A stretch of DNA of 64,000 nt from Burkholderia pyrrocinia (lineage in GTDB: Bacteria > Pseudomonadota > Gammaproteobacteria > Burkholderiales > Burkholderiaceae). Both the position numbers and the translations under genes were made by a program. Within the stretch, counting starts at the first letter, position 1. Each line of letters opens with the position of its first letter. The stretch spans positions 1,922,001 to 1,986,000 of the forward strand of contig NZ_CP070978.1 in the NCBI RefSeq assembly GCF_018417535.1, read 5' to 3'. Below are positions 1 through 64,000 of this stretch, piece by piece. The notes beneath the pieces were generated by a model that saw only the letters and a program-made list of their open reading frames with translations, was not told where the DNA came from and ran no database searches.

Positions 1-1396
1 GCGTGTACAACTCGAACCGGCGCCCCAGCGCCTGCACCCGCAGCGCGCTCACATTGAGCTTCGCGAAGCTGCCGATCGACTTTTTCAGCGCATCCGCCTT
101 GAACGGATCGTTGCTGCGCAGCCGCCCGACGCCGAACATCACCGAGAACCCGTTGCGGCCGCCGCCCAGCCAGCCGTCCTGACTGTTGCCGCTGACGCCG
201 AAGGTCCACAGGCCGATGTTCTTGTCGCGCCGAATGTCGAATACGCCATAGTCGTCGCGCAGGTTCTTGTTTTCGTACTGGATCTGCGCGGTGACGCTCA
301 GGTTTCGCGCGCGCACGAGCGGCTGCGTCACGTACGCGGTCTGCACGCTCGCACGGCCGCTGGAATCGAGATCCGAGAACGCTCCGCCGAGCCGGTAGCG
401 CAGCGACGAATACGCGACGCCGACCCGCGTCGACGCGGGGCCGACCGGTAGCTGGTAGGCGGTGCGGTAGTAGCGCTGCAGCTCGTTGCTGACGAGCCCG
501 CGCAGGCTCAGGCGATCGCCGAGCCGCAGCGGCGAATTGACGTCGACGCTGCCGCCGACACGGTAGCGTCCGAGCGCTACGTCGCCAAAGTTGTCGAATT
601 CGAGCGATCCGGACGCGAGCGGCCCTTTGTCGGCGTCGACGACGAGATCGGTGGTGCCGGGCATATCGCCCGGACGCAATGTGCCGCGCGCAGCGACGCC
701 GGCCAGGTCGTCGAGCAGCAACAGGCTGCGCTCGAGACCGGACCCGCGCACGACATCGCCCGGATGCAGCGCAGAGAGCGGCTGGCGCAGCGCGGCACCG
801 AGCACGCGCGAATGATTCTGGATCGTGATTGCGCCGTAGCGCCCTTCGGCGATTTCGATACGCACGACGCCGTCGTCGATGTCCTGGCGAGGCAGATAGG
901 CGCGTGCAAGCACGTAGCCATGGCGGCGATAGTAGGCAGTGATGCGCGCGGCGGCGCGTTGCAGGTCGGCGAAACCCAGCGTGCTGCCGGCAAGATCGGC
1001 GACGAGCGGCTGCAACTCGTCGTTGCCGAACACGGTATTGCCGTCGAGCGCGAATGCGCGAACGAGCACGCGAGGCCCCGACTCGGGCGCGCGCTCGGCG
1101 GCCTCTTCCGACGGCGCGATCGTAAGCTCGGGCGCGGTTTCCGGCGGCAGATCCGGCCGTGGCGTCTCGATGTCGCGCATCGCTCGCCCCGCATCCGGCA
1201 CTTGCGCATGGACCGGCTCGAACAGGCTCGCGGCACCGCCACAGATCAGCGCAACGCACATTGCGTGGCGGACCCGCAAGACCACGCCGGCCTCGCGCGG
1301 TACCGCACGCAAACCAGCCCCGCGCGAACGCGTCGCTTCGACGCTACCGATGTCGGCCCGACGGCGGTCGACGACTTGCATATGATCTACCCACAT
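1..1396 (-). CDS. ShlB/FhaC/HecB-family two-partner secretion transporter (TpsB), 3' end beyond the window
   Basis: Outer-membrane transporter that would export a large TpsA exoprotein. The minus frame stays open to base 1, so the last strands of the barrel are missing. From the N-terminus I see a signal-like hydrophobic stretch ending near EPVHAQ, a proline/glutamate-rich linker, a POTRA-type region (VLVRAFALDGNTVFGNDEL, then ITAYYRRHGYVLARAYLPRQ), and a barrel part with the family-typical DPFKADALKKSIGSFAKLN. ATG at 1396 and an in-frame ATG at 1381 are both possible starts; neither has a strong ribosome binding site. A TpsA partner is not in the window and could lie to the left. The family assignment is firm; the start is uncertain. 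Confidence 0.85.
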   Translation of the reverse strand, partial: MWVDHMQVVDRRRADIGSVEATRSRGAGLRAVPREAGVVLRVRHAMCVALICGGAASLFEPVHAQVPDAGRAMRDIETPRPDLPPETAPELTIAPSEEAAERAPESGPRVLVRAFALDGNTVFGNDELQPLVADLAGSTLGFADLQRAAARITAYYRRHGYVLARAYLPRQDIDDGVVRIEIAEGRYGAITIQNHSRVLGAALRQPLSALHPGDVVRGSGLERSLLLLDDLAGVAARGTLRPGDMPGTTDLVVDADKGPLASGSLEFDNFGDVALGRYRVGGSVDVNSPLRLGDRLSLRGLVSNELQRYYRTAYQLPVGPASTRVGVAYSSLRYRLGGAFSDLDSSGRASVQTAYVTQPLVRARNLSVTAQIQYENKNLRDDYGVFDIRRDKNIGLWTFGVSGNSQDGWLGGGRNGFSVMFGVGRLRSNDPFKADALKKSIGSFAKLNVSALRVQALGRRFELYT

Positions 1397-1414
1397 GGAA
1401 TACATTCGGACCTG

Positions 1415-1435
1415 GCCGGCAAGGCACTTGCCGGC
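1415..1435. promoter_or_regulatory. Perfect 9-bp inverted repeat upstream of the TpsB gene
   Basis: GCCGGCAAG, a GCA loop, then CTTGCCGGC. It lies 19 bp before the TpsB ATG and would fold in its 5' leader. There is no T-run, so it is not a standard terminator. An operator or an RNA hairpin affecting translation are both possible. Confidence 0.4.
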
Positions 1436-1690
1436 TGTGACTCAATCGCCGAATGCTACAGACAGACATTCCGCATGTATTTAGATCACGTACGAAAATT
1501 CGTGACGTAATTGTTAATTGCTGGCGCAGCCGCGCGACATGCCCAAATCGTAGAAACGGCTTCCGCTTTATCGGAAGGATTGAAGCGAGTCGGCCGTCGG
1601 CCGGATCCCGGCGCGAGCACGGTTGACCACCTGAAGCGGCACGCCTAAAGTGGCATTCCTTTTTACGCCGCTCACGCAAGAAGGATTCCC

Positions 1691-2323
1691 ATGATCGACT
1701 TCTCCACGCTCGCGTTGTTCTCCGGCGCGTGTCTCGCGCTGACGGCCACGCCGGGCCCCGACATGCTGCTGATCGCATCCCGCAGCGTGAGCCAGGGCCG
1801 GCGCGCGGGCTTCGCGACGCTCGCCGGCATTCAGGCGGGCACCTACTGTCATGCGCTCGCCGCCGCGCTCGGGCTGTCGCAGCTCTTTCTCGCGGTGCCG
1901 ATCGCATACGACATCGTGCGTTTCGCCGGCGCCGCCTATCTGCTCTATCTCGCGTGGAAGACGTTTCGTTCGGACGCGACCGCACTATCGCCCGTCGCGT
2001 CGCAGCGCCGGCACTCGACCGCCACGATCTTCCGTCAGGGCCTGACGACGAACCTGCTGAATCCGAAGATGGCGCTGTTCGTGCTCGCGCTGTTCCCGCA
2101 GTTCGTGCGGCCCGGGCACGGCTCGATCGCCGTGCAGATTCTCGTGCTCGCGACGGTGCTCAACCTGATCGGGCTCGTCGTGAACGGCGCGGTGATTCTC
2201 TCCGCGAGCCGGCTGAGCCAGCGGATCGGCGCGCGCCGCCGTCCGTCGAAGCTGCCGCAATACCTGCTCGGCTCGGTGTTCGTGGGGCTCGCGGCGCGAC
2301 TCGCGGTAGCGGGACGGAACTGA
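1691..2323 (+). CDS. LysE/RhtB-family amino-acid exporter
   Basis: A 210-residue inner-membrane protein of the LysE/RhtB superfamily, which exports amino acids or homoserine-lactone-like compounds by proton exchange. The N-terminus carries the family signature ATPGPDMLLIASRSVSQGRRAG, and about six hydrophobic segments follow, with a NLLNPKMALFVLALFPQF block in the middle that is typical of the family. The start ATG has a good AAGAAGGA site seven bases upstream. It stands alone, divergent from the TpsB gene, and is followed by a strong hairpin at 2425-2462. The substrate cannot be told from the sequence. Confidence 0.88.
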   Translation: MIDFSTLALFSGACLALTATPGPDMLLIASRSVSQGRRAGFATLAGIQAGTYCHALAAALGLSQLFLAVPIAYDIVRFAGAAYLLYLAWKTFRSDATALSPVASQRRHSTATIFRQGLTTNLLNPKMALFVLALFPQFVRPGHGSIAVQILVLATVLNLIGLVVNGAVILSASRLSQRIGARRRPSKLPQYLLGSVFVGLAARLAVAGRN

Positions 2324-2424
2324 TCCCGCCGCTTCCCGAAGCGCACCGGCAGGCCTGATATCCATTCGGACAACTAGTCGAATTCAGCCCACCGGCAAAC
2401 AATCTGGCTCGCACATCAGCAACG

Positions 2425-2462
2425 AAGCACCGGAGAAACGTCCAGACGTTTCTCCGGTGCTT
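2425..2462. terminator. Long perfect stem-loop, probable terminator after the LysE gene
   Basis: Two 18-base arms (AAGCACCGGAGAAACGTC and its complement) separated by only CA. It lies between the LysE gene and the toxin-antitoxin pair. It has a short TT but no long T-run, so termination efficiency is uncertain. Confidence 0.6.
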
Positions 2463-2522
2463 CCGTGCATTCGACGAGCCGCCCTCATGACAGACACGAC
2501 GGCGCTCCTTCTTGCAAGGAAA

Positions 2523-2536
2523 TAACAAATTTGTTA
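2523..2536. promoter_or_regulatory. 14-bp palindrome, probable toxin-antitoxin operator
   Basis: TAACAAATTTGTTA is a perfect palindrome ending two bases before the toxin ATG at 2539. HTH antitoxins usually repress their own operon from such sites. Its position over the expected ribosome binding site suggests a very short leader. Confidence 0.5.
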
Positions 2537-2538
2537 CC

Positions 2539-2880
2539 ATGCGAACCGTCGCGTATGAAATCCATTTCTTCAGCGAGCAAGTCGAGGCAGGCGTGTTTGC
2601 GTTGCCGAAGACGCTGACCGCCAGGTTCTTCGCACTCGCTGACCGTATGGAGCAGTACGGCCCGAATCTGGGCGAACCTCACACCAGGCCGATCGGCGAC
2701 GGGCTGTATGAAATGCGCTTGAAGGGCCTGGAAGGTATCGCCCGTGTGTTTTACTGTGCGGTCGTCAACCGGCGGATCGTCATGCTTCACTGCTTCGTGA
2801 AGAAGACGCAGAAAACGCCGCAGAAAGAGCTGGAAACCGCGCGCCGCCGATTGAAGGAGATTCGTTATGGCAACCTATAA
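2539..2880 (+). CDS. HigB/Gp49-like RelE-superfamily toxin
   Basis: A 113-residue protein of the phage Gp49/HigB-like branch of the RelE/ParE superfamily, which are usually ribosome-dependent mRNA interferases. The core reads LPKTLTARFFALADRMEQYG, then GLYEMRLKG, then IARVFYC and IVMLHCFVKKTQKTP, the order seen in this family. A TTG further upstream at 2512 is also in frame, but the ATG at 2539 fits the family N-terminus. The downstream HTH gene overlaps it by 14 bases. The toxin-first order is that of higBA-type systems. Confidence 0.82.
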   Translation: MRTVAYEIHFFSEQVEAGVFALPKTLTARFFALADRMEQYGPNLGEPHTRPIGDGLYEMRLKGLEGIARVFYCAVVNRRIVMLHCFVKKTQKTPQKELETARRRLKEIRYGNL

Positions 2881-3154
2881 GGCACTGCGCGAGCGCGCGT
2901 TGTCCGATCCGAAGGTACGCGCCGAATACGACCGGCTGAACCGCGAGGAATTCGCGCTGCTCGACGCAATGCTGGCCGCCCGGCGAGCCGCCGGTCTTTC
3001 GCAAGCCGATGTGGCGGAGCGCATGGGCACGAAGGCGCCTGCCGTCACGCGGCTCGAACGCGCGCTCGCGACAGGCCAGCACTCTCCATCGATCGAGACG
3101 CTGCGCAAGTATGCAGCCGCGTGCGGAAAGAAACTCGTGATCTCTTTTGCCTGA
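2867..3154 (+). CDS. XRE-family antitoxin (HigA-like)
   Basis: A 95-residue protein with a helix-turn-helix at about residues 38-65 (LSQADVAERMGTKAPAVTRLE) and a short C-terminal tail ending KKLVISFA. It should neutralise the HigB-like toxin encoded just upstream and repress the pair through the palindrome at 2523-2536. The start is preceded by AAGGAGATTCGTT inside the toxin gene, giving translational coupling. Length and gene order match HigA/Gp49-associated antitoxins. Confidence 0.85.
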   Translation: MATYKALRERALSDPKVRAEYDRLNREEFALLDAMLAARRAAGLSQADVAERMGTKAPAVTRLERALATGQHSPSIETLRKYAAACGKKLVISFA

Positions 3155-3195
3155 GTCATACCGGACGACTGACGGCTCACGTCCGCGCTTCCGCT

Positions 3196-3885
3196 CTATT
3201 CTCTGTCCTCGAACGCATCGCAGGCGCAATCGCGCGTATCCACCACCACGCGCAGTTCCCGACTGCCCATCAAACTCGCCGGCGTCACCGTGCGGCGCTG
3301 CCACGGAATCCGGCCGAAGTACCAGACCTTCCAGAAACCGAGCGGATGATCGGGATTCCGATGCAGCAGCATGTCGAAGGTTTCGACGTCGCCGAGCACG
3401 ATCCGCGTCGCATCATGCACGACTTCCCGAACGAAACGCGAACAGAATTGCCGGCGCGACGCGAGATTGAAACCCGTGTCGTAGACCACGCCGACCCGGC
3501 GCATCGCCGCGTCGACGAGTCGGCGCCGCTGCGCGGCATCGAGCGGCTGCTTCAGGCGCGCGATCACGCAGGCGCCGCGATCGGAGCGCGCGAGAAACCG
3601 CGACATCGTCGTGACGCGCGACAGCGGAAACGTGCTCTCCGCGACCAGTACCTCGCCGCCGCGCCGGCCGACGACGATCCCGACGTGATTCGTCCACGAC
3701 CGCGTCGCGCTTGCCACTTCGAGAAACGGCCGCACCGTCACGCGGATGAACACGATGTCGCCGATCTCCGGCTCGACCGGCAACGACATGTCATGCGGTT
3801 CGGCGGAATCGACGGTAAAGAGGCGCCGCCGACCGACGCCGAGCGGGCGGCTCATCAGCGGCCGGCAACCGGTAGTGACCGACAT
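3196..3885 (-). CDS. YebB/YiiX-like permuted papain-fold cysteine hydrolase
   Basis: About 229 residues. The order of active-site elements, TNHVGIVV (histidine) first and QFCSRFVREVV (cysteine) later, is the circularly permuted NlpC/P60 (papain-like) arrangement of the YebB/YiiX group. EPEIGDIVFIRV at the start of the domain is typical. Substrates of this group are mostly unknown; amide bonds in lipids or peptides are usual guesses. I chose the ATG at 3885 because GAGG lies seven bases upstream; starts at 3900 and 3789 are also possible. It stands alone, convergent with the toxin-antitoxin pair. Confidence 0.72.
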   Translation of the reverse strand: MSVTTGCRPLMSRPLGVGRRRLFTVDSAEPHDMSLPVEPEIGDIVFIRVTVRPFLEVASATRSWTNHVGIVVGRRGGEVLVAESTFPLSRVTTMSRFLARSDRGACVIARLKQPLDAAQRRRLVDAAMRRVGVVYDTGFNLASRRQFCSRFVREVVHDATRIVLGDVETFDMLLHRNPDHPLGFWKVWYFGRIPWQRRTVTPASLMGSRELRVVVDTRDCACDAFEDRE

Positions 3886-4030
3886 AGGGGCCTCGCGCAA
3901 GTGAACATGCGAAAGAGCATGTCAGCAGCAGCCGTGCACCGCATCCGCCGCCTGCGCGAGGGTGCAAATCCGCGCCGCCGGGTGGCGAATTTCGGTACCG
4001 GCGAGACGCGTGGCGTGCGATGCCGAGCGG

Positions 4031-4600
4031 TCAGCGCGTCGCGCCCAGCGCTACGCGCAGCCGTTCCATCAGTTGCGTGTAATGCCGCAGCACGTCGTCC
4101 TTGGGCACGACATTCGCGGTCGCGAAGCGATCGGACCACGCCGGCTTCCATTCATACGAGCCGTGCACGCTGCGGTCGCCGTCGGGCGCCTGGATCAGCG
4201 AGCGGATCCGCGCGTCGCGGCCCGGGCCCGTGTGCATGTCGAACAGCGCGTGGATATACGTGTGATACGCGTCGTACACGTCGTCGTCGAACAGGTAGCG
4301 GTAGATGTGAAACGTGCGGTCGAGCTCGCGCTTCGCGCGGATCACGTCGTCCGGCGAAATGTCCTTCCAGTAGCCGATCCACGTGTAGAAGCACAGCAGC
4401 GCATTGAGCTGCGGCGCGACCGCGTCGTACAGCGCGAGCCGCTTCTCGATCAGCCGCTGGTTGGTCCACTGCACGAGTTCGAGCCGCTTCAGCCGGCGCG
4501 CGACGAGCCAGCCGAGACACGCGACCGACATCGGCGTCAGCACGCCGAGCACGAGCTTGACGATTTCCAGCGAATTCCACGGATTGTTGAATGGCTGCAT
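4031..4600 (-). CDS. Hypothetical protein with one N-terminal membrane segment
   Basis: I do not recognise this protein. From the ATG at 4600 it has 189 residues. It begins MQPFNNPWNSLEIVKLVLG, which opens a single hydrophobic helix, followed by a basic stop-transfer sequence (ARRLKRLE) and a mostly helical soluble part rich in Tyr, Trp and Asp. The frame is open upstream to 4714, but that extension looks non-coding. It lies between the YebB-like gene and the Lrp gene on the same strand, with wide gaps, so it is probably transcribed alone. Confidence 0.6.
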   Translation of the reverse strand: MQPFNNPWNSLEIVKLVLGVLTPMSVACLGWLVARRLKRLELVQWTNQRLIEKRLALYDAVAPQLNALLCFYTWIGYWKDISPDDVIRAKRELDRTFHIYRYLFDDDVYDAYHTYIHALFDMHTGPGRDARIRSLIQAPDGDRSVHGSYEWKPAWSDRFATANVVPKDDVLRHYTQLMERLRVALGATR

Positions 4601-4820
4601 GAATGGCCCGACAAGAAGGAACGCATCCGCGCCGGCGCATGACCCGGCGCGCAGCGGCGCCTGCCCGATCGCGTCGACATTGACCGTTAGTTGCTTACGC
4701 ATCGAACGTCGCACGCCGGTACGAGCAATACGTTCGAAGCGGCGTGACTCGCCAGTTTATCGGGTGATTGTCACCGAGCCGTGACCGTTCGTCGACTCAT
4801 CGCCGCACGCCCGCGCCGCG

Positions 4821-5279
4821 CTACGTCGGCAGCGCCGACGTGAGCTTGACCTTCTGCATCGGAATATCGGTCTTCACGCTCAGCACGCCGGGAATGCGCG
4901 TCAGGGTTTCCATCTGGAAGCGCCGATAGTCGTCGATATCGGCCGCGACGACGCGCAGCAGGAAATCGCAGTCGCCCGCCATCAGGTGGCATTCGACGAC
5001 TTCCGGCATCTGCTGGACGGCATCGGCGAAGCGGTTCACGGATTCCGCGTCCTGCCCCTTCAGCCACACGCGCGTGAAGATCGTCAGCCCCTTGCCGACC
5101 TTCGCGGGGTTCAGCACGGCCACGTATTTCTCGATCACGCCCGCTTCCTCGAGCAGCCGCACGCGCCGCAGGCACGGCGACGGCGACAACCCGACCTCGT
5201 GCGCGAGCTCCACGTTCTGCATGCGGCCGTCGCGCTGGAGTGCGCTCAGGATCCGGCGGTCGATGGCATCCAGTTTCAT
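4821..5279 (-). CDS. Lrp/AsnC-family transcriptional regulator
   Basis: A 152-residue Lrp-type protein. The N-terminal winged helix begins MKLDAIDRRILSALQRDGR and contains LAHEVGLSPSPCLRRVRLLE. The C-terminal RAM ligand-sensing domain follows (GDCDFLLRVVAADIDDYRRF). It is divergent from azlCD with about 125 bp between, so it probably senses branched-chain or other amino acids and controls their export, as seen with AzlB/Lrp proteins elsewhere. The intergenic region is locally AT-rich, as Lrp sites often are. Confidence 0.9.
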   Translation of the reverse strand: MKLDAIDRRILSALQRDGRMQNVELAHEVGLSPSPCLRRVRLLEEAGVIEKYVAVLNPAKVGKGLTIFTRVWLKGQDAESVNRFADAVQQMPEVVECHLMAGDCDFLLRVVAADIDDYRRFQMETLTRIPGVLSVKTDIPMQKVKLTSALPT

Positions 5280-5404
5280 TTGGCATCCGATTCCAAAAAA
5301 TTCTCAAATCACGCGTTCAATGCCAAATTCTCCGAAACTTATGGCGACAACGCAACCCGATTCGAGTCAAAAAAGCAGACAATTCCTCCCCCGAAGGAGG
5401 AGTA

Positions 5405-6139
5405 ATGAGCAGTAGCGTTTCAACGTCGTCCGGGCTTCGCGACAAGCCCGCCTATGTCGCCGAGATGGGTCGCGGATTGCGCGCGGCGCTGCCCGTCATG
5501 CTGGGTTTCGTGCCGTTCGCGCTGGTGCTGGGCGCGCAGGCCGCGCAAAAAGGGCTGAGCCTGTTCGAGGTGCCGATGATGACGGGCCTGAACTTCGGCG
5601 GCGGGTCCGAATTCGCGGCGATCCATCTGTGGACCTCGCCGCCGCATATCGCGCTGATCGTCGCGATGTCGTTCCTCGTGAACTCGCGTCACATCCTGAT
5701 GGGCGCGGCGTTCGAGCCGTACATCCGGCGCCTGCCGCGCCGCCGCGCGTTCGCCGCGCTGTTCTTCATGTGCGACGAGAGCTGGGCGATGTCGCTCGCC
5801 GATGCGCGCTCGCGCTCGGCCACGCACATCAGCGTCCCCTATTACGCAGGCATCTGCGCGGGGCTCTACCTCACGTGGATCTCGATGACCACGCTCGGCG
5901 CGGCGGTCGGCCCGACGATCGGCAACATCGAGCAGTACGGCTTCGACATGGCGTTCACGGCCGTGTTTCTGGTGCTGTTGCGCGGAATGTGGAAGGGGAT
6001 GCGCGCGAGCCGCCCGTGGTTCGTGAGCCTCGTCGTCGCGGCAGCCACGCACCTGGCCGTGCCCGGCGCGTGGTACGTCGCGGCCGGCGCGTGCGCGGGA
6101 CTGGTCGCCGCGCTGCTGTGGGAGCCGCGCGATGCCTGA
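5405..6139 (+). CDS. azlC: AzlC-family branched-chain amino-acid exporter, large subunit
   Basis: A 244-residue multi-spanning protein of the AzlC family, which with AzlD forms a branched-chain amino-acid (and azaleucine) exporter. The signature region GLRAALPVMLGFVPFALVLG sits near the start, followed by the conserved SRHILMGAAFEPYIR and DESWAMSLA blocks. The ATG at 5405 has a near-perfect AAGGAGG site. The stop overlaps the AzlD start by eight bases, so the two are co-translated. The divergent Lrp gene is the likely regulator. Confidence 0.92.
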   Translation: MSSSVSTSSGLRDKPAYVAEMGRGLRAALPVMLGFVPFALVLGAQAAQKGLSLFEVPMMTGLNFGGGSEFAAIHLWTSPPHIALIVAMSFLVNSRHILMGAAFEPYIRRLPRRRAFAALFFMCDESWAMSLADARSRSATHISVPYYAGICAGLYLTWISMTTLGAAVGPTIGNIEQYGFDMAFTAVFLVLLRGMWKGMRASRPWFVSLVVAAATHLAVPGAWYVAAGACAGLVAALLWEPRDA

Positions 6140-6440
6140 GCTTCCGGATTTCAGCACCGTCGCGACGATCATGCTGATGGCGTCGACGACCTACCTGTCG
6201 CGCGTGCTCGGCTACGTGCTGCTGCGCAACCGCACGCTCAGCCCGCGGATGGCGTCCGTGATGGAGAACGTGCCCGGCTGCGTGCTGATCTCGGTGATCG
6301 CGCCGGCCTTCGTGTCGACGCGCCCCGCCGACCTGCTCGCGCTCGCCGTCACGCTGCTCGCGGCGACGCGCCTGTCGATCCTGCCGACCGTCATTGTCGG
6401 CGTCGTGTCGGCGGGGCTGTTGCGGCACCTGCTCGGATAA
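6132..6440 (+). CDS. azlD: AzlD-family small subunit of the branched-chain amino-acid exporter
   Basis: A 102-residue protein with three to four hydrophobic helices, as in AzlD (DUF931). It contains TYLSRVLGYVLL and the conserved MENVPGCVLISVIAPAFVS. It overlaps azlC by eight bases and ends before a terminator at 6481-6505. Together with AzlC it forms the exporter in the inner membrane. Confidence 0.9.
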   Translation: MPELPDFSTVATIMLMASTTYLSRVLGYVLLRNRTLSPRMASVMENVPGCVLISVIAPAFVSTRPADLLALAVTLLAATRLSILPTVIVGVVSAGLLRHLLG

Positions 6441-6480
6441 ACCGTTCCGACCCGCCGCACACGCGGCACCTCCACCGACG

Positions 6481-6505
6481 AACGGGCGCGCGATGCGCCC
6501 GTTTT
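6481..6505 (+). terminator. Intrinsic terminator after azlCD
   Basis: AACGGGCGC, a GCGAT loop, GCGCCCGTT, then TT, giving a short TTTT run. It closes the azlCD transcript about 40 bp after the azlD stop. Confidence 0.7.
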
Positions 6506-6617
6506 CACATCCGTGCCGACAACGCGACACGACGATTCTCACGCCGGGATGCTAGCCTTGTGGCTTGCGCCACGCTGCACTTCCCTCTCATCGCCCATCT
6601 CCGCGAGGATCGCTCCG

Positions 6618-7397
6618 ATGCAAGAAACCCGCCCGCTGTTCGACCGCGTCCTGCTGACCAACGACGACGGATTCGACGCCCCCGGCCTTGACGTGCTCGA
6701 GCAGGTCGCCACGCAACTGGCGCGCGAAGTGTGGATCGTCGCGCCGGCCGAAGACCAGAGCGGCACGTCGCATTCGCTGAGCCTGCACGAGCCGCTGCGC
6801 GTGCATCGCAAGGGCGAACGCCGCTTCGCCGTGCGCGGCACGCCCGGCGATTGCGTCGCGATCGCGGTCAGCCACCTGATGAAGGACGCGCGGCCCGACG
6901 TCGTGCTGTCCGGCGTGAATCGCGGTGCCAATCTCGGCACCGAAACGGTGTTTTCCGGCACGGTCGGCGCCGCGATGACGAGCATGCTGCTCGGCGTGCC
7001 GGCCATCGCGCTGAGCCAGGCGTTCACCGATCGCAACGCGGTGCCGTGGAACACGGCGCTCGTGCATGCGCCGGATGTCATTCGCCGGCTCGTCGCCGCC
7101 GGTTGGGACAGCGACGCGTGCCTCAACGTGAATTTCCCGGCGCGCCCCGCGCAGGACGTGCGCGGGCTGAAGGTGACGAACCAGGGCGCCGGCACGCTGC
7201 AGGGAGTCGAGATCGTATCGGGGCGCGACCCGCGCGAGATCGACTATCACTGGCTGAAGCTCGCTCGCGCGCCGCGCGACGACGACGCGGATTCGGAAAC
7301 GGTCGCGTTGGGCGAAGGCCACATCGCCGTCACGCCGCTGAAGTTCGAGCGCACGCACGACGGCGCGCTCGCGCGGCTGCGGTCGAGCCTCGGCTGA
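6618..7397 (+). CDS. surE: SurE-family 5'/3'-nucleotidase
   Basis: A 259-residue SurE-type metal-dependent nucleotidase/exopolyphosphatase. The N-terminal LLTNDDGFDAPGLDVL supplies the paired metal-binding aspartates, and VAPAEDQSGTSHSLS and LSGVNRGANLGTETVFSGTVG complete the active site. This SurE is not beside pcm or rpoS-type genes, so it may be a second paralogue. ATG at 6618 fits the family N-terminus; GAGGA lies 13 bases upstream, a little far. The coding sequence ends three bases before a 9-bp tandem repeat. Confidence 0.9.
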   Translation: MQETRPLFDRVLLTNDDGFDAPGLDVLEQVATQLAREVWIVAPAEDQSGTSHSLSLHEPLRVHRKGERRFAVRGTPGDCVAIAVSHLMKDARPDVVLSGVNRGANLGTETVFSGTVGAAMTSMLLGVPAIALSQAFTDRNAVPWNTALVHAPDVIRRLVAAGWDSDACLNVNFPARPAQDVRGLKVTNQGAGTLQGVEIVSGRDPREIDYHWLKLARAPRDDDADSETVALGEGHIAVTPLKFERTHDGALARLRSSLG

Positions 7398-7399
7398 CC

Positions 7400-7633
7400 G
7401 GGTTGGCTGGGTTGGTCGGGTTGGTCGGGTTGGTCGGGTTGGTCGGGTTGGTCGGGTTGGTCGGGTTGGTCGGGTTGGTCGGGTTGGTCGGGTTGGCCGG
7501 GTTGGTCGGGTTGGCCGGGTTGGCCGGGTTGGCCGGGTTGGCCGGGTTGGCCGGGTTGGCCGGGTTGGTCGGGTTGGCCGGGTTGGCCGGGTTGGCCGGG
7601 TTGGTCGGGTTGGCCGGATTGGCCGGGTTGGCC
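7400..7633. repeat. 26-copy minisatellite of a 9-bp unit (GGGTTGGTC/GGGTTGGCC)
   Basis: Tandem 9-mers run without gap from 7400 to 7633. The first unit ends CT and one late unit reads GGATTGGCC; the rest end TC or CC. TC units cluster in the first half and CC units dominate the second, the pattern expected of slipped-strand expansion. The unit length is a multiple of three, so all frames stay open and give artefactual PTR-, GQPDQ- and GLV-repeat translations. The plus strand is G-rich with regular GGG/GG tracts. It lies in the gap between convergent surE and the SDR gene. Confidence 0.95.
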
Positions 7634-7734
7634 GGGCGGCAGCTTCGGCGCCTGCGCGTAACGCCTGCGCGAGGCAGCCCCGTTGCCCGGTTCCGCAAGC
7701 GCACAACGTCGCGCGCGGCGCCGCCCGCACCGCA

Positions 7735-8555
7735 TCACGTCAGGTTCAATCCCCCGTCGAGCATCACGATCTCGCCCGTCACATAATCGGACGCGACGAG
7801 CATCGCGACCGTCTGCGCGATATCGTCCGGCGTCGCCGCGCGGCGCATCGGCGCGCGTTCGCGCCAGAGTTGCTGCGCTTCGGTCCAGTCGGCGGTCAGC
7901 GGCGTATCGACCAGCCCCGGCGCGACCGCATTGACGCGAATCGCCGGCGCGAGCGTGCGCGCCAGCAGCCGCGTCGTGTGATTGAGCGCGGCCTTCGCCG
8001 CTGCATACGGAATCGACGCGCCCTTCGGCCGCACGCCCGCATGCGAGCTCACGTTCACGACGCACCCGGCCCGCCCGCGCGACGCCGCTTCGAGCAGCGC
8101 GGGCTGCGCTTCGGCGACGAGCCGGAACGGCGCGATCACGTTGATCTCGTGCATCTCGCGCCACACGTCGGGCGTCGCCGCGGCGAGATCGTCGTGCGGA
8201 ATCACGCGGCTGATCCCCGCGTTATTGACGAGCACGTCGAGCCGCCCGTGCACGGCGAGCGCGTCGCGGATCAGCCGCACGCGCTCCGCATCGTCGGCGA
8301 GATCGGCCTGCACGTAGCCGCGCCGAGTTCGCGCGCCATCGCGCGCCCCGTGTCGGCCGAGTTGCGGGAATGCAGGATCACCGCGTAGCCGTCCGCCGAC
8401 AGGCGGCGCGCGATGGCCGCGCCGATTCCGGACGTCGATCCGGTGACGAGCGCGACGGGCCGATGCAGGCGCGACGCGCGCGGCTCGCCAGCGGCTTCGG
8501 TTTCAGGTGCTGTTTCGGGAATCGGGGCATGCATCGGCGGGAGCGGCGCGTCCAT
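7735..8555 (-). pseudogene. Short-chain dehydrogenase/reductase with a frameshift
   Basis: The N-terminal part, read from ATG 8555, has the Rossmann nucleotide-binding motif TGSTSGIG. The rest, in another frame up to the stop at 7735, has NNAG, the YAAAK catalytic Tyr/Lys pair and the usual VNAVAPG. The two parts join near 8317-8324, where one base seems missing: restoring one nucleotide would give ARELGAAYVQADLADD. Everything else is intact, so this is either a recent mutation or a sequencing error. It lies 14 bp downstream of the MFS gene and would be the last gene of the metallo-hydrolase/MFS operon. Confidence 0.8.
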
Positions 8556-8569
8556 ATCGGGAAACCCTG

Positions 8570-9811
8570 TCAGTGGCGTTCCCGCATCATAAGCGCGACG
8601 ACGCACCCGGACGCGAACGTGACGCCGGCCACCGCCAGAATTGCATCGGCAAAGCCGAAACGGTCGGCCATGAGGCCGGCCGACAGCGCACCGATCGCAT
8701 AGCCGAGATCGCGCCAGAACCGGTACACGCTCAGCGAACGCGCGCGCCAGCCGGGCTCGGACGCATCGGACACGGCCGCGATCAGGCTCGGATAGACCAT
8801 CGCCGTGCCGAGGCCGAGCAGCACGCTCGCGACGAGCCACCAGCGGAACTGCCCCGTCAGCGCGGTCAGCACGAGCCCGGCCGCCTGCACCCACATCCCG
8901 GCGACGATCAGCCCCTTGCGCCCCCAGCGATCGCTCAACGGGCCGGTGACGATCTGACAGCCTCCCCACACGATCGGATAGACGGCCTTCAGGATACCGA
9001 TCCGCTCGATGCCGAGCCCGAGCGTCGTGAAGAACAGCGGGAAGATGCCCCAGCTCATCCCGTCGTTGAGATTGTTGATCATGCCGGCCTGCGACGCCGC
9101 GAACAGGTTGCGATCCCGAAACGACGTCAGCATGAATACTTCGCGGAACGACAGCGCGGACGCGCCGGCCGGCTTGCCGCTTTCCAGCCGCACATGCTCG
9201 CGCGTGTCGCGCACGACGAGGATCGACAGCAGCAGGCCCGCGATCGCGTAGAACACGCCGAGATAGATCGGCACCGGCCGCAGCCCGTAGCGGCTCGCGA
9301 GATAGCCTGTCAGGAACGCGGTCACGCCCACCGCGAAATAGCCGGCGAATTCGTTGAGGCCGACCGCGAGGCCGCGGCTCTTCGGCCCGACGAGATCGAC
9401 CTTCATGATCACCGTCATCGACCACGCGAACCCCTGGCTCAGCCCGAGCAGCACGTTCGCGGCGATCACCCATCCCCAGTTCGGCGCCGCGATGATCATG
9501 AACGGCACGGGCAGGCCCAGCAGCCAGCCGACGACGAGCACGCGCTTGCGCCCCCACGTGTCGGCCAGTTGGCCCGACACGAGATTCGCGAACGCCTTGA
9601 CCAGCCCGAAGCTGACGATGAACGACGTGATGAGCGCGGTCGATTCGAGATGGAACTGTTCGGAACCGATCAGCGGCACGACGGTGCGCTCGATGCCGAC
9701 CATCCCGCCGACGAACGCGTTGACCAGCACGAGCAGCGCGAACTGCCGCCAGTTCGCGCGCAGGCCGAGCACCACCGCGCGTTCGCCGCGCGCCACTGCC
9801 GGGTTCGCCAT
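8570..9811 (-). CDS. MFS transporter
   Basis: A 413-residue major-facilitator protein with twelve predicted helices. Motif A-like sequences occur after helix 2 (SGQLADTWGRKR) and in the second half (TGPLSDRWGRKG). The ATG at 9811 has GGGAGG upstream; the longer frame to 9832 overlaps the metallo-hydrolase stop and lacks such a site. It lies in one operon with the metallo-hydrolase (start four to five bases from its stop) and the SDR. Context suggests transport of a sulfur compound or a related stress metabolite, but the substrate is unknown. Confidence 0.85.
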   Translation of the reverse strand: MANPAVARGERAVVLGLRANWRQFALLVLVNAFVGGMVGIERTVVPLIGSEQFHLESTALITSFIVSFGLVKAFANLVSGQLADTWGRKRVLVVGWLLGLPVPFMIIAAPNWGWVIAANVLLGLSQGFAWSMTVIMKVDLVGPKSRGLAVGLNEFAGYFAVGVTAFLTGYLASRYGLRPVPIYLGVFYAIAGLLLSILVVRDTREHVRLESGKPAGASALSFREVFMLTSFRDRNLFAASQAGMINNLNDGMSWGIFPLFFTTLGLGIERIGILKAVYPIVWGGCQIVTGPLSDRWGRKGLIVAGMWVQAAGLVLTALTGQFRWWLVASVLLGLGTAMVYPSLIAAVSDASEPGWRARSLSVYRFWRDLGYAIGALSAGLMADRFGFADAILAVAGVTFASGCVVALMMRERH

Positions 9812-9815
9812 CGCG

Positions 9816-10556
9816 CTAGCCTCCCGCCGCATCGCGCCCCGCGTTGGCCGCGCGCAGTTGCGCGGCGGCCGGCGGCGCGGGCGGCACGTCGGTCAGCATG
9901 AAGCGGACGAATGCGTCTTCGCGGTCGATGCGCAGGGCCGCGTTGTAGCGCTTCTCGAAGCCGATCGTCGACGCCGGCTTCCCGCTGAGTCCACGTCCGC
10001 AAACTGAACCCGAGAACGCACCGGGCAGCACTTCGACATGATCGGGCAGCGCGACGAGCCGCCGGACGCTGCGAAACAGGTCGCGCGCGCCCGCTTCGGC
10101 GCTGACGGCCAGCTCGGTGCGGCCGACGTCCCCGATCATCAGCGTGTGGCCGGTCAGCACGAACCACGGTTCGTCGGCGCGCGTGCGGTCCGTCACCAGC
10201 AGGCTGACGTGCTCGGGTGTGTGGCCCGGCGTGTGCAGCACGTCGACGACGACGTTGCCGAGCGCGATCCGGTCGCCGTCCTCTACGCCGGAAAACGGCA
10301 GCGCGACCTCGGCCCGCGCGGACAGCACATACGACGCACCGGCCGCGTCGGCCAGCGCACGGCCGGTCGACAGATGGTCCGCATGGACATGCGTATCGAT
10401 CACGTACGCGATCTTCATGCCGGCGGCCTCGGCCGCGCGCAGGTAGTCGGCCGGATCGTCGACCGGGTCGACGACCGCGCCGGTCGCCTTGCCGCCGCAG
10501 CCGAACAGGTATGAAATGCCCCCCGTATCGGGATGCAGGAATTGTCTGAGGATCAT
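9816..10556 (-). CDS. Metallo-beta-lactamase-fold hydrolase, persulfide dioxygenase/Blh-like
   Basis: A 246-residue cytoplasmic enzyme. THVHADH at residues 55-61 binds metal, followed by HTPGHTPEHV, GDVGRTEL and the C-terminal PGAFSGSVCGRGLSGKP, a pattern of the ETHE1/Blh persulfide-dioxygenase branch. It is divergent from an ArsR-rhodanese fusion gene with an inverted repeat between them, which resembles the BigR/Blh sulfide-detoxification arrangement. Oxidation of glutathione persulfide is therefore the likely role; this is inferred from family and context. Confidence 0.82.
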   Translation of the reverse strand: MILRQFLHPDTGGISYLFGCGGKATGAVVDPVDDPADYLRAAEAAGMKIAYVIDTHVHADHLSTGRALADAAGASYVLSARAEVALPFSGVEDGDRIALGNVVVDVLHTPGHTPEHVSLLVTDRTRADEPWFVLTGHTLMIGDVGRTELAVSAEAGARDLFRSVRRLVALPDHVEVLPGAFSGSVCGRGLSGKPASTIGFEKRYNAALRIDREDAFVRFMLTDVPPAPPAAAQLRAANAGRDAAGG

Positions 10557-10589
10557 CGGATTGCTCCCGTCCCGCGAATGCGGTAATAT

Positions 10590-10613
10590 TCAATCAATTT
10601 GATGAATGATTGA
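10590..10613. promoter_or_regulatory. Inverted repeat between the metallo-hydrolase and ArsR-rhodanese genes
   Basis: TCAATCA, ten bases, TGATTGA. It is AT-rich in a GC-rich region and sits 15 bp before the GTG start of the ArsR-type gene, a suitable operator for autoregulation and for control of the divergent operon. Confidence 0.6.
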
Positions 10614-10628
10614 TCAAGGAGAGGCCAC

Positions 10629-11303
10629 GTGTCAAGCACGGGACCCAAGCAAGCGATCTATGCGAGCCTCGCCGAGGTCGCGCAGGCGATCGGCCACCCG
10701 AACCGGCTCGAGTTGCTCGAACACCTCGCGCAGCGCGAGCGGTCGGTCGAGGAACTGACGGCGCTGTCGGGGATGACGTTCGCGAACACGTCGCGGCACC
10801 TACAGATCCTGCGGCGCGCACGCCTCGTCGATACCGAGCGGCGCGGCAAGCACATCGTGTACCGCCTCGCCGGCGACAGCGAGGTCGTCGTGCTGATGAA
10901 GGCGCTCGGCCGCGTCGGCGAGCGCAATGTCGCCGAGGTCAACCAGGTGCTGGGCGATTATTTCCATGCGCGCGATGCGCTGGAGCCGGTGTCGCGCGAC
11001 GAGTTGACCGCGCGGTTGGCCGACGGGCTCGTCACGCTGCTGGACGTGCGTCCGCACGACGAATTCGCGCTCGGGCACCTGCCCGGCGCGGTGAACATTC
11101 CGTTGAGCAACCTCGAAGCGCGCCTCGGCGAGCTGCCGGCCGACACGGAGATCGTCGCGTATTGCCGCGGCCCTTACTGCGTGCTCGCGTTCGAGGCCGT
11201 GGCCGCATTGCGCGCGCGCGGTTTCAAGGCCGCGCGGCTGGAAGACGGGTTTCCGGAGTGGAAAGCGGCCGGCCTCGCGGTCGAGACCGACGCTGCGGAG
11301 TAA
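10629..11303 (+). CDS. ArsR-family repressor fused to a rhodanese domain
   Basis: A 224-residue two-domain protein. Residues 10-100 form an ArsR winged helix (HPNRLELLEHLAQRERSVEEL, FANTSRHLQILRRARLV). Residues 123-220 form a rhodanese domain (LLDVRPHDEFALGHLPGAVN) with cysteines at about 179 and 184 in AYCRGPYCVLA. It starts at GTG 10629 behind GGAGAGG. The fusion suggests a repressor that senses persulfide sulfur through its rhodanese cysteine and controls the divergent metallo-hydrolase/MFS/SDR operon. Such fusions are known in proteobacteria; the sensing mechanism here is inferred. Confidence 0.88.
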   Translation: MSSTGPKQAIYASLAEVAQAIGHPNRLELLEHLAQRERSVEELTALSGMTFANTSRHLQILRRARLVDTERRGKHIVYRLAGDSEVVVLMKALGRVGERNVAEVNQVLGDYFHARDALEPVSRDELTARLADGLVTLLDVRPHDEFALGHLPGAVNIPLSNLEARLGELPADTEIVAYCRGPYCVLAFEAVAALRARGFKAARLEDGFPEWKAAGLAVETDAAE

Positions 11304-11351
11304 GGGGATGCGCGGCCCGCGTCGAAGCGGGCCGCTTGCGGCGGCTTGCTG

Positions 11352-11490
11352 CGGCTTGCCGGCCAACGCCAGCGACGGCGCAAGCGCGCTATTGGGATCC
11401 TGCCCGTTCCACTGGTTGACCCATGCGTTATTCGGCGTCGAATCCATCACGAAGTCGAGCGCGCTGTGCGTCACGACCGCTTGGCCCAGC
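11352..11490 (-). pseudogene. Possible remnant of an unidentified protein
   Basis: In the 238-bp gap between convergent genes, the minus strand encodes a protein-like stretch without a start context, including VVTHSALDFVMDSTPNNAWV followed by NQWNGQDPNSALAPSLALAG. The mixed composition, with Asn, Trp, Ser and Asp, differs from the Arg/Ala-rich shadow translations around it. I cannot name the family. It is probably the surviving middle or end of a deleted gene. Confidence 0.35.
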
Positions 11491-11541
11491 GATCGCCGGG
11501 CGCGGTGACCTGCAGCCTGCATTAGGGCATCGCGGATCGGC

Positions 11542-12009
11542 TCAGCGCTGTTTCGGCAGATCGACAAAATCCTCGAGCTCGCCGGCCACGTACAACCGCT
11601 TTCCGATTCGCGGGTATTCGCACACGTCGTGTTCGAGGCGTTGCCCGACGACGATCAATTCCAGCGGCACGTCGCCCGTGTTCTGCAGCGTGTGCGCTTC
11701 GCCGCCGCGTGCGAAGCCGAGAAAATCGCCGGGCCCGACGTCGTAAGGGCGTTCGCCGATCGTGACCGTGCCCGTGCCGGACAGCACGTACACGCATTCT
11801 TCCTCGTACAGGTGACGGTGGTATTCGGCCGATTCGTGACCGGGCATCAACGTGAGCAGGTGGAAACCGAACTGCGTGATGCCGGTCAGGTCGCTGAGCT
11901 GCTTTTTAAACCTGACGGCATTGGGATTCAGCGAATGCACGGCGCGCGTCGGTTCCATCTTCGCGATATCGGCGGCCTTCAGCAATTCCCGGGGTGGGGT
12001 GGTCGACAT
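11542..12009 (-). CDS. Cupin-domain protein
   Basis: A 155-residue protein with one cupin barrel. The motif 1 region reads HESAEYHRHLYEEECVYVLSG and motif 2 reads PGDFLGFARGGEAHTLQN, supplying the usual His/Glu/His metal ligands. It is a small soluble protein whose enzymatic or sensory role cannot be fixed from sequence. It lies downstream of the PLP decarboxylase on the same strand, 177 bp away, so co-transcription is possible but not obvious. Confidence 0.82.
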   Translation of the reverse strand: MSTTPPRELLKAADIAKMEPTRAVHSLNPNAVRFKKQLSDLTGITQFGFHLLTLMPGHESAEYHRHLYEEECVYVLSGTGTVTIGERPYDVGPGDFLGFARGGEAHTLQNTGDVPLELIVVGQRLEHDVCEYPRIGKRLYVAGELEDFVDLPKQR

Positions 12010-12186
12010 GGGGGGCTCTCGTTAGCGTGACTGCATCGGTTGGACGCGTCACCCGGGCCGGCGAACGGGCAATCGGCCGACGGGCGATGCGGCGCATGGA
12101 TGCGCTCCGGCATTGTCCGACATTTCCGGTCGCGTGGAGACACGGCATCGCGTAGCGACGCCGGTTCGCCGCCGCCCCCGCCCCCT

Positions 12187-13539
12187 TCAGCGCACGTGCG
12201 TGCCGCGCAGTTCAGTCAGCAGCGCCACGAGCCGATCGATGTGCGCGTCTTCCGTGCGCCATGACGACACGCTGATGCGAAACGCCGGACGCCCCTGCCA
12301 TACAGTCGCGCCGAACCACACGTCGCCCGATGCCTGCGCGGCCTCACGGATCGCAATGGTTTCGTCGTCGGTGCCGGCGCGCACCAGCACCTGGTTCAGC
12401 ACGACGCGATTCAGCACGTCATAGCCGGCCGTACGCAGGCCGTCCGCGACACGCGATGCCTGTGCGCAATGCCGCTCGACCATCGTGGCCACACCGGCGC
12501 GGCCGAGCGAGCGCAGCGCGGCCCATACGGGAATGCCGCGCGCGCGCCGCGAGAACTCGAGGTTCAGGTTCTTCTGCGCGTCCCGCGCGCCGCTCAGATA
12601 GACGGCATCGCTGTTCATCGCGGTCGCGAGCGCGTCCGCGTCGCGGCAAATCACCATCGCGCCGTCATACGGCGTGTTGAGCCACTTGTGGCCATCGGTC
12701 GTCCAGCTGTCCGCGCCGTCGATGCCGTCCGTCAGCGCGCGCTTCGACGACGCGCGCGCCCACAAGCCGAACGCGCCGTCCACGTGCACCCATGCGCCGG
12801 CCGCCTTCGCGGGCGGAATCAGCGCCGCGAACGGATCGAATTCGCCGGTGTTCACTTCGCCGGCCTGCAAGCAGAGGATCGTCATGTCGTCGAGCGGCGG
12901 CAACCGCGCCGGGTCGATGCGACCGTGCGCATCGACCGGCGCGACGACGAGACGCTTCAGCCCGAAGCCGAGCACGCGCAGTGCCTTCTTCACCGTGATG
13001 TGCGCGAGCTCGGAGATCACGACCTTCACCTCGGGCGCGCCGATCAGGCCGTCCTCGTCGATGTCCCAGCCCTTGCGCGCGAGCAGCGCACGCCGCGCGG
13101 CGACGAGCGCGACCAGCGTGCAGGCCGTCGCGCTCGTGCCGAAACCGACCGCGCTGCCTTCTGGCAACGCAAGCGCGTCGACGACCCAGCGCGCGGCCTG
13201 GCGCTCGATCGTCGCGGCCACCGGCGAATTCGCGTACGACGACGCGCACTGATCCCACGCGAGCATCAGACGCTCGGCGGCGGCGGCCGGCGGCAACGCC
13301 GCGCCGATCACGAAGCCGAAGTAGTTCGGGCCGTTCGACGCGACAGTGGCCGGCGAGCCGTGCACGTCGAGCAGGCGCAGCGTGTCGTCGGCCGCATGGC
13401 CTTCGCCGGGCAGCGGCTCGTCGAACGCGGCGAGGCCGGCCAGCGCGGCCGCGTCCGGAAACGCACGCCGTTCGTTCGTCGCGGCCAGATACGCGTGCGC
13501 GCGCCGGTCGGCGTCGGCCAACAGTGCAAGTTCGTCCAT
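12187..13539 (-). CDS. Group II PLP-dependent decarboxylase family protein
   Basis: A 450-residue aspartate-aminotransferase-fold enzyme of the glutamate/aromatic-amino-acid decarboxylase family. WVHVDGAFGLWARAS gives the PLP-ring aspartate region, and SWTTDGHKWLNTPYD holds the Schiff-base lysine. The start ATG at 13539 has GAGG nine bases upstream. An ArsR-type gene lies 20 bp upstream on the same strand, so the two probably form an autoregulated operon. The amino-acid substrate is not evident; related Burkholderia genes are annotated only as aspartate aminotransferase-family proteins. Confidence 0.85.
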   Translation of the reverse strand: MDELALLADADRRAHAYLAATNERRAFPDAAALAGLAAFDEPLPGEGHAADDTLRLLDVHGSPATVASNGPNYFGFVIGAALPPAAAAERLMLAWDQCASSYANSPVAATIERQAARWVVDALALPEGSAVGFGTSATACTLVALVAARRALLARKGWDIDEDGLIGAPEVKVVISELAHITVKKALRVLGFGLKRLVVAPVDAHGRIDPARLPPLDDMTILCLQAGEVNTGEFDPFAALIPPAKAAGAWVHVDGAFGLWARASSKRALTDGIDGADSWTTDGHKWLNTPYDGAMVICRDADALATAMNSDAVYLSGARDAQKNLNLEFSRRARGIPVWAALRSLGRAGVATMVERHCAQASRVADGLRTAGYDVLNRVVLNQVLVRAGTDDETIAIREAAQASGDVWFGATVWQGRPAFRISVSSWRTEDAHIDRLVALLTELRGTHVR

Positions 13540-13559
13540 GTCGGTTGCCTCGTTGGGAG

Positions 13560-13859
13560 TCAGAGTTGCGAGAGATCGCGGCCGAGTTGCTGCAGCGCGC
13601 CGTCGATCCGCTTGTAGTACGTGAACTTGCCGACGCGGGTCGCGCGCACGAGCCCGGCATCCGCGAGGATGCGCATGTGGCGCGTGGTCGTGGCCGGCGC
13701 GATGCCGAGCTTCTCGGTGATGTAAGTGCAGCACACGCCGAGTTTGTCGAAGTCGCCGTGCGGCTGCGGCGGGAAATGCTTGCGCGGCTGCTTGAGCCAG
13801 CGCATCACGGCCAGACGGCTTTCGTTGGCCAGTGCGCTGATGCGGGTGACGTCGTCCAT
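13560..13859 (-). CDS. ArsR-family regulator upstream of the PLP decarboxylase
   Basis: A 99-residue winged-helix protein. LANESRLAVMRWLKQPRK forms the first helices and CCTYITEKLGIAPATTTRHM the recognition region, with a wing at RVGKFTYYKRID. The paired cysteines in GVCCTYI could take part in sensing, but no classic metal-binding ELCVCDL box is present. Its own start is preceded by AT-rich sequence around 13885-13905 (TGAATATTAGCTAAAT), a likely operator. It is presumably co-transcribed with the decarboxylase. Confidence 0.82.
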   Translation of the reverse strand: MDDVTRISALANESRLAVMRWLKQPRKHFPPQPHGDFDKLGVCCTYITEKLGIAPATTTRHMRILADAGLVRATRVGKFTYYKRIDGALQQLGRDLSQL

Positions 13860-14080
13860 GGGGTTAGGTCTCGTTTTACGTTTTGAATATTAGCTAAATG
13901 ACGAAATGTGAGCAAGCGAATCGGGGGGCTGTTTCACGCGGTCATGCCGTTCGCCGGATAACGACGGCTGCCGAACTGCGGGATTCGACGTTGCGGCATC
14001 GGCACGCACGTTGCGATCGCCCCGGGACCGCGCGATCGGGCCGCGACGCCGTCGCCATCCGCGCAAGGTTCGACGCGCCT

Positions 14081-14968
14081 TTACGCCCCCGCCAGTGCCT
14101 GCGCCAGCCGCTCGATCAGCGCACGCACGCGCCGCGGCTGCACGGCGCTGCCCGGATAGACGATCTGCAAATCGACGTCGCCCGGCGAGAACGCGCGCAG
14201 AACCTCGACGAGCGCGCCGGACGCGAGATCCCGTTCGACGTCGACCAGCGACTTCAGCGCAACGCCGTGCCCCGCGACACACCACGCGCGCACGAGCGCG
14301 CCGTCATTGGCGACGCGCCGGCCGCGCACCATCACGCGCTTCAATTCGCCGTCGATGCTGAACGGCCATTCGGCATACAGGTCGAGCCCGAAACGCATCA
14401 CGATGCAGTCGTGCGCGGCGAGATCGTCCGGATGCCGTGGCGTGCCGTGCGCGGCGAGATACGCGGGCGACGCGCACACCACGCGCCGTGCACGGCCGAG
14501 CGAACGGCTGCGCAGCGAACTGTCCGCCAGCGTGCCGCGGCGGATCGCGAAATCGAGCCCCTGCCCGACGAGATCGACGTAGCCGTCGCCGAGATGCAGG
14601 TCGACCGTGACGCCCGGATGCTCGGCCAGGAACGCGTCGACGACAGGCACGACGCGCTCGCGCCCGAGATCGGCCGGCGCGCTCAGGCGCACGGGCCCCG
14701 ACAGCGTCTGCGCGCCCACGCGCACACGGCTTTCGAGTTCGTCGGCCTCGGCCAGCAGGCGCCGCGCGCCCGCGACGAGCGTGCGGCCCTCGTCGGTCAG
14801 GCTGATCGCGCGCGTCGTGCGCGTGAGCAGCGCCGCGCCGTAGTGGCGCTCGAGCGCCGCCAGCCGCTCGGACACCGTGGCCGGCGACAGGCCGATCTCG
14901 CGGCCCGCCGCAGCCAGCCCGCCCTTCTCCACGATGCGCAGGAACAGCGCGAGGTTATCGAGCAGCAT
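14081..14968 (-). CDS. LysR-family regulator divergent from an aldo/keto reductase
   Basis: A 295-residue LysR protein. The N-terminal HTH reads FLRIVEKGGLAAAGREIGLS then PATVSERLAALERHYGAALL, and the effector domain has the typical LSGPVRLSAPADLGRERVVP and DFAIRRGTLADSSL blocks. The ATG at 14968 has a strong GGAGGAAG site. It is 133 bp from the divergent aldo/keto reductase gene, its likely target, with an 8-bp inverted repeat between them. Confidence 0.9.
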   Translation of the reverse strand: MLLDNLALFLRIVEKGGLAAAGREIGLSPATVSERLAALERHYGAALLTRTTRAISLTDEGRTLVAGARRLLAEADELESRVRVGAQTLSGPVRLSAPADLGRERVVPVVDAFLAEHPGVTVDLHLGDGYVDLVGQGLDFAIRRGTLADSSLRSRSLGRARRVVCASPAYLAAHGTPRHPDDLAAHDCIVMRFGLDLYAEWPFSIDGELKRVMVRGRRVANDGALVRAWCVAGHGVALKSLVDVERDLASGALVEVLRAFSPGDVDLQIVYPGSAVQPRRVRALIERLAQALAGA

Positions 14969-14985
14969 TATTCGCTTCCTCCGAA

Positions 14986-15023
14986 GGATATTTTTGAAGT
15001 CTGCCCAATTATCTGAAATATCC
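14986..15023. promoter_or_regulatory. LysR-type operator between LysR and aldo/keto reductase genes
   Basis: GGATATTT and AAATATCC form a perfect inverted repeat 22 bases apart in the divergent promoter. It is the most AT-rich part of the gap and a plausible LysR binding site. Confidence 0.5.
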
Positions 15024-15101
15024 GCAAGCGATACAGTGTGATTCCGCCGCCGTGCGCCCGTCCGGCACGCGCCGGGCTTCGACCATTCAAAGGAAATGCA
15101 C

Positions 15102-16139
15102 ATGGAATACCGTACGCTCGGCCGCTCCGGCCTCAAGGTTCCCGTCCTGAGCTTCGGCGCCGGCACGTTCGGCGGCACCGGCCCGTTGTTCGGCGCATGG
15201 GGCAACACGGGCGTCGACGAAGCGCGTCGCCTCGTCGACATCTGCCTGGAAGCGGGCGTCAACCTGTTCGACACGGCCGACGTGTATTCGGACGGCGAAT
15301 CCGAACGCGTACTCGGCGCCGCGATCAACGGGCGCCGCGACCGGGTGCTGATCTCGACGAAGACGGGCCTGCCGACCGGCGACGGCCCGAACGATGCGGG
15401 CACGTCGCGCGCGCGGCTCGTGCGCGCCGTCGACGCCGCTTTGCGCCGCCTCGACACCGACTACATCGACCTGCTGCAGTTGCACGCGTTCGACGCGGGC
15501 ACGCCGGTCGAGGAAGTGATGTCGACGCTGGACGATCTCGTGCGCGCGGGCAAGCTGCGCTATATCGGCGTGTCGAACTTCGCCGGCTGGCAGATCATGA
15601 AGTCGCTCGCGGCGGCCGACCGGCACGGCTGGTCGCGCTACGTGGCGAACCAGGTCTACTACTCGCTCGTCGGCCGCGACTACGAGTGGGACCTGATGCC
15701 GCTCGGCGCGGACCAGGGGCTCGGCGCGCTCGTGTGGAGCCCGCTCGGCTGGGGCCGGCTCACCGGCAAGATCCGCCGCAATGCGCCGCTGCCCGAAGGC
15801 AGCCGCTTGCATGAAACGGCCAGCTACGGGCCGCCGGTCGACGACGCACGCCTGTACGACGTGGTCGATGCGCTCGACGCGATCGCGGAGGAAACCGGCA
15901 AGACCGTGCCGCAGATCGCGCTGAACTGGCTGCTGCAGCGCCCGACCGTGTCGTCGGTGATCATCGGCGCGCGCAACGAGGAACAGTTGCGCCAGAACCT
16001 CGGCGCGGTCGGCTGGTCGCTGACCGATGCGCAGGTCGCGACGCTCGACGCGGCGAGCGCGGTGGAAGCGCCGTATCCGCACTTCCCGTATCGCCGGCAA
16101 CCGGCGTTCGCGCGGCTCGATCCGCCGATGCGCGGGTAA
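15102..16139 (+). CDS. Aldo/keto reductase
   Basis: A 345-residue TIM-barrel NADPH-dependent oxidoreductase. The catalytic tetrad can be followed: Asp in NLFDTADVYSDGESE, Tyr in DVYS, Lys in LISTKTG and His in DLLQLHAFD. The cofactor site is in VSSVIIGARNEEQLRQNL. ATG 15102 is favoured over 15096 because AAAGGA is then seven bases upstream. The divergent LysR probably controls it. Its length and sequence resemble the YakC/AKR9-12 groups; the physiological aldehyde is unknown. Confidence 0.9.
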   Translation: MEYRTLGRSGLKVPVLSFGAGTFGGTGPLFGAWGNTGVDEARRLVDICLEAGVNLFDTADVYSDGESERVLGAAINGRRDRVLISTKTGLPTGDGPNDAGTSRARLVRAVDAALRRLDTDYIDLLQLHAFDAGTPVEEVMSTLDDLVRAGKLRYIGVSNFAGWQIMKSLAAADRHGWSRYVANQVYYSLVGRDYEWDLMPLGADQGLGALVWSPLGWGRLTGKIRRNAPLPEGSRLHETASYGPPVDDARLYDVVDALDAIAEETGKTVPQIALNWLLQRPTVSSVIIGARNEEQLRQNLGAVGWSLTDAQVATLDAASAVEAPYPHFPYRRQPAFARLDPPMRG

Positions 16140-16172
16140 GCGGCGACGGCCTACGGAGGTGGCCGTGCCGCC

Positions 16173-17837
16173 CTACGCCGGCACGCCCGCGTCGCCGAGC
16201 CGCACGACCTTGTCGGTCGCGCCGATGACCGAACGCCGGTGCGTAATCGCGATCACCGTGACATCGCGGGCCAGCAGCCGCACGTGCTCCATGATGTCGC
16301 GCTCCGTGGCCTCGTCGAGCGCGGAACTCGCTTCGTCGAGAAACAGCACGGTCGGCTTGCCGTACAGCGCACGCGCGATCGCGATGCGCTGACGCTCGCC
16401 GCCCGACAGCTTCAAGCCACGTTCGCCCACCGTCGTGCGGAAGCCGTCCGGCAAAGCGTCGATGAACGGCAGGATCGTGGCTTTCGCGGCCGCCTCGCGC
16501 AAACGCCGCGCGTCGCGCGGCCGGCCGAGCAGGATGTTGTCCTCCAGGCTTTCGTTCAGCAGCACGACGTCCTGCGGCACGACGGCGACCGCGCCATACC
16601 AGTCGGCGCGGTCGATGTCCGCGAGATCGACGCCGTCGACGAGAATGCGCCCGTCGGTCGGTTCGATCGACTTCAACGCCAGCTTGAAGACCGTGGATTT
16701 CCCCGCGCCCGTCTCGCCGACGACGAACGTGATCGCGCCACGTTCCGCGACGAAGTCGACGTCGGCCACGCCGCGGCCGTTGCCGTACGCGTAGCCGACG
16801 CGCTCGAATACGACGCGCCCTTCGCGCGGCACGAACGCGGAAGCATGCGACACCTGCCGCTCCTCGGGCGCCGCCCACATCGCCGCGAACGGCGCGAGCG
16901 TCGCGCGTGCGCGTGCGATCTCGTCGACGGCGCGCGCGATCATCTCGAACGGCAGGTTGAGCTGCAGCAGCAGCGTGTTGAACAGCACGATGTCGCCGAT
17001 CGACAGCGCGCCGGCCTCGTGACGCGGCAGGAGCAGCCAGAACGTCACCGCGAACTGGATCGCGAGGCCGAGGCCCAGCAGCGCGAGATAGCCGACGTGA
17101 CGCAGCACATACGCACGCCAGTTGTCGCGCACGGCGCGCGCTTTCTCCGCGAAACGCTCGTTCATCCAGCGATGGCTGCCGAAATGCCGGAGCGTCTCCA
17201 TTGCGTTGATGGCGCCGCCGACGAAACGCGCATTCTCCTGTCCGGCCTCGATCGCGCGGTCGAGAAACGCCCGCGAACGCCGCGCGGACACGATCGCGAT
17301 CACCACCGCGACCACGCCGTACGCGGCCGCGATCGTCACCACCTCGAGATTGATCAGCGCACCGAGCGTGACGAGCGTGAGCACGATCTGCAGCGCGCCG
17401 GGGATCAGGTCCATCAGGCCGAGCTGCACGAGCACCGACAGCGACGAACGCCCACGTGCATTCGCGTTCTGGATTTCCGCCGGATTGTGTTCGACGAAGA
17501 AGGCCGTGGTCTTCTTCAGGATGCGCTCGAAGAAGCGCGTGCTCGTGATGAACCCGAGATTCTCCGCGCTCATGAACGCCAGGTACTGCACCACGCGTTG
17601 CAACGCGCTGGAGACACCCAGCAGGACGGCGTAGAGCACGAAGCCCGGGATCAGCGCGTGGAGCGCGCCGCGATGCGACAGCGCATCGATCAGGCGCGAG
17701 AACAGATACGGCGCGGCGACGGCGCTCGTACTCGACAGGACGACGACCGCCGCGACCGCCAGCAACATCCAGCGATCGGACTTCCAGTAGGCCCGCAGGA
17801 CCTCGGTGATCGGATTCGGCGCGTGGTGTTCGTTCAT
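16173..17837 (-). CDS. ABC exporter half-transporter (fused membrane and ATPase domains)
   Basis: A 554-residue protein with an N-terminal type IV ABC membrane domain of about six helices (residues 25-310) and a C-terminal ATPase. Walker A is VVGETGAGKST, the signature LKLSGGERQRIAIARAL, Walker B TVLFLDEASSALDE, and the switch histidine is in VTVIAITHRRS. It would work as a homodimer exporting lipid, peptide or drug-like substrates. It stands alone; no convincing ribosome binding site precedes the ATG at 17837, so the start may be slightly different. Related proteins include the HetC/MsbA/Atm1-like exporters; the substrate is unknown. Confidence 0.88.
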   Translation of the reverse strand: MNEHHAPNPITEVLRAYWKSDRWMLLAVAAVVVLSSTSAVAAPYLFSRLIDALSHRGALHALIPGFVLYAVLLGVSSALQRVVQYLAFMSAENLGFITSTRFFERILKKTTAFFVEHNPAEIQNANARGRSSLSVLVQLGLMDLIPGALQIVLTLVTLGALINLEVVTIAAAYGVVAVVIAIVSARRSRAFLDRAIEAGQENARFVGGAINAMETLRHFGSHRWMNERFAEKARAVRDNWRAYVLRHVGYLALLGLGLAIQFAVTFWLLLPRHEAGALSIGDIVLFNTLLLQLNLPFEMIARAVDEIARARATLAPFAAMWAAPEERQVSHASAFVPREGRVVFERVGYAYGNGRGVADVDFVAERGAITFVVGETGAGKSTVFKLALKSIEPTDGRILVDGVDLADIDRADWYGAVAVVPQDVVLLNESLEDNILLGRPRDARRLREAAAKATILPFIDALPDGFRTTVGERGLKLSGGERQRIAIARALYGKPTVLFLDEASSALDEATERDIMEHVRLLARDVTVIAITHRRSVIGATDKVVRLGDAGVPA

Positions 17838-18082
17838 GACGCGAAGAACCGGGCGCGGCCCGGATGGCGACGAGCGGGCGAAAAGTCTAACAGACTGAAA
17901 GAAATGCCGTGGCGGCGCTGGAGCGGCATGGCGGCGGCAACGCGCGGACGTCCACCGTGGCACCAGAAACCGCGACCGCCATGGGCCTACCCAGCGCGCC
18001 GCGAACTGCCTATCGTGGCGATTTGCGTCGTTGTCGGCCCGCCCGGCAACGCGTCCATCCCTCATCGAAAAGGTTCGCAAAC

Positions 18083-18559
18083 ATGAACGCTGCCGACGCC
18101 GGCCTGACCGTACGTGCGGTCCGGGAAGACGACTACGACCGCTGGCTGCCGCTGTGGGACGGCTATAACCGCTTCTACGGCCGCTTCGACGATACGGCAC
18201 TGCCACTGGCCATCACACAGCTCACGTGGTCGCGCTTCTTCGACGGCTACGAACCCGTGCATGCTTTCGTCGCGGAACGTGACGGCAGGCTCGTCGGGCT
18301 CGTGCATTTCCTGTATCACCGCAGCACGACGCATGCCGGGCCGACCTGCTATCTGCAGGATCTGTTCACGCTCGACAGCGAGCGCGGCAAAGGCGTCGGC
18401 CGCGCGCTGATCGAGGCCGTGTACGACGCCGCGCGCCGGCATCGCGCCGAACGCGTGTACTGGCAGACGCACGAAACGAATCACACGGCGATGCGGCTCT
18501 ACGACACCGTCGCGGGAAAAACGGGGGGCGTGGTTTACAGGAAGGAGCTGCCGCGCTGA
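18083..18559 (+). CDS. GNAT-family N-acetyltransferase
   Basis: A 158-residue single GNAT domain. The acetyl-CoA pyrophosphate loop is ERGKGVGRALIEAV, preceded by the strand CYLQDLFTLDS and followed by RVYWQTHETNHTAMRLYD, a layout common in small-molecule or amino-acid acetyltransferases. ATG 18083 has AAAAGG nine bases upstream. It is divergent from the ABC exporter and ends just before a decayed methyltransferase fragment. Confidence 0.88.
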   Translation: MNAADAGLTVRAVREDDYDRWLPLWDGYNRFYGRFDDTALPLAITQLTWSRFFDGYEPVHAFVAERDGRLVGLVHFLYHRSTTHAGPTCYLQDLFTLDSERGKGVGRALIEAVYDAARRHRAERVYWQTHETNHTAMRLYDTVAGKTGGVVYRKELPR

Positions 18560-18584
18560 GCGCGGCGGGTCGGGCGCTCGATTC

Positions 18585-18660
18585 AGCGGCTGCGACCAGC
18601 TCGCGAAATGCATCGACAGCCCGTCGCGCGGCCACACCGCCGCGCGTTGTACGCCGTCAC
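18585..18660 (-). pseudogene. Decayed partial copy of the neighbouring methyltransferase
   Basis: Bases 18585-18630 match 18929-18974 inside the intact methyltransferase at 43 of 46 positions. In translation, PRDGLSMHFASWSQPL here corresponds to TRDGLSMHFAGWSLPL there. No start, N-terminal domain or proper C-terminus is present, so it is a duplication remnant. Confidence 0.7.
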
Positions 18661-18780
18661 GGCCTTGGTATCCCGAAGGACACAATTTCGGTGCGTCGAT
18701 TTGTATTCGCTTCCCGCCCAAGCGAATCCACCGTCACCGGAGTTCCCTGTACAACACGCCGGCTGGAGCAGCCCCAGTGC

Positions 18781-19506
18781 TCAGTCCAACGGCCGCGCCT
18801 TGATCCACAGAAACAGCGGTACACGCGCCCACTGCTTCAACTGGTCCGTATCGGCCTGGTCCGGCGGCGGTTCGCGCAGCGACACGATCGCGAATCCGGC
18901 CGCTTCCAGCGCTTCCATGTACGCCTGCAGCGGCAGCGACCAGCCCGCGAAGTGCATCGACAGCCCGTCGCGCGTCTCCACGCCATCGAAGTGCTCGCGC
19001 CCGAAATAGCTGCCCTTCAGCACGAACGGCGCATCGGGTTGCGGCCCCGCGAAGCCGCCGCGATCGCGGAACGGGTGCACGAGCGAAATGAACAGCAGCC
19101 CGCCCGGCTTCAGCACGCGGCGCGCCTCGTTCAACGCGCGCTGCATGTCGTCGAGATCCATCAGCACGTTGTACGCCATCACGAGATCGAAGCTGGCCGC
19201 GTCGAACGGCAGCGACGCCGCGTCGACCAGTTCGTAGCGATGCGCGGAATCCGCGTGACGCGCGGCGTCGAGCATCGCGGGCACCGCGTCGCTCGCGGTC
19301 ACGTCGTAGCCGAGCGCTTTCAGTTCGCGGCTCACGCGGCCTTCGCCGCAGCCGACTTCCAGCGCGCGGCCGGTGCCGCGGCCGATGTAGGCCGCGAGCC
19401 CCGCGCGGTATTTCCAGAACGCATCGTGGCCCGGTGTGCCGGCCCAGCCGATCCATTGATCGGCCACCTGCGTCCAGTGTTCAGTGATGGCTTTCGTGTC
19501 GGACAT
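18781..19506 (-). CDS. Class I SAM-dependent methyltransferase
   Basis: A 241-residue methyltransferase. The SAM motif I reads ALEVGCGEGRVSRELKALGY, then the acidic ASDAVPAML, then PFDAASFDLVMAYNVLMDLD and LKPGGLLFISLVHP, the standard order of the UbiE/type 11 group. The C-terminal part (GREHFDGVETRDGLSMHFAG) probably forms the substrate lid. The ATG at 19506 follows GGGAGTGG. The methyl acceptor is unknown. It stands alone; a partial copy lies about 350 bp downstream. Confidence 0.9.
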   Translation of the reverse strand: MSDTKAITEHWTQVADQWIGWAGTPGHDAFWKYRAGLAAYIGRGTGRALEVGCGEGRVSRELKALGYDVTASDAVPAMLDAARHADSAHRYELVDAASLPFDAASFDLVMAYNVLMDLDDMQRALNEARRVLKPGGLLFISLVHPFRDRGGFAGPQPDAPFVLKGSYFGREHFDGVETRDGLSMHFAGWSLPLQAYMEALEAAGFAIVSLREPPPDQADTDQLKQWARVPLFLWIKARPLD

Positions 19507-19699
19507 GTCCACTCCCGATCGGTATTCGTCGTTGGCCCAGGATGCGCATGGTAAGCCGAAGCGGCGGAAGGCGTGAGCGGGTTGCGCCACGTGCGGCGGT
19601 TGCCGTTTCCGGCGGCGAAGTTCTACAGTTACAGGAAACAACCCGCGCCGCCGTGCATCGTCCCGTTCGACGATACGCAGCCGATTCCGAGGAAAGCCC

Positions 19700-20701
19700 A
19701 TGCCGAGTATCGTCGCCGCCCCCGCCAATCTTCCCCCGAGCCCCGTCGCGGCGGAAACGCGCATGGTTCACGACGTCGCCACGCTGAAGCCGTCCGACTA
19801 CCGTTCGGCGGACGGTTCGTCGTGGGTCATCTCCACCATCACGCCGGCCGCGGACAGCGGCGCGAACGTGACCGGCGCGACGTATTTCGACACCGCGAAA
19901 GGCCAGACCGTCCCGGTGCCCGACGCGCGTCGTCGTTATGCGAACCGCGGCACGTGGCAGGTCGTCGCGAGTTCGAGCCCTGCCGTGCCCGCGACGGGCC
20001 GTTACGACTGGCTGACGCTCGCGTGGCTGCCGATCAACCGGCGGCCGCTGCCGCTAACGCCCGAGCATCTGTATTCGCCGTTCATTCGCGGCGGCACGAT
20101 CGTCTATCGGTGGAATCCGGCAGCCGAAGGCGGCGAGCAGTTCGGTAACGTGCGGATGATCTTTCCGGAATGGACGCAGCAGGTGGCCGACGCGTTGCGA
20201 TCCGCGCCGCCATCGTTGCCGGACGGCACGTCGGCCACACCGCCTGCGCTCGATCGCCTGAAAGCGGACAGGAATCCGATGACCGCCGTGCTCGACTTCG
20301 GCGCTGCGCTGCGTGACGAGCCGGTGGAGCGGATCGTCGCACGGCTGCCCGCCTTGCTGCAGGTGAAGGACCTGCATGAACTGTCGGCCATCGTGTTCCT
20401 GTGCCTGTCCGGGTCGCGTGCCGAAGACCGGCCGCGCTTCGCCGAAGCGATCGACGGATCGATCGCCGCGACCGACGACAGCGCGCGCCTGCTCGCGATC
20501 GCGTATGGCGCGTTCGCGGCGGGAAGATCCCGGCCTTATCCGTTCAACGATGCCGCGCAGACGGCACGCATCAACGACGTGTTCGGTGCATTGAAGCGAC
20601 GCACATCGGCGCTCGGGGTTCCGATTGCCGAAGGGTCGCCGTGGTACGAGTTCTTCACCGCCTATCGGCTCGGCGGTACGGCATCCGGCAACGGCCAGTG
20701 A
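19700..20701 (+). CDS. Hypothetical protein of 333 residues
   Basis: I do not recognise a family. The ATG at 19700 has a clear GAGGAAAGCCC ribosome site. There is no obvious signal peptide or membrane helix. The N-terminal half is rich in beta-forming and Trp/Tyr residues (SSWVISTITPAADSGANVTG, YDWLTLAWLPINRRPLPL), and the C-terminal half looks helical (ELSAIVFLCLSG, LLAIAYGAFAAG). Codon usage matches the neighbours, so it is a real gene. It stands alone, divergent from the methyltransferase. Confidence 0.8.
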   Translation: MPSIVAAPANLPPSPVAAETRMVHDVATLKPSDYRSADGSSWVISTITPAADSGANVTGATYFDTAKGQTVPVPDARRRYANRGTWQVVASSSPAVPATGRYDWLTLAWLPINRRPLPLTPEHLYSPFIRGGTIVYRWNPAAEGGEQFGNVRMIFPEWTQQVADALRSAPPSLPDGTSATPPALDRLKADRNPMTAVLDFGAALRDEPVERIVARLPALLQVKDLHELSAIVFLCLSGSRAEDRPRFAEAIDGSIAATDDSARLLAIAYGAFAAGRSRPYPFNDAAQTARINDVFGALKRRTSALGVPIAEGSPWYEFFTAYRLGGTASGNGQ

Positions 20702-21436
20702 TCGCATGCAAATGGTAAGCGCCGCGGCAGCGGATAAGGATCTCCAGCACCTGCATCAAACTGGTCGGCCCGTGAACAGCCTGCTGTCGTCGCTCGCCAC
20801 GCCGCGGCTCATGTTTTTCATCGGCGCAAAAGACCGCAACAAATAAATGTCGAGTTGTTTTTTCGATCTATTCGACCATCTGAATCAGATCGTCCCGCGC
20901 TGAATTTCCGCCCGGCCACAAAGCCATTTCAAATAACCTGAATCCATTGACCAAATCATGAAGCCGGGCGTCATGCAATGCGCGAGTGAATGCCCGGTGC
21001 TCGCATCCGGCAGCGTTCCTGTTCCGTTGAACCCGCCGACATGAATCGGCGCGCGGCCGCGCCCACCGGCCGCCACAACGCATTCACACCCGCACGCAGG
21101 ACGATAGAACAGCGGCCGGTCGCGGGGGAAGCTGCCGTCAACGAGAGATCCCTGTTCGGGATGCCGGCGGACACCACGCCGGACCGGCATACGTATTGTT
21201 GTTGAAGGATCCGCGACCGACCATCAGATCCGTCTGATTCGCTGCCCATCCGCATGAAAATCACGCCTTCCTGACGCAACCACGCTCATCGAATTCGCAA
21301 CACGCCGTTACGTTCGCGAACGGAACCCGTGTGCATCACAGCCGGTCGAAACGCCGCACGCCCGTCGACAACTTCATCGCCGCGGCGGACAATCCCGTCT
21401 CCTGCCCCGCTCGATCACACCCACCCTTTTCCTTTC
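20702..21436. other. 735-bp gap without a recognisable gene
   Basis: Neither strand shows a frame with convincing protein character or codon bias. A 46-codon frame at 20706 and minus frames around 20885-21279 are open, but have no family resemblance. The bases 20840-20960 are AT-richer than the surroundings and could hold a promoter or an old deletion junction. Confidence 0.5.
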
Positions 21437-22246
21437 ATGCTGAGCATCGGTCCCTTCTCGATCCGCGTCGTCGCGGTAGCCGTCGCCGCGTTGCTGGCGT
21501 GGCTCGTCGCACGTTTCATCCAGCGCCGCCCGCCTGACGGACATCACAAGACCGCAGCGAGCCTGATCCTCGACGTGCTGCTGCTCGGGCTGGTCGCCGC
21601 GCGCATCGGTTATGTCGCGCAATGGTGGCGCGACTACGCGGCCGCGCCGCGATCGATCGTCGCGCTCGGCGATGGCGGCTTCGACTGGCGCATCGGCGTC
21701 GCGGCCGCGCTGGTATTTGCCGGCTGGCGGCTGCGCCGGCTGCCTGCGCTGCGTCGCCCAGTGCTGGCCGGCATCGTCGCGGGCCTCGCCGCATGGGGCA
21801 TTGCGCAGGGCACGCTGGCGACGTGGCAGCATGCCGCGCCGCCGCTCGCCGCGATGCAGCTCGAAGCGCTCGATTCGACGCCCGTATTGCCTCAAAGCTT
21901 TGCCGGCAAGTCGGTCGTCGTGAACCTGTGGGCGACATGGTGCCCGCCGTGCCGCCGCGAGATGCCGATCTTCGAACAGGCGCAGCGCGACCATCCGGAC
22001 ATCACGGTGCTGATGCTCAACCAGGGTGAAAACGCACAAGCCGTGCGCGCGTTCCTCGAACAGCAGGGCCTGCGCTTCGATCACGTGCTGCTCGATCCGT
22101 CGCTGCACGCGATGCACGCGTACGGGTCGCGCGGGCTGCCGACCACGCTGTTCTTCAACGCGAAAGGCGAACTCGTCGAATCGCACATGGGCGAGCTGAC
22201 CGCCGCACGGCTGAAGGACACCGTGACGCAACGCTTCGGGCAGTAA
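21437..22246 (+). CDS. TlpA/ResA-family thiol-disulfide oxidoreductase with an N-terminal membrane domain
   Basis: A 269-residue protein. Residues 1-120 hold about four hydrophobic helices, beginning MLSIGPFSIRVVAVAVAALL and reminiscent of the N-terminal part of prolipoprotein diacylglyceryl transferase. Residues 125-269 are a thioredoxin fold with the redox motif WCPPC in NLWATWCPPCRREMP and the cis-proline region RGLPTTLFFN. It probably faces the periplasm and reduces or isomerises disulfides, for example in cytochrome c maturation or oxidative stress. No partner gene is adjacent. Confidence 0.87.
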   Translation: MLSIGPFSIRVVAVAVAALLAWLVARFIQRRPPDGHHKTAASLILDVLLLGLVAARIGYVAQWWRDYAAAPRSIVALGDGGFDWRIGVAAALVFAGWRLRRLPALRRPVLAGIVAGLAAWGIAQGTLATWQHAAPPLAAMQLEALDSTPVLPQSFAGKSVVVNLWATWCPPCRREMPIFEQAQRDHPDITVLMLNQGENAQAVRAFLEQQGLRFDHVLLDPSLHAMHAYGSRGLPTTLFFNAKGELVESHMGELTAARLKDTVTQRFGQ

Positions 22247-22285
22247 CGCGCGTCGGCCACCGGGAAGCGGCGCGACGCCGCTTCG

Positions 22286-22480
22286 TCACATGCGCGCTTC
22301 GACCGCGGCCAGCCGGGCGGGGAGATGTTCCAGCAGCGCATCGACGGCGGCCCGGACTTTCAGCGGAAGATGCAGCGTGGTCGGCCACACCGCATGGATC
22401 GGATAGATCACGCCCGGCCGATCGGGCAGCCGTTCCCGCAACGCGCCGCTGCGCAGCGCGTCGCGCACCAGCCAGTAGGG
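22286..22480 (-). pseudogene. 3' remnant of a LysR-family regulator gene
   Basis: The last ~65 codons of a LysR protein: PYWLVRDALRSGALRERLP, then IYPIHAVWPTTLHLPLKVRA, then the stop. The rest of the gene is absent. The fragment ends at about 22480, exactly where an Hpt-domain fragment on the other strand begins. Confidence 0.75.
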
Positions 22481-22721
22481 CGATCTGAAGGTCGCACGCC
22501 CGGAGATTCACAGCATGCGCGGTGCATTCGCGATGGTCGGCGAACGGGAGATTTCGGGGCTTTGTGCGTCGATGGAAGCGCTGGCGGGTGATGTAGCGGC
22601 GTTCGCGCGCGAGTTCGAGCGCGATCGGCATAGTGCGAACGACATACCCGTGCGGCGTGCTTCAAGCGAAGCGAAACAGCCGACCGCGCTGCTTGCCGGT
22701 GCGCCCGCTGCGAATCGATGA
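22479..22721 (+). pseudogene. 3' remnant of a hybrid sensor kinase (Hpt domain)
   Basis: The plus frame reads EIHSMRGAFAMVGEREISGL then CASMEALAGDVAAFAREFER, which fits an Hpt phosphotransfer helix with the phospho-accepting His in HSMRG. No receiver or kinase domain precedes it. An ATG at 22515 lies inside the motif and is not a believable start. It looks like the end of an EvgS/BvgS-type kinase gene cut off by the event that also truncated the LysR gene. Confidence 0.6.
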
Positions 22722-22966
22722 AGATGCGATCGCGCGATACCCTGGCCGAATGGCTAACGTTAAGGAAACGCACCTTTCCGTAACCCGATACACGCCGAAT
22801 CGGGCTACAGTAGTTACGCGTTTGCGCGAGGATGTCGGGCCATCGAGAGCGTCATGTGAGTGATGGTCCCGGCGATAAAAATCCGTCGCGTAAACGAGCG
22901 CGGCCCGCAGGTGTTAAGAGCACCCACGGACCGCTGACCACAACCAACTCAACCAAGGAGTTGACC

Positions 22967-23308
22967 ATGGCTGACGCGAATCATAACGCACCGGCACTTG
23001 TCCACGATTGTTTCGTCACCCCTCAAGCGTCTTTCCGACATCGCCGCACCATTCCGCACCTCCGGTTCTCCGACAGGGCACCGCCGGTCCTGTATCTGTG
23101 GATGAAGCTGTCCGGCCAGTGGATCGAAGGCGCAGGTTTTGAGCCCGAGCAGCGCTTGCAGATCGAGGTAACACACAAGCGGCTGGTGATCACGCCAATC
23201 GACGAAATAGACGGCGACCCTGTCGGGAAGGACGGTGTCGCTGATGTCGATCGCGCGACGCGACAGCAACGGCGGCAGTTTCCGGTGATGACGCGGGAGG
23301 CGCAATGA
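22967..23308 (+). CDS. SymE-like toxin
   Basis: A 113-residue protein with the SymE core LYLWMKLSGQWIEGAGFEPE followed by LQIEVTHKRLVITP, the AbrB-like fold of the E. coli SOS-induced toxin SymE. ATG 22967 has AAGGAG eight bases upstream. E. coli symE is controlled by the antisense RNA SymR, whereas here the stop overlaps (ATGA) the start of an HTH gene, suggesting a protein antitoxin or repressor. About 240 bp of upstream non-coding sequence could hold its regulation. Whether it is toxic is not shown. Confidence 0.78.
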   Translation: MADANHNAPALVHDCFVTPQASFRHRRTIPHLRFSDRAPPVLYLWMKLSGQWIEGAGFEPEQRLQIEVTHKRLVITPIDEIDGDPVGKDGVADVDRATRQQRRQFPVMTREAQ

Positions 23309-23625
23309 ATCGCAACGACTCGCGTCAACGCACTGACAACGCTCCGTTCGCCCCCGGTTTCGACGACGCCGGGACACTGTCGGCCAAGGCCGCTCTCGCG
23401 CTGAAGCTAAACGCACTGATCGCCTCGCGTGGCCTGAGCGAGACCGAGGCTGCGGCGCTCGCGGACATGGCCCGGCCGGTAGCAACCCCGGCGCAGCGCG
23501 ACAGGCTCCGGAACGTTTCGCTGGATCTGCTGATGCTGACGCTGGTGTCGTTTGGCCAGCATGTCGAAATCGTGGTGCGGCCTGCGGGGCGCTCGCGTTC
23601 GGCGGGCATCACGGTTTCAATCTGA
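23305..23625 (+). CDS. HTH (XRE/HTH_37-like) protein paired with the SymE-like gene
   Basis: A 106-residue protein. LALKLNALIASRGLSETEAA then ALADMARPVATPAQRDRLRN matches the degenerate helix-turn-helix of HigA2/HTH_37-type antitoxins, and the end SLDLLMLTLVSFGQHVEIVV is the usual C-terminal strand of that family. It overlaps the SymE-like gene by four bases, so the two are translationally coupled. A hairpin terminator follows at 23647. It is probably the antitoxin and autorepressor of the pair. Confidence 0.72.
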   Translation: MNRNDSRQRTDNAPFAPGFDDAGTLSAKAALALKLNALIASRGLSETEAAALADMARPVATPAQRDRLRNVSLDLLMLTLVSFGQHVEIVVRPAGRSRSAGITVSI

Positions 23626-23646
23626 CGGCCTGCGAAGCAGGCGAAA

Positions 23647-23705
23647 AAAAGTGTGGCGGCCGGGCCCGACGGCCGCCGCCCAAGCGGCTCCGGCGCCACA
23701 CTTTT
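23647..23705. terminator. Bidirectional-looking terminator after the SymE/HTH pair
   Basis: AAAAGTGTGGCG and CGCCACACTTTT are perfect 12-base complements flanking a GC-rich inner hairpin (GGCCGGGCCCGACGGCC). An A-run and T-run on the two sides allow termination in both directions. Confidence 0.7.
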
Positions 23706-23946
23706 CAAGGATCGGAACAGGCTGGCACCGATCCACGCGGATAGCAAACACTGCGCACTGACGGCACGAAACCATGCCGTACTGCTCGAGCCATCCGGCC
23801 GACAAGGCCATGCCGAGCATGCCGAAGGGCGCATGCACAACATCAATCCGCCGGCCAATCAAATTTTCGGCGTCCGCGATGAACACCGACACTATCGCGA
23901 CAATGTCGGCCCTTGCAGCCTATACCCGAACGCGGCTAACGCCCGT

Positions 23947-24390
23947 TCACGCTGATCGCGGGCAAAGCACTTTCAGCATGACAATCGCAGATGCCGGACA
24001 CACGCCCGCGAACTGGCCGGACGACAGGAGTGGCCGGGGCACGTCGCCAGGCTGAACCCGTACGAAATCCTGCCGAGCAAAGTAGTCCTCCGCGGTGGTC
24101 GTGCGCAACGCTACCGCCTCGATCGAGCGACTGCGACATGCCGCCAGCAGGCGCGAGACGATCGCCTTTCCGAAGCCGCTCCCGCGAGCTTGCGTAGCGA
24201 CCGCAATCGAACGGATCAACGCGAAGTCACCGTGATATTCGATGCCGCCGCATGCGATGATGCGTCCGGTATCCGCAGCCACAATGAAATTAGGCAAGTG
24301 GTCAACAACACCGGCAACCGGCAAATCGCAGGCGCGAAGCAGAACCTCTATCGAGACCAGATCGGATACTGCGGCAGCACGAAGTTGCAT
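23947..24390 (-). CDS. GNAT acetyltransferase of the ars operon (ArsN-like)
   Basis: A 147-residue GNAT protein. The short N-terminal repeat-like block ACDLPVAGVVDHLPNFIVA, ACGGIEYHGDFALIRSIAV and the acetyl-CoA loop ARGSGFGKAIVSRLL match ArsN, which acetylates arsinothricin-type or other amino herbicides/antibiotics in arsenic gene clusters. It is the last gene of the ars operon, about 105 bp after arsH. I chose ATG 24390 because it begins the domain (MQLRAAAVSDL). Role in arsenic resistance is inferred from context. Confidence 0.75.
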   Translation of the reverse strand: MQLRAAAVSDLVSIEVLLRACDLPVAGVVDHLPNFIVAADTGRIIACGGIEYHGDFALIRSIAVATQARGSGFGKAIVSRLLAACRSRSIEAVALRTTTAEDYFARQDFVRVQPGDVPRPLLSSGQFAGVCPASAIVMLKVLCPRSA

Positions 24391-24496
24391 GGCGTCGATC
24401 CCAGGGTGGTGGAGGCTTTGCTCGCGGTAACGATCGCTGGCAGGTATGGCCTCGATCGAGGCGCAGGCGGCCGGCGAGCCACCGCGCCACGTCGCG

Positions 24497-25219
24497 TCAG
24501 ATACTGCGCTGATTGACACGCTTCGACAGTTCCTCCGCGCTTTCCTTCCGCTCGCTATATCGATCGACGAGATAAGGGCCAACATCCCGCGTCAGCAACG
24601 TGAACTTCACCAGTTCCTCCAGCACATCCACGACACGATCGAAATAAGCCGACGGCTTCATCCGCCCTGCTTCGTCGAATTCCGCGAACGCCTTGGCCAC
24701 CGACGACTGGTTCGGGATGGTCAGCATGCGCATCCAGCGCCCGAGCACACGCATCTGGTTCACCGCATTGAACGATTGCGAGCCGCCGCTGACCTGCATG
24801 ACGGCTAGCGTCTTGCCCTGGGTCGGCCGAACGGCGCCCATCGTGAGCGGAATCCAGTCGATCTGGGATTTCATGATCCCGGTCATCGCACCGTGCCGCT
24901 CCGGCGAGCACCACACCATGCCTTCCGACCATTGCACGAGCTCGCGCAACTCGACGACCTTCGGGTGGCTCTCCGGCGCATCGTCCGGCAGCGGCAGGCC
25001 GCTCGGATTGAACACGCGCACGTCGGCGCCCATCGCGGTGAGCAGGCGCGCGGCTTCCTCGATCAGCAGCCGGCTGAACGAACGCTCGCGCAGCGAGCCG
25101 TACAAAAGCAGGAACCGGGGCGGATGGGTCGACGGCGCCGCCGGCCGCAACTGGCCGGCATCCGGCACGCGGAACGATTCGATGTCGAGTTGCGGCAGGT
25201 TGTCCAGACGGTCAGACAT
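24497..25219 (-). CDS. arsH: ArsH, NADPH-dependent FMN reductase/organoarsenical oxidase
   Basis: A 240-residue flavodoxin-like protein. The FMN-binding start [20 protein letters not shown] and [20 protein letters not shown] are diagnostic of ArsH. The family oxidises trivalent methyl- and aromatic arsenicals. Its start codon lies within an upstream 16-codon frame (25212-25262), so translation may be coupled to it. It follows acr3 in the same operon. Confidence 0.93.
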
Positions 25220-25262
25220 GCTTGCCCTCCGCGTAATCGCGGTGAATCGTGACGTAGTTCAT
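25212..25262 (-). CDS. Possible 16-residue peptide between acr3 and arsH
   Basis: ATG at 25262 preceded by AGGAG, encoding [16 protein letters not shown] and stopping eight bases inside arsH. The overlap and good ribosome site fit a small coupling or leader ORF for arsH. It could equally be the relic of a lost gene. Confidence 0.35.
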
Positions 25263-25284
25263 GCGGATGGATTCTCCTGTTTGC

Positions 25285-26355
25285 TCAAGCGCGTTCGTAC
25301 CAGCCCTTCGACCGGTTGACGATGCGCACCACCAGCAGCATGACGGGCACTTCGATCAGCACGCCCACCACGGTGGCCAGCGCCGCGCCGGAATGAAAAC
25401 CGAACAGGCTGATCGCAGCCGCGACGGCCAGCTCGAAGAAATTGGACGCGCCGATCAGCGCCGACGGGCACGCGATGTTGTGCTTCTCGCCGACCGCGCG
25501 ATTGAGCCAGTACGCGAGCGCCGAATTGAAAAACACCTGGATCAGGATCGGCACCGCAAGCAGCGCGATCACCAGCGGCTGCTTCAGGATCGCTTCGCCC
25601 TGGAACGCGAACAGCAGCACGAGCGTAACCAGCAACGCGGCGATCGACCACGGGCCGATTTTCGCCATCGCGTCGTCGAATGCGGCCTGACCGTTCGCGA
25701 GCAGCCGCTTGCGCCAGAGCTGCGCAAGGATCACCGGGATGACGATATAAAGGACCACCGACGTGAGCAGCGTCGCCCACGGCACCGTAATCGCCGACAT
25801 CCCAAGCAGCAATCCGACCAGCGGCGCGAACGCGATCACCATGATGCTGTCGTTCAGCGCCACCTGCGACAGCGTGAACAGCGGATCGCCGCCGGTCAGC
25901 CGGCTCCACACGAACACCATCGCCGTGCACGGTGCAGCAGCCAGCAGAATCAGGCCGGCGATGTAGCTGTCGAGCTGCTCGGCCGGCAGCACCGGCGCGA
26001 ACAGATGCCGGATGAACAGCCAGCCGAGGAAGGCCATCGAGAACGGCTTGACGAGCCAGTTCACGACGAGCGTGACGCCGATGCCTTTTACGTGCTGACG
26101 CACTTCGTGCAACGCGCCGAAGTCGACCTTGACCAGCATCGGGATGATCATCACCCAGATGAGCAATCCGACCGGCAGATTGACCTGCGCATATTCCATC
26201 CGGCCGATCTGCTGGAACAGGCCGGGCAGCGCCTGGCCGAGCGCGATGCCGGCGACGATGCACAGCGCCACCCAGACGGTCAGATAGCGTTCGAAGAAGT
26301 TGATGGAGGGCTTTGCAACGGCCTGCTCCGGCGGGGCGACGTTGGACGTGTTCAT
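25285..26355 (-). CDS. arsB: ACR3-family arsenite efflux permease
   Basis: A 356-residue inner-membrane protein with ten predicted helices. The ACR3 landmarks are VWVALCIVAGIALGQALPGL, AAPCTAMVFVWSRLTGGDP with the essential thiolate-bearing cysteine, and ALNDSIMVIAFAPLVG. It extrudes As(III), and perhaps Sb(III), using the proton gradient. It lies 64 bp after arsC in the operon. The symbol arsB is often used for this family, but it is the ACR3 type, not the E. coli ArsB type. Confidence 0.94.
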   Translation of the reverse strand: MNTSNVAPPEQAVAKPSINFFERYLTVWVALCIVAGIALGQALPGLFQQIGRMEYAQVNLPVGLLIWVMIIPMLVKVDFGALHEVRQHVKGIGVTLVVNWLVKPFSMAFLGWLFIRHLFAPVLPAEQLDSYIAGLILLAAAPCTAMVFVWSRLTGGDPLFTLSQVALNDSIMVIAFAPLVGLLLGMSAITVPWATLLTSVVLYIVIPVILAQLWRKRLLANGQAAFDDAMAKIGPWSIAALLVTLVLLFAFQGEAILKQPLVIALLAVPILIQVFFNSALAYWLNRAVGEKHNIACPSALIGASNFFELAVAAAISLFGFHSGAALATVVGVLIEVPVMLLVVRIVNRSKGWYERA

Positions 26356-26419
26356 TGGACGGGTATCGGTCTTGAAGTCGCTGGCGGCCCGTGGATTCGG
26401 CCGGCCGCCACGCGAACGA

Positions 26420-26914
26420 TCAGCTCCGGGAAATCTCGGTCAGTGCCGCCTGGAGTTCGGCGTTGCTCATGCGATCGAGCGGCAGCGCCAGCAACTGCAG
26501 CATGCGATAGCCGATCGCCTGGCGCGTGAGTTCGAACGCGAGACGCTTGCCTTCGTCGCCGCCCAACGCGTTCGACGGATCGGCGTAGCCCCAATGCACT
26601 TTGACGGGGCTGCCGGGCCAGTACGGACACGTCTCCGCGGCCGCACTGTCGCACACCGTGATGACGACGCGCAATTCTGGCACACCGTCGCCGACGAATT
26701 CGTCCCAGCTCTTGCTGCGGTAGCCGCTTACGTCGACACCGGCGTTCGTCAGCGCTTCCAGCGCGAACGGATTGAGCCGGCCGCTCGGCGCGCTGCCGGC
26801 GCTGTACGCGCGCACGTCCTTGCCGAGCGTCGCCGCCCAATGATTGAGCATGCCTTCCGCGAGCACGCTGCGCGCGGAGTTGTGGGTGCAGAGGATCAGG
26901 ACGTTCGTGGTCAT
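26420..26914 (-). CDS. arsC: Arsenate reductase, low-molecular-weight phosphatase type
   Basis: A 164-residue enzyme that reduces arsenate to arsenite for export by the ACR3 pump. The N-terminal P-loop is LCTHNSARSVLAEGML, a variant of the CX5R loop of the LMW-PTP-related arsenate reductases. Later cysteines occur in VVITVCDSAAAETCPYWPG, as expected for the thioredoxin- or glutathione-linked disulfide cascade. It lies 22 bp after arsR. Confidence 0.93.
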   Translation of the reverse strand: MTTNVLILCTHNSARSVLAEGMLNHWAATLGKDVRAYSAGSAPSGRLNPFALEALTNAGVDVSGYRSKSWDEFVGDGVPELRVVITVCDSAAAETCPYWPGSPVKVHWGYADPSNALGGDEGKRLAFELTRQAIGYRMLQLLALPLDRMSNAELQAALTEISRS

Positions 26915-26936
26915 GGGCGAGGTACGCGAAGGCGCT

Positions 26937-27272
26937 TCAGGAAGATTGCGTGCCGGGCGTCGAACAGGCGGACATCGGCGAGCACGGATTACCGCCGCAG
27001 CAGTTCTCCGTGAGATAGGTCAGCAAGCCGTTCATCGTCGCGAAGTTCGCGCAGTAGATGACGAAGCGGCCTTCCTGCCGGCTCGTGACGAGCTCGGCAT
27101 GGGCCAATTCCTTCAGATGAAAGGAGAGCGATGAAGGGGGCACATCCAGCAGCGTGGCGATCTGCCCGGCCGGCAGGCCCTGCGGCCCCGCCTGCACCAG
27201 CGCGCGGAAGACGGCGAGCCGGGATTCGTGCGCGAGCGCCGAGAGCGCCGAAATGGTCTGGTTCGTTTCCAT
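26937..27272 (-). CDS. arsR: ArsR arsenite-responsive repressor
   Basis: A 111-residue ArsR protein. The winged helix reads ALAHESRLAVFRALVQAG, then DVPPSSLSFHLKELAHAELV and RQEGRFVIYCANF. Cysteines cluster near the C-terminus (ENCCGGNPCSPMSACS) rather than in the classic ELCVCDL helix, which marks the type whose As(III) site is built from C-terminal cysteines. It is the first gene of arsR-arsC-acr3-arsH-arsN and starts two bases after its operator. Confidence 0.93.
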   Translation of the reverse strand: METNQTISALSALAHESRLAVFRALVQAGPQGLPAGQIATLLDVPPSSLSFHLKELAHAELVTSRQEGRFVIYCANFATMNGLLTYLTENCCGGNPCSPMSACSTPGTQSS

Positions 27273-27274
27273 TT

Positions 27275-27298
27275 TTCGATAATAGTCGAAATATCGAA
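27275..27298. promoter_or_regulatory. ArsR operator
   Basis: TTCGATA and TATCGAA are perfect inverted repeats flanking ATAGTCGAAA, two bases before the arsR start codon. The whole 24-bp site is AT-rich, as in known ArsR operators. The leader of the transcript must be very short or absent. Confidence 0.75.
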
Positions 27299-27476
27299 TC
27301 ATGGAAAGCCACTTCGAGATGAAGCGGCGGCCAGGCGGTGACCAACGATCGGGGACACCCAAAACGACTGCCTCAGCCGACGAACCCTTCGTCCGCCGAC
27401 AACCCCGCTTTCAACGACGCGTCGCGCGCTTCCCGATGCGCTCCCACGGCCGTCGGCATCTCGCTCGACGCACGGC

Positions 27477-27884
27477 TCACGGCCGCGAGAACACCATCAC
27501 GCGCCCCGACACGCGCTGCAGCTTGAGCCAGCCCATGTCGGCCGTGAAGCGCAGCTGCTGCAGCGGAAAATCGAACGTGGCCTTCCCGGCAGCGCTCACG
27601 ACCGCGTCGGCGATCCAGCGGATCAGCGCCTTCCCTTCGTCGGTCGTCACGCTGCCGTTCTGGATGCCGCCGTAGAAGTAGCGATTCCCGGCGTTGACCT
27701 CGTTCTGCAGCTGCATCCAGTGGCCCGGCAAACCCGGCAGCGTCCGGAACAGGTCGGCGACGCGCTTCGTCGTCAGGCCGCGCGCCCACAGCGCACCGTT
27801 CACATCCGGCCGAACCAGATTGTGGCGATCCGCTTCCCGGGCCTGCCCCTTGATATCGCCCCGCAGGGCCTCGTGCTTCGACAT
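27477..27884 (-). CDS. Hypothetical protein of 135 residues
   Basis: I do not recognise the family. From ATG 27884 (GAGG upstream) the protein begins MSKHEALRGDIKGQAREADR, continues NLVRPDVNGALWARGLTTKR and ends LRFTADMGWLKLQRVSGRVM, with no membrane helix or signal peptide. Composition and codon use look genuine. It lies between the ars operon, which runs the same way, and the EmrAB operon, with about 110 bp on the latter side, so it is likely a single transcript. Confidence 0.65.
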   Translation of the reverse strand: MSKHEALRGDIKGQAREADRHNLVRPDVNGALWARGLTTKRVADLFRTLPGLPGHWMQLQNEVNAGNRYFYGGIQNGSVTTDEGKALIRWIADAVVSAAGKATFDFPLQQLRFTADMGWLKLQRVSGRVMVFSRP

Positions 27885-27996
27885 GACGCAATCCTCATGG
27901 TGATGGGCGCGGGAAAGTGGCCCCGCGCGCGCCGCTTGCACGATACGCCCGTTGTGCGAAGTCATCGCCTGTCAGGTTTGTCAGGCCCGAGCACCG

Positions 27997-29577
27997 TCAC
28001 GCCTTCTTCCCTTTCAGCACGAACGCCGCCGCCGTACACCCGATCATCGCGATCCCGGCGATCAGGAACGTATCGCTGTACGCCATCAGCAACGCCTCGC
28101 GCATCACGCGCTGGTTGATGAGCCCGAGCGCGAACTCGTGCACGCCGGAGACCGACCCGCCCGGCAGCGCGTCCGCGCGCGGCGCATGCACGCGCGCGAG
28201 CAGCCGCGCGAGCATCGCCATGCGCTCCTGGAACGCTTCGGAGAACGGCGTGACCGCCTCGCCGATCCGCATCGCGTGCAGTTTCTGCCGCTCGACGACG
28301 ATCTGGCTCATCACCGCGATGCCGATCGCGCCGCCAACGTTGCGGACCATGTTGAACACGCCCGACGCGGAGCCGAGCTGCGCCCTCTCGATGCCGTCGA
28401 CGGCCATCACGGCCAGCGCGATCACGACGAACGACTGCCCGATCCCGCGCACGATCAGCGACGGCACGATCACGTTCGATGCAGCGTCGGCGTCGAGGTG
28501 AATGTTCATCAGACACCCGGCCGTGACCAGCACGAAGCCGAGCACGATCGTCGTGCGCGGGCTGGTGCGGCGCATCAGCGGCGGCGTGAGGAACGACATC
28601 GCGAACTGCACGAGCCCGTATGGAATCATCGCGAGGCCGATGTCGCGCGCGCTGTAGCCGTGCAGTTCCGCGAAGTAGTTCGGCACGAGGAACACCACGC
28701 CGAACACGACCGCGCCGAACAGGAACTGCATCAGGCTCGCGATCCCGAAGTTGTAGCGGCCGAGCAGGCGCAGGTTGATGAACGGCTCCTTGCGCCGCAG
28801 CTCGATCGCGACGAATGCGGCGAGACCGACCGCCGCGACGATCGACAGTTCGACGATCAGGTCCGACGCGAACCAGTCCTTGCGCCCGCCCTCCTCCAGC
28901 ACGATCTGCAGCGCGCTCAACCCGATCGCCATCGTCGCGATCCCGAACCAGTCGGCCCGCCTGAGCATTCCGAGCTGCACGGGCAAGGGCCGGATCGCCC
29001 AGCCGATCGCCGCGACCAGCGCAATCGCGGGCGGAATCTGCAGGTAGAAGATCCAGCGCCACGAATACATGTCGGTCAGCCAGCCGCCGACCGACGGCCC
29101 CGCCGCCTGGGCAACGTTGTTCGCAATCGCGAACAGCGCCATCCCGAGCGGGTGTTTCGACGGCGGCAGTTCGGTGACGATCAGCTGGAACGACAGCGGG
29201 ATCAGCACGCCGCCGAACGCGCCCTGCAGCGCACGCGCGACGATCATCGTCGAGATGCTCGGCGCGACCGAGCACGCGAGCGAAAACGCGAGAAACCCGG
29301 TCGCGCCGACCAACAGCACGCGTCGCGCGGAAAACACCTGCACGAGCCAGCCGGTGAGCGGAATCACGACGATCTCGGCGACCAGGTACGCGGTGGTGAT
29401 CCACGAGCCTTCCTCGAAGCTCGCGCCGAGCGAGCCGCGGATGTCGGGTAGCGACGCGTTGGTCACGTGCACGTTCATGCCGGCCATGAAGCAGCCGAAC
29501 ACGCCGCCGAGCACCGCGACCCACGCGCGCAGCGAAACGGTATCGTCTTGCGCGGCCTGCGCGGTCGCGGCGGTCAC
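27997..29577 (-). CDS. DHA2-family (EmrB/QacA) 14-helix MFS efflux pump
   Basis: A 526-residue inner-membrane drug/proton antiporter. The N-terminal FGCFMAGMNVHVTNASLPDI, the motif around WITTAYLVAEIVVIPLTGWL, and motif C-like AAGPSVGGWLTDMYSWRWIF are typical of EmrB. It overlaps the EmrA gene by four bases and forms with it and the OprM lipoprotein a tripartite pump. Substrates are not predictable; related Burkholderia pumps export organic acids, fusaric acid-like compounds or antibiotics. Confidence 0.92.
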   Translation of the reverse strand: MTAATAQAAQDDTVSLRAWVAVLGGVFGCFMAGMNVHVTNASLPDIRGSLGASFEEGSWITTAYLVAEIVVIPLTGWLVQVFSARRVLLVGATGFLAFSLACSVAPSISTMIVARALQGAFGGVLIPLSFQLIVTELPPSKHPLGMALFAIANNVAQAAGPSVGGWLTDMYSWRWIFYLQIPPAIALVAAIGWAIRPLPVQLGMLRRADWFGIATMAIGLSALQIVLEEGGRKDWFASDLIVELSIVAAVGLAAFVAIELRRKEPFINLRLLGRYNFGIASLMQFLFGAVVFGVVFLVPNYFAELHGYSARDIGLAMIPYGLVQFAMSFLTPPLMRRTSPRTTIVLGFVLVTAGCLMNIHLDADAASNVIVPSLIVRGIGQSFVVIALAVMAVDGIERAQLGSASGVFNMVRNVGGAIGIAVMSQIVVERQKLHAMRIGEAVTPFSEAFQERMAMLARLLARVHAPRADALPGGSVSGVHEFALGLINQRVMREALLMAYSDTFLIAGIAMIGCTAAAFVLKGKKA

Positions 29578-30698
29578 GAGCCGGCCCCCTGCGTGCCGCG
29601 CGTGTCCACGCGCGCGATCACCGACATCCCGGGTCGCAGCACGACGCCGGCCGGCGGCGTATCGACGCTGATCTTCACGGGGATGCGCTGCACGATCTTC
29701 GTGAAGTTGCCGGTCGCGTTGTCGGGCGGCAGCAGCGCGAACTGGGCGCCGGAGCCCGGCGCGAGGCCGATCACGCGGCCGTGCAGCGTGCGGCCCGAAT
29801 ACGTGTCGACGTCGATCTCGACGGGCTGGCCGTCATGCATCGCGCCGAGCTGCGTTTCCTTGAAATTCGCCACGACGTACACGTCGCTCAGCGGCACCAC
29901 CGCGAGCAGCGGCATCCCGACCTCGACATACTGGCCCGCACGCACCGCGCGCTGGCCGACGCTGCCGTCGCGCGTCGCGCGGATCACCGTGTGGTCGAGA
30001 TCGAGCTGCACGAGCGCCAGCCGGGCCTGGGCGGCCGCGAGCCGGGCGCGCGCCTGCGCGATCGCTGCCGTGCTCTGCTCGCGGCGGCGCTGCAGCACGG
30101 TCTGCTGGTCGGTCTGCACCCGCACGGCCGCGCCCGCGCGGGCCAGCTCGGCGCGCGCCTTCAGCGCGTCCGCGTGTGCCTGCTCCCAGCGCTGTCCGCT
30201 CGCGGCGGATTCGGCGAGCAGTTGCTTGTAGCGCGTCGCATCGGCATCGCGCCGCGTGGCCTCGGCGCGCGCGGCGGCCGCGTCGGCGTCGGCCTGCGCG
30301 ATCTGGCTGCGCTGCTGGCCGACCTGCGCGTCGAGCGTCGCGGCCGCCGCCTGCTCGGCCTGCAGCGTCGCGTCGGCCGCCGCGACGGCGGCCTGCGCAT
30401 CGTCGACTTTCGCGCGATAGTCGCGATCGTCGAGCCGCACGAGCACGTCGCCGCGCTTCACCGGCTGGTTGTCGTCGACCGCGACCTGCGCGACATAGCC
30501 CGACACGCGCGAACTGACCGTGACGACGTCGGCGCGGACATACGCGTCGTCGGTGCCCTCGATGAAGCGGCCGACGGCCCACCAGTGCCAGCCGAACACG
30601 GCGAGCGCGATGACGGCGAGCACGACGCCCGCGACGATCAGTTGGCGCCGGGAGAACCGGGCGGATTTGGTTTTTTCGGGTACGGCAGTCGTGCTCAT
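29574..30698 (-). CDS. EmrA/HlyD-family periplasmic adaptor
   Basis: A 374-residue membrane fusion protein. One N-terminal helix (LIVAGVVLAVIALAVFGWHW) anchors it. The lipoyl half VSSRVSGYVAQVAVDDNQPV, a long Ala/Gln/Arg-rich coiled-coil hairpin (about residues 95-205), and the beta-barrel region DVYVVANFKETQLG follow. It bridges the EmrB-type pump and the OprM-type channel. Gene order oprM-emrA-emrB and the four-base overlap with emrB show one operon. Confidence 0.92.
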   Translation of the reverse strand: MSTTAVPEKTKSARFSRRQLIVAGVVLAVIALAVFGWHWWAVGRFIEGTDDAYVRADVVTVSSRVSGYVAQVAVDDNQPVKRGDVLVRLDDRDYRAKVDDAQAAVAAADATLQAEQAAAATLDAQVGQQRSQIAQADADAAAARAEATRRDADATRYKQLLAESAASGQRWEQAHADALKARAELARAGAAVRVQTDQQTVLQRRREQSTAAIAQARARLAAAQARLALVQLDLDHTVIRATRDGSVGQRAVRAGQYVEVGMPLLAVVPLSDVYVVANFKETQLGAMHDGQPVEIDVDTYSGRTLHGRVIGLAPGSGAQFALLPPDNATGNFTKIVQRIPVKISVDTPPAGVVLRPGMSVIARVDTRGTQGAGS

Positions 30699-30757
30699 GA
30701 TCGGAATGATGAGTTGGCGTGCAAGAGAACGGACAGGGGCGCAGCGAAGGCGGCCGG

Positions 30758-32248
30758 CTACGGTTGCCAGCCGCCCCCGAGCGCCTTGAACACGGCGACC
30801 TGGTCGAGCGCGACCTGCTGCGTCGATTCGGCCAGCGCCGAATCGACCGCGACGAGGCTGCGCTGCGCGTCGAGCACGCCGAGGAAATCGAGTGCACCGG
30901 CCTCGTAGTTCAGCTCGGCGAGGCGATAGGCGCGCGCATGCTCGGCGCGCGCGGTTTCGAGCGCGGCGCGGCGGCGCCACGCGGCGCCGTACCGCGCGAG
31001 CGCCTGCTCGGTTTCCTTCAGCGCGCGCAGTACCTGCGCATCGAATTGCGCGCGGGCGAGCGTGTTGTCGGCGCGCGCCTGCGCGAGCCGCGCCCGGCTC
31101 GCCGCCAGGTTCGGGAAACGCCACGTGATCAGCGGACCGACGCCCCATGCGATCGCGTACTTGTCGCCGAGCGTCGACGGATCGCTGCCGGTCGACAGCC
31201 AGTTCACCGAGCCGCCGAGCGAGATCGACGGATACAGCTCGGCCGTCGCCACGCCGATCCGCGCATTCGCGGCGGCCAGCTGGCGCTCGCTCTCGCGCAG
31301 GTCGGGGCGCCGCCGCAGCAGCGACGCGCCGTCGCCGACCGGGAACGGCCGCGCGAGCACCGGCGCCGTGCGGCAGTGCGCGGCCGCATCGGGCAGCGCG
31401 CCCGGCGCGCGCCCGGTCAGCACCGCGAGTTCGTACAGCGCCGCGCGACGCGACCCGACGAGCGCCGGCAGGTCGGCGCGCGTGTCGTCGGCGAACGCGC
31501 GCGAGCGCGCCACTTCGAGGTCGGACACGAGCCCGTGCGCGCGCTGCTTCGCCGTCAGCGCGGCAAGCCGGTCCGCGATCGCGACCGACTGCTCGGCCAC
31601 GTCGATCCGCTCGCCGTACGCGCACACCTGCGCATACGCGGCCGTCGTCTCGGCGGCCACCACGACGCGCATCGCATCGGACGCGGCCTGCACCGTGTCG
31701 GCGTCCGCGCGTGCGGCGTCGACGAGATGGCGCACGCGGCCCCACAGATCGACTTCCCACGACAGCGAGAACGACGGCGCGAAGCCCCAGCGCGTGCGCG
31801 CGTCGGTGCCCTTGGCCGCCGCGACGACCTGGTCGGGCGCGTGCTTGCCGTAGTCGACGCCGAACCCCGCCGTCGTGTCGGGCAGCCGTGCGGCGCCGGT
31901 CTCGTCGAACACGGCGCGCGCCCGCTCGACCCGCGCGACGGCCGCCGCGAGATCGCGGTTCTGCGCGAGCGCATCGCGCACGAGGCCGTCGAGCACGGGA
32001 TCGTCGTAGAGCCGCCACCAGCGCTCCGGCGGCTCGCCGCCGGCCGCGACCGGCACGCCTGATGCTGCGTGGAACGGCCCGGTACGCGCCGCGTCGGGCG
32101 CAGGCGGCCGGTACGGCTCGCCGACCGAACACGCGGCCAGCGCGGCCGACGCCAGCAGCACGGCCGCGCAGGTGGCGCGCCGCGCGCGCGGCAGTGCGCC
32201 GGGGGCAGGAGAAACGGGCGAAGCGGACGGAATGGACGGAACGCGCAT
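30758..32248 (-). CDS. OprM/NodT-family outer-membrane efflux lipoprotein
   Basis: A 496-residue TolC-like channel. The signal sequence ends in a lipobox, ASAALAACS, giving a lipidated cysteine near residue 40. Two similar halves follow, with LSWEVDLWGRVRHLVDAARA and the second-half RRRPDLRESERQLAAANARI and ELYPSISLGGSVNW, all hallmarks of the NodT/OprM family. It is the first gene of the efflux operon and is divergent from the AraC gene at 32283, which probably regulates it. Confidence 0.93.
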   Translation of the reverse strand: MRVPSIPSASPVSPAPGALPRARRATCAAVLLASAALAACSVGEPYRPPAPDAARTGPFHAASGVPVAAGGEPPERWWRLYDDPVLDGLVRDALAQNRDLAAAVARVERARAVFDETGAARLPDTTAGFGVDYGKHAPDQVVAAAKGTDARTRWGFAPSFSLSWEVDLWGRVRHLVDAARADADTVQAASDAMRVVVAAETTAAYAQVCAYGERIDVAEQSVAIADRLAALTAKQRAHGLVSDLEVARSRAFADDTRADLPALVGSRRAALYELAVLTGRAPGALPDAAAHCRTAPVLARPFPVGDGASLLRRRPDLRESERQLAAANARIGVATAELYPSISLGGSVNWLSTGSDPSTLGDKYAIAWGVGPLITWRFPNLAASRARLAQARADNTLARAQFDAQVLRALKETEQALARYGAAWRRRAALETARAEHARAYRLAELNYEAGALDFLGVLDAQRSLVAVDSALAESTQQVALDQVAVFKALGGGWQP

Positions 32249-32282
32249 CGGGTGGCAAGAAGGTCGAACAAACGATGGGCTT

Positions 32283-33131
32283 ATGGTAATTTCGACCTAT
32301 GCGGTCGATCTCGCGCGTAAAGTGCATTCGTCGTCGAGAAAAGGACACACGGATCAATTGGAAAATTTCTTCATCGCGCTCGAGCGCCAGGCGCGCGACA
32401 AGCAGATCGCCGTCGTCGCGTCCGACTCGCCGGCCGGCATGTCGTACCCGCCGCATTCGCACCGCCAGGGCCAGCTCATCCACGCAATTTCCGGCGTGAT
32501 GATCGTGCACGCGGACGCGGGCAGCTGGGTCGTGCCGACGGGCCGCGCGGTGTGGGTGCCGGGCGGCACGCAGCACGAGATCCGCTCGGCCGGCGACGTC
32601 CAGATGCGCACCGTGTTCGTCGGCCCCGAGGTACGGCCGAGCCTGCCGAACGAATGCCGGGTGATCGAGGTCGGCACGCTGCTGCGCGAACTGATCGTGA
32701 CGGCCTGCGACCTGCCCGCCGACTACGACCTGTCGCACCGCGCGGGCCGCGTGCTCGCGCTGATCCTCGACGAGATCGAGATCGCACCGTCGCTGTCGCT
32801 GCACGTGCCGATGCCGCGCCATCCCGCGCTCGTCGCGCTGTGCACGCGGCTCATCAACGAACCGTCGTCGGTCGTCACGCTGCAGTCGTGGGCGCGCGAC
32901 GCGCACATGAACGAGCGCACGCTCGCGCGCGCGTTCAAGCGCGAGACAGGCATGACGCACGGCGCGTGGTGCCGCCACGCGCGGCTGCTGCTGAGCCTGC
33001 CGCGCCTCGCCGCCGGCACGCCGATCCTCGAACTCGCGCTCGAACACGGCTACGACAGCCCCAGCGCGTTCGCGGCGATGTTCCGCAAGGCGCTTGGCGT
33101 CGCGCCGAGCGAATACTTTCGGCGGCGCTGA
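32283..33131 (+). CDS. AraC-family regulator, probable controller of the efflux operon
   Basis: A 282-residue AraC protein with an N-terminal cupin (SYPPHSHRQGQLIHAISGVM) and a C-terminal double HTH (SVVTLQSWARDAHMNERTLA, AFKRETGMTHGAWCRHARLL, ELALEHGYDSPSAFAAMFRK). The ATG at 32283 leaves only 34 bp to the divergent oprM start. A TTG at 32358 (LENFFIALERQ), preceded by AAAAGGA, would leave a normal promoter region and may be the true start. Confidence 0.88.
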   Translation: MVISTYAVDLARKVHSSSRKGHTDQLENFFIALERQARDKQIAVVASDSPAGMSYPPHSHRQGQLIHAISGVMIVHADAGSWVVPTGRAVWVPGGTQHEIRSAGDVQMRTVFVGPEVRPSLPNECRVIEVGTLLRELIVTACDLPADYDLSHRAGRVLALILDEIEIAPSLSLHVPMPRHPALVALCTRLINEPSSVVTLQSWARDAHMNERTLARAFKRETGMTHGAWCRHARLLLSLPRLAAGTPILELALEHGYDSPSAFAAMFRKALGVAPSEYFRRR

Positions 33132-33207
33132 ACTGCGCATCGCTGCGTGCAACTGGTCGCGCGCGCCTCCCAGCGGTCGACGTGGCTCACGTATGTCACG
33201 GCGGTCG

Positions 33208-34770
<1,563 letters not shown>

Positions 34771-35230
34771 GTGACCGATTCGACGCATCAATTGCCGCTG
34801 TCCGCGCCGCAGCCCGATTTCTGGGAGGCCGCGCTCGCGTATCCCGTCCCGTCGACGCATATCTATGCGGCCGAGTATCTGGAGATTCGCGGCGCGCTCG
34901 ACACCGGTGCATTCGAGCGCGCGCTGCGGCAAGTGATCCGCGAGGCGCAGACGCTGCACACGACGCATATCGTCCTGCACGGCGACACGCCCGTGCGTGT
35001 GCTCGACGCGGCGATCGCCGACGACTGGACGCTCGAATACGTGGACCTCGCCGGCACGGCCGACGCGCACGCCGGCATGCGCGCGCACTGCACGGGCGCG
35101 ATCGAGCTTGCGCGCGGGCCGTTCTTCCGCCACACGCTGTACCGCATCGCGCCCGATCACTACTACTGGTACCAGGGCTACGCGCACATCCTGGTCGACG
35201 GCTACTCGGGCAGCCTGATCGCCGTGCGCG
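34771..35230 (+). pseudogene. N-terminal fragment of an NRPS condensation domain
   Basis: From GTG 34771 the frame encodes about 150 residues of a condensation domain: PQPDFWEAALAYPVPSTHIY, then LDTGAFERALRQVIREAQTL, then the active-site region YAHILVDGYSGSLIA, equivalent to HHxxxDG. Just after that motif the homology stops and the next bases belong, in another frame, to a LuxR regulator. Adenylation and carrier domains are absent. The gene cannot make a working synthetase. Confidence 0.8.
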
Positions 35231-35491
35231 CGCCTCGCGCATGCCGCGCACGCGTACCTGATGCCGCGCCTCGCCGATCCGATCGCGCCGGCCGGCGGCG
35301 GACTGACGCTGCGCGAACGCGAGATGCTGGCATGGACGGCCGATGGCAAGACAGCTTACGAGATCGGCAAGATATTCGGGATCGCGGAGCGGACAGTGAA
35401 GTTCCATCTGCAGAACGCCGTCGTGAAGCTCGACGCGATGAACAAGACACATGCGGCCACCAAGGCCGCGATGCTCGGGCTGCTGCCCTGA
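35228..35491 (+). pseudogene. C-terminal (DNA-binding) fragment of a LuxR-type quorum-sensing regulator
   Basis: The frame from about 35228 to the stop at 35491 reads AHAYLMPRLADP, then LTLREREMLAWTADGKTAYE, IGKIFGIAERTVKFHLQNAV and KLDAMNKTHAATKAAMLGLL, the HTH domain of an acyl-homoserine-lactone receptor such as CepR/CepR2. The autoinducer-binding half is missing. It is one frame off the upstream NRPS fragment. Whether any translation start serves it is unclear; ATG at 35261 would give a 76-residue HTH-only protein. Confidence 0.78.
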
Positions 35492-35561
35492 CGGCGCGCG
35501 CCTGCACGCCGCAACCTGAAAGAAGCCCGGGCCGGTCACGCCGCCCGGGCCTCGGCCCCGC

Positions 35562-37274
35562 TTAAGCGACGGCCTTCACCGCCGGCTGCGCGCCGAAGAA
35601 CGTCGCCTGCGCCGCTTCGTCGGCCCACGCATACGCACGGTTGACGCCGCTGATCACCGCGCGAATCGACGCGGTCGTCAGGTTCGCGTCGACGCCCACG
35701 CCGAACGCGCTGCCACTCACGCCCGTGCCGGCCAGCTCGGCGATCGCGATCGCCTTCGCATCGGCGCCCTGCGACAGCGCGCGTTCCTCGTAGTGCTGAA
35801 TCCGCAGCGGCGTGCGCAGCGCGTGCATCAGCGCGTCGAGCGGGCCGTTGCCTTCGCCGCGCAGCACACGGCGCTCGCCGTGCACATCGGCGGTCAGCAC
35901 GATCGTTTCGCGACCGTCGCGTTCGGTCAGCTCATGGCCGACATAGCGCAGCGGCGCATCGCTTTCGACGTACTCCTGCTGGAACAGCGACCAGATCTGC
36001 GCGCTCGTCACCTCGTGTCCGCTGTCGTCGGTCAGCCGCTGCACGGCCGCGCTGAAATCGACCTGCAGGCGACGCGGCAGCGCGACGCCATACCCCTGTT
36101 CGAGCAGGTACGCGATGCCGCCCTTGCCCGACTGGCTGTTCACGCGAATGATCGAGTCGTACGTGCGGCCGAGATCGCTCGGATCGATCGGCAGGTACGG
36201 CATTTCCCACACGGCATCGGCGCGCTGCACCACGAAGCCCTTCTTGATCGCGTCCTGGTGCGAGCCGGAGAACGCGGTGAACACGAGGTCGCCGACATAC
36301 GGGTGACGCGGGTGGATCGGCAACTGCGTGCATTCCTCGGACGTGCGCGCGACTTCGTTGATCTGCGAGAAATCGAGGCCCGGATCGACGCCCTGCGTGT
36401 ACAGGTTCAGCGCGAGCGTGACGAGATCGACGTTACCGGTGCGCTCGCCGTTGCCGAACAGGCAGCCCTCGATCCGGTCGGCACCGGCCATCACCGCGAG
36501 CTCGGCCGCCGCGACCGCGGTACCGCGGTCGTTGTGCGGATGCACGGACAGGATCAGCGAATCGCGTCGCGCGAGGTTCCGGTGCATCCATTCGATCTGG
36601 TCCGCATAGAAGTTCGGCGTGCCGATTTCTACCGTGGCCGGCAGGTTCACGATCGCCTTGTGCCCGGGCGTCGGCTGCCAGACGTCGAACACGGCGTCGC
36701 AGACTTCCTTCGCGAAGTCGAGTTCGGTGGCCGTGAAGGTTTCGGGGCTGTATTGCAGCGTGAACCGCGTATCGGTTGCGGCGTCGGCGCAGCGCTTGAT
36801 CGTGCGCGCCGCGTTTACGGCGAGCTGCTTCACGCCGTCGCGGTCGAGGCCGAACACGATCTTGCGGAATTCCGGCGCGGTCGCGTTGTACAAGTGCACG
36901 ATCGCGCGCTTCGCGCCGCGCAGCGATTCGAACGTGCGCTCGATCAGGTCGTCGCGCGCCTGCGTCAACACTTCGATCGTCACGTCGTCCGGAATGTGGC
37001 CGCCTTCGATCAGTTCGCGCACGAAGTTGAAGTCGGTCTCGGACGCCGACGGAAACGCCACCTCGATCTCCTTGAAGCCGATCGCGACCAGCGTCTTGAA
37101 CATCCGCATCTTGCGCGCGGCGTCCATCGGTTCGAACAGCGCCTGGTTGCCGTCGCGCAGGTCGGTGCTCATCCAGATCGGCGCGTGCGTGATCGTGCGC
37201 GTCGGCCACACGCGGTTCGGCAGGTTGACGGGCGTAAACGGTCGGTACTTCGTCGCGGGGTTCTTCAGCATCAT
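35562..37274 (-). CDS. leuA: 2-isopropylmalate synthase (LeuA)
   Basis: A 570-residue enzyme of the longer LeuA type, condensing acetyl-CoA with 2-ketoisovalerate in leucine synthesis. The catalytic arginine/metal motif is [14 protein letters not shown], the HxH metal site is [13 protein letters not shown], and [20 protein letters not shown] follows. The C-terminal third is the leucine-binding regulatory domain ([20 protein letters not shown]). Start ATG 37274 follows GAGGA. A leucine-rich leader peptide about 240 bp upstream points to attenuation. It is not beside leuBCD, so it is probably a second copy. Confidence 0.94.
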
Positions 37275-37447
37275 GATGTTCGGTCCTCGGTCTGTTTGTC
37301 GGGAAACCGCGGCGCGGCGGCCATCACGGGTAGAGGCCGGCTGCACGCGCAGCGGTGAAAACGGCAAGAAATCAGCACAACGGCAAAGCGGTACGGCAAA
37401 CGACAGCCTTGGCGGTTGGGCGACCGGGACGGAGCGGAGCGATACGG

Positions 37448-37486
37448 AAAAAAGACGAACTCAGGCGCCGGTCGACAACCGGGGCC
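37448..37486 (-). promoter_or_regulatory. Possible attenuator hairpin between the leader peptide and leuA
   Basis: In the transcribed strand, GGCCCCGGT, TGTCG, ACCGGCGCC can form a stem with one mismatch, and a six-T run lies ten bases after it. The spacing is longer than in a textbook terminator, so the exact fold needs modelling. Confidence 0.35.
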
Positions 37487-37516
37487 AGGTCGGTGATGCA
37501 GGGGAAATCTGGCGCT

Positions 37517-37612
37517 TCAGGAAAGAAGCAGATGGAAAGCGCGCAGCCGCAGACCCAGCCCGGAGAAGCGGGCTAGTAGTCGTAGCGAGAAGAGGAACTG
37601 AGCGGCGTGCAT
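37517..37612 (-). CDS. Leucine-rich leader peptide of leuA
   Basis: A 31-codon frame from ATG 37612 encoding MHAAQFLFSLRLLARF followed by SGLGLRLRAFHLLLS and a TGA. Ten of 31 residues are leucine, three of them using CTA and two CTT, codons that are rare in this GC-rich genome. This is what a leader peptide sensing charged leucine tRNA looks like. It lies in the right place and orientation for leuA. No strong ribosome binding site is visible, which lowers confidence somewhat. Confidence 0.7.
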   Translation of the reverse strand: MHAAQFLFSLRLLARFSGLGLRLRAFHLLLS

Positions 37613-38212
37613 GACCGGCATCAAATCACAGGGTGACCGCTGCTGTCAACGGGGTGCGCGTGAATCTTGCGGCAACGTGGCCTGCAAAATCAGTCCCGTC
37701 CGATAGGCGACGACTTCCCCCGTCGATATGCTTCACGGGTGCGGCACCGGTGAGGCCCTATTCATGTTCGGAGTGAGTCGGTCCATCCTCTTCGCCGGTC
37801 GCCGCACGCCTCCCCATTGCGATCGGGCTTCGGCGTGGGCGTTCGGTGGTGGTCGGTGGGCGCAGCCATGACAAAGATGCTGATGTTGAAACGACACGCT
37901 GCCATATGCGAGCGCCGAGCGTCTGCTCCGAAGCCCGATTGCCCCGCCTCTCTCGATCCGCCTGCGCGGCCGCGCATCGTTCAGAAAAACGATACACGCG
38001 CCGATATAGTTTATCGAATATCTCGAAACGCCGCCGACTGAAACCGGCCCATTAAATCAAATCGCATTCATTTTCGATTGACTGAACAATAACCATTACA
38101 CGGAGAATATTTTTTTATTTATTTTTCGACATGCTTTCAAAACCGCGTTTCAAACAACAAACGTTTGCGCGACGCGGCGAGACGCCTTACCACTGTCCTT
38201 CAGGAGGAAAGC
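37613..38212. other. 600-bp divergent gap between leuA leader and lectin gene
   Basis: No convincing gene. The left part should carry the leuA promoter. The right part, from about 37980, is strikingly AT-rich (for example TATTTTTTTATTTATTTTTCG near 38108) and ends in an AGGAGG-like site before the lectin. It probably holds a regulated lectin promoter. Confidence 0.55.
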
Positions 38213-38601
38213 ATGGCCGATTCTCAAACGTCGTCCAATCGCGCCGGTGAATTTTCGATTCCGCCGAATACCGATTTCCGCGCGATTTTCTTCGCGAATG
38301 CCGCCGAACAACAGCACATCAAGCTGTTTATCGGCGACAGCAAGGAACCCGCCGCGTATCACAAGCTGACGACGCGCGACGGCACGCGTGAAGCCACGCT
38401 GAATTCCGGCAACGGCAAGATCCGTTTCGAAGTGACGGTGAACGGCAAGCCGTCGGCCACCGACGCGCGCCTCGCGCCGATCAACGGCAAGAAGTCGGAC
38501 GGTTCGCCGTACACGGTCAACTTCGGGATCGTCGTGTCGGAAGACGGCCACGACAGCGACTACAACGACGGCATCGTCGTGCTCCATGGCCGATCGGCTG
38601 A
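38213..38601 (+). pseudogene. bclA: LecB/BclA-type calcium-dependent lectin with a C-terminal frameshift
   Basis: From ATG 38213 (AGGAGG site) the protein is nearly identical, from memory, to B. cenocepacia BclA, a mannose-binding lectin of 129 residues: ADSQTSSNRAGEFSIPPNTD, SGNGKIRFEVTVNGKPSATD and the calcium loop EDGHDSDYNDGIVVL are intact. The family should then end QWPIG with its terminal glycine. Here CAGTGG appears as CATGG: one base is missing at 38586-38587, so the frame continues HGRSADRSL to a stop at 38851. The original stop would be 38599-38601. The terminal Gly carboxylate helps bind calcium in the partner subunit, so sugar binding should suffer. No bclB or bclC follows. Confidence 0.85.
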
Positions 38602-38774
38602 TCGATCGCTCCGCCGATCCACCGACGACCGCCGGGCAGCCACCTGTCGCGCAGCCCGGCGGTTCTGCATCGCATCGCGAAGCAACGCACTCGAAACCCG
38701 TTTCGCCTTCAGCAGACCACGATGCCCATCCTTTCAGCGTCGATCACCAGTGCATCCGTCGTCACGTCCGAGAC

Positions 38775-40127
38775 TTAGGTCGACCTTGCAACAGCCTGCG
38801 TCCACGCGGCCGAGGCCAGTTGCGTACGCGCGGCATGCGCCACGCGGTTGAACGCCACCCGCCGCTCGCCCTTCAGCTTCGCCGCATTGGCCGCGTGCAC
38901 CAGCGCGACCGGATCGACGAGACGGTCATGTCGCCGGACCTCGAAGTGCAGATGCGGGCCGGTCGCCGTCCCGGTGCTGCCGACCGCACCGACGCGTTGA
39001 CCGCGCACGACGCGCGCGCCGGTTCGCAGCGTCGGCTCGAACGCCGACAGGTGCGCGTAGTACGACGCATAGCCGCCGTCATGACGAATCACCACATACT
39101 TGCCGTAGCCGCGCGGCTCGGTGCCGATGAACGACACGACGCCGCGCTCCGACGCATGGACGGCGCGGCCCGCCGGTGCAGCAAGATCGACGCCGGAATG
39201 CACGTGACGCGCGCCGGTCACCGGATGCACGCGCACGCCGAACTGCGAGCTGATCCGCTTCGCGGCGACCGGCATCGCGAACCGCGAGCCTGCGAGCGGC
39301 AGGCCGTCGAAGTCGTAATAAGCGCCCGGCGAGCCTGCATCGGGCGCGAACCACACACCCGCGACGTGCTGGCCGCGAAAACGGATGTCGAGCGCCGTCA
39401 CGCGCACGCCGCCCGGCAGCGTCGCATCGTCGTCCGGTTCGAATGTCACGCGGAAGGTGTCGCCGATCGCGCCGCGCTGCTTCGGATCGACGCGCCCGGC
39501 CAGCATGCGGGTGATTTGCGCGGCAACGCCGGCCGGCAGTTCGGCGCGCGCCAGCGATGCTTGCAGGCTGCCGTCAATCGCACCGGCGCGCGTGCCGCGA
39601 TCCGGCGCCGCGAGCATGAACGGCTCGGCGGAGGCGAGATCGACCGGACGCCGCTCGAACGCCGCTTGCGTGCCCATCGCGGGCAATGGCGACGAAAGAC
39701 CGTAGTCGAACCGGGACGCGTACGCGCGTTCGACCGCATCGCGCGCCGCATCGCACAGCACGCGGTAAGCCACGCATGCGCCGAAGCGCGCAACGGGGTC
39801 GTCGCGATCGATGCCCGTCGGCATGTTCGACGCATGCGATGCGTATGCGACGTCGAGCGGCGCTGCCGCCGATGCGCGCAAGCCGCCCCACGTCGTCCGG
39901 GCGGAATTGAAAAAAGGCACGTCGACAAGGTCGGTCGATTCCGCCGTCGCGGATGCGACGGGTGCGGCATCGCGAGCGGCTTGGGCTGCCGCAGCGTGAG
40001 CGCCGGCCACGCAGGCTGTCGCGACGACACCGCGCAACAGCACGCGGCGAATCGGAAAACACGGAGCACTGCGTCGGGCGGATTGACCTTGTTCGCGTGC
40101 GAGACGGAAACGCAGGTCTAATCGCAT
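38775..40127 (-). CDS. M23-family (LytM) metallopeptidase
   Basis: A 450-residue exported protein. The hydrophobic segment RVLLRGVVATACVAGAHAAA looks like a signal peptide. The C-terminal LytM domain has GARHVHSGVDLAAPAGRAVH and GTATGPHLHFEVRRHDRLVD, which give the zinc ligands HxxxD and HxH. The middle part resembles the OapA/SH3-like region of DipM/YebA-type proteins. It probably cleaves or regulates cleavage of peptidoglycan peptide bonds. Its 3' end overlaps the frameshifted lectin tail but not the original lectin. Confidence 0.9.
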   Translation of the reverse strand: MRLDLRFRLAREQGQSARRSAPCFPIRRVLLRGVVATACVAGAHAAAAQAARDAAPVASATAESTDLVDVPFFNSARTTWGGLRASAAAPLDVAYASHASNMPTGIDRDDPVARFGACVAYRVLCDAARDAVERAYASRFDYGLSSPLPAMGTQAAFERRPVDLASAEPFMLAAPDRGTRAGAIDGSLQASLARAELPAGVAAQITRMLAGRVDPKQRGAIGDTFRVTFEPDDDATLPGGVRVTALDIRFRGQHVAGVWFAPDAGSPGAYYDFDGLPLAGSRFAMPVAAKRISSQFGVRVHPVTGARHVHSGVDLAAPAGRAVHASERGVVSFIGTEPRGYGKYVVIRHDGGYASYYAHLSAFEPTLRTGARVVRGQRVGAVGSTGTATGPHLHFEVRRHDRLVDPVALVHAANAAKLKGERRVAFNRVAHAARTQLASAAWTQAVARST

Positions 40128-40455
40128 GACGTCGTCACTCGCTATCGATGAAAAATCGGGAAAGGACCGGGTATCGCGGAGGAACTGGCGTCGCGATCCG
40201 GCAACTTGAATACGAGTGTATCGGCATGCCTGAAACGGCTAAATAGGACCAATCTTATTTTTTGGCACCGCTGCTTAGTACTTGAACGAAATTCGGATTG
40301 CACCGTCCGACGGCATGGCACTCCGACCCCATGCATTCGCACGAACCATCGTGTGCCATGTACAGTCGAACGCTGCCGGCGCGCGAGCCCGTGCCTGCCC
40401 GAATGCGGCGGGACCATCGCGTGTCGCGCATCGTGTCACCCAACCGGAATCCCGT
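40128..40455. other. 328-bp divergent gap between the M23 peptidase and MscS genes
   Basis: It holds the two divergent promoters. A short AT-rich segment (AATCTTATTTTTTGG near 40250) is the only notable sequence. No small gene is evident; an open frame leading into mscS has no protein-like character. Confidence 0.4.
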
Positions 40456-41352
40456 ATGTTTCTCGATCACCTTCATCCGGAACGCTGGACGTTCCTGTGG
40501 AACGCGCTGTCCACCCTTTCCATCAAGCTGTGCGCCGGCCTGGCGCTGCTCGTCGCCGGCTGGTGGCTGTCGAAACGCATCGGCAACTGGCTGAACCGGC
40601 TGCTCTCGAACAAGGAGCGCGTCGACGACACGCTGCGGCCGATTCTCTGCGACGTCGCCGTGTGGGGCATCCGCATCGTCGCGATCGTCGGCGCGCTGTC
40701 GCAGCTCGGCATCCAGACCGCGAGCATCGTCGCGGTGCTCGGCGCGGCCGGCCTCGCGATCGGGCTCGCGCTGCAGGGCACGATGCAGAACATCGCGGCC
40801 GGCATCATGCTCCTGCTGCTGCGGCCGTTCAAGGTCGGCGACTATATCGACGGCGGCACGGGCGTCGCGGGCACCGTCGATGAAGTCGGGCTCTTCATGA
40901 CGCGGCTGACGAAGCCGGACGGCATCTGCGAGTACGTGCCGAACAGCGCGCTGTGGGGCAGCTCGATCCGCAACTACACGCGCAATCCGACGCGCCGCCT
41001 CGATCTCGAAGTCGAGGTGTCGGTGCACGACGATATCGATCGCGCGCTCGATGCGCTGCGTGCGCTGGCCGTGGCCGATCCCGACGTACTGCAGGAGCCG
41101 GCGCCGGACGTGATGGTGATGCGCTTCGACGACAGCACGGCCGTCGCGAACATGCGCGTGTGGACGCACACCGACAAGTTCTGGGCGATGCGCTGGCGCC
41201 TCGCGCGCCAGGTACGCAAGACGCTCGCCGATGCGGACTGCGCGCTGCCGATCCGCACGCGCGAACTGCACATCGTGCACGACGCGGAGTCGCGCCAGGC
41301 CGGCACGCGCGCACCGGCGTCGCAAGACATCGGGGCGCGGAACCGCGCATGA
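40456..41352 (+). CDS. Small-conductance mechanosensitive channel (MscS family)
   Basis: A 298-residue MscS-type channel with three membrane helices. The pore-lining TM3 is ASIVAVLGAAGLAIGLALQG followed by TMQNIAAGIMLLLLRPFKVG, matching MscS closely, and the beta domain contains GTVDEVGLFMTRL and VPNSALWGSSIRNYTRNPTR. It opens under hypo-osmotic shock to release solutes. ATG 40456 fits the length of the family; upstream frame is open but lacks resemblance. Transcribed alone. Confidence 0.93.
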   Translation: MFLDHLHPERWTFLWNALSTLSIKLCAGLALLVAGWWLSKRIGNWLNRLLSNKERVDDTLRPILCDVAVWGIRIVAIVGALSQLGIQTASIVAVLGAAGLAIGLALQGTMQNIAAGIMLLLLRPFKVGDYIDGGTGVAGTVDEVGLFMTRLTKPDGICEYVPNSALWGSSIRNYTRNPTRRLDLEVEVSVHDDIDRALDALRALAVADPDVLQEPAPDVMVMRFDDSTAVANMRVWTHTDKFWAMRWRLARQVRKTLADADCALPIRTRELHIVHDAESRQAGTRAPASQDIGARNRA

Positions 41353-41377
41353 CGCGCGGCGCGCCCCGGCTTCGTCG

Positions 41378-42520
41378 TCACATCTTCACGATATCGAGCA
41401 GCGCCTTCTTGCCGCTCTTGTACGTGAACACGGAAATCGCGCCGTGCTTCAGATCGCCCTGCGGCGTGAAGCTCGTCTCGCCGATCACGCCGCGATAGTC
41501 GGTGGCCGGCATCGCGGCCAGCACCTTCGCCGGGTCCGTCGAATTCGCGCGCTTCATCGCGTCGACGATGATGTACACCGCGTCGTACGAGAACGGCGCA
41601 TACACCTGCATCGGCTGGTGGTAACGCGCTTCGTAGCGCTTCGCGAACGCCGCGCCGCTCGGCATTTTCTCGAGCGCGATGCCGGCCTCGGAACACACGA
41701 CGTTGTCCGACGCAGGGCCCGCGAGCTTCGGCAGGTCGGTCGAGCACACGCCGTCGCCGGCGAGGATCTTCGCGCGCATGCCGAGCTGGCGCGCCTGCTT
41801 CGCGAGCGGGCCGCCCGTTGCGTCCATCCCGCCGTACATGATCGCGTCCGGGTTCTCGCCCTTGATCTTCGTGAGGATCGCGCGGAAGTCGATCGCCTTG
41901 TCGTTGGTCGCGTCGCGCGACACGACCTTCATCCCGGCCGCTTTCGCGGCCTTCTCGAACTCGGTCGCGAGGCCCTGCCCGTACGCGGTCGAATCGTCGA
42001 CCACGGCCACCGTCCTGATGCCCATGTTCTTCGCCGCATACATCGCGAGCGCCGGCCCCTGCTGCGCGTCGGTCGCGACGACGCGATACGTGGTCTTGAA
42101 ACCCTGCTGCGTGTACGTCGGGTTGGTCGCAGCCTGCGAAATCTGCACGACGCCGCCGTCGCGATAGACGCGCGATGCCGGGATCGACGTACCCGAGTTG
42201 TGATGGCCGACGACGCCGACGACCTTGTCGTCGACGAGCCGCTGCGCGACCTGCGTCGCGGTGCGCGGATCGCCCGCGTCGTCCTGCGCGTCGAGTTGCA
42301 GCGTGACCTGCTTGCCGCCGATCGTGAGCCCCTTCGCGTTGATTTCCTCGACCGCGAGCCGCGCGCCGTTCTCGCTGTCCTTGCCGAGGTGCGCGATCGC
42401 GCCGGTCAGCGGCGCGACGTGCCCGATGCGCACGATCTCGTCCGCGTGCGCGGGGAACGCGGCAACCGCGCACGTCAGTGCAGCCGCAGCGGCAAATGCC
42501 GTCTTGTGATGTCGATTCAT
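41378..42520 (-). CDS. Branched-chain amino-acid-type ABC solute-binding protein
   Basis: A 380-residue periplasmic protein. The signal peptide ends AAFPAHA-DEIVRIGHVAPLT. VAPLTGAIAHLGKDSENGAR and QISQAATNPTYTQQGFKTTY match the LivJ/LivK-type Periplas_BP_6 family. ATG 42520 has AAGGAG upstream. It lies 71 bp downstream of a deacetylase gene on the same strand and has no permease or ATPase genes beside it, so it probably works with components encoded elsewhere. The ligand is uncertain. Confidence 0.9.
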   Translation of the reverse strand: MNRHHKTAFAAAAALTCAVAAFPAHADEIVRIGHVAPLTGAIAHLGKDSENGARLAVEEINAKGLTIGGKQVTLQLDAQDDAGDPRTATQVAQRLVDDKVVGVVGHHNSGTSIPASRVYRDGGVVQISQAATNPTYTQQGFKTTYRVVATDAQQGPALAMYAAKNMGIRTVAVVDDSTAYGQGLATEFEKAAKAAGMKVVSRDATNDKAIDFRAILTKIKGENPDAIMYGGMDATGGPLAKQARQLGMRAKILAGDGVCSTDLPKLAGPASDNVVCSEAGIALEKMPSGAAFAKRYEARYHQPMQVYAPFSYDAVYIIVDAMKRANSTDPAKVLAAMPATDYRGVIGETSFTPQGDLKHGAISVFTYKSGKKALLDIVKM

Positions 42521-42591
42521 GGTTTGTCTCCTTCCTTGTCCCGCTTCGTTCGTGTTCGGATACGTCGTTCGTTGAAGGTAATGCGACGCGC

Positions 42592-43629
42592 TCACGCGCG
42601 CCCTTCGAAACCCAGCAGTACGTTCACCGCGTTGATGCCGATCTCCTCGACCATGTAGCCGCCTTCCATCACGAACAGCGTCGGCAGGTTCAGGCGCGCG
42701 AGCGCCTCGCCGATGCGCAGGTAGTCGGGCGAGCGCAGCCGGAAATGGCTGATCGGGTCGTGCTCGAACGTGTCGACGCCGAGCGACACGACGAGCAGGT
42801 CGGACGCATGCGCCGCGATCGCGTCCGTCGCATGGCCGAGCGCCGTGGCGTAGGTGTCCCACTGCGTACCCTTCGGCAGCGGCAGGTTCAGGTTGAAGCC
42901 CTCGCCCGCGCCCGCGCCGCGCTCGTCCGCGTAGCCGGAGAAGTACGGGTACGACACCGACGGCTCGCCGTGGAGCGACGCGAACAGCACGTCCGGGCGT
43001 TCGTAGAAGATGTCCTGCGTGCCGTTGCCGTGATGGAAGTCGACGTCGAGCACCGCGACGCGCGACGCGCCGCTCGCGATGACGTGCTGCGCCGCGATCG
43101 CCGCGTTGTTAAGGTAGCAGTAGCCGCCCATGTACTCGCGGCCCGCATGGTGGCCGGGCGGACGGCACAGCGCGAACGCCGCGCGCGCGCCGCCGTTCGA
43201 CAGCAGGTCGGCGCCGGTGAGCGCCGAGTTCGCGCTCGCGCTCACCGCGTCCCACGTGCCCGCGTTGATCGGCGCGCCGGCGTCCATCGCGAAGAAGCCG
43301 AGCTTGCCGTCGATGAAGTCGGGCAGCGTCGCGGCCGCCGGCATCGCGCGCACCGGCCACACGAGCGGCAGCGCCTGGCAGGTGCGGCCCGTCGCGGTCC
43401 ATTCGTCCCATGCGCCGGCGAGGAATTCGACGTAGCGCGCGCTGTGCGCGCCCGCGTAATGCGCGCGGTCGAACGCGCGCGGCGCGATCACGTCGCCGAG
43501 GCCGGCCGCGCGAACCTGCGCGAGCACCGTTTCGGCGCGAAGGGGGTTTTCGAACGACTCGGTGATCGCGCCGTCCTTCAGTTCGACGCCGCGATGCAGG
43601 TGATGATCGCTGCTGTAGACCGTGAGCAT
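42592..43629 (-). CDS. Histone-deacetylase-family enzyme, acetylpolyamine amidohydrolase-like
   Basis: A 345-residue arginase/deacetylase-fold enzyme. CRPPGHHAGREYMGGYCYLN holds the tandem catalytic histidines and VLDVDFHHGNGTQDIFYERP gives the Asp/His zinc ligands; VSLGVDTFEHDPISHF completes the site. The length and sequence resemble the acetylpolyamine deacetylases of Pseudomonas and Mycoplana. It is divergent from an Lrp-type regulator and co-oriented with the solute-binding protein, which suggests uptake and deacetylation of polyamine-like compounds. Confidence 0.9.
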   Translation of the reverse strand: MLTVYSSDHHLHRGVELKDGAITESFENPLRAETVLAQVRAAGLGDVIAPRAFDRAHYAGAHSARYVEFLAGAWDEWTATGRTCQALPLVWPVRAMPAAATLPDFIDGKLGFFAMDAGAPINAGTWDAVSASANSALTGADLLSNGGARAAFALCRPPGHHAGREYMGGYCYLNNAAIAAQHVIASGASRVAVLDVDFHHGNGTQDIFYERPDVLFASLHGEPSVSYPYFSGYADERGAGAGEGFNLNLPLPKGTQWDTYATALGHATDAIAAHASDLLVVSLGVDTFEHDPISHFRLRSPDYLRIGEALARLNLPTLFVMEGGYMVEEIGINAVNVLLGFEGRA

Positions 43630-43754
43630 GGTTGACCGTCGCAGTGATGGCAGTGAGGGGTGGCAACAGTTTATTGACGCCGACCGGCAATAACTTTGCT
43701 TTTCACATTCGCGTTTCGTACAATTTTGAGAAAACTGTCTACGGAATCACGGAT

Positions 43755-44243
43755 ATGAGCAAAAATCGTGCCTCGGTTGAACTGGACGGCGTCGACCGCG
43801 CGATGCTCCGCCTGCTGCAGGAAGACGGCGCGCTGTCGAACGCGACGCTCGGCGAAAAGCTGTCGCTGAGCGTCACGCCGTGCTGGCGCCGCCGCAAGCG
43901 GCTCGAGGACGAGCGCGTGATCACCGGCTACCAGGCGAACCTCGACCGGCGCGCGCTCGGGATGAACGTGTTCGCGTTCGTGCAGGTGACGTTCAACATG
44001 CACTCGGGCCAGGATTCGGATCACTTCGAGGACGTGATGCGGCGGCACGACGAGGTGACGTCGTGCCACAAGATCACCGGCGCGGCCGACTACATGCTGC
44101 AGGTCGTCGCGGCCGATCTCGACGCGTATGCGGAATTCGTCGAGCGCGTGCTGAGAAAGCAGGCCGGCGTGTCGTCGATCCAGTCGAGCCTCGCGTTGCG
44201 CGAGGTGAAGTTCTCGTCGCGCGTGCCGGTGCCGGACGCGTGA
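43755..44243 (+). CDS. Lrp/AsnC-family regulator divergent from the deacetylase gene
   Basis: A 162-residue Lrp protein. The HTH reads RAMLRLLQEDGALSNATLGE then LSLSVTPCWRRRKRLEDE, and the RAM domain has VTSCHKITGAADYMLQVVAA. It sits 125 bp from the divergent deacetylase gene in an AT-rich gap, so it probably controls that gene and the solute-binding protein in response to an amino acid or amine. Confidence 0.9.
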   Translation: MSKNRASVELDGVDRAMLRLLQEDGALSNATLGEKLSLSVTPCWRRRKRLEDERVITGYQANLDRRALGMNVFAFVQVTFNMHSGQDSDHFEDVMRRHDEVTSCHKITGAADYMLQVVAADLDAYAEFVERVLRKQAGVSSIQSSLALREVKFSSRVPVPDA

Positions 44244-44308
44244 ACGGCGCGATGGACGCGCGGGCCCTCATTTTGTTTCCCCAAACCCATCCCATGAAAC
44301 ACTACCCC

Positions 44309-44590
44309 ATGAAACGTTTCATCCGTTCCGTCTCGCTTGCCGTCGCGATCGCATTCGCATTGAGCGCCTGTGCGGCACAATCGTCCGCGCCCGCCGATTC
44401 GTCGGCGCCAGCCGCACCGCCGAGGGTCGGCGGCGATCGCGATGCACACGGCTGCATCGGCTCGGCCGGCTACGCATGGTGCGAACAGACGCAACAATGC
44501 GAGCGCCCCTGGGAACTCGCGAAGCAAAAGGGCTTCGCGAATTCGGCGCAAGCGTACGAGCAGTTCTGCAGGAACACTTCGGCGAAATAA
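44309..44590 (+). CDS. Small cysteine-containing lipoprotein
   Basis: A 93-residue protein from ATG 44309 (an upstream ATG at 44294 adds MKHYP). MKRFIRSVSLAVAIAFALSA ends in an LSAC lipobox. After a Ser/Ala/Pro linker the mature part carries GCIGSAGYAWCEQTQQC, a motif seen in several small exported proteins of unknown role. Three closely spaced cysteines and a fourth near the C-terminus could form two disulfides. It follows the Lrp gene by 65 bp and may share its transcript. Confidence 0.75.
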   Translation: MKRFIRSVSLAVAIAFALSACAAQSSAPADSSAPAAPPRVGGDRDAHGCIGSAGYAWCEQTQQCERPWELAKQKGFANSAQAYEQFCRNTSAK

Positions 44591-45189
44591 GCGGATCGCG
44601 GCGCAATGCCGCGATGCCATGACGTGCCGACGCGAAGCATTGCGCGAACGCTCGCGCATTGCGTCGGCGCATCGGCATTCCGACGATTAAACGTTTCGAC
44701 GTTTCGCATCGGCACGGGGCGCGCCAATCGCGCGCGCCGCGCCGTCAATTTCCCGCCGGTTTTCCGGTGCGGCGCACCGCGATTCCGGAAACCCGGACAC
44801 GCGAAAAACCCCACAAAAACAAGGACATTTTCCGCGTGCGACACGTTAGCCGAGTTCGGTTATATTACGCGCCCCTTGCCACCCCGCCCCCGCCACACGC
44901 GTCGCGCGCGGCCTCTTTCCACGCAGCCTGAAGCGCCGTCCGCCCAGGCTTGCCGCAAGGGCCCGGGCGCATTGTGCGCCACCGCGACGCAGGCAATTGC
45001 CGGCCCGCAAGAAGCCGATCCGAAGGTCTCCTTCGCAACGGTTTCGCGTGCGCAAATGCAACGGCGCGCAGCGTCGATCCGGAATTCCGGATTCGCGATC
45101 CGGATCTCCGGATGCTTGTATCGGCGCGGTCGCAACGCTCGCCGGGCGGCATGGCAAACCGATGCATCCAAGTTGAGAAGGGATCTGCT
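44591..45189. other. 599-bp gap upstream of mqo
   Basis: No coding frame with a family resemblance is seen on either strand. The centre, around 44815-44875, is locally less GC-rich and contains GGTTATATTACGC, which would serve as a -10 region for mqo with a long leader of about 300 bp. Such a leader could hold a regulatory RNA, but I see no defined structure. Confidence 0.45.
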
Positions 45190-46833
45190 GTGATCAAAAC
45201 GTTACGGGTAATACTGTCGGCGCTCGCGCTGTGCGTCGCCGCGTCGTCCGCGCACGCCGCCGATACGAAGAAGGTCGACGTCCTGCTGGTGGGCGGCGGC
45301 ATCATGAGCTCTACGCTCGGCGTCTGGCTGCACGAGCTTCAGCCTGACTGGTCGATGACGATGGTCGAGCGCCTCGACGGCGTCGCGCTGGAAAGTTCGA
45401 ACGGCTGGAACAACGCCGGCACCGGCCACTCGGCGCTCGCCGAACTGAACTACACGCCGGAAAAGGCGGACGGCAAGATCGACATCTCGAAGGCGATCGA
45501 GATCAACGAGTCGTTCCAGATCTCGCGCCAGTTCTGGGCGTGGCAGGTCAAGCAGGGCGTGCTGAAGAACCCGCATTCGTTCATCAACTCGACGCCGCAC
45601 ATGAGTTTCGTGTGGGGCGACGACAACGTCCGTTTCCTGAAGAAGCGCTACGAAGCGCTGCAGGCAAGCCCGCTGTTCCGCGGCATGCAGTATTCGGAAG
45701 ACTACGACCAGATCAAGCAGTGGGTGCCGCTGATGATGGAAGGCCGCGACCGCAACCAGAAGGTCGCGGCGACGTGGACGCCGATCGGCACCGACGTGAA
45801 CTTCGGCGAGATCACGCGCCAGTTCGTCGGCTACCTGAAGACCCAGCCGAACTTCACGCTGTCGCTGTCGAGCGAAGTGCGCGAGATCACGCGCAACGCC
45901 GACGGCACGTGGCACGTGTCGTGGGTCAAGCTGCATTCGGACGAACCGCCGCAGGCCGTCGACGCGAAGTTCGTGTTCATCGGCGCGGGCGGCGGTGCGC
46001 TGCACCTGCTGCAGGCGTCGGGCATCCCCGAGGCGAAGGATTACGGCGCGTTCCCGGTCGGCGGCTCGTTCCTCGTGACCGACAACCCCGATGTCGTGAA
46101 GCAGCACCTCGCGAAGGCGTACGGCAAGGCGTCGGTCGGCTCGCCGCCGATGTCGGTGCCGCACCTCGACACGCGGATCATCGACGGCAAGAAGATCATC
46201 CTGTTCGGGCCGTTCGCGACGTTCTCGACCAAGTTCCTGAAGAACGGCTCGTACTTCGACCTGCTCAAGAGCACCAACACGCACAACGTCGCGCCGATGA
46301 TGCGCGTGGGCGTCGACGAATTCCCGCTGGTCCAGTACCTGGCCGGCCAGTTGATGCTGTCCGACGATGACCGCTTCAACGCGCTGAAGGAATACTTCCC
46401 GAACGCGAAGAAGGAAGACTGGCGCCTGTGGCAGGCCGGTCAGCGCGTGCAGATCATCAAGCGCGACCCGGTGAAGGGCGGCGTGCTGAAGCTCGGCACC
46501 GAGATCGTCAGCTCGCAGGACGGCAGCATCGCGGGCCTGCTCGGTGCATCGCCGGGCGCGTCGACGGCCGCGCCGATCATGCTGAACCTGATGAAGAAGG
46601 TGTTCAAGGACAAGGTCGCGACGCCCGAGTGGCAGCAGAAGATCCGCCAGATCGTGCCGAGCTACGGCACGAAGCTGAACGACAGCCCGGCGAAGGTCGT
46701 CGAGGAATGGACCTACACGAGCGACGTGCTGCAGCTCTCGCCGCCGCCGAAGATCGACATGAATACGCCGTCGCAAGCCGCGGGCACGGCGCCGGCACGC
46801 CCGGCGAAGGCTGCCGCGGATATGGCGCTGTAA
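45190..46833 (+). CDS. mqo: Malate:quinone oxidoreductase with a signal peptide
   Basis: A 547-residue FAD enzyme oxidising malate to oxaloacetate with electrons to quinone. The FAD-binding start [20 protein letters not shown] and [20 protein letters not shown] are diagnostic, as is [20 protein letters not shown]. It starts at GTG 45190 behind AGAAGGGA. Unlike the usual cytoplasmic-face enzymes it begins [20 protein letters not shown] followed by HAADTKK, a typical Sec signal peptide with an AHA cleavage site. A terminator follows. The C-terminus has a Pro/Ala-rich tail. Confidence 0.93.
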
Positions 46834-46861
46834 CGCACGCGACACTGTTGCGCCGCCCCGC

Positions 46862-46892
46862 ACGGCCGCCCTTGACCGGGGCGGCCGTTTTT
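46862..46892 (+). terminator. Intrinsic terminator after mqo
   Basis: ACGGCCGCCC, a short loop, GGGCGGCCGT, followed by five T residues. It begins 29 bp after the mqo stop. Confidence 0.85.
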
Positions 46893-47171
46893 CATGGAGG
46901 GTCCGGCGCCGGCCCCCGCCGACGCGTCCGGCAGCCGGTCGCCTCACACCGGCCGCCCCAACCGGGTTGCCGACACGCGTCGCCCGCGCCGGGCGCCCGC
47001 ATCCGCTAGAATTGCGGGCACGCGCGACCTCGTCGCCGCCCGATCCATCATCCGCATCGACGCAGTCCAAGCGACCGCCGGTGCGGCCCGCGCCCGAGCC
47101 GCGCGAGCGCCGCACACCGTTGCCGCGCCCGCCCGGGCGCGCCACCAACCGAATTCAGCTGGAGAAAGACC

Positions 47172-47369
47172 GTGTTTACCTGCAGAAACCAAAGCTGCGG
47201 CACGCAGTGGGAAACGTCCGACGTCGTCATCAAGGACGAGGGCCAGGGGCTGCTGTTCCGCTGCCCGCTGTGCGGCGCGCGCAACTATCTCGAGCGCTTC
47301 GAAGCCGACGACGGCACCATCGTCTACGAGCAGATGGAAGGCCGGCCTTACCTCGGAGACGTGGAATGA
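47172..47369 (+). CDS. Small zinc-ribbon protein overlapping dbpA
   Basis: A 65-residue protein with two cysteine pairs, MFTCRNQSCGTQW and LLFRCPLCGARNYLERF, spaced as in a rubredoxin-like zinc ribbon. It starts at GTG 47172 (GGAG seven to ten bases upstream). Its stop overlaps the dbpA start (ATGA), so the two proteins are co-translated. A function with DbpA in ribosome assembly or RNA binding is a reasonable guess from the context, not from the sequence. Confidence 0.78.
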   Translation: MFTCRNQSCGTQWETSDVVIKDEGQGLLFRCPLCGARNYLERFEADDGTIVYEQMEGRPYLGDVE

Positions 47370-48763
47370 CCCAACCGACCGCCACGCCCTTCAGCGCGCT
47401 GCCGCTGACGCCCGCCACGCTCGCCAACCTCGCGCAGCTCGGTTATGTCGACATGACGCCGATCCAGGCCGCGAGCCTGCCGATCGCGCTGGCCGGCCAG
47501 GACCTGATCGCGCAGGCGAAGACGGGCAGCGGCAAGACCGCCGCGTTCTCGCTCGCGCTGCTGTCGCGCCTCGACGCGCGCAGCTTCGACGTGCAGGCGA
47601 TGATCCTGTGCCCGACGCGCGAACTCGCCGACCAGGTCGCGCAGGAAGTGCGCCGCCTCGCGCGCGCCGAGGAGAACGTGAAGGTACTGACGCTGTGCGG
47701 CGGTACGCCGATGCGTCCGCAGGCGCAGAGCCTCGAGCACGGCGCGCACATCGTCGTCGGCACGCCGGGCCGCATCATGGATCACCTCGATCGCGGCAAC
47801 CTGAAGCTCGACGCGCTGAACACGCTCGTGCTCGACGAAGCCGACCGGATGCTCGACATGGGCTTCTTCGACGACATCGCGAAAGTCGCGCGGATGTGCC
47901 CGACGACGCGCCAGACGCTGCTGTTCTCCGCGACCTATCCGGACGGCATCGTCAAGCTGAGCCAGCAATTCCTGCGCAACCCGAAGGAAGTGAAGCTCGA
48001 AGAGCGCCACGACAACAGCAAGATCCGCCAGCGCTTCTATGAAGTGACCGAAAACGAGCGGCTGCACGCGGTCGGCCAGTTGCTGAACCACTACCGCCCC
48101 GTGAGCACGATCGCGTTCTGCAACACGAAGCAGCAGTGCCGCGACCTGCTCGACGTGCTGCATGCGCAGGGTTTCCACGCGCTCGCGCTGCACGGCGAGC
48201 TCGACCAGCGCGAGCGCGACCAGGTGCTGATCCAGTTCGCGAACCGTAGCTGCTCGGTGCTGGTGGCAACCGACGTCGCCGCGCGCGGGCTCGACATCGC
48301 GCAGCTCGAAGCGGTGATCAACGTCGACGTGACGCCCGACCCGGAAGTGCACGTGCACCGCATCGGCCGCACCGGCCGCGCGGATCAGGACGGCTGGGCG
48401 CTGAGCCTCGCCAGCATGGACGAGATGGGCCGCGTCGGCTCGATCGAACAGGCGCAGAAGCGCGATGTCGAATGGCATCCGCTCGCCGAGCTGAAGCCGG
48501 CCGGCGACGACACGCTGCTGCCGCCGATGGAAACGCTGCAGATCCTCGGCGGACGCAAGGACAAGATCCGCCCGGGCGACGTGCTCGGCGCGCTGACCGG
48601 CGACGCCGGGTTCGACGGCAAGCAGATCGGCAAGATCAACGTGACCGAGTTCTCGACCTATGTCGCGATCGAGCGCGGCGTCGCGCACGACGCGCTGCGC
48701 AAGCTCAATGCGGGCAAGATCAAGGGCAAGCGGGTCAAAGTCCGGTTGATGGACGAGGAGTGA
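47366..48763 (+). CDS. dbpA: DEAD-box RNA helicase DbpA
   Basis: A 465-residue RNA helicase. Motifs in order: Q motif GYVDMTPIQAASLPIAL, I AQAKTGSGKTAAF, Ia PTRELADQV, II LVLDEADRMLDMGF, III LFSATYP, V ATDVAARGLDIAQLEAVINV and VI HRIGRTGRADQDG. The C-terminal 75 residues (GGRKDKIRPGDVLGALTGDA, INVTEFSTYVAIER) are the DbpA RNA-binding domain that recognises hairpin 92 of 23S rRNA. It acts in 50S subunit assembly. Confidence 0.95.
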   Translation: MTQPTATPFSALPLTPATLANLAQLGYVDMTPIQAASLPIALAGQDLIAQAKTGSGKTAAFSLALLSRLDARSFDVQAMILCPTRELADQVAQEVRRLARAEENVKVLTLCGGTPMRPQAQSLEHGAHIVVGTPGRIMDHLDRGNLKLDALNTLVLDEADRMLDMGFFDDIAKVARMCPTTRQTLLFSATYPDGIVKLSQQFLRNPKEVKLEERHDNSKIRQRFYEVTENERLHAVGQLLNHYRPVSTIAFCNTKQQCRDLLDVLHAQGFHALALHGELDQRERDQVLIQFANRSCSVLVATDVAARGLDIAQLEAVINVDVTPDPEVHVHRIGRTGRADQDGWALSLASMDEMGRVGSIEQAQKRDVEWHPLAELKPAGDDTLLPPMETLQILGGRKDKIRPGDVLGALTGDAGFDGKQIGKINVTEFSTYVAIERGVAHDALRKLNAGKIKGKRVKVRLMDEE

Positions 48764-48781
48764 CGGGAAGCGGCGCGGACG

Positions 48782-48821
48782 GTCGCACCGTGTCGCACCG
48801 TGTCGCACCGTGTCGCGCCGT
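48782..48821. repeat. Four tandem copies of a 10-bp unit (GTCGCACCGT)
   Basis: Three perfect copies and a fourth with one change (GTCGCGCCGT) lie in the gap between convergent dbpA and the PhnD-like gene. It is a short, probably unstable simple repeat with no visible coding role. Confidence 0.85.
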
Positions 48822-48858
48822 TCCGCGCCGCCCGGCACTACCCCGCACTACCTGCGCA

Positions 48859-49683
48859 TCACGCCAGTTCCGGATACCCGTGCGCGGCGGCCTCTCGCGC
48901 AAACCGCGCAATCGTGTCGTAGTCGTCGGGCGACAACCGCTCGAATCCCTTCAGTCTCAGCACGCGCGAGCGTTCCGCATCGGCCGCCACCGCGCGATCG
49001 AGCGCATCGCGCAACGCGGCCACCTGCGTTTCCTCCAGCGCCCGCGACGCGATGAACGGCAACCCCGGCGCGGATGCCGTCGTGCCGATGATCCGGATGT
49101 CCTTCAATAAGTCGGGCAACGCATCGCGCACATACGCGAACGTCACGCAGTCGATCGCCGCGCAGTCGGCAACACCTGCCGCCAGCGCGCGCAACACGTT
49201 CAGGTGCGAGCCGAACGCCGTCACCGACCCGAAGAAGCGGCCGTCGTGCGCATGCGGCGCGACCGCATGCCGGAACGCGTTCATCCCGCTGTGTGAATCG
49301 GCACCGTTGAATGCGGCGCGCAGCCCTCGACAGGCGGCGAGCGCTGTCGCGCCGCCTGCATGCACGCGCGCCGACACGACCAGCATGCTGCTATAGCGCG
49401 TACCGTTGCAGCCGTGCGCGTCGAAAGCGGGTGTCGCGATCAATCGCACGGCGTCGCGCAAACCAAGCATCCGGTACGGGAAGCCGCACGTCTGCGACAG
49501 CAGCAGATCGTCGCGCCGCCACAGCGCGTGCAAATCGCCGAACGGTTCGTCGGGCAGCGCGGCGTCCGCCGGCCCGCCCGCGTTCGCGAACGCATCGAGC
49601 GCGTCGCGCAGCAGCGCGCGCCACAGCGCGGCGTGGCGCGGCGTCACGTTGTACATCGGCAGTTCTGCGATCCATCGGCTCAT
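48859..49683 (-). CDS. PhnD-like phosphate/phosphonate-type substrate-binding domain protein
   Basis: A 274-residue protein of the PhnD-related family (TMPDE-like fold of type II periplasmic binding proteins). LLLSQTCGFPYRMLGLRDAV, RGLRAAFNGADSHSGMNAFR and GVADCAAIDCVTFAYVRDAL follow the usual order. There is no signal peptide: it begins MSRWIAELPMYNVTPRHAAL. So it is probably cytoplasmic or the ligand-binding part of another system. No ABC partner genes are adjacent. Confidence 0.8.
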   Translation of the reverse strand: MSRWIAELPMYNVTPRHAALWRALLRDALDAFANAGGPADAALPDEPFGDLHALWRRDDLLLSQTCGFPYRMLGLRDAVRLIATPAFDAHGCNGTRYSSMLVVSARVHAGGATALAACRGLRAAFNGADSHSGMNAFRHAVAPHAHDGRFFGSVTAFGSHLNVLRALAAGVADCAAIDCVTFAYVRDALPDLLKDIRIIGTTASAPGLPFIASRALEETQVAALRDALDRAVAADAERSRVLRLKGFERLSPDDYDTIARFAREAAAHGYPELA

Positions 49684-49706
49684 GCGCGCATTCTACGGGC
49701 GAAACG

Positions 49707-50807
49707 TCAGAACACGTGCCGTATACCGGCACGGCCGACCGCCTGCTTCTGGTTGCCCGACGGATTGAAGCCCGCGATCTGCGCGACCGGCGCATCGCCC
49801 GCCGCCTTCTGGAACGCCCCCATCACATAGACGCTCGTGCGCTTGGACAGCGCGTATTCCACGCTCAGGTTGAACTGGTGATACTTCGGCTCCGCGTTCG
49901 TCGCATGGTCGCGGCCCGTCGTGTACGTATAGCCCGCGCCGATCGTCACCGCCGGCGTCGGCGTGACGAGCGTCGACAGCTCGTAGTTCTGGAACGTCGC
50001 GTCGTGCCCCGCGCTGCCCTGCTGGAAGTTCGTGTTCGTGAAGTCGGCCAGCACCTTCAGCCACTGCACGACCTGGTACGACGCGCCGACGCCGAACATC
50101 TTCTGCGCGCGCGCCGCATCGAGGTAGTTGCCGTAGATCGCGTTCGTGAAGCCCGGATAGTTCTGGTAGCCCTGCGTCGACACGCCCGGGTTGTTGATCC
50201 GCAGGTAGCCGATGCCAAAGCCGACCGGCCCCGCCGCGTAGCTCGCGCCGACGCTGAACGTCGCGTTGTCCGAGAACCGGCCCGGCTGCCCGCCGAACGC
50301 GTAGAGGCCGCCGAACGTGACGCCCGCGATCGTCGGGCTGCGGTACTTGACCGCGTTCGAGATCGGGAAGCCGTTGTCGGTGTTGTCCATGTCGTTCGGG
50401 TGCGCGAAGTAATAGCCGCCGATGTTGCCGTTCAGCGTGAACGGCTCGACATAGTCGACGATCGAGTCCCACTGGCGGCCGAGCGTGAGCGTGCCGAGCT
50501 TCGCGTCGTTCAGGCCGACGTAAGCGTTGCGCGAGAACGCGAGCCCGCTGCCGAGGCGGCCGGAGTTGATGTCGAAGCCGCTTTCGAGCCGGAAGATCGC
50601 GCTCAAGCCCCCGCCGAGATCCTCGGTGCCGCGCACGCCCCAGCGGCTGCCGGCCGTCACGCCCGACGCGAGCTGCACGAGATGCTTGCCCTGCACGTTC
50701 GACACGTAGTCGACGCCGTCCTCGACGATGCCGTACAGCGTGACGCTGCTTTGCGCGTGCGCGGTGGCGGCCGCGGCGAGCGGCAGCGCGAACAGGAGTT
50801 TCTTCAT
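49707..50807 (-). CDS. OmpC-like outer-membrane porin
   Basis: A 366-residue porin of the beta-proteobacterial type. The signal peptide MKKLLFALPLAAAATAHA is cleaved before QSSVTLYGIVEDGVDYVSNV, the family's standard mature start. RWGVRGTEDLGGGLSAIFRL, SRNAYVGLNDAKLGTLTLGR and the C-terminal RAGIRHVF with terminal Phe show a complete 16-strand trimeric barrel. It admits small hydrophilic solutes. Transcribed alone, divergent from a desaturase. Confidence 0.95.
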   Translation of the reverse strand: MKKLLFALPLAAAATAHAQSSVTLYGIVEDGVDYVSNVQGKHLVQLASGVTAGSRWGVRGTEDLGGGLSAIFRLESGFDINSGRLGSGLAFSRNAYVGLNDAKLGTLTLGRQWDSIVDYVEPFTLNGNIGGYYFAHPNDMDNTDNGFPISNAVKYRSPTIAGVTFGGLYAFGGQPGRFSDNATFSVGASYAAGPVGFGIGYLRINNPGVSTQGYQNYPGFTNAIYGNYLDAARAQKMFGVGASYQVVQWLKVLADFTNTNFQQGSAGHDATFQNYELSTLVTPTPAVTIGAGYTYTTGRDHATNAEPKYHQFNLSVEYALSKRTSVYVMGAFQKAAGDAPVAQIAGFNPSGNQKQAVGRAGIRHVF

Positions 50808-51113
50808 CGGGAACGTCCGGTTGTTTTGATCAGATATGCGAAGCGTCTTCGTGGAATGCGGGACTATATCGGCGCCCTCCGCGCGCGCCAACGAACGAAT
50901 CGAGAATTCGATTCCCGAAGTTCCGGGTCGCGCGCCGCCAGACGCCGGCCGGCGGGCTTGTGACCCATCGCGATAAGCAAATGCGAATCGGTTGATTGGC
51001 CGCCCGGCACCGATTCGATACAGTTCGCTTTCCTTCCGAATCGTCACGGGCCGCCTGCGGTTCGCCCGCACGTCGCATCGCGGCCGGCGCCCGGCCTGCT
51101 CCATTCCAGAACC
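50808..51113. other. 306-bp divergent promoter region, porin and desaturase
   Basis: No gene is seen. The porin promoter must lie at the left. The half next to the porin (about 50815-50925) is less GC-rich, and no clear inverted repeat stands out. Confidence 0.4.
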
Positions 51114-52139
51114 ATGGCCGAATACTTCGACGTCGACCACGCGCGCGCGATCGCCGCGCTCGACGCCCGTTTCACCGCCCGCACCGAGTGGCCGACCTGG
51201 CTGCTGGTCGTCGCGATCTACGGCGGCTGGCTCGCGGTGCTGCTGCTCGTGCGCGAACGGCACCTGTCGCCGGCTGCCGCGACGCCGCCGCTGATCCTGC
51301 TCGGCGCGTGGCACCTGTCGTTGCAGCACGAGCTGCTGCACGGTCATCCGACGCGTTCCGCGCGGCTGAACAAGCTGCTCGGCTATCCGCCGCTGACGGT
51401 CTGGTATCCGTACACGCTGTATCGCGACACGCACCTCGACCATCATCGCGACGAAGACCTGACCGTGCCCGGCGTCGATCCCGAAACGAACTACGTGTCG
51501 CGTGCGTGCTGGGCGACGCTGCCGCGCTGGCGTCGCGTGCTGTCGGTCGCGCGCAAGACGTTCGTCGGGCGGATGGTATGCGGCCCGCCGACGAGCATCG
51601 CCGCGATGTTCGCCGATGCGTTCGCCGAGTTCCGGCGCGGCGAGTTTCGCTACCTGCCGATGTGGGCAATCCACATCGCGTGCGTCGTGGCGCTGCTCGC
51701 ATGGCTGCAATCGGTGATCGGCGTGCCGTGGTGGTACTACCTGCTCGCGGTCACGTGGCCCGCGCATTCGCTCGCGATGATCCGCTCGCTGTACGAGCAC
51801 CGCGCCGCGCGACACCCGAAGGCGCGTATCGCGATCAACGAAGCCGGCTTCGCGATGCGGCTGCTGTACCTGAACAACAACTACCACCTCGTCCATCACG
51901 ACCTGCCGAAGCTGCCGTGGTACGACCTGCCGCGCGCGTACCGGATGCGTCGCGACGCGTATGCGGAAAAATGCGGCGGCTTCGTGATCCGCGGCGGATA
52001 TCGCGAATTGCTGGCGCGTCATGCTTGGACGCCGACCGATGCGCCGGTGCATCCGTTCGATCAGGGCACGGCGTCGCTGTCGACGGGTGGCGGGGTGAAG
52101 GTGGCGGTGGCCGACAAGGTTCTGCAGATCAGCACGTAA
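51114..52139 (+). CDS. Membrane fatty-acid desaturase-family protein
   Basis: A 341-residue integral membrane di-iron enzyme. Three histidine boxes are present: LQHELLHGHPTRS, YRDTHLDHHRDED and NNNYHLVHHDLPKLPWYDLP. Hydrophobic segments lie at about residues 28-45, 55-70, 185-205 and 207-225. Family members desaturate or hydroxylate acyl chains or small lipids; the spacing of the boxes fits the wider family but does not fix the substrate. It stands alone, divergent from the porin. Confidence 0.88.
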   Translation: MAEYFDVDHARAIAALDARFTARTEWPTWLLVVAIYGGWLAVLLLVRERHLSPAAATPPLILLGAWHLSLQHELLHGHPTRSARLNKLLGYPPLTVWYPYTLYRDTHLDHHRDEDLTVPGVDPETNYVSRACWATLPRWRRVLSVARKTFVGRMVCGPPTSIAAMFADAFAEFRRGEFRYLPMWAIHIACVVALLAWLQSVIGVPWWYYLLAVTWPAHSLAMIRSLYEHRAARHPKARIAINEAGFAMRLLYLNNNYHLVHHDLPKLPWYDLPRAYRMRRDAYAEKCGGFVIRGGYRELLARHAWTPTDAPVHPFDQGTASLSTGGGVKVAVADKVLQIST

Positions 52140-52380
52140 CGGTCGACGGAGCCGCGCTTCGTCGTCACGTCGCCCGGGTCGACGATGCGGGCGCAAGGCC
52201 GCGCGGCATGCCGACCCGCCCGTCCCCGCCAGAATTCCTTACGAAATTCCGACAATGCGGAGACGCGTCGGCGAATTGCCAATTGCGCCGGCAATGTCCA
52301 GAATGGCGGCTCATCCAGGGCTTCCAACAATCATTCGCCCCGGCTCTGCCCCCGGCCGCGCGCCGCACTCCCCGACGACG

Positions 52381-53583
52381 ATGCAACCGAACACCCCACC
52401 CGGCGCGATCCGCGCGATCGGTAACGACTGGTCCGTTTCCGCGATCACCGCGGGCTTTCTCGCGGTCCTGATTTCCTACGCGGGCCCGCTCGCGATCTTC
52501 TTTCAAGCCGCGCAGGCAGCGCACGCGTCGAACGCGATGGTGTCGTCGTGGGTCTGGGCGATCTCGATCGGCGCGGGCGTGTCGGGCCTGCTCGCGAGCT
52601 GGAAGCTGAAGGTGCCGGTCGTCACCGCGTGGTCGGCGCCCGGCACCGCGCTGCTCGTCGGCCTGTTTCCGCAACTGACGCTCAACCAGGCCGTCGGCGC
52701 GTACCTCACGGCCGCGCTGATCATCCTGCTGATCGGCGTCACCGGCTACTTCGACAAACTCGTGCGCCACATTCCACGCGGCATCGCGTGCGGAATGATG
52801 GCCGGCATCCTGCTGCCGTTCGGCACGCATGCGTTCGCCGCCGCATCCGACCAGCCGGCGCTCGCGTTCGGGATGATCGCGGCCTACGTGATCTTCAGGC
52901 GCCTGCTGCCACGCTACAGCATCGTGCTCGTGCTGCTCACGGGCGCCGCGCTCGCGACGCTGCTCGGCATGACGCATCTCGGCAATGTGTCGCCGAGCAT
53001 CGCGCGGCCGATCTTCATCGCGCCCGAATGGACGCTCGGCACGACGCTCAGCCTCGCGCTGCCGCTCGTCGTCGTCAGCCTCACCGGCCAGTTCCTGCCG
53101 GGGATGACGATCCTGCGCGTGTCCGGCTATCACACGAGCGCACGCCCGATCATCACGGCCACCGGCGTGATGTCGCTCGTCGTCGCGTGCTTCGGCGGGA
53201 TCACGATCGTCGTCGCGGCGATCACCGCGGCGCTCTGCACCGGCAAGGACGCGCACGAGGATCCGGATCGGCGGTACATCGCCGGGCTCGCGAACGGCGC
53301 GTTCTACCTGATCGGCGGACTCTTCGCGGGTACGATCGTCACGGTGTTCTTCGCGTTGCCGAAGGCGTTCGTCGCGATCCTCGCGGGGCTCGCGCTGATC
53401 GGCGCGATCGGCGCGAACGTGCACGGGATCTTCGAGGACGAGAGCCACCGCGAAGCATCGGTGATCACGTTCCTCGCAACCGCGTCGGGAATGACGTGGC
53501 TCGGGCTCGGCTCCGCGTTCTGGGGGATCGTGATCGGGTCGCTGTCGTATGCGGTACTGAACAAGGTGCGGCGGCCCGCGTAG
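52381..53583 (+). CDS. benE: BenE-family benzoate/proton symporter-like transporter
   Basis: A 400-residue protein with about twelve helices. AITAGFLAVLISYAGPLAIF near the start, KVPVVTAWSAPGTALLVGLF and SLTGQFLPGMTILRVSGYHT are the BenE landmarks. ATG 52381 begins the family's usual N-terminus. No benzoate-degradation genes are in the window, so the substrate may be another aromatic or hydrophobic acid. Confidence 0.9.
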   Translation: MQPNTPPGAIRAIGNDWSVSAITAGFLAVLISYAGPLAIFFQAAQAAHASNAMVSSWVWAISIGAGVSGLLASWKLKVPVVTAWSAPGTALLVGLFPQLTLNQAVGAYLTAALIILLIGVTGYFDKLVRHIPRGIACGMMAGILLPFGTHAFAAASDQPALAFGMIAAYVIFRRLLPRYSIVLVLLTGAALATLLGMTHLGNVSPSIARPIFIAPEWTLGTTLSLALPLVVVSLTGQFLPGMTILRVSGYHTSARPIITATGVMSLVVACFGGITIVVAAITAALCTGKDAHEDPDRRYIAGLANGAFYLIGGLFAGTIVTVFFALPKAFVAILAGLALIGAIGANVHGIFEDESHREASVITFLATASGMTWLGLGSAFWGIVIGSLSYAVLNKVRRPA

Positions 53584-53626
53584 TGCACGTTGCGCCCGTC
53601 GTGCGCATCGCTCGCCGCCGCTTCGA

Positions 53627-54514
53627 TCAGCGCGCGTGCCGGCGCACCAGTTGCGCGAGCGCATCCGCCAGCGTCGTCGTCCCGTAAAGCCGCTCCGACA
53701 CGCCATCCTCCACATCGATCTGCCCGGCGTTGTGCACGTCGTACAGATCGACGATCAGTTGCGCATGGCGTTCGCCGAGGCCCGTGCGCAATAGCGTCGC
53801 AGTCCACGTGTCGCGCGGCAGCTCATGCGCGACGATCGCGCGGCCGGCCGCCGCGCCGAGCGTATCCGCGATCGCCGTCACGCTCACCCGCCGCGGCCCT
53901 TCGACGCTGACGATGCGCGGCCCGTTGCCGCCTTCGGGCGCATCGAGCAGCAGCCGCGCGGCGACGACGCCCACATCGGGCGCCCAGACCGTCGGAAACA
54001 CCTTGGCCACCGGATGATGAAAGCTCGGCAGCACGCCGGTGCCGAGCGCAACCGGCAGGATCCGCGTCCAGTTCTGCAGATGCTCGGCCGAACGCAGCAG
54101 CGTCAGTTGCGTCGGGATCGTCTTCAGCCGCTCCTCGAAGTGATGAAACAGACGCGTGATGCCCGTATTGCCGTCGCGCTCGGCACCGTAGTCCGACAGC
54201 GCGAGCAGCGCGGGCGGCGGGTTCGCGGCGAGCGCGGCGGTTGCGACGTCGATCGTCCGCGTCATCGTCGCGGCCGGATCGGGATCGGCGACGGGCACCG
54301 GGCACAGCATCTGCACGGCCTGCGCGCCGTCGAGCGCCGACGCGATCGCGTTCGCGTCCGTCAGCGCCGCGATCGCCACGTCGCAGCCGAGCTGCGCGAA
54401 ACGTTCACGATGGCGTGCATCGCGCAGCACCGCGCGCACGGGATGGCCTGTGTTGCGCAAGGTCGTCACGGTCGACCAGCCGACGTTGCCTGATGCACCG
54501 AAGATCACGAACAC
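53627..54514 (-). CDS. NmrA-like NAD(P)-binding Rossmann protein
   Basis: A 295-residue atypical short-chain dehydrogenase. It starts with FVIFGASGNVGWSTVTTLRN, a GxxGxxG nucleotide site, followed by VRAVLRDARHRERFAQLGCD, which often reads NADP. Later blocks (ALSDYGAERDGNTGITRLFH, VFPTVWAPDVGVVAARLLLD) match the NmrA/QOR2 group of redox sensors and quinone reductases. I chose GTG 54514 because AGGAG lies seven bases upstream; an extension to 54649 lacks a ribosome site. Convergent with benE. Confidence 0.83.
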   Translation of the reverse strand: MFVIFGASGNVGWSTVTTLRNTGHPVRAVLRDARHRERFAQLGCDVAIAALTDANAIASALDGAQAVQMLCPVPVADPDPAATMTRTIDVATAALAANPPPALLALSDYGAERDGNTGITRLFHHFEERLKTIPTQLTLLRSAEHLQNWTRILPVALGTGVLPSFHHPVAKVFPTVWAPDVGVVAARLLLDAPEGGNGPRIVSVEGPRRVSVTAIADTLGAAAGRAIVAHELPRDTWTATLLRTGLGERHAQLIVDLYDVHNAGQIDVEDGVSERLYGTTTLADALAQLVRRHAR

Positions 54515-54674
54515 GATCCGCTCCTGGGGGATGAAGGTGTGGTGATTGTCGGCATGCGCGGCCTGGACGGCGCGCAGGGAGGGATGAATCGAGCAGGAAA
54601 AGATGAGTGATTCGACTAGTACCAGGCAACGCGCCGCACCGGCCGTCAATCGCGAACCGGTACTGCCCTATTGA

Positions 54675-54872
54675 CAGATCGGCCGTGACATCCTGCAGGC
54701 AGGCAGCGCAAGGTTGGGGGGCAAGGTTATCGAGCGGCTGGCGCACGACCTCAAGACGGCCTTTCCCGACATGAAGTGCTTCTCCCGCGCCGACCTGATG
54801 TCCATGCCCTCTTTCGCCGACGTCTGGCCGGACGCGGCAATTGTCCAACAACCTGTTGGACAATTTCCCTGA
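54675..54872 (+). pseudogene. Remnant of a DUF1016 (YhcG-type) nuclease gene
   Basis: One open frame reads QIGRDILQAGSARLGGKVIE, RLAHDLKTAFPDMKCFSRAD and MSMPSFADVWPDAAIVQQPV before a TGA at 54870. This is the N-terminal DUF1016 domain. The codon before it is TGA where the family has Trp (YWQIGRDI), a nonsense change, and the nuclease half is gone. The end contains a perfect inverted repeat, TTGTCCAACA-ACC-TGTTGGACAA at 54841-54863. Confidence 0.75.
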
Positions 54873-54938
54873 GGTCGCAAACCTGCTTGCAGTGAATCGA
54901 ACCCGACAGCCCGCATCCGTCACGGCGCCACCGCGTCG

Positions 54939-55856
54939 TTACGCCTCACTCCCCCCGCCCTCGCCACCGGACGCCAGCCGCAGCGCGCCCCGCGCGCCCG
55001 AGCGCGCGATCTCGGTCGGCGTCGCGCCGAGCACGCGATTCATCCAGTTCGCCATGTGGCTCTGGTGCGCGAAACCGGCTTCGAGCGCGATCTGGCTGAT
55101 GCTGAGCCGGCCTTCGAGCAGCAGCGCCTTCGCACGCTCGACCCGGCGCCGCACGACGTACTGGTGCACGGGCATCCCGACCGTTTCGCGGAACAGCACC
55201 TTGAAATGCGGCACGCTGATCGACACGAGCGCAGCGAGTTCGGCAAGCGTCAGGCGCCGGTCGAGGTTCGCCTCGACATAGTCGATCACGCGCGTCGCCG
55301 CCTTCGGTGCAAGCGTGCGCCGGCGCTCGCGGAACGCCGGCTGGCTGTCGACCAGCCGCGTGACGAGCGCCGTGCACAGGCTTTCCGCATAGAGCGGATC
55401 CGACGCATCGTCCGCTTCGAGTTCGGCCGCCATCGCCCACGCGATATGCTGCAGGCGCGGGTCGCGCACCTGCAACCGCCGGCGGATCTGCGCCTGCGAC
55501 GGCTTCAGTTCGAGGTGCTCGAAGGTGCGCCGCACGAACGCGTCGCCGAGCATGATGTGCAGGATCCGGCAGTCGGCGCTGTCGGTCCACTGGCCGGGCA
55601 GGCCGGCCGGAATCACGTCGACGTCGCCATGCGCCTGGATGCGCGACACCCGCTCGCCGTCGCACACGCAGTCCGCACGAACGGGCCCGCCGATATGCAC
55701 GCCGATGCGGTGATGGTCGGCCGCCGGAATCCGGTACGTGCCGGCGCGAATGTCGAGCAGCGCCGCGCCGAAGCCCCGCCAGCCGAGCCCGCGGCTGGAA
55801 CGCAGGCTGACCGGTACGCCGTTGTCCGGCGGCGCGGCGAGAATCGGGTCGCTCAT
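54939..55856 (-). CDS. AraC-family regulator
   Basis: A 305-residue AraC protein. The N-terminal half is a sensor domain (GTYRIPAADHHRIGVHIGGP). The C-terminal double HTH reads LTLAELAALVSISVPHFKVL, FRETVGMPVHQYVVRRRVER and SISQIALEAGFAHQSHMANW. ATG 55856 has GGAG upstream; the longer open frame to 55937 lacks it. It is divergent from a small 65-codon gene at 56048, its possible target. Confidence 0.9.
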   Translation of the reverse strand: MSDPILAAPPDNGVPVSLRSSRGLGWRGFGAALLDIRAGTYRIPAADHHRIGVHIGGPVRADCVCDGERVSRIQAHGDVDVIPAGLPGQWTDSADCRILHIMLGDAFVRRTFEHLELKPSQAQIRRRLQVRDPRLQHIAWAMAAELEADDASDPLYAESLCTALVTRLVDSQPAFRERRRTLAPKAATRVIDYVEANLDRRLTLAELAALVSISVPHFKVLFRETVGMPVHQYVVRRRVERAKALLLEGRLSISQIALEAGFAHQSHMANWMNRVLGATPTEIARSGARGALRLASGGEGGGSEA

Positions 55857-56047
55857 GGCTTGGCTCCACCAGATCGTGTATCGAACGCGCATTGTGACGC
55901 GTTTTCGGGCGGCGTGCCGGGCCTGCGGAGGCCGCACCCGGACGGACGGAAAAGATCATCCGTTTCTGCTCAAGCCGATCCTTACGTGAGCGCCGGCGGG
56001 CACCGTGCCGCTTACGATCGCCCCATCCGACACCTACGGAGAACGTC

Positions 56048-56245
56048 ATGCCCCATTACTGCCCGCAACGCGCGGCGTTCACCGCGCCGCCGCCGTCCGG
56101 CGCCGCCAGCCTTCTCGCCGCCCCCCGCTCCCGCAACAACCGGACCGCCATCGCCGCCTGGGGCCTGCGCCTCGTCGGCTGGTATCGGCTCGAACGGCTG
56201 CTCGCGTCGATTCCCGACAGCAACGACGACTTCGGGCTCGTCTGA
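56048..56245 (+). CDS. Small hypothetical protein (65 residues)
   Basis: ATG 56048 has GGAG seven bases upstream. The product starts MPHYCPQRAAFTAPPPSGAA and ends WYRLERLLASIPDSNDDFGL plus Val, with an amphipathic segment (TAIAAWGLRLVGWYRLERLL) in between that could associate with membranes. I do not know the family. Good start context and the divergent AraC gene support it as real. Confidence 0.5.
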   Translation: MPHYCPQRAAFTAPPPSGAASLLAAPRSRNNRTAIAAWGLRLVGWYRLERLLASIPDSNDDFGLV

Positions 56246-56279
56246 GCGGCCAGCGCGCGCGGCAGCCACCCGTTTGCGC

Positions 56280-57233
56280 CTACTTGCGCCGCCGCTCGTG
56301 CGGCGCCGCCGTCGCGCCGTCGATCACCGGCGCGCCCTGCTTGATCAGGAAGTCGCGGAACAGCCCGGTCACCTGCGAGATCCGCCGGTCGGCGAGCGTG
56401 ACCACATACCATTCGCGCTCGATCGGGTTGCCGGGGAACGGCAGTTGCCCGAGCAGCCCCGCGCGCAGTTCGAGTGCACACGCGTGCAACGACAGGAACG
56501 CGATGCCGAGCCCCGCTTCGGCCATCTGCTTGATCGCCTCGTTGCTCGACAATTCGGACCCCACATGGAAACGATAGCCGGCCGTCTTGAACAGGCTCTC
56601 GACGGTCGAGCGCGTGCCCGCGCCGCGTTCGCGCACGAGCAGGTGCGCGGATTCGAGATCCTTCAGCGCGACGCGTTTGCGCTGCATCAGCGGATGGCCG
56701 GGCGCCGCGACGAACACCATCGGATGCTTCGCGAACTCGACCGCGTGCGTGCGCAGTTCCTTCGGCGCGCTGCCCATCACCGCGAGATCGATTTCATGCG
56801 TCGCGAGCATGCGGATGATGTCGTCGCGGTTGCCGACCTTGAAATATGTCTTCACATGCGGACGCGTCGCGGTGAATTTGACGAGCAGCGGCGGGATCAG
56901 GTACTCGGCCGTCGTGATCGCGCCGATCCGCAGCGTGCCGCCAAGGTCGCCCGTCAGCGCGGCCACTTCGTCGCCGGCCTCGCTCCACAGATGCAGGATC
57001 TCGCGCGCGTAACGCGACACGATCTCGCCGGCCGCGGTCAGCTGCACACCGCGCCCCACCCGCTGCAACAACGCGGCGCCCACGGCCTCCTCGAGCAGGC
57101 GAACCTGCAGCGACACGGCCGGCTGCGTCAGGTTCAGTTCCTCGGCCGCGCGCGACACGCTGCCGAGCCGCGCAATCATGTCCAGCGCCTTCAACTGTCG
57201 GAATGTCGCGGTCTTTCCTATAAGTGAATACAT
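56280..57233 (-). CDS. LysR-family regulator (CbbR-like) divergent from ndh
   Basis: A 317-residue LysR protein. The HTH reads QLKALDMIARLGSVSRAAEE then NLTQPAVSLQVRLLEEAVGA, and the effector domain has LGGTLRIGAITTAEYLIPPL and EIDLAVMGSAPKE, a pattern close to CbbR/RuBisCO-operon regulators. There are no carbon-fixation genes here. Its own start codon sits in the centre of an inverted repeat (TATAAG/CTTATA), so it probably autoregulates and controls ndh, and through a second copy of the site the gene at 59007. Confidence 0.9.
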   Translation of the reverse strand: MYSLIGKTATFRQLKALDMIARLGSVSRAAEELNLTQPAVSLQVRLLEEAVGAALLQRVGRGVQLTAAGEIVSRYAREILHLWSEAGDEVAALTGDLGGTLRIGAITTAEYLIPPLLVKFTATRPHVKTYFKVGNRDDIIRMLATHEIDLAVMGSAPKELRTHAVEFAKHPMVFVAAPGHPLMQRKRVALKDLESAHLLVRERGAGTRSTVESLFKTAGYRFHVGSELSSNEAIKQMAEAGLGIAFLSLHACALELRAGLLGQLPFPGNPIEREWYVVTLADRRISQVTGLFRDFLIKQGAPVIDGATAAPHERRRK

Positions 57234-57263
57234 ATGAGTCGCTTATAAACATTAAATTGTTCG
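57219..57263. promoter_or_regulatory. LysR/ndh divergent operator
   Basis: TATAAG at 57219-57224 and CTTATA at 57242-57247 form an inverted repeat centred on the LysR start codon. The right half continues as ATGAGTCGCTTATAAACATT (57234-57253), an element repeated almost exactly at 58901. It is the likely binding site of the LysR regulator. Confidence 0.6.
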
Positions 57264-57332
57264 AGTGGGTTCGAAACTATATCGTCGGTTCTTGAGCAAT
57301 GTCATCCGAATCGTCATCAGCGGGAGCCCAAC

Positions 57333-58682
57333 ATGGACAACACCACGCCCAACCTTGCAACGGACCGCGCGCCGCGCATCGTGATCGTCGGCGGCGGCGC
57401 CGGCGGCCTGCAGCTCGCCACGCGTCTCGGCGATACGGTCGGACGCCGCGGCCAGGCCGAAGTCGTGCTCGTCGACCGCTACCCGACGCACTTCTGGAAG
57501 CCGCTGCTGCACGAAGCCGCGTCGGGCCATCGCGACCCGGCCTCCCACACGATCGAATACGCGGCGCAGGCGAAGCGCCACGGCTTCCGCTTCGTGCAGG
57601 GCGCGCTGCAGCGGGTCGACCGCGCGGCACGCACGGCGACGATCGCCGCCGTGCAGGACGCCGACGGCACGGAAATCCTGCCGCAGCGCGAACTCGGCTA
57701 CGACGATCTCGTGCTCGCGGTCGGCAGCGTGACGAACTTCTTCAACGTGCCGGGCGCGGCGCGCCATGCGCTGCCGCTCGAAAACCTCGACCAGGCCGAG
57801 GATTTCCGCCGCAAGTTTCTCGCGGCCTGCACGAAGGCGAATCATCTGGCCGAGCAGCATCCGGCGAAGCGCGCGGCACCGATCTGCATCAACGTGATCG
57901 GTGCAGGCGCGACGGGCGTCGAGCTGGCCGCGGCGCTGCGGCACGCGATCCAGCAGCTGACGACGTACCGCTTCAAGGCGCTGGTGTCCGCACGCGACGT
58001 GCACATCCGGCTGATCGAAGGCGGCCCGCGCATCCTGCCGGCGCTCGACGCGCGGCTGTCCGCGAAGATGCACGCGCAACTTCGCGCGCTGGACGTCGAC
58101 GTGCTGACCGATACACGCGTCGCCGAAGTGGGTGCTGATGCGGTGACGACCGCGACGGGCGAACGGCTCGCGAGCGACATCACGATCTGGGCGGCCGGCG
58201 TCGCAGGGCCCGCGATCCTGCGGGAGATCGGCGACATCGCGCTCAACCGGTCGAACCAGGTGATCGTGACCGACACGCTGCAGACGCCCGACGATCCGCA
58301 CGTGTATGCGTTCGGCGATTGCGCCGCGTGCCCGTCGACCGGCGCGAGCGGCTTCCTGCCGCCGCGCGCGCAGGTCGCGCACCAGCAGGCCGTGTATCTG
58401 GGTCACGCATTCGCGCGCCGCGTTGCCGGCAAGCCGGTGGCCGGCTTCACGTTCCGCGATGCGGGCACCGTCGTGTCGCTCGGGCACGCCGGCGCCGTGT
58501 ACCAGGCCGACCTCGGCATGCGTTCGCGCTCGCTGATCGTCGACGGGCTCGCCGCGATCGGCCTGTACAAGTTCCTGTACCGCAAGCACCTGTTCAGCGT
58601 GTACGGCGCGAAGCGCGCGCTGTTCCAGTCGCTGAGCCATTGGCTGCAAAGCCGTAACCAGCCGTCGATCAAGCTGCACTGA
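57333..58682 (+). CDS. ndh: Type II NADH:quinone oxidoreductase (NDH-2)
   Basis: A 449-residue peripheral membrane flavoprotein that oxidises NADH and reduces quinone without pumping protons. FAD site: PRIVIVGGGAGGLQLATRLG. NADH site: INVIGAGATGVELAAALRHA. The C-terminal FAD block is VYAFGDCAACPSTGASGFLP, and KFLYRKHLFSVYGAKRALFQ gives the amphipathic membrane-binding helix. It is divergent from a LysR gene and ends at a strong terminator. Confidence 0.94.
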   Translation: MDNTTPNLATDRAPRIVIVGGGAGGLQLATRLGDTVGRRGQAEVVLVDRYPTHFWKPLLHEAASGHRDPASHTIEYAAQAKRHGFRFVQGALQRVDRAARTATIAAVQDADGTEILPQRELGYDDLVLAVGSVTNFFNVPGAARHALPLENLDQAEDFRRKFLAACTKANHLAEQHPAKRAAPICINVIGAGATGVELAAALRHAIQQLTTYRFKALVSARDVHIRLIEGGPRILPALDARLSAKMHAQLRALDVDVLTDTRVAEVGADAVTTATGERLASDITIWAAGVAGPAILREIGDIALNRSNQVIVTDTLQTPDDPHVYAFGDCAACPSTGASGFLPPRAQVAHQQAVYLGHAFARRVAGKPVAGFTFRDAGTVVSLGHAGAVYQADLGMRSRSLIVDGLAAIGLYKFLYRKHLFSVYGAKRALFQSLSHWLQSRNQPSIKLH

Positions 58683-58709
58683 TCGACCGCCGACTCGCGG
58701 GAACCCAGC

Positions 58710-58749
58710 ACGGCGTATCGGGCGATGCGTGCCCGATACGCCGTTTTTT
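58710..58749 (+). terminator. Strong intrinsic terminator after ndh
   Basis: ACGGCGTATCGGGC, a seven-base loop, GCCCGATACGCCGT and six T residues. The 14-bp stem is perfect. Confidence 0.92.
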
Positions 58750-58899
58750 CATATGCATATGACCGGGGCATTCGCAACGTGCGCAAGTTTGGTGCATCAC
58801 ATTGAAGGCCGTCGATACGATGCATGTCGTCCAAAAAACTCTTCACGATACGCATCCCATGCCCACATTGGCTCACAACGCGATTCATTAGCGAAATCG

Positions 58900-58929
58900 T
58901 ATGAGTCGGATATAAATATTAATTGGTCG
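58900..58929. promoter_or_regulatory. Second copy of the ndh promoter element
   Basis: TATGAGTCGGATATAAATATT matches the ndh element TATGAGTCGCTTATAAACATT closely: ATGAGTCG and TATAAA are identical and in register, and both are followed by ATTAA and TTG. The distance to the downstream start codon is also similar (about 70 and 77 bp). Confidence 0.6.
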
Positions 58930-59006
58930 CGTTTTCCGGATCGACGCTAAGGTGTGTGGCATTCCCGTCGGCGAACGGATCATCACGTTTCTGAAGAGGA
59001 ATCACC

Positions 59007-59441
59007 GTGGTTATCGAAGCCATCGTCACCCGTCTCGACGCTGCATTCGCGCAGATCGAAGCGACACCGGATTCGCACGAATCGCGCCATCAACGCGACG
59101 CAATCATCCAGTGGCTCGACCGTGCGTCGGAAGAAGGATATCGACTCGGTCTCGTCACGACGCTGCCGGCCGCACGGCTCAGCGACATGTTCGAAGGCCA
59201 GTTCGGCCGCGCGAACCTCGACCGCTTCTCGGTCGTCGTCACGGACGCCAATCAGCAGGAGTCCGGATCAAACCAGCATCCTTTCGACGTCGCACTGCAG
59301 GCACTCGGCGTGCCGCCCGAACGCGCGGTGGCGATTGCGAGCAGCGAACCGGAACGCCGCGAAGCCGAGCATTTCGGCCTGTCGCGCTGCGTGAACATCA
59401 CCGACACGGTGCGCTCGATCGCATCGGCCGGCCTGCACTGA
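59007..59441 (+). CDS. HAD-like protein lacking most catalytic residues
   Basis: A 144-residue protein from GTG 59007 (GAAGAGGA upstream). YRLGLVTTLPAARLSDMFEG corresponds to HAD motif II with its Thr, and NQHPFDVALQALGVPPERAV then AIASSEPERREAEHFGLSRC to motifs III and IV. But the motif I DxD aspartates, the motif III lysine and the motif IV acidic pair are absent. It may be a non-catalytic binding protein. Its promoter shares an element with ndh, so it may belong to the same LysR regulon. Confidence 0.6.
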   Translation: MVIEAIVTRLDAAFAQIEATPDSHESRHQRDAIIQWLDRASEEGYRLGLVTTLPAARLSDMFEGQFGRANLDRFSVVVTDANQQESGSNQHPFDVALQALGVPPERAVAIASSEPERREAEHFGLSRCVNITDTVRSIASAGLH

Positions 59442-59514
59442 ACGCCGGCATATGGGCCGGCGGCGGCCGGCCATCGTCGAGCGGGCCGCATTCCGACGCT
59501 TGCCCGACTTAATC

Positions 59515-59532
59515 CTGACATTTCGCTGTCAA
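59515..59532 (+). promoter_or_regulatory. Pho box (PhoB site)
   Basis: CTGACAT, TTCG, CTGTCAA: two 7-bp direct repeats spaced by four bases, differing from the CTGTCAT consensus by only one base each. It lies about 88 bp before the phosphatase start at 59621. Strongly suggests induction under phosphate starvation. Confidence 0.7.
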
Positions 59533-59620
59533 AGTCGCTTGCAACACTTCCGGGCTTGACCGATCTCTCCCGGAGACGGGACGACGCAATACCGTATCGT
59601 CCCGCCCGTTGCACGCCACG

Positions 59621-61246
59621 ATGACACGCCCGACCCACACCGCCGCCGCCCTCGCAATCGCCAGCCTGCTGCTCACCGCCTGCGGCGGGGAAACCTCGAC
59701 ACCGCCCGCCACATCGGCCGACGACAGCGGCTCGACGCCTGCACCGCAGCCACAGCCCACCCCTCGGCCCACGCCGGCGCCCGCGACCTACTACCAGACG
59801 AAGACACCGTACCGTCCGCAGCAGGATGCCGCAACGTACGAAGCGCCGCCCGCCGGCTACGCGCCCGTCTATGCCGAACTCGTCGCGCGCCACGGCTCGC
59901 GCGGGCTGTCGGGCTTCAAGTACGACGGCGCGATCTACGCGATGCTGGTCAAGGCCGACGCCGACGGCGCGCTGACCGCGCTCGGTGCGCAGCTCAAGGC
60001 CGACACGTACGCGATGATGAAGGCCAATGCGCTGCTCGGTTACGGCGTGTCGGGCATCTCGACGCCCGGGTACGGCAACCTCACGCAAACCGGCATCCGC
60101 GAACACCAGCAACTCGCCGCGCGTCTCGCGCAGCGGCTGCCCGCGCTGTTCTCGGCGGGCAACCGGCAGGTCGTCGTCGTCAACTCGGGCCAGGATCGCG
60201 CGGTCGACAGCTCGACGGTTTTCTCCGCGGCGCTCGTCGCCGCGCAGCCGGCGCTGGCCGCCGCGATCACGCTGCCGTCCGCGCCGTCCGGTTACCCGGC
60301 GAACGCACCGGCCGCGCAACCGGCCGGCACCAACCGCGTCCTGCTGTATTTCCATTCGCTGAAGCCGGCCACCGATCTCGTGACCGATACGAGCGATCCG
60401 TACTACGCAACCTATCAGGCAAGCCAGGCCTACCAGACCTACGCGAACGACACGACGGTGGCCGCGAAACTGAAGGCGATCAAGGCCGCACCGCAGGCGG
60501 CCGACGTCGCGCAAACGGTGCTGTCCGCGCTCGCATCGCCGGCGTTCATCGCGAAACTCGGCACCGACGGCTACACGTTCGCGAACACGGGGACCTATTC
60601 GTTCACGTCGTCGGACGGCAAGTTCACCAACACGCTGAAGGGCGACGGCAAGACGAAGATCGCAACGGCCGTCGATGCGGTGAACGTGCTGTACAACCTG
60701 CTGCAGGTCGCGCCCGCGATGACGGCGGAAACCGGCGGCGTCACGATGGAGAAGTACATCGGCGCGGAGCAGGCGCAGTATCTTGCGTATCTGCAGGATG
60801 CCGAGGACTACTACCAGAAGGGGCCCGGCATCCAGGAAGCGAATCCCGTCACGTACCGGATGGCGAAGGTGCTGCAGGACGACTTCTTCGGCGAAGTCGA
60901 TGCGATCGCGCGCGGCGACCTGACCCGCGCCGCGAAGCTGCGCTTCACGCATGCGGAGATCGTGATTCCGTTCGCGTCGATCATGAACCTGAAGAACGTA
61001 TTCGTGCCAATGCCGCAGGCGCAGACGTACACGTATGCGAACAATCCGTGGCGCGGCGACCAGGTGTCGCCGATGGCCGCGAACATGCAGTGGGATGTCT
61101 ATCGCAACGGGCCGCGGCTCATCGTGAAGTTGCTGTACAACGAGCGCGAGACGGATTTCCAGGCTGCGTGCGACGGCGCGAAGATCGCGCCGGGCAGCCA
61201 CTTCTATGACTATGCGGGGCTGAAGGAGTGTTACGGGTATCAGTGA
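59621..61246 (+). CDS. Histidine-phosphatase lipoprotein (MINPP/phytase-like)
   Basis: A 541-residue exported lipoprotein: the signal ends LLLTACGG (lipobox LTAC), followed by a Ser/Pro/Thr linker. The branch-2 histidine phosphatase motif is YAELVARHGSRGLSGFKYDG, and the proton donor is near the C-terminus in LRFTHAEIVIPFASI, an HAE as in multiple inositol-polyphosphate phosphatases rather than the HD of acid phosphatases. So it may degrade phytate or other phosphate esters at the cell surface. ATG 59621 gives a proper signal peptide. A Pho box lies upstream. Confidence 0.85.
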   Translation: MTRPTHTAAALAIASLLLTACGGETSTPPATSADDSGSTPAPQPQPTPRPTPAPATYYQTKTPYRPQQDAATYEAPPAGYAPVYAELVARHGSRGLSGFKYDGAIYAMLVKADADGALTALGAQLKADTYAMMKANALLGYGVSGISTPGYGNLTQTGIREHQQLAARLAQRLPALFSAGNRQVVVVNSGQDRAVDSSTVFSAALVAAQPALAAAITLPSAPSGYPANAPAAQPAGTNRVLLYFHSLKPATDLVTDTSDPYYATYQASQAYQTYANDTTVAAKLKAIKAAPQAADVAQTVLSALASPAFIAKLGTDGYTFANTGTYSFTSSDGKFTNTLKGDGKTKIATAVDAVNVLYNLLQVAPAMTAETGGVTMEKYIGAEQAQYLAYLQDAEDYYQKGPGIQEANPVTYRMAKVLQDDFFGEVDAIARGDLTRAAKLRFTHAEIVIPFASIMNLKNVFVPMPQAQTYTYANNPWRGDQVSPMAANMQWDVYRNGPRLIVKLLYNERETDFQAACDGAKIAPGSHFYDYAGLKECYGYQ

Positions 61247-61298
61247 TGTGCAGCGGCGCACCCGCGTCTTCGGCAGAAAGCCGTGGCGTGGCGCGCGG

Positions 61299-61550
61299 TC
61301 AGTCCACCGGATAGTCGAGATCGTGCCAGCGCTTGGCGGATTTCCCCCCGGAGCCGAGGTGACCGCCGGGGAAGCGCATCACGGCAATCGCGTGGAGCGC
61401 TTTCTCGTCGAGAGCGGGATCGCCACAACTGCGCCGGACCTTGAGATCGCGGACACGCCCCTGTTCGTCGAGCCACACACGCACGATCACACGCCTTCGC
61501 GACGAGGTGTTCTGCACTCCACGTGACAACAGGCGGTCCATCAGCGACAC
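61299..61550 (-). CDS. Stand-alone TonB C-terminal-domain protein
   Basis: An 83-residue protein from GTG 61550 (GGAG six bases upstream). SRRRVIVRVWLDEQGRVRDL then KVRRSCGDPALDEKALHAIA and VMRFPGG make up the TonB C-terminal fold. The usual membrane anchor and proline-rich linker are absent, so it is either a truncated gene or a genuine domain-only protein. No ExbBD or receptor genes are nearby. Confidence 0.7.
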   Translation of the reverse strand: MSLMDRLLSRGVQNTSSRRRVIVRVWLDEQGRVRDLKVRRSCGDPALDEKALHAIAVMRFPGGHLGSGGKSAKRWHDLDYPVD

Positions 61551-61629
61551 GATATTCTCCGCAACCGTCGAATGCTGCGATTATCGCCGAGCGCGTCGAC
61601 GGTTCGACGCTCGTCGTGGCTTCAATGCT

Positions 61630-62016
61630 TCAAGACCGCACCGCCGTGCCCGTACGTAGCGCCCGTGCTCCCTGCGGGTTCGCGACGGCTTTCGGCTTCG
61701 GGTCGGCGCTCCCCGCATCTTTAAGCTTCCGGGCCTTGGCGGAAGCCGGATGCGCCTTTGCAGCAGGCTTCGCGTCGGCATGCGCGGCGACCGGACCGGT
61801 CGGGCGTGAGCGAACGGATTGCCGAACCTGCTTCGCGGCCGTCGAGCTGCTCGCCGCCACGGTCGGATGCTTGACCTGCCGCGCGTACTCCTTCACGTCG
61901 CGGTCGCTCATCCACGCCTCCGTGTAGGCCGCTGACGCAGGATGCGCAAGATTGAGATAGGCGAGCGATGCCACGAGAAATGCACGAACATGCGTGCGTC
62001 GATTCGATGCGGTAAT
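61630..62016 (-). CDS. Small exported Ala/Lys-rich protein, possible ATT start
   Basis: The frame gives TASNRRTHVRAFLVASLAYL then NLAHPASAAYTEAWMSDRDV, a clear signal peptide with an ASA cleavage site, then a basic Ala/Lys/Ser-rich mature part (SSSTAAKQVRQ, KPAAKAHPASAKARKLKD) without known domain. No ATG, GTG or TTG lies where it should start. An ATT at 62016 is preceded by AAGGAG with eight-base spacing. ATT starts are rare (infC is the known case). An upstream TTG at 62121 would destroy the signal peptide layout. Function unknown. Confidence 0.55.
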   Translation of the reverse strand: MTASNRRTHVRAFLVASLAYLNLAHPASAAYTEAWMSDRDVKEYARQVKHPTVAASSSTAAKQVRQSVRSRPTGPVAAHADAKPAAKAHPASAKARKLKDAGSADPKPKAVANPQGARALRTGTAVRS

Positions 62017-62114
62017 GACGGGTGCTCCTTGCGATCTGGCTTGACGCCCGGTGTCGGCGTTGTCGTGGCGGCACAATAAATGAGCGCATTCCGCACCGCA
62101 AGCGTCCGACCGGT

Positions 62115-62142
62115 GATCCAAACGATTGTTAACGTTTGGATC
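62115..62142. promoter_or_regulatory. Perfect 10-bp inverted repeat between two minus-strand genes
   Basis: GATCCAAACG, eight bases, CGTTTGGATC. It lies about 100 bp upstream of the small exported protein gene and 22 bp after the sterol-desaturase stop. There is no T-run, so an operator is likelier than a terminator. Confidence 0.5.
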
Positions 62143-62163
62143 GCCACGCCAGCCCGCCCCTCC

Positions 62164-63093
62164 TTATTCCTCGCCCTTGCGCTCGACACTCCACGTATGG
62201 ATCGGCCGATGCCCCGGCCGCTCCCATTCGGGCGGCATCCACAGGTGCTTCAGCCGCTGCCGAACCGGCCCCGGCGCGAACACGTCGCGCCACATGTCGA
62301 CGAACTCGTGCAGGTTCAGTACAACAAAGTTGTACGAACGAATCTGCTGCGTGATGCCGTAGTCGACCGGCTCCGTCTCCTCGACATACGTGCCGAACAT
62401 CCGGTCGAAGACGATCAGCACGCCGCCGTAGTTCCTGTCGATATAACGCGGATTGCGGCCGTGATGCGCGCGATGGTTCGACGGCGTGTCGAACACGTAC
62501 TCGAACCAGCGCGGCAGCCGCCCGATCGCTTCGGTATGCACGAAATACTGGTACGCGAGATCGACCGCGAGCAGGAACAGCACGACCGCGGGCGGGATGC
62601 CGAGCCAGACCGGCGGCAGGTAGAACAAGAACACGCCGACGAATGCGTTCAGCAGCGACTGCCGCATCGCCGTCGTGAAGTTCATCACTTCACCGCTGTG
62701 ATGCGGCACATGCGCGGCCCAGAACCAGCGCACGCGATGCGACGTGCGATGAAACCAGTAGTAGCAGAACTCGACGACGACGAAGATCGGCACGATCGTG
62801 ACGCCGTTCACCGGCACGTCGAACAGCCGGTGCCGGTAGACCCACGCGAAGATCGCCCCCGTGAACAGGAGCCCCATCACGGTTTCGGCCACCTGATAGC
62901 CGGCGCCGAGCGACAGGTTCGCGACGACCTCCTTCCAGCGAAACGGCGCGCGGCGGCCGCGCCTGGTCGCCACCGCGTATTCGATCGCGAACGCGATCAG
63001 GAAGACCGGCGTCATGCCGATCAGCAGCACCTGCTTCCAGTCCACGTCGTTACCCAGGAACGCATGGAGCCACGTCATCAACTCGGTCGGCAT
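62164..63093 (-). CDS. Sterol desaturase/fatty-acid hydroxylase-family protein
   Basis: A 309-residue membrane di-iron protein. The histidine clusters are YYWFHRTSHRVRWFWAAHVP, HHSGEVMNFTTAMRQS and TPSNHRAHHGRNPRYIDRNY. About four hydrophobic segments precede and separate them. Members hydroxylate or cleave lipids (sterols, carotenoids, alkylglycerols); the bacterial substrate is unknown. It is divergent from an AraC gene whose promoter contains a direct repeat, so AraC may control it. Confidence 0.9.
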   Translation of the reverse strand: MPTELMTWLHAFLGNDVDWKQVLLIGMTPVFLIAFAIEYAVATRRGRRAPFRWKEVVANLSLGAGYQVAETVMGLLFTGAIFAWVYRHRLFDVPVNGVTIVPIFVVVEFCYYWFHRTSHRVRWFWAAHVPHHSGEVMNFTTAMRQSLLNAFVGVFLFYLPPVWLGIPPAVVLFLLAVDLAYQYFVHTEAIGRLPRWFEYVFDTPSNHRAHHGRNPRYIDRNYGGVLIVFDRMFGTYVEETEPVDYGITQQIRSYNFVVLNLHEFVDMWRDVFAPGPVRQRLKHLWMPPEWERPGHRPIHTWSVERKGEE

Positions 63094-63151
63094 GTTCGCA
63101 GCCTCGATCGGGAACTGCCGGGCAGTATCGTCGCGCGCGGGTCGGCTCGCG

Positions 63152-63181
63152 TTGACACTTGCCGACGATTACTTGACACTT
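63152..63181. promoter_or_regulatory. Direct repeat TTGACACTT in the sterol desaturase/AraC gap
   Basis: Two exact 9-bp copies begin at 63152 and 63173, 21 bp apart, i.e. about two helical turns. This is the layout of AraC half-sites on one DNA face; TTGACA also fits a -35 box. Confidence 0.5.
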
Positions 63182-63187
63182 TCCGCC

Positions 63188-64000
63188 ATGCCCGCCGCCT
63201 CTCCGCTCTCGACCCAGCGCGTCTACTACTCGAGCACGTACGTGCGGCTGCTGTTCGACTATCTGTCCGGGCAGGGCAAGGACGCGACGCGCGTGCTCGG
63301 CGAGGTGCGCCCGCCCGAGGACGATCGCGGGCTGACGCTGTATGCGAGCGCTCACTGGCGGCGCCTGCTCGAACGCGCGGTCCGCGCGCTCGACGATCCG
63401 CTGCTCGGCCTGCACGTCGGCCAGCGGATCACGCCCGCGCATCTCGGCGCGCTCGGCTATGCGCTGCACGCGTGCCGCGACGCCGGCGCCGCGCTCGCGC
63501 GCTGGCAGCAGTACGAACACCTGATCGCGAACGTTGCGCGCATGGAAGTGCGGGTCGAGGCGACGTCGGTCGCGATCGAATGGCACGATGCGCCCGAACC
63601 GCTCGGCCCGCTCGTCGACGAAGTGGCACTGACCGCCGTCGTCCAGTTCGCGCGCAATATCACCGGCACGCGCGACGGGCCCGACGAAGTCTGCTTCGTG
63701 CATCCGTCGCCCGGCGACGAACAGCCGTATGTCGACTATTTCGGCTGCCCGGTGCGGTTCAGTCAGCCGGTGAACCGGCTCGCGTTTCCGTTGCACCTGC
63801 TCACGCAGCCGTTGCGCCAGCCGGACGACGCGCTGCTGCAGATGATGGAGCGCGAGGCAAGCGCGCTGCTCGCCGAGCTGCGGCAGACGGACGACCTCGA
63901 ACAGTCGGTGCGCGAAGCCGTCGCGCGCTTGCTGACGCAAGGTGACGCGAGCATCGAGCAGATCGCATCGGACCTGCATGTGTCGTCGCGCACGCTGCAT
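63188..64000 (+). CDS. AraC-family regulator, 3' end beyond the window
   Basis: 271 codons are visible from ATG 63188. The N-terminal part is the Arabinose_bd-type domain of the OruR/ArgR-like AraC regulators: VRLLFDYLSGQGKDATRVLG, AHLGALGYALHACRDAGAAL and RMEVRVEATSVAIEWHDAPE. The last visible residues LTQGDASIEQIASDLHVSSR open the first HTH of the AraC domain, cut by the window edge. It is divergent from the sterol-desaturase gene, its probable target. Confidence 0.88.
   Translation, partial: MPAASPLSTQRVYYSSTYVRLLFDYLSGQGKDATRVLGEVRPPEDDRGLTLYASAHWRRLLERAVRALDDPLLGLHVGQRITPAHLGALGYALHACRDAGAALARWQQYEHLIANVARMEVRVEATSVAIEWHDAPEPLGPLVDEVALTAVVQFARNITGTRDGPDEVCFVHPSPGDEQPYVDYFGCPVRFSQPVNRLAFPLHLLTQPLRQPDDALLQMMEREASALLAELRQTDDLEQSVREAVARLLTQGDASIEQIASDLHVSSRTLH

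Follow-up and report, generated by a model that had tools for sequence, protein, structure and literature searches.

A probable remnant of a decayed ham (fragin/valdiazen) cluster, joined to part of cepR2, in Burkholderia pyrrocinia

In the available part of the description of the ham cluster (PMC5878181), hamABCDE and hamFG form opposite operons, HamF is a free-standing starter condensation domain and HamD has the domain order A-T-R. The same source places cepS, cepR2 and leuA on one side of the cluster and a LysR gene, a pump and a second AraC gene on the other, and its mutants show that hamB, hamF and hamG are dispensable for the signal and, by implication, that the other four ham genes are not. 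HamC is characterized, in the part of PMC11659414 that we cite, as an N-oxygenase acting on HamD-bound valine. The Burkholderia cenocepacia record NZ_CP091013.1 (L043) has the order AraC, LysR, hamE-D-C-B-A (minus strand), hamF, hamG, cepS (minus), cepR2, leuA (minus) and three lectin genes, in agreement with the neighbourhood given in the accessible text of PMC5878181; these gene names rest on order and recognised motifs, the family searches having covered the window proteins.

We analysed a stretch of 64,000 nucleotides from Burkholderia pyrrocinia (hereafter the window) against 65 genomes of the genus, which carry G-numbers (G000 being the window's own genome), and against the named records L043 and L044. 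The locus comparison covered 12 loci of our own choice, drawn from ten genomes and the two named records. An open frame in the window has two halves that lie apart in four relatives (G007, G026, G041 and L043, hereafter the four carriers), and the locus is therefore identified as that of the ham (fragin/valdiazen) cluster. By these comparisons the site is most probably a decayed remnant of this cluster together with its cepS-cepR2 regulators, a reading to which we assign a probability of about 0.93. That it might be a ham/cepR2 locus had been guessed in the initial annotation, made from the letters of the window, and the gene order in L043 and the published neighbourhood both agree with that guess. 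The coordinates of all features are collected in Table 1.

Table 1. Features of the locus in window coordinates, with strand and the basis of each assignment.
Feature	Position	Strand	Basis
Block common to ham carriers: efflux genes, AraC, ham remnant, cepR2 remnant	28003..35550		Stepwise identity, trees; absent from G032
Three efflux genes: EmrB-type MFS, EmrA-like adaptor, outer-membrane channel	27997..32248	-	ORFs; Pfam/NCBIfam for MFS and channel
AraC-type regulator, C-terminus intact, true start perhaps further in	32172..33131	+	Pfam HTH_18, AraC_binding
LysR scrap, 25 bp exact, interior of lost LysR gene	33138..33162	+	Equals L043 9316-9340; last 8 bp (GGTCGCGC) common to hamC
hamC remnant, about first 19 codons	33155..33211	-	Comparison with L043; protein-search match of residues 1-23
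hamB, cupin-like, whole frame, 129 aa	33208..33597	-	Place and identity to relatives
hamA, DUF3050/haem-oxygenase-like, whole, 260 aa	33594..34376	-	PF11251, 286.9 bits
Chimaeric open frame, 264 aa: hamF start, then out-of-frame cepR2 and downstream DNA	34771..35565	+	ORF list, frame comparison
hamF remnant: first ~154 of about 453 codons	34771..35231	+	Pfam, alignment to relatives
hamF/cepR2 deletion joint	35226..35231		3781-3788 bp absent relative to four relatives
cepR2 remnant: last ~86 of 237 codons, LuxR DNA-binding domain	35232..35491	+	Pfam GerE, alignment
leuA-type 2-isopropylmalate synthase, intact	35562..37367	-	ORF, family search, relatives
bclA-type lectin gene, reading frame shifted in last codons	38213..38605	+	PF07472, 68.4 bits; alignment to relatives
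Joint of further deletion, ~3 kb relative to G032	38779..38784		GTCGAC common to both sides

The initial annotation had described an NRPS condensation domain fused out of frame to the end of a LuxR protein, and Pfam searches together with frame comparison bore out the fusion. Residues 6-148 of frame 34771 matched the condensation domain PF00668 (profile positions 3-148 of 456, 50.2 bits), the likeness ending at ...HILVDGYSGSLIA, just past HILVDG. Frame 34772, a different one, carries a LuxR C-terminus whose LuxR-type HTH is present (GerE, 59 bits) and whose stop lies at 35491. Frame 34771 itself stays open as far as 35565, and no Pfam match other than the condensation domain was found along it. 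In L043 the first piece starts a 453-codon condensation gene and the second ends a 237-codon LuxR gene. The domain had thus been rightly called a condensation domain and wrongly ascribed to an NRPS, as it belongs to HamF and not to the NRPS HamD.

Comparison with the relatives set hamF codon ~154 directly next to cepR2 codon ~151, out of frame. The same halves are separated by 3781 bp in L043, 3788 bp in G007, 3784 bp in G041 and 3781 bp in G026, as expected of the deletion scar that had been proposed, and the break that had been placed near 35222-35230 falls, by alignment to these relatives, at about 35226-35231. Compared with the carriers, hamG and cepS fell wholly within the 3.8-kb loss, along with the remainder of hamF and most of cepR2. 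The joint is not a product of chance. When positions 34500-35560 were searched against the 65 Burkholderia genomes, a long match through the joint (1-1061) was found only in G000, among the matches listed, which are the best by score; G007, G041 and G026 matched in two pieces (1-732 and 723/733-1059), and in L043 the two pieces were likewise apart. A few short weak matches (<100 bp) reach the joint, such as one in G036 (707-798, 73%), and we take these to be chance. The microhomology CGCCTCGC that had been suggested at the joint is absent from the hamF side; at best 4-5 bp (GCGCG) are common in register to the hamF and cepR2 parents, and, because the DNA there is so GC-rich, this overlap says little and is weak evidence for whatever mechanism.

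A conserved fusion gene was considered as a candidate and rejected, no such gene having been found across many species: only one of the eight proteins matching the fused ORF spans the joint, namely the window's own (97% covered), the other seven being condensation proteins with 58-61% of the fused ORF covered, and none of the other 64 genomes has a long joint-spanning match among those listed. Nor is the scar named in any of the titles and opening lines of abstracts listed in literature searches. A functional new gene, in which the cell uses the condensation piece or the freed LuxR DNA-binding domain, would suit the observation that each piece is stop-free in its own frame and that the private changes of the cepR2 piece are all synonymous, but the fusion is out of frame, its joint is spanned by that single protein, and no good ribosome-binding site was seen by eye before the first ATG of the LuxR piece; we hold such a gene to be highly improbable.

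Intact HamF represents a database cluster of 172 sequences. The cluster represented by the 76-aa LuxR remnant has 7 sequences and a longest contig of 6741 bases, and the window's own fused protein sits on a contig of 3307718 bases. The remnant therefore seems to be present outside the window's large contig, as a stand-alone ORF, which hints that the scar is shared by another assembly. This bears on the suggestion that an assembler dropped the missing genes: the joints are read here from assembled sequence, but the genome, in 3 contigs, has a completeness rating of 100% and the remnant seemingly recurs in that other assembly, making an assembly artefact very unlikely.

Between the AraC gene and hamC there is a second set of junctions. 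The match to L043 breaks off at the AraC stop (33131) and resumes at 33155 inside hamC, an interval of 6120 bp in L043, and this loss of ~6.1 kb took most of the LysR gene, hamE, hamD and nearly all of hamC. The AraC gene itself is 96-97% identical to those of G007, G026 and G041. Within the gap a 25-bp scrap of the LysR gene is left (Table 1), and there must therefore be at least two junctions between AraC and hamC; as a control, 300 random 45-bp window segments were compared with the same interval, and their longest exact match was 19 bp. The scrap divides the loss into about 0.68 kb on its AraC side and about 5.42 kb on its hamC side, and at the latter joint GGTCGCGC is common to both sides.

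The initial annotation had the oxygenase, the NRPS and the regulator lost in one event. A simple deletion of this kind has in its favour that the 3.78-kb loss at 35226-35231 is real, but the intact hamB and hamA separate that loss from the sites of hamC, hamD and hamE, which went through at least two further junctions. The gene order in the four relatives refutes the single simple deletion, leaving it next to no chance. Because hamB and hamA stand whole between the two sets of joints, one simple deletion is impossible, and either successive deletions or one complex rearrangement could have occurred. Short templated inserts and short overlaps at joints are marks of template-switching events. 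In a variant of the best explanation, template switching during repair would have made every junction together in one complex rearrangement, the LysR scrap being a short templated insert; the short stretch at 33138-33162, a copy of part of the lost interval, and the short overlaps at the joints would fit this, but hamB and hamA remain in place and in order between the junctions and successive ordinary deletions are equally simple, so we give the variant a small but appreciable chance.

Two of the seven ham genes, hamA and hamB, are whole, and their DNA is 96% identical to that of the carriers. HamB has a weak Cupin_7 match (19.9 bits, under the 27-bit Pfam cut-off), and HamA retains all 66 of the 66 columns that are invariant in 20 relatives chosen by us from 80 loci. 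In protein searches, HamC was found at full length in G007, G026, G041 and G028, as residues 1-23 only in G000 and not in G032; HamE was found at full length in the same four genomes and in neither G000 nor G032. The CepR2 search of G000 returned residues 146-237 at the window site (91% identity) and, at another place on that contig, a LuxR protein at 36%; the N-terminal autoinducer-binding domain is absent at the site, where the match begins at residue 146 of 237.

DNA searches gave a consistent picture. Only bases 1-473 of hamF are present in G000. For hamG there is a 78% match elsewhere on C2, of a type present in most genomes of the genus, and for hamD just adenylation-type stretches of 67-69% and one 75-bp match, all elsewhere. 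The LysR-to-hamC DNA (L043 8755-14755, run against G000 alone) gave eight matches of paralogue grade (<=69% over >200 bp, 71% over 191 bp in one case and 87% over 75 bp in another). Relocation of the lost genes within the genome was rejected, by protein for hamC, cepR2 and hamE and by DNA for the LysR-to-hamC and hamF-to-cepR2 intervals. Because ham genes that are not dispensable, including that of HamC, are gone, the strain is expected, from these gene losses, to be unable to make valdiazen or fragin. Separately, another short condensation match lies at G000:C1:993865-994446 (profile 7-204 of 456), in an open frame of 385 aa.

Selection on the remnants was gauged against the four carriers with hamFG, dropping insertions relative to the window; counts of changes private to the window are small. 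HamA had a dN/dS of 0.04-0.06, with 9 synonymous and 0 non-synonymous private changes, and hamB 0.37-0.38, with 1 and 4. The hamF piece had 0.16-0.26 (11 synonymous and 7 non-synonymous private changes, counted with no outgroup) and the cepR2 piece 0.09-0.12 (5 and 0). Between carriers (G007 and L043), dN/dS was 0.04 for hamA, 0.06 for hamB, 0.24 for hamF and 0 for cepR2. The low values of both pieces at the joint are most simply read as the sign of a recent deletion. We infer that the piece of hamF and the piece of cepR2 there are no longer functional; their low dN/dS is no proof of lost function, though a recent deletion explains it. The difference between hamB and hamA may, on these small numbers, reflect relaxed selection on hamB.

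A reduced system might still be at work, with HamA serving a use outside fragin and valdiazen synthesis or the freed CepR2 DNA-binding domain acting as a signal-independent regulator under the hamF promoter. HamA would fit this best, by its private changes and its 66 retained columns, and hamB would not fit. We regard such a system as unlikely.

The remnant lies in a block whose history appears to differ from that of its surroundings. Identity to the four carriers, taken per 500-bp step, is 91-97% at 28.0-34.5 kb and 89-93% at 34.5-35.5 kb. The nearest relative in the left flank and in leuA is G032, in which window positions 27987 and 35555 are only about 30 bp apart; past leuA, G061 and others are equally near. 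The block is also missing from G006 and G061. G032 has about 3.8 kb foreign to the window between matches ending at 27315 and starting at 27400. The divergence of G000 from the carriers, relative to that of G058, was lowest in AraC (0.33) and the efflux genes (0.44), higher in leuA (0.84) and 1.00 in the left flank.

Trees were built with rows covering <70% of a segment omitted, AU tests used trees of the quick kind, and the efflux tests were run without G032, which has no such segment. In the efflux segment, grouping G000 with G058 was rejected (AU p 1e-40), G000 falling with the carriers and B. arboris; its grouping with the four carriers alone, B. arboris excluded, was not rejected (p 0.148). 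In the left flank, G000 with the carriers was rejected (AU p 0.019). In leuA the same grouping was not rejected (AU p 0.074) and a clade of G000, G032 and G058 was (p 0.016), yet G000 pairs with G032 there (support 92). Acquisition of the block by horizontal transfer is therefore likely, on the evidence of identity and trees, and a horizontal origin is less firm on the right side, at leuA. As an alternative, the block may be absent from G032 through loss there, instead of gain in G000. The B. arboris record NZ_CP101525.1 (L044) carries, at 3837-10001, efflux genes 93.8% identical to the window's and AraC, then about 1.07 kb and then the end of leuA, and no ham matches were found between AraC and leuA. 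Outside the block, the plasmid collection gave B. arboris as its best places when ranked by coverage times identity, at 91.7% over 85% and 90.1% over 71% of the queries.

Across the genus, the whole cluster occupies this locus in three of the 65 genomes (G007, G026 and G041), with the remnant in G000. The LysR match ends <100 bp from the leuA match, with no ham between, in ten of the 65 (G001, G005, G008, G018, G023, G027, G049, G051, G053 and G057); the two matches are 1.6 kb apart in G058, and in G022 AraC and LysR are present but this leuA is not. A close leuA (>=88%) occurs in 32 of the 65. The leuA and lectin neighbours, which the initial annotation had proposed looking for in strains with a complete cluster, stand at the same place in L043. 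In the window, the efflux genes have no internal stops, and the adaptor is one that we take to be EmrA-like from its place and from its sequence by eye. The further deletion downstream of the lectin gene took other lectin genes known from relatives.

The remnant would have arisen in a block brought in by recombination, its donor being related to the B. cenocepacia-like group that carries ham. By the comparisons above, a loss of ~3.78 kb joined hamF codon ~154 to cepR2 codon ~151, and a separate one of about 6.1 kb, from the AraC gene to hamC codon ~19, took place through at least two junctions; hamA and hamB stayed whole, as did the efflux genes and one AraC gene. These deletions would be recent compared with the split from that group. 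The locus is a clear example of a signal-plus-antifungal cluster being lost step by step, with breakpoints mapped and efflux genes retained, and a strain that keeps the pump, probably without the product, could serve studies of fragin, valdiazen and CepR2 as a naturally occurring comparison. The locus shows ordinary cluster decay with a mosaic history, and no new kind of gene or system.

Set against the ham cluster of B. cenocepacia H111, as far as its description in PMC5878181 was available, the window likewise has hamA and hamB whole and in order, the start of hamC and the first third of hamF, and among the neighbours the efflux genes, AraC, part of cepR2, leuA and lectins. Unlike that cluster, the window is without hamD, hamE, hamG and cepS, nearly all of hamC, the rest of hamF and most of the LysR gene; its transporter is an EmrB-type MFS, whereas an RND pump and a tripartite multidrug system are mentioned in the accessible text on H111. 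Of CepR2, described in part in PMC12838280 as an orphan LuxR regulator of B. cenocepacia, the window keeps the last ~86 codons, without the ligand-binding part and the start. G028 has hamABCDE-matching DNA and cepS/cepR2 without a hamFG match, whereas the window has no complete set. With such hamABCDE loci lacking hamFG, among them the mgo/pvf clusters in the part of PMC5878181 that covers them, the window has a hamA-type gene in common.
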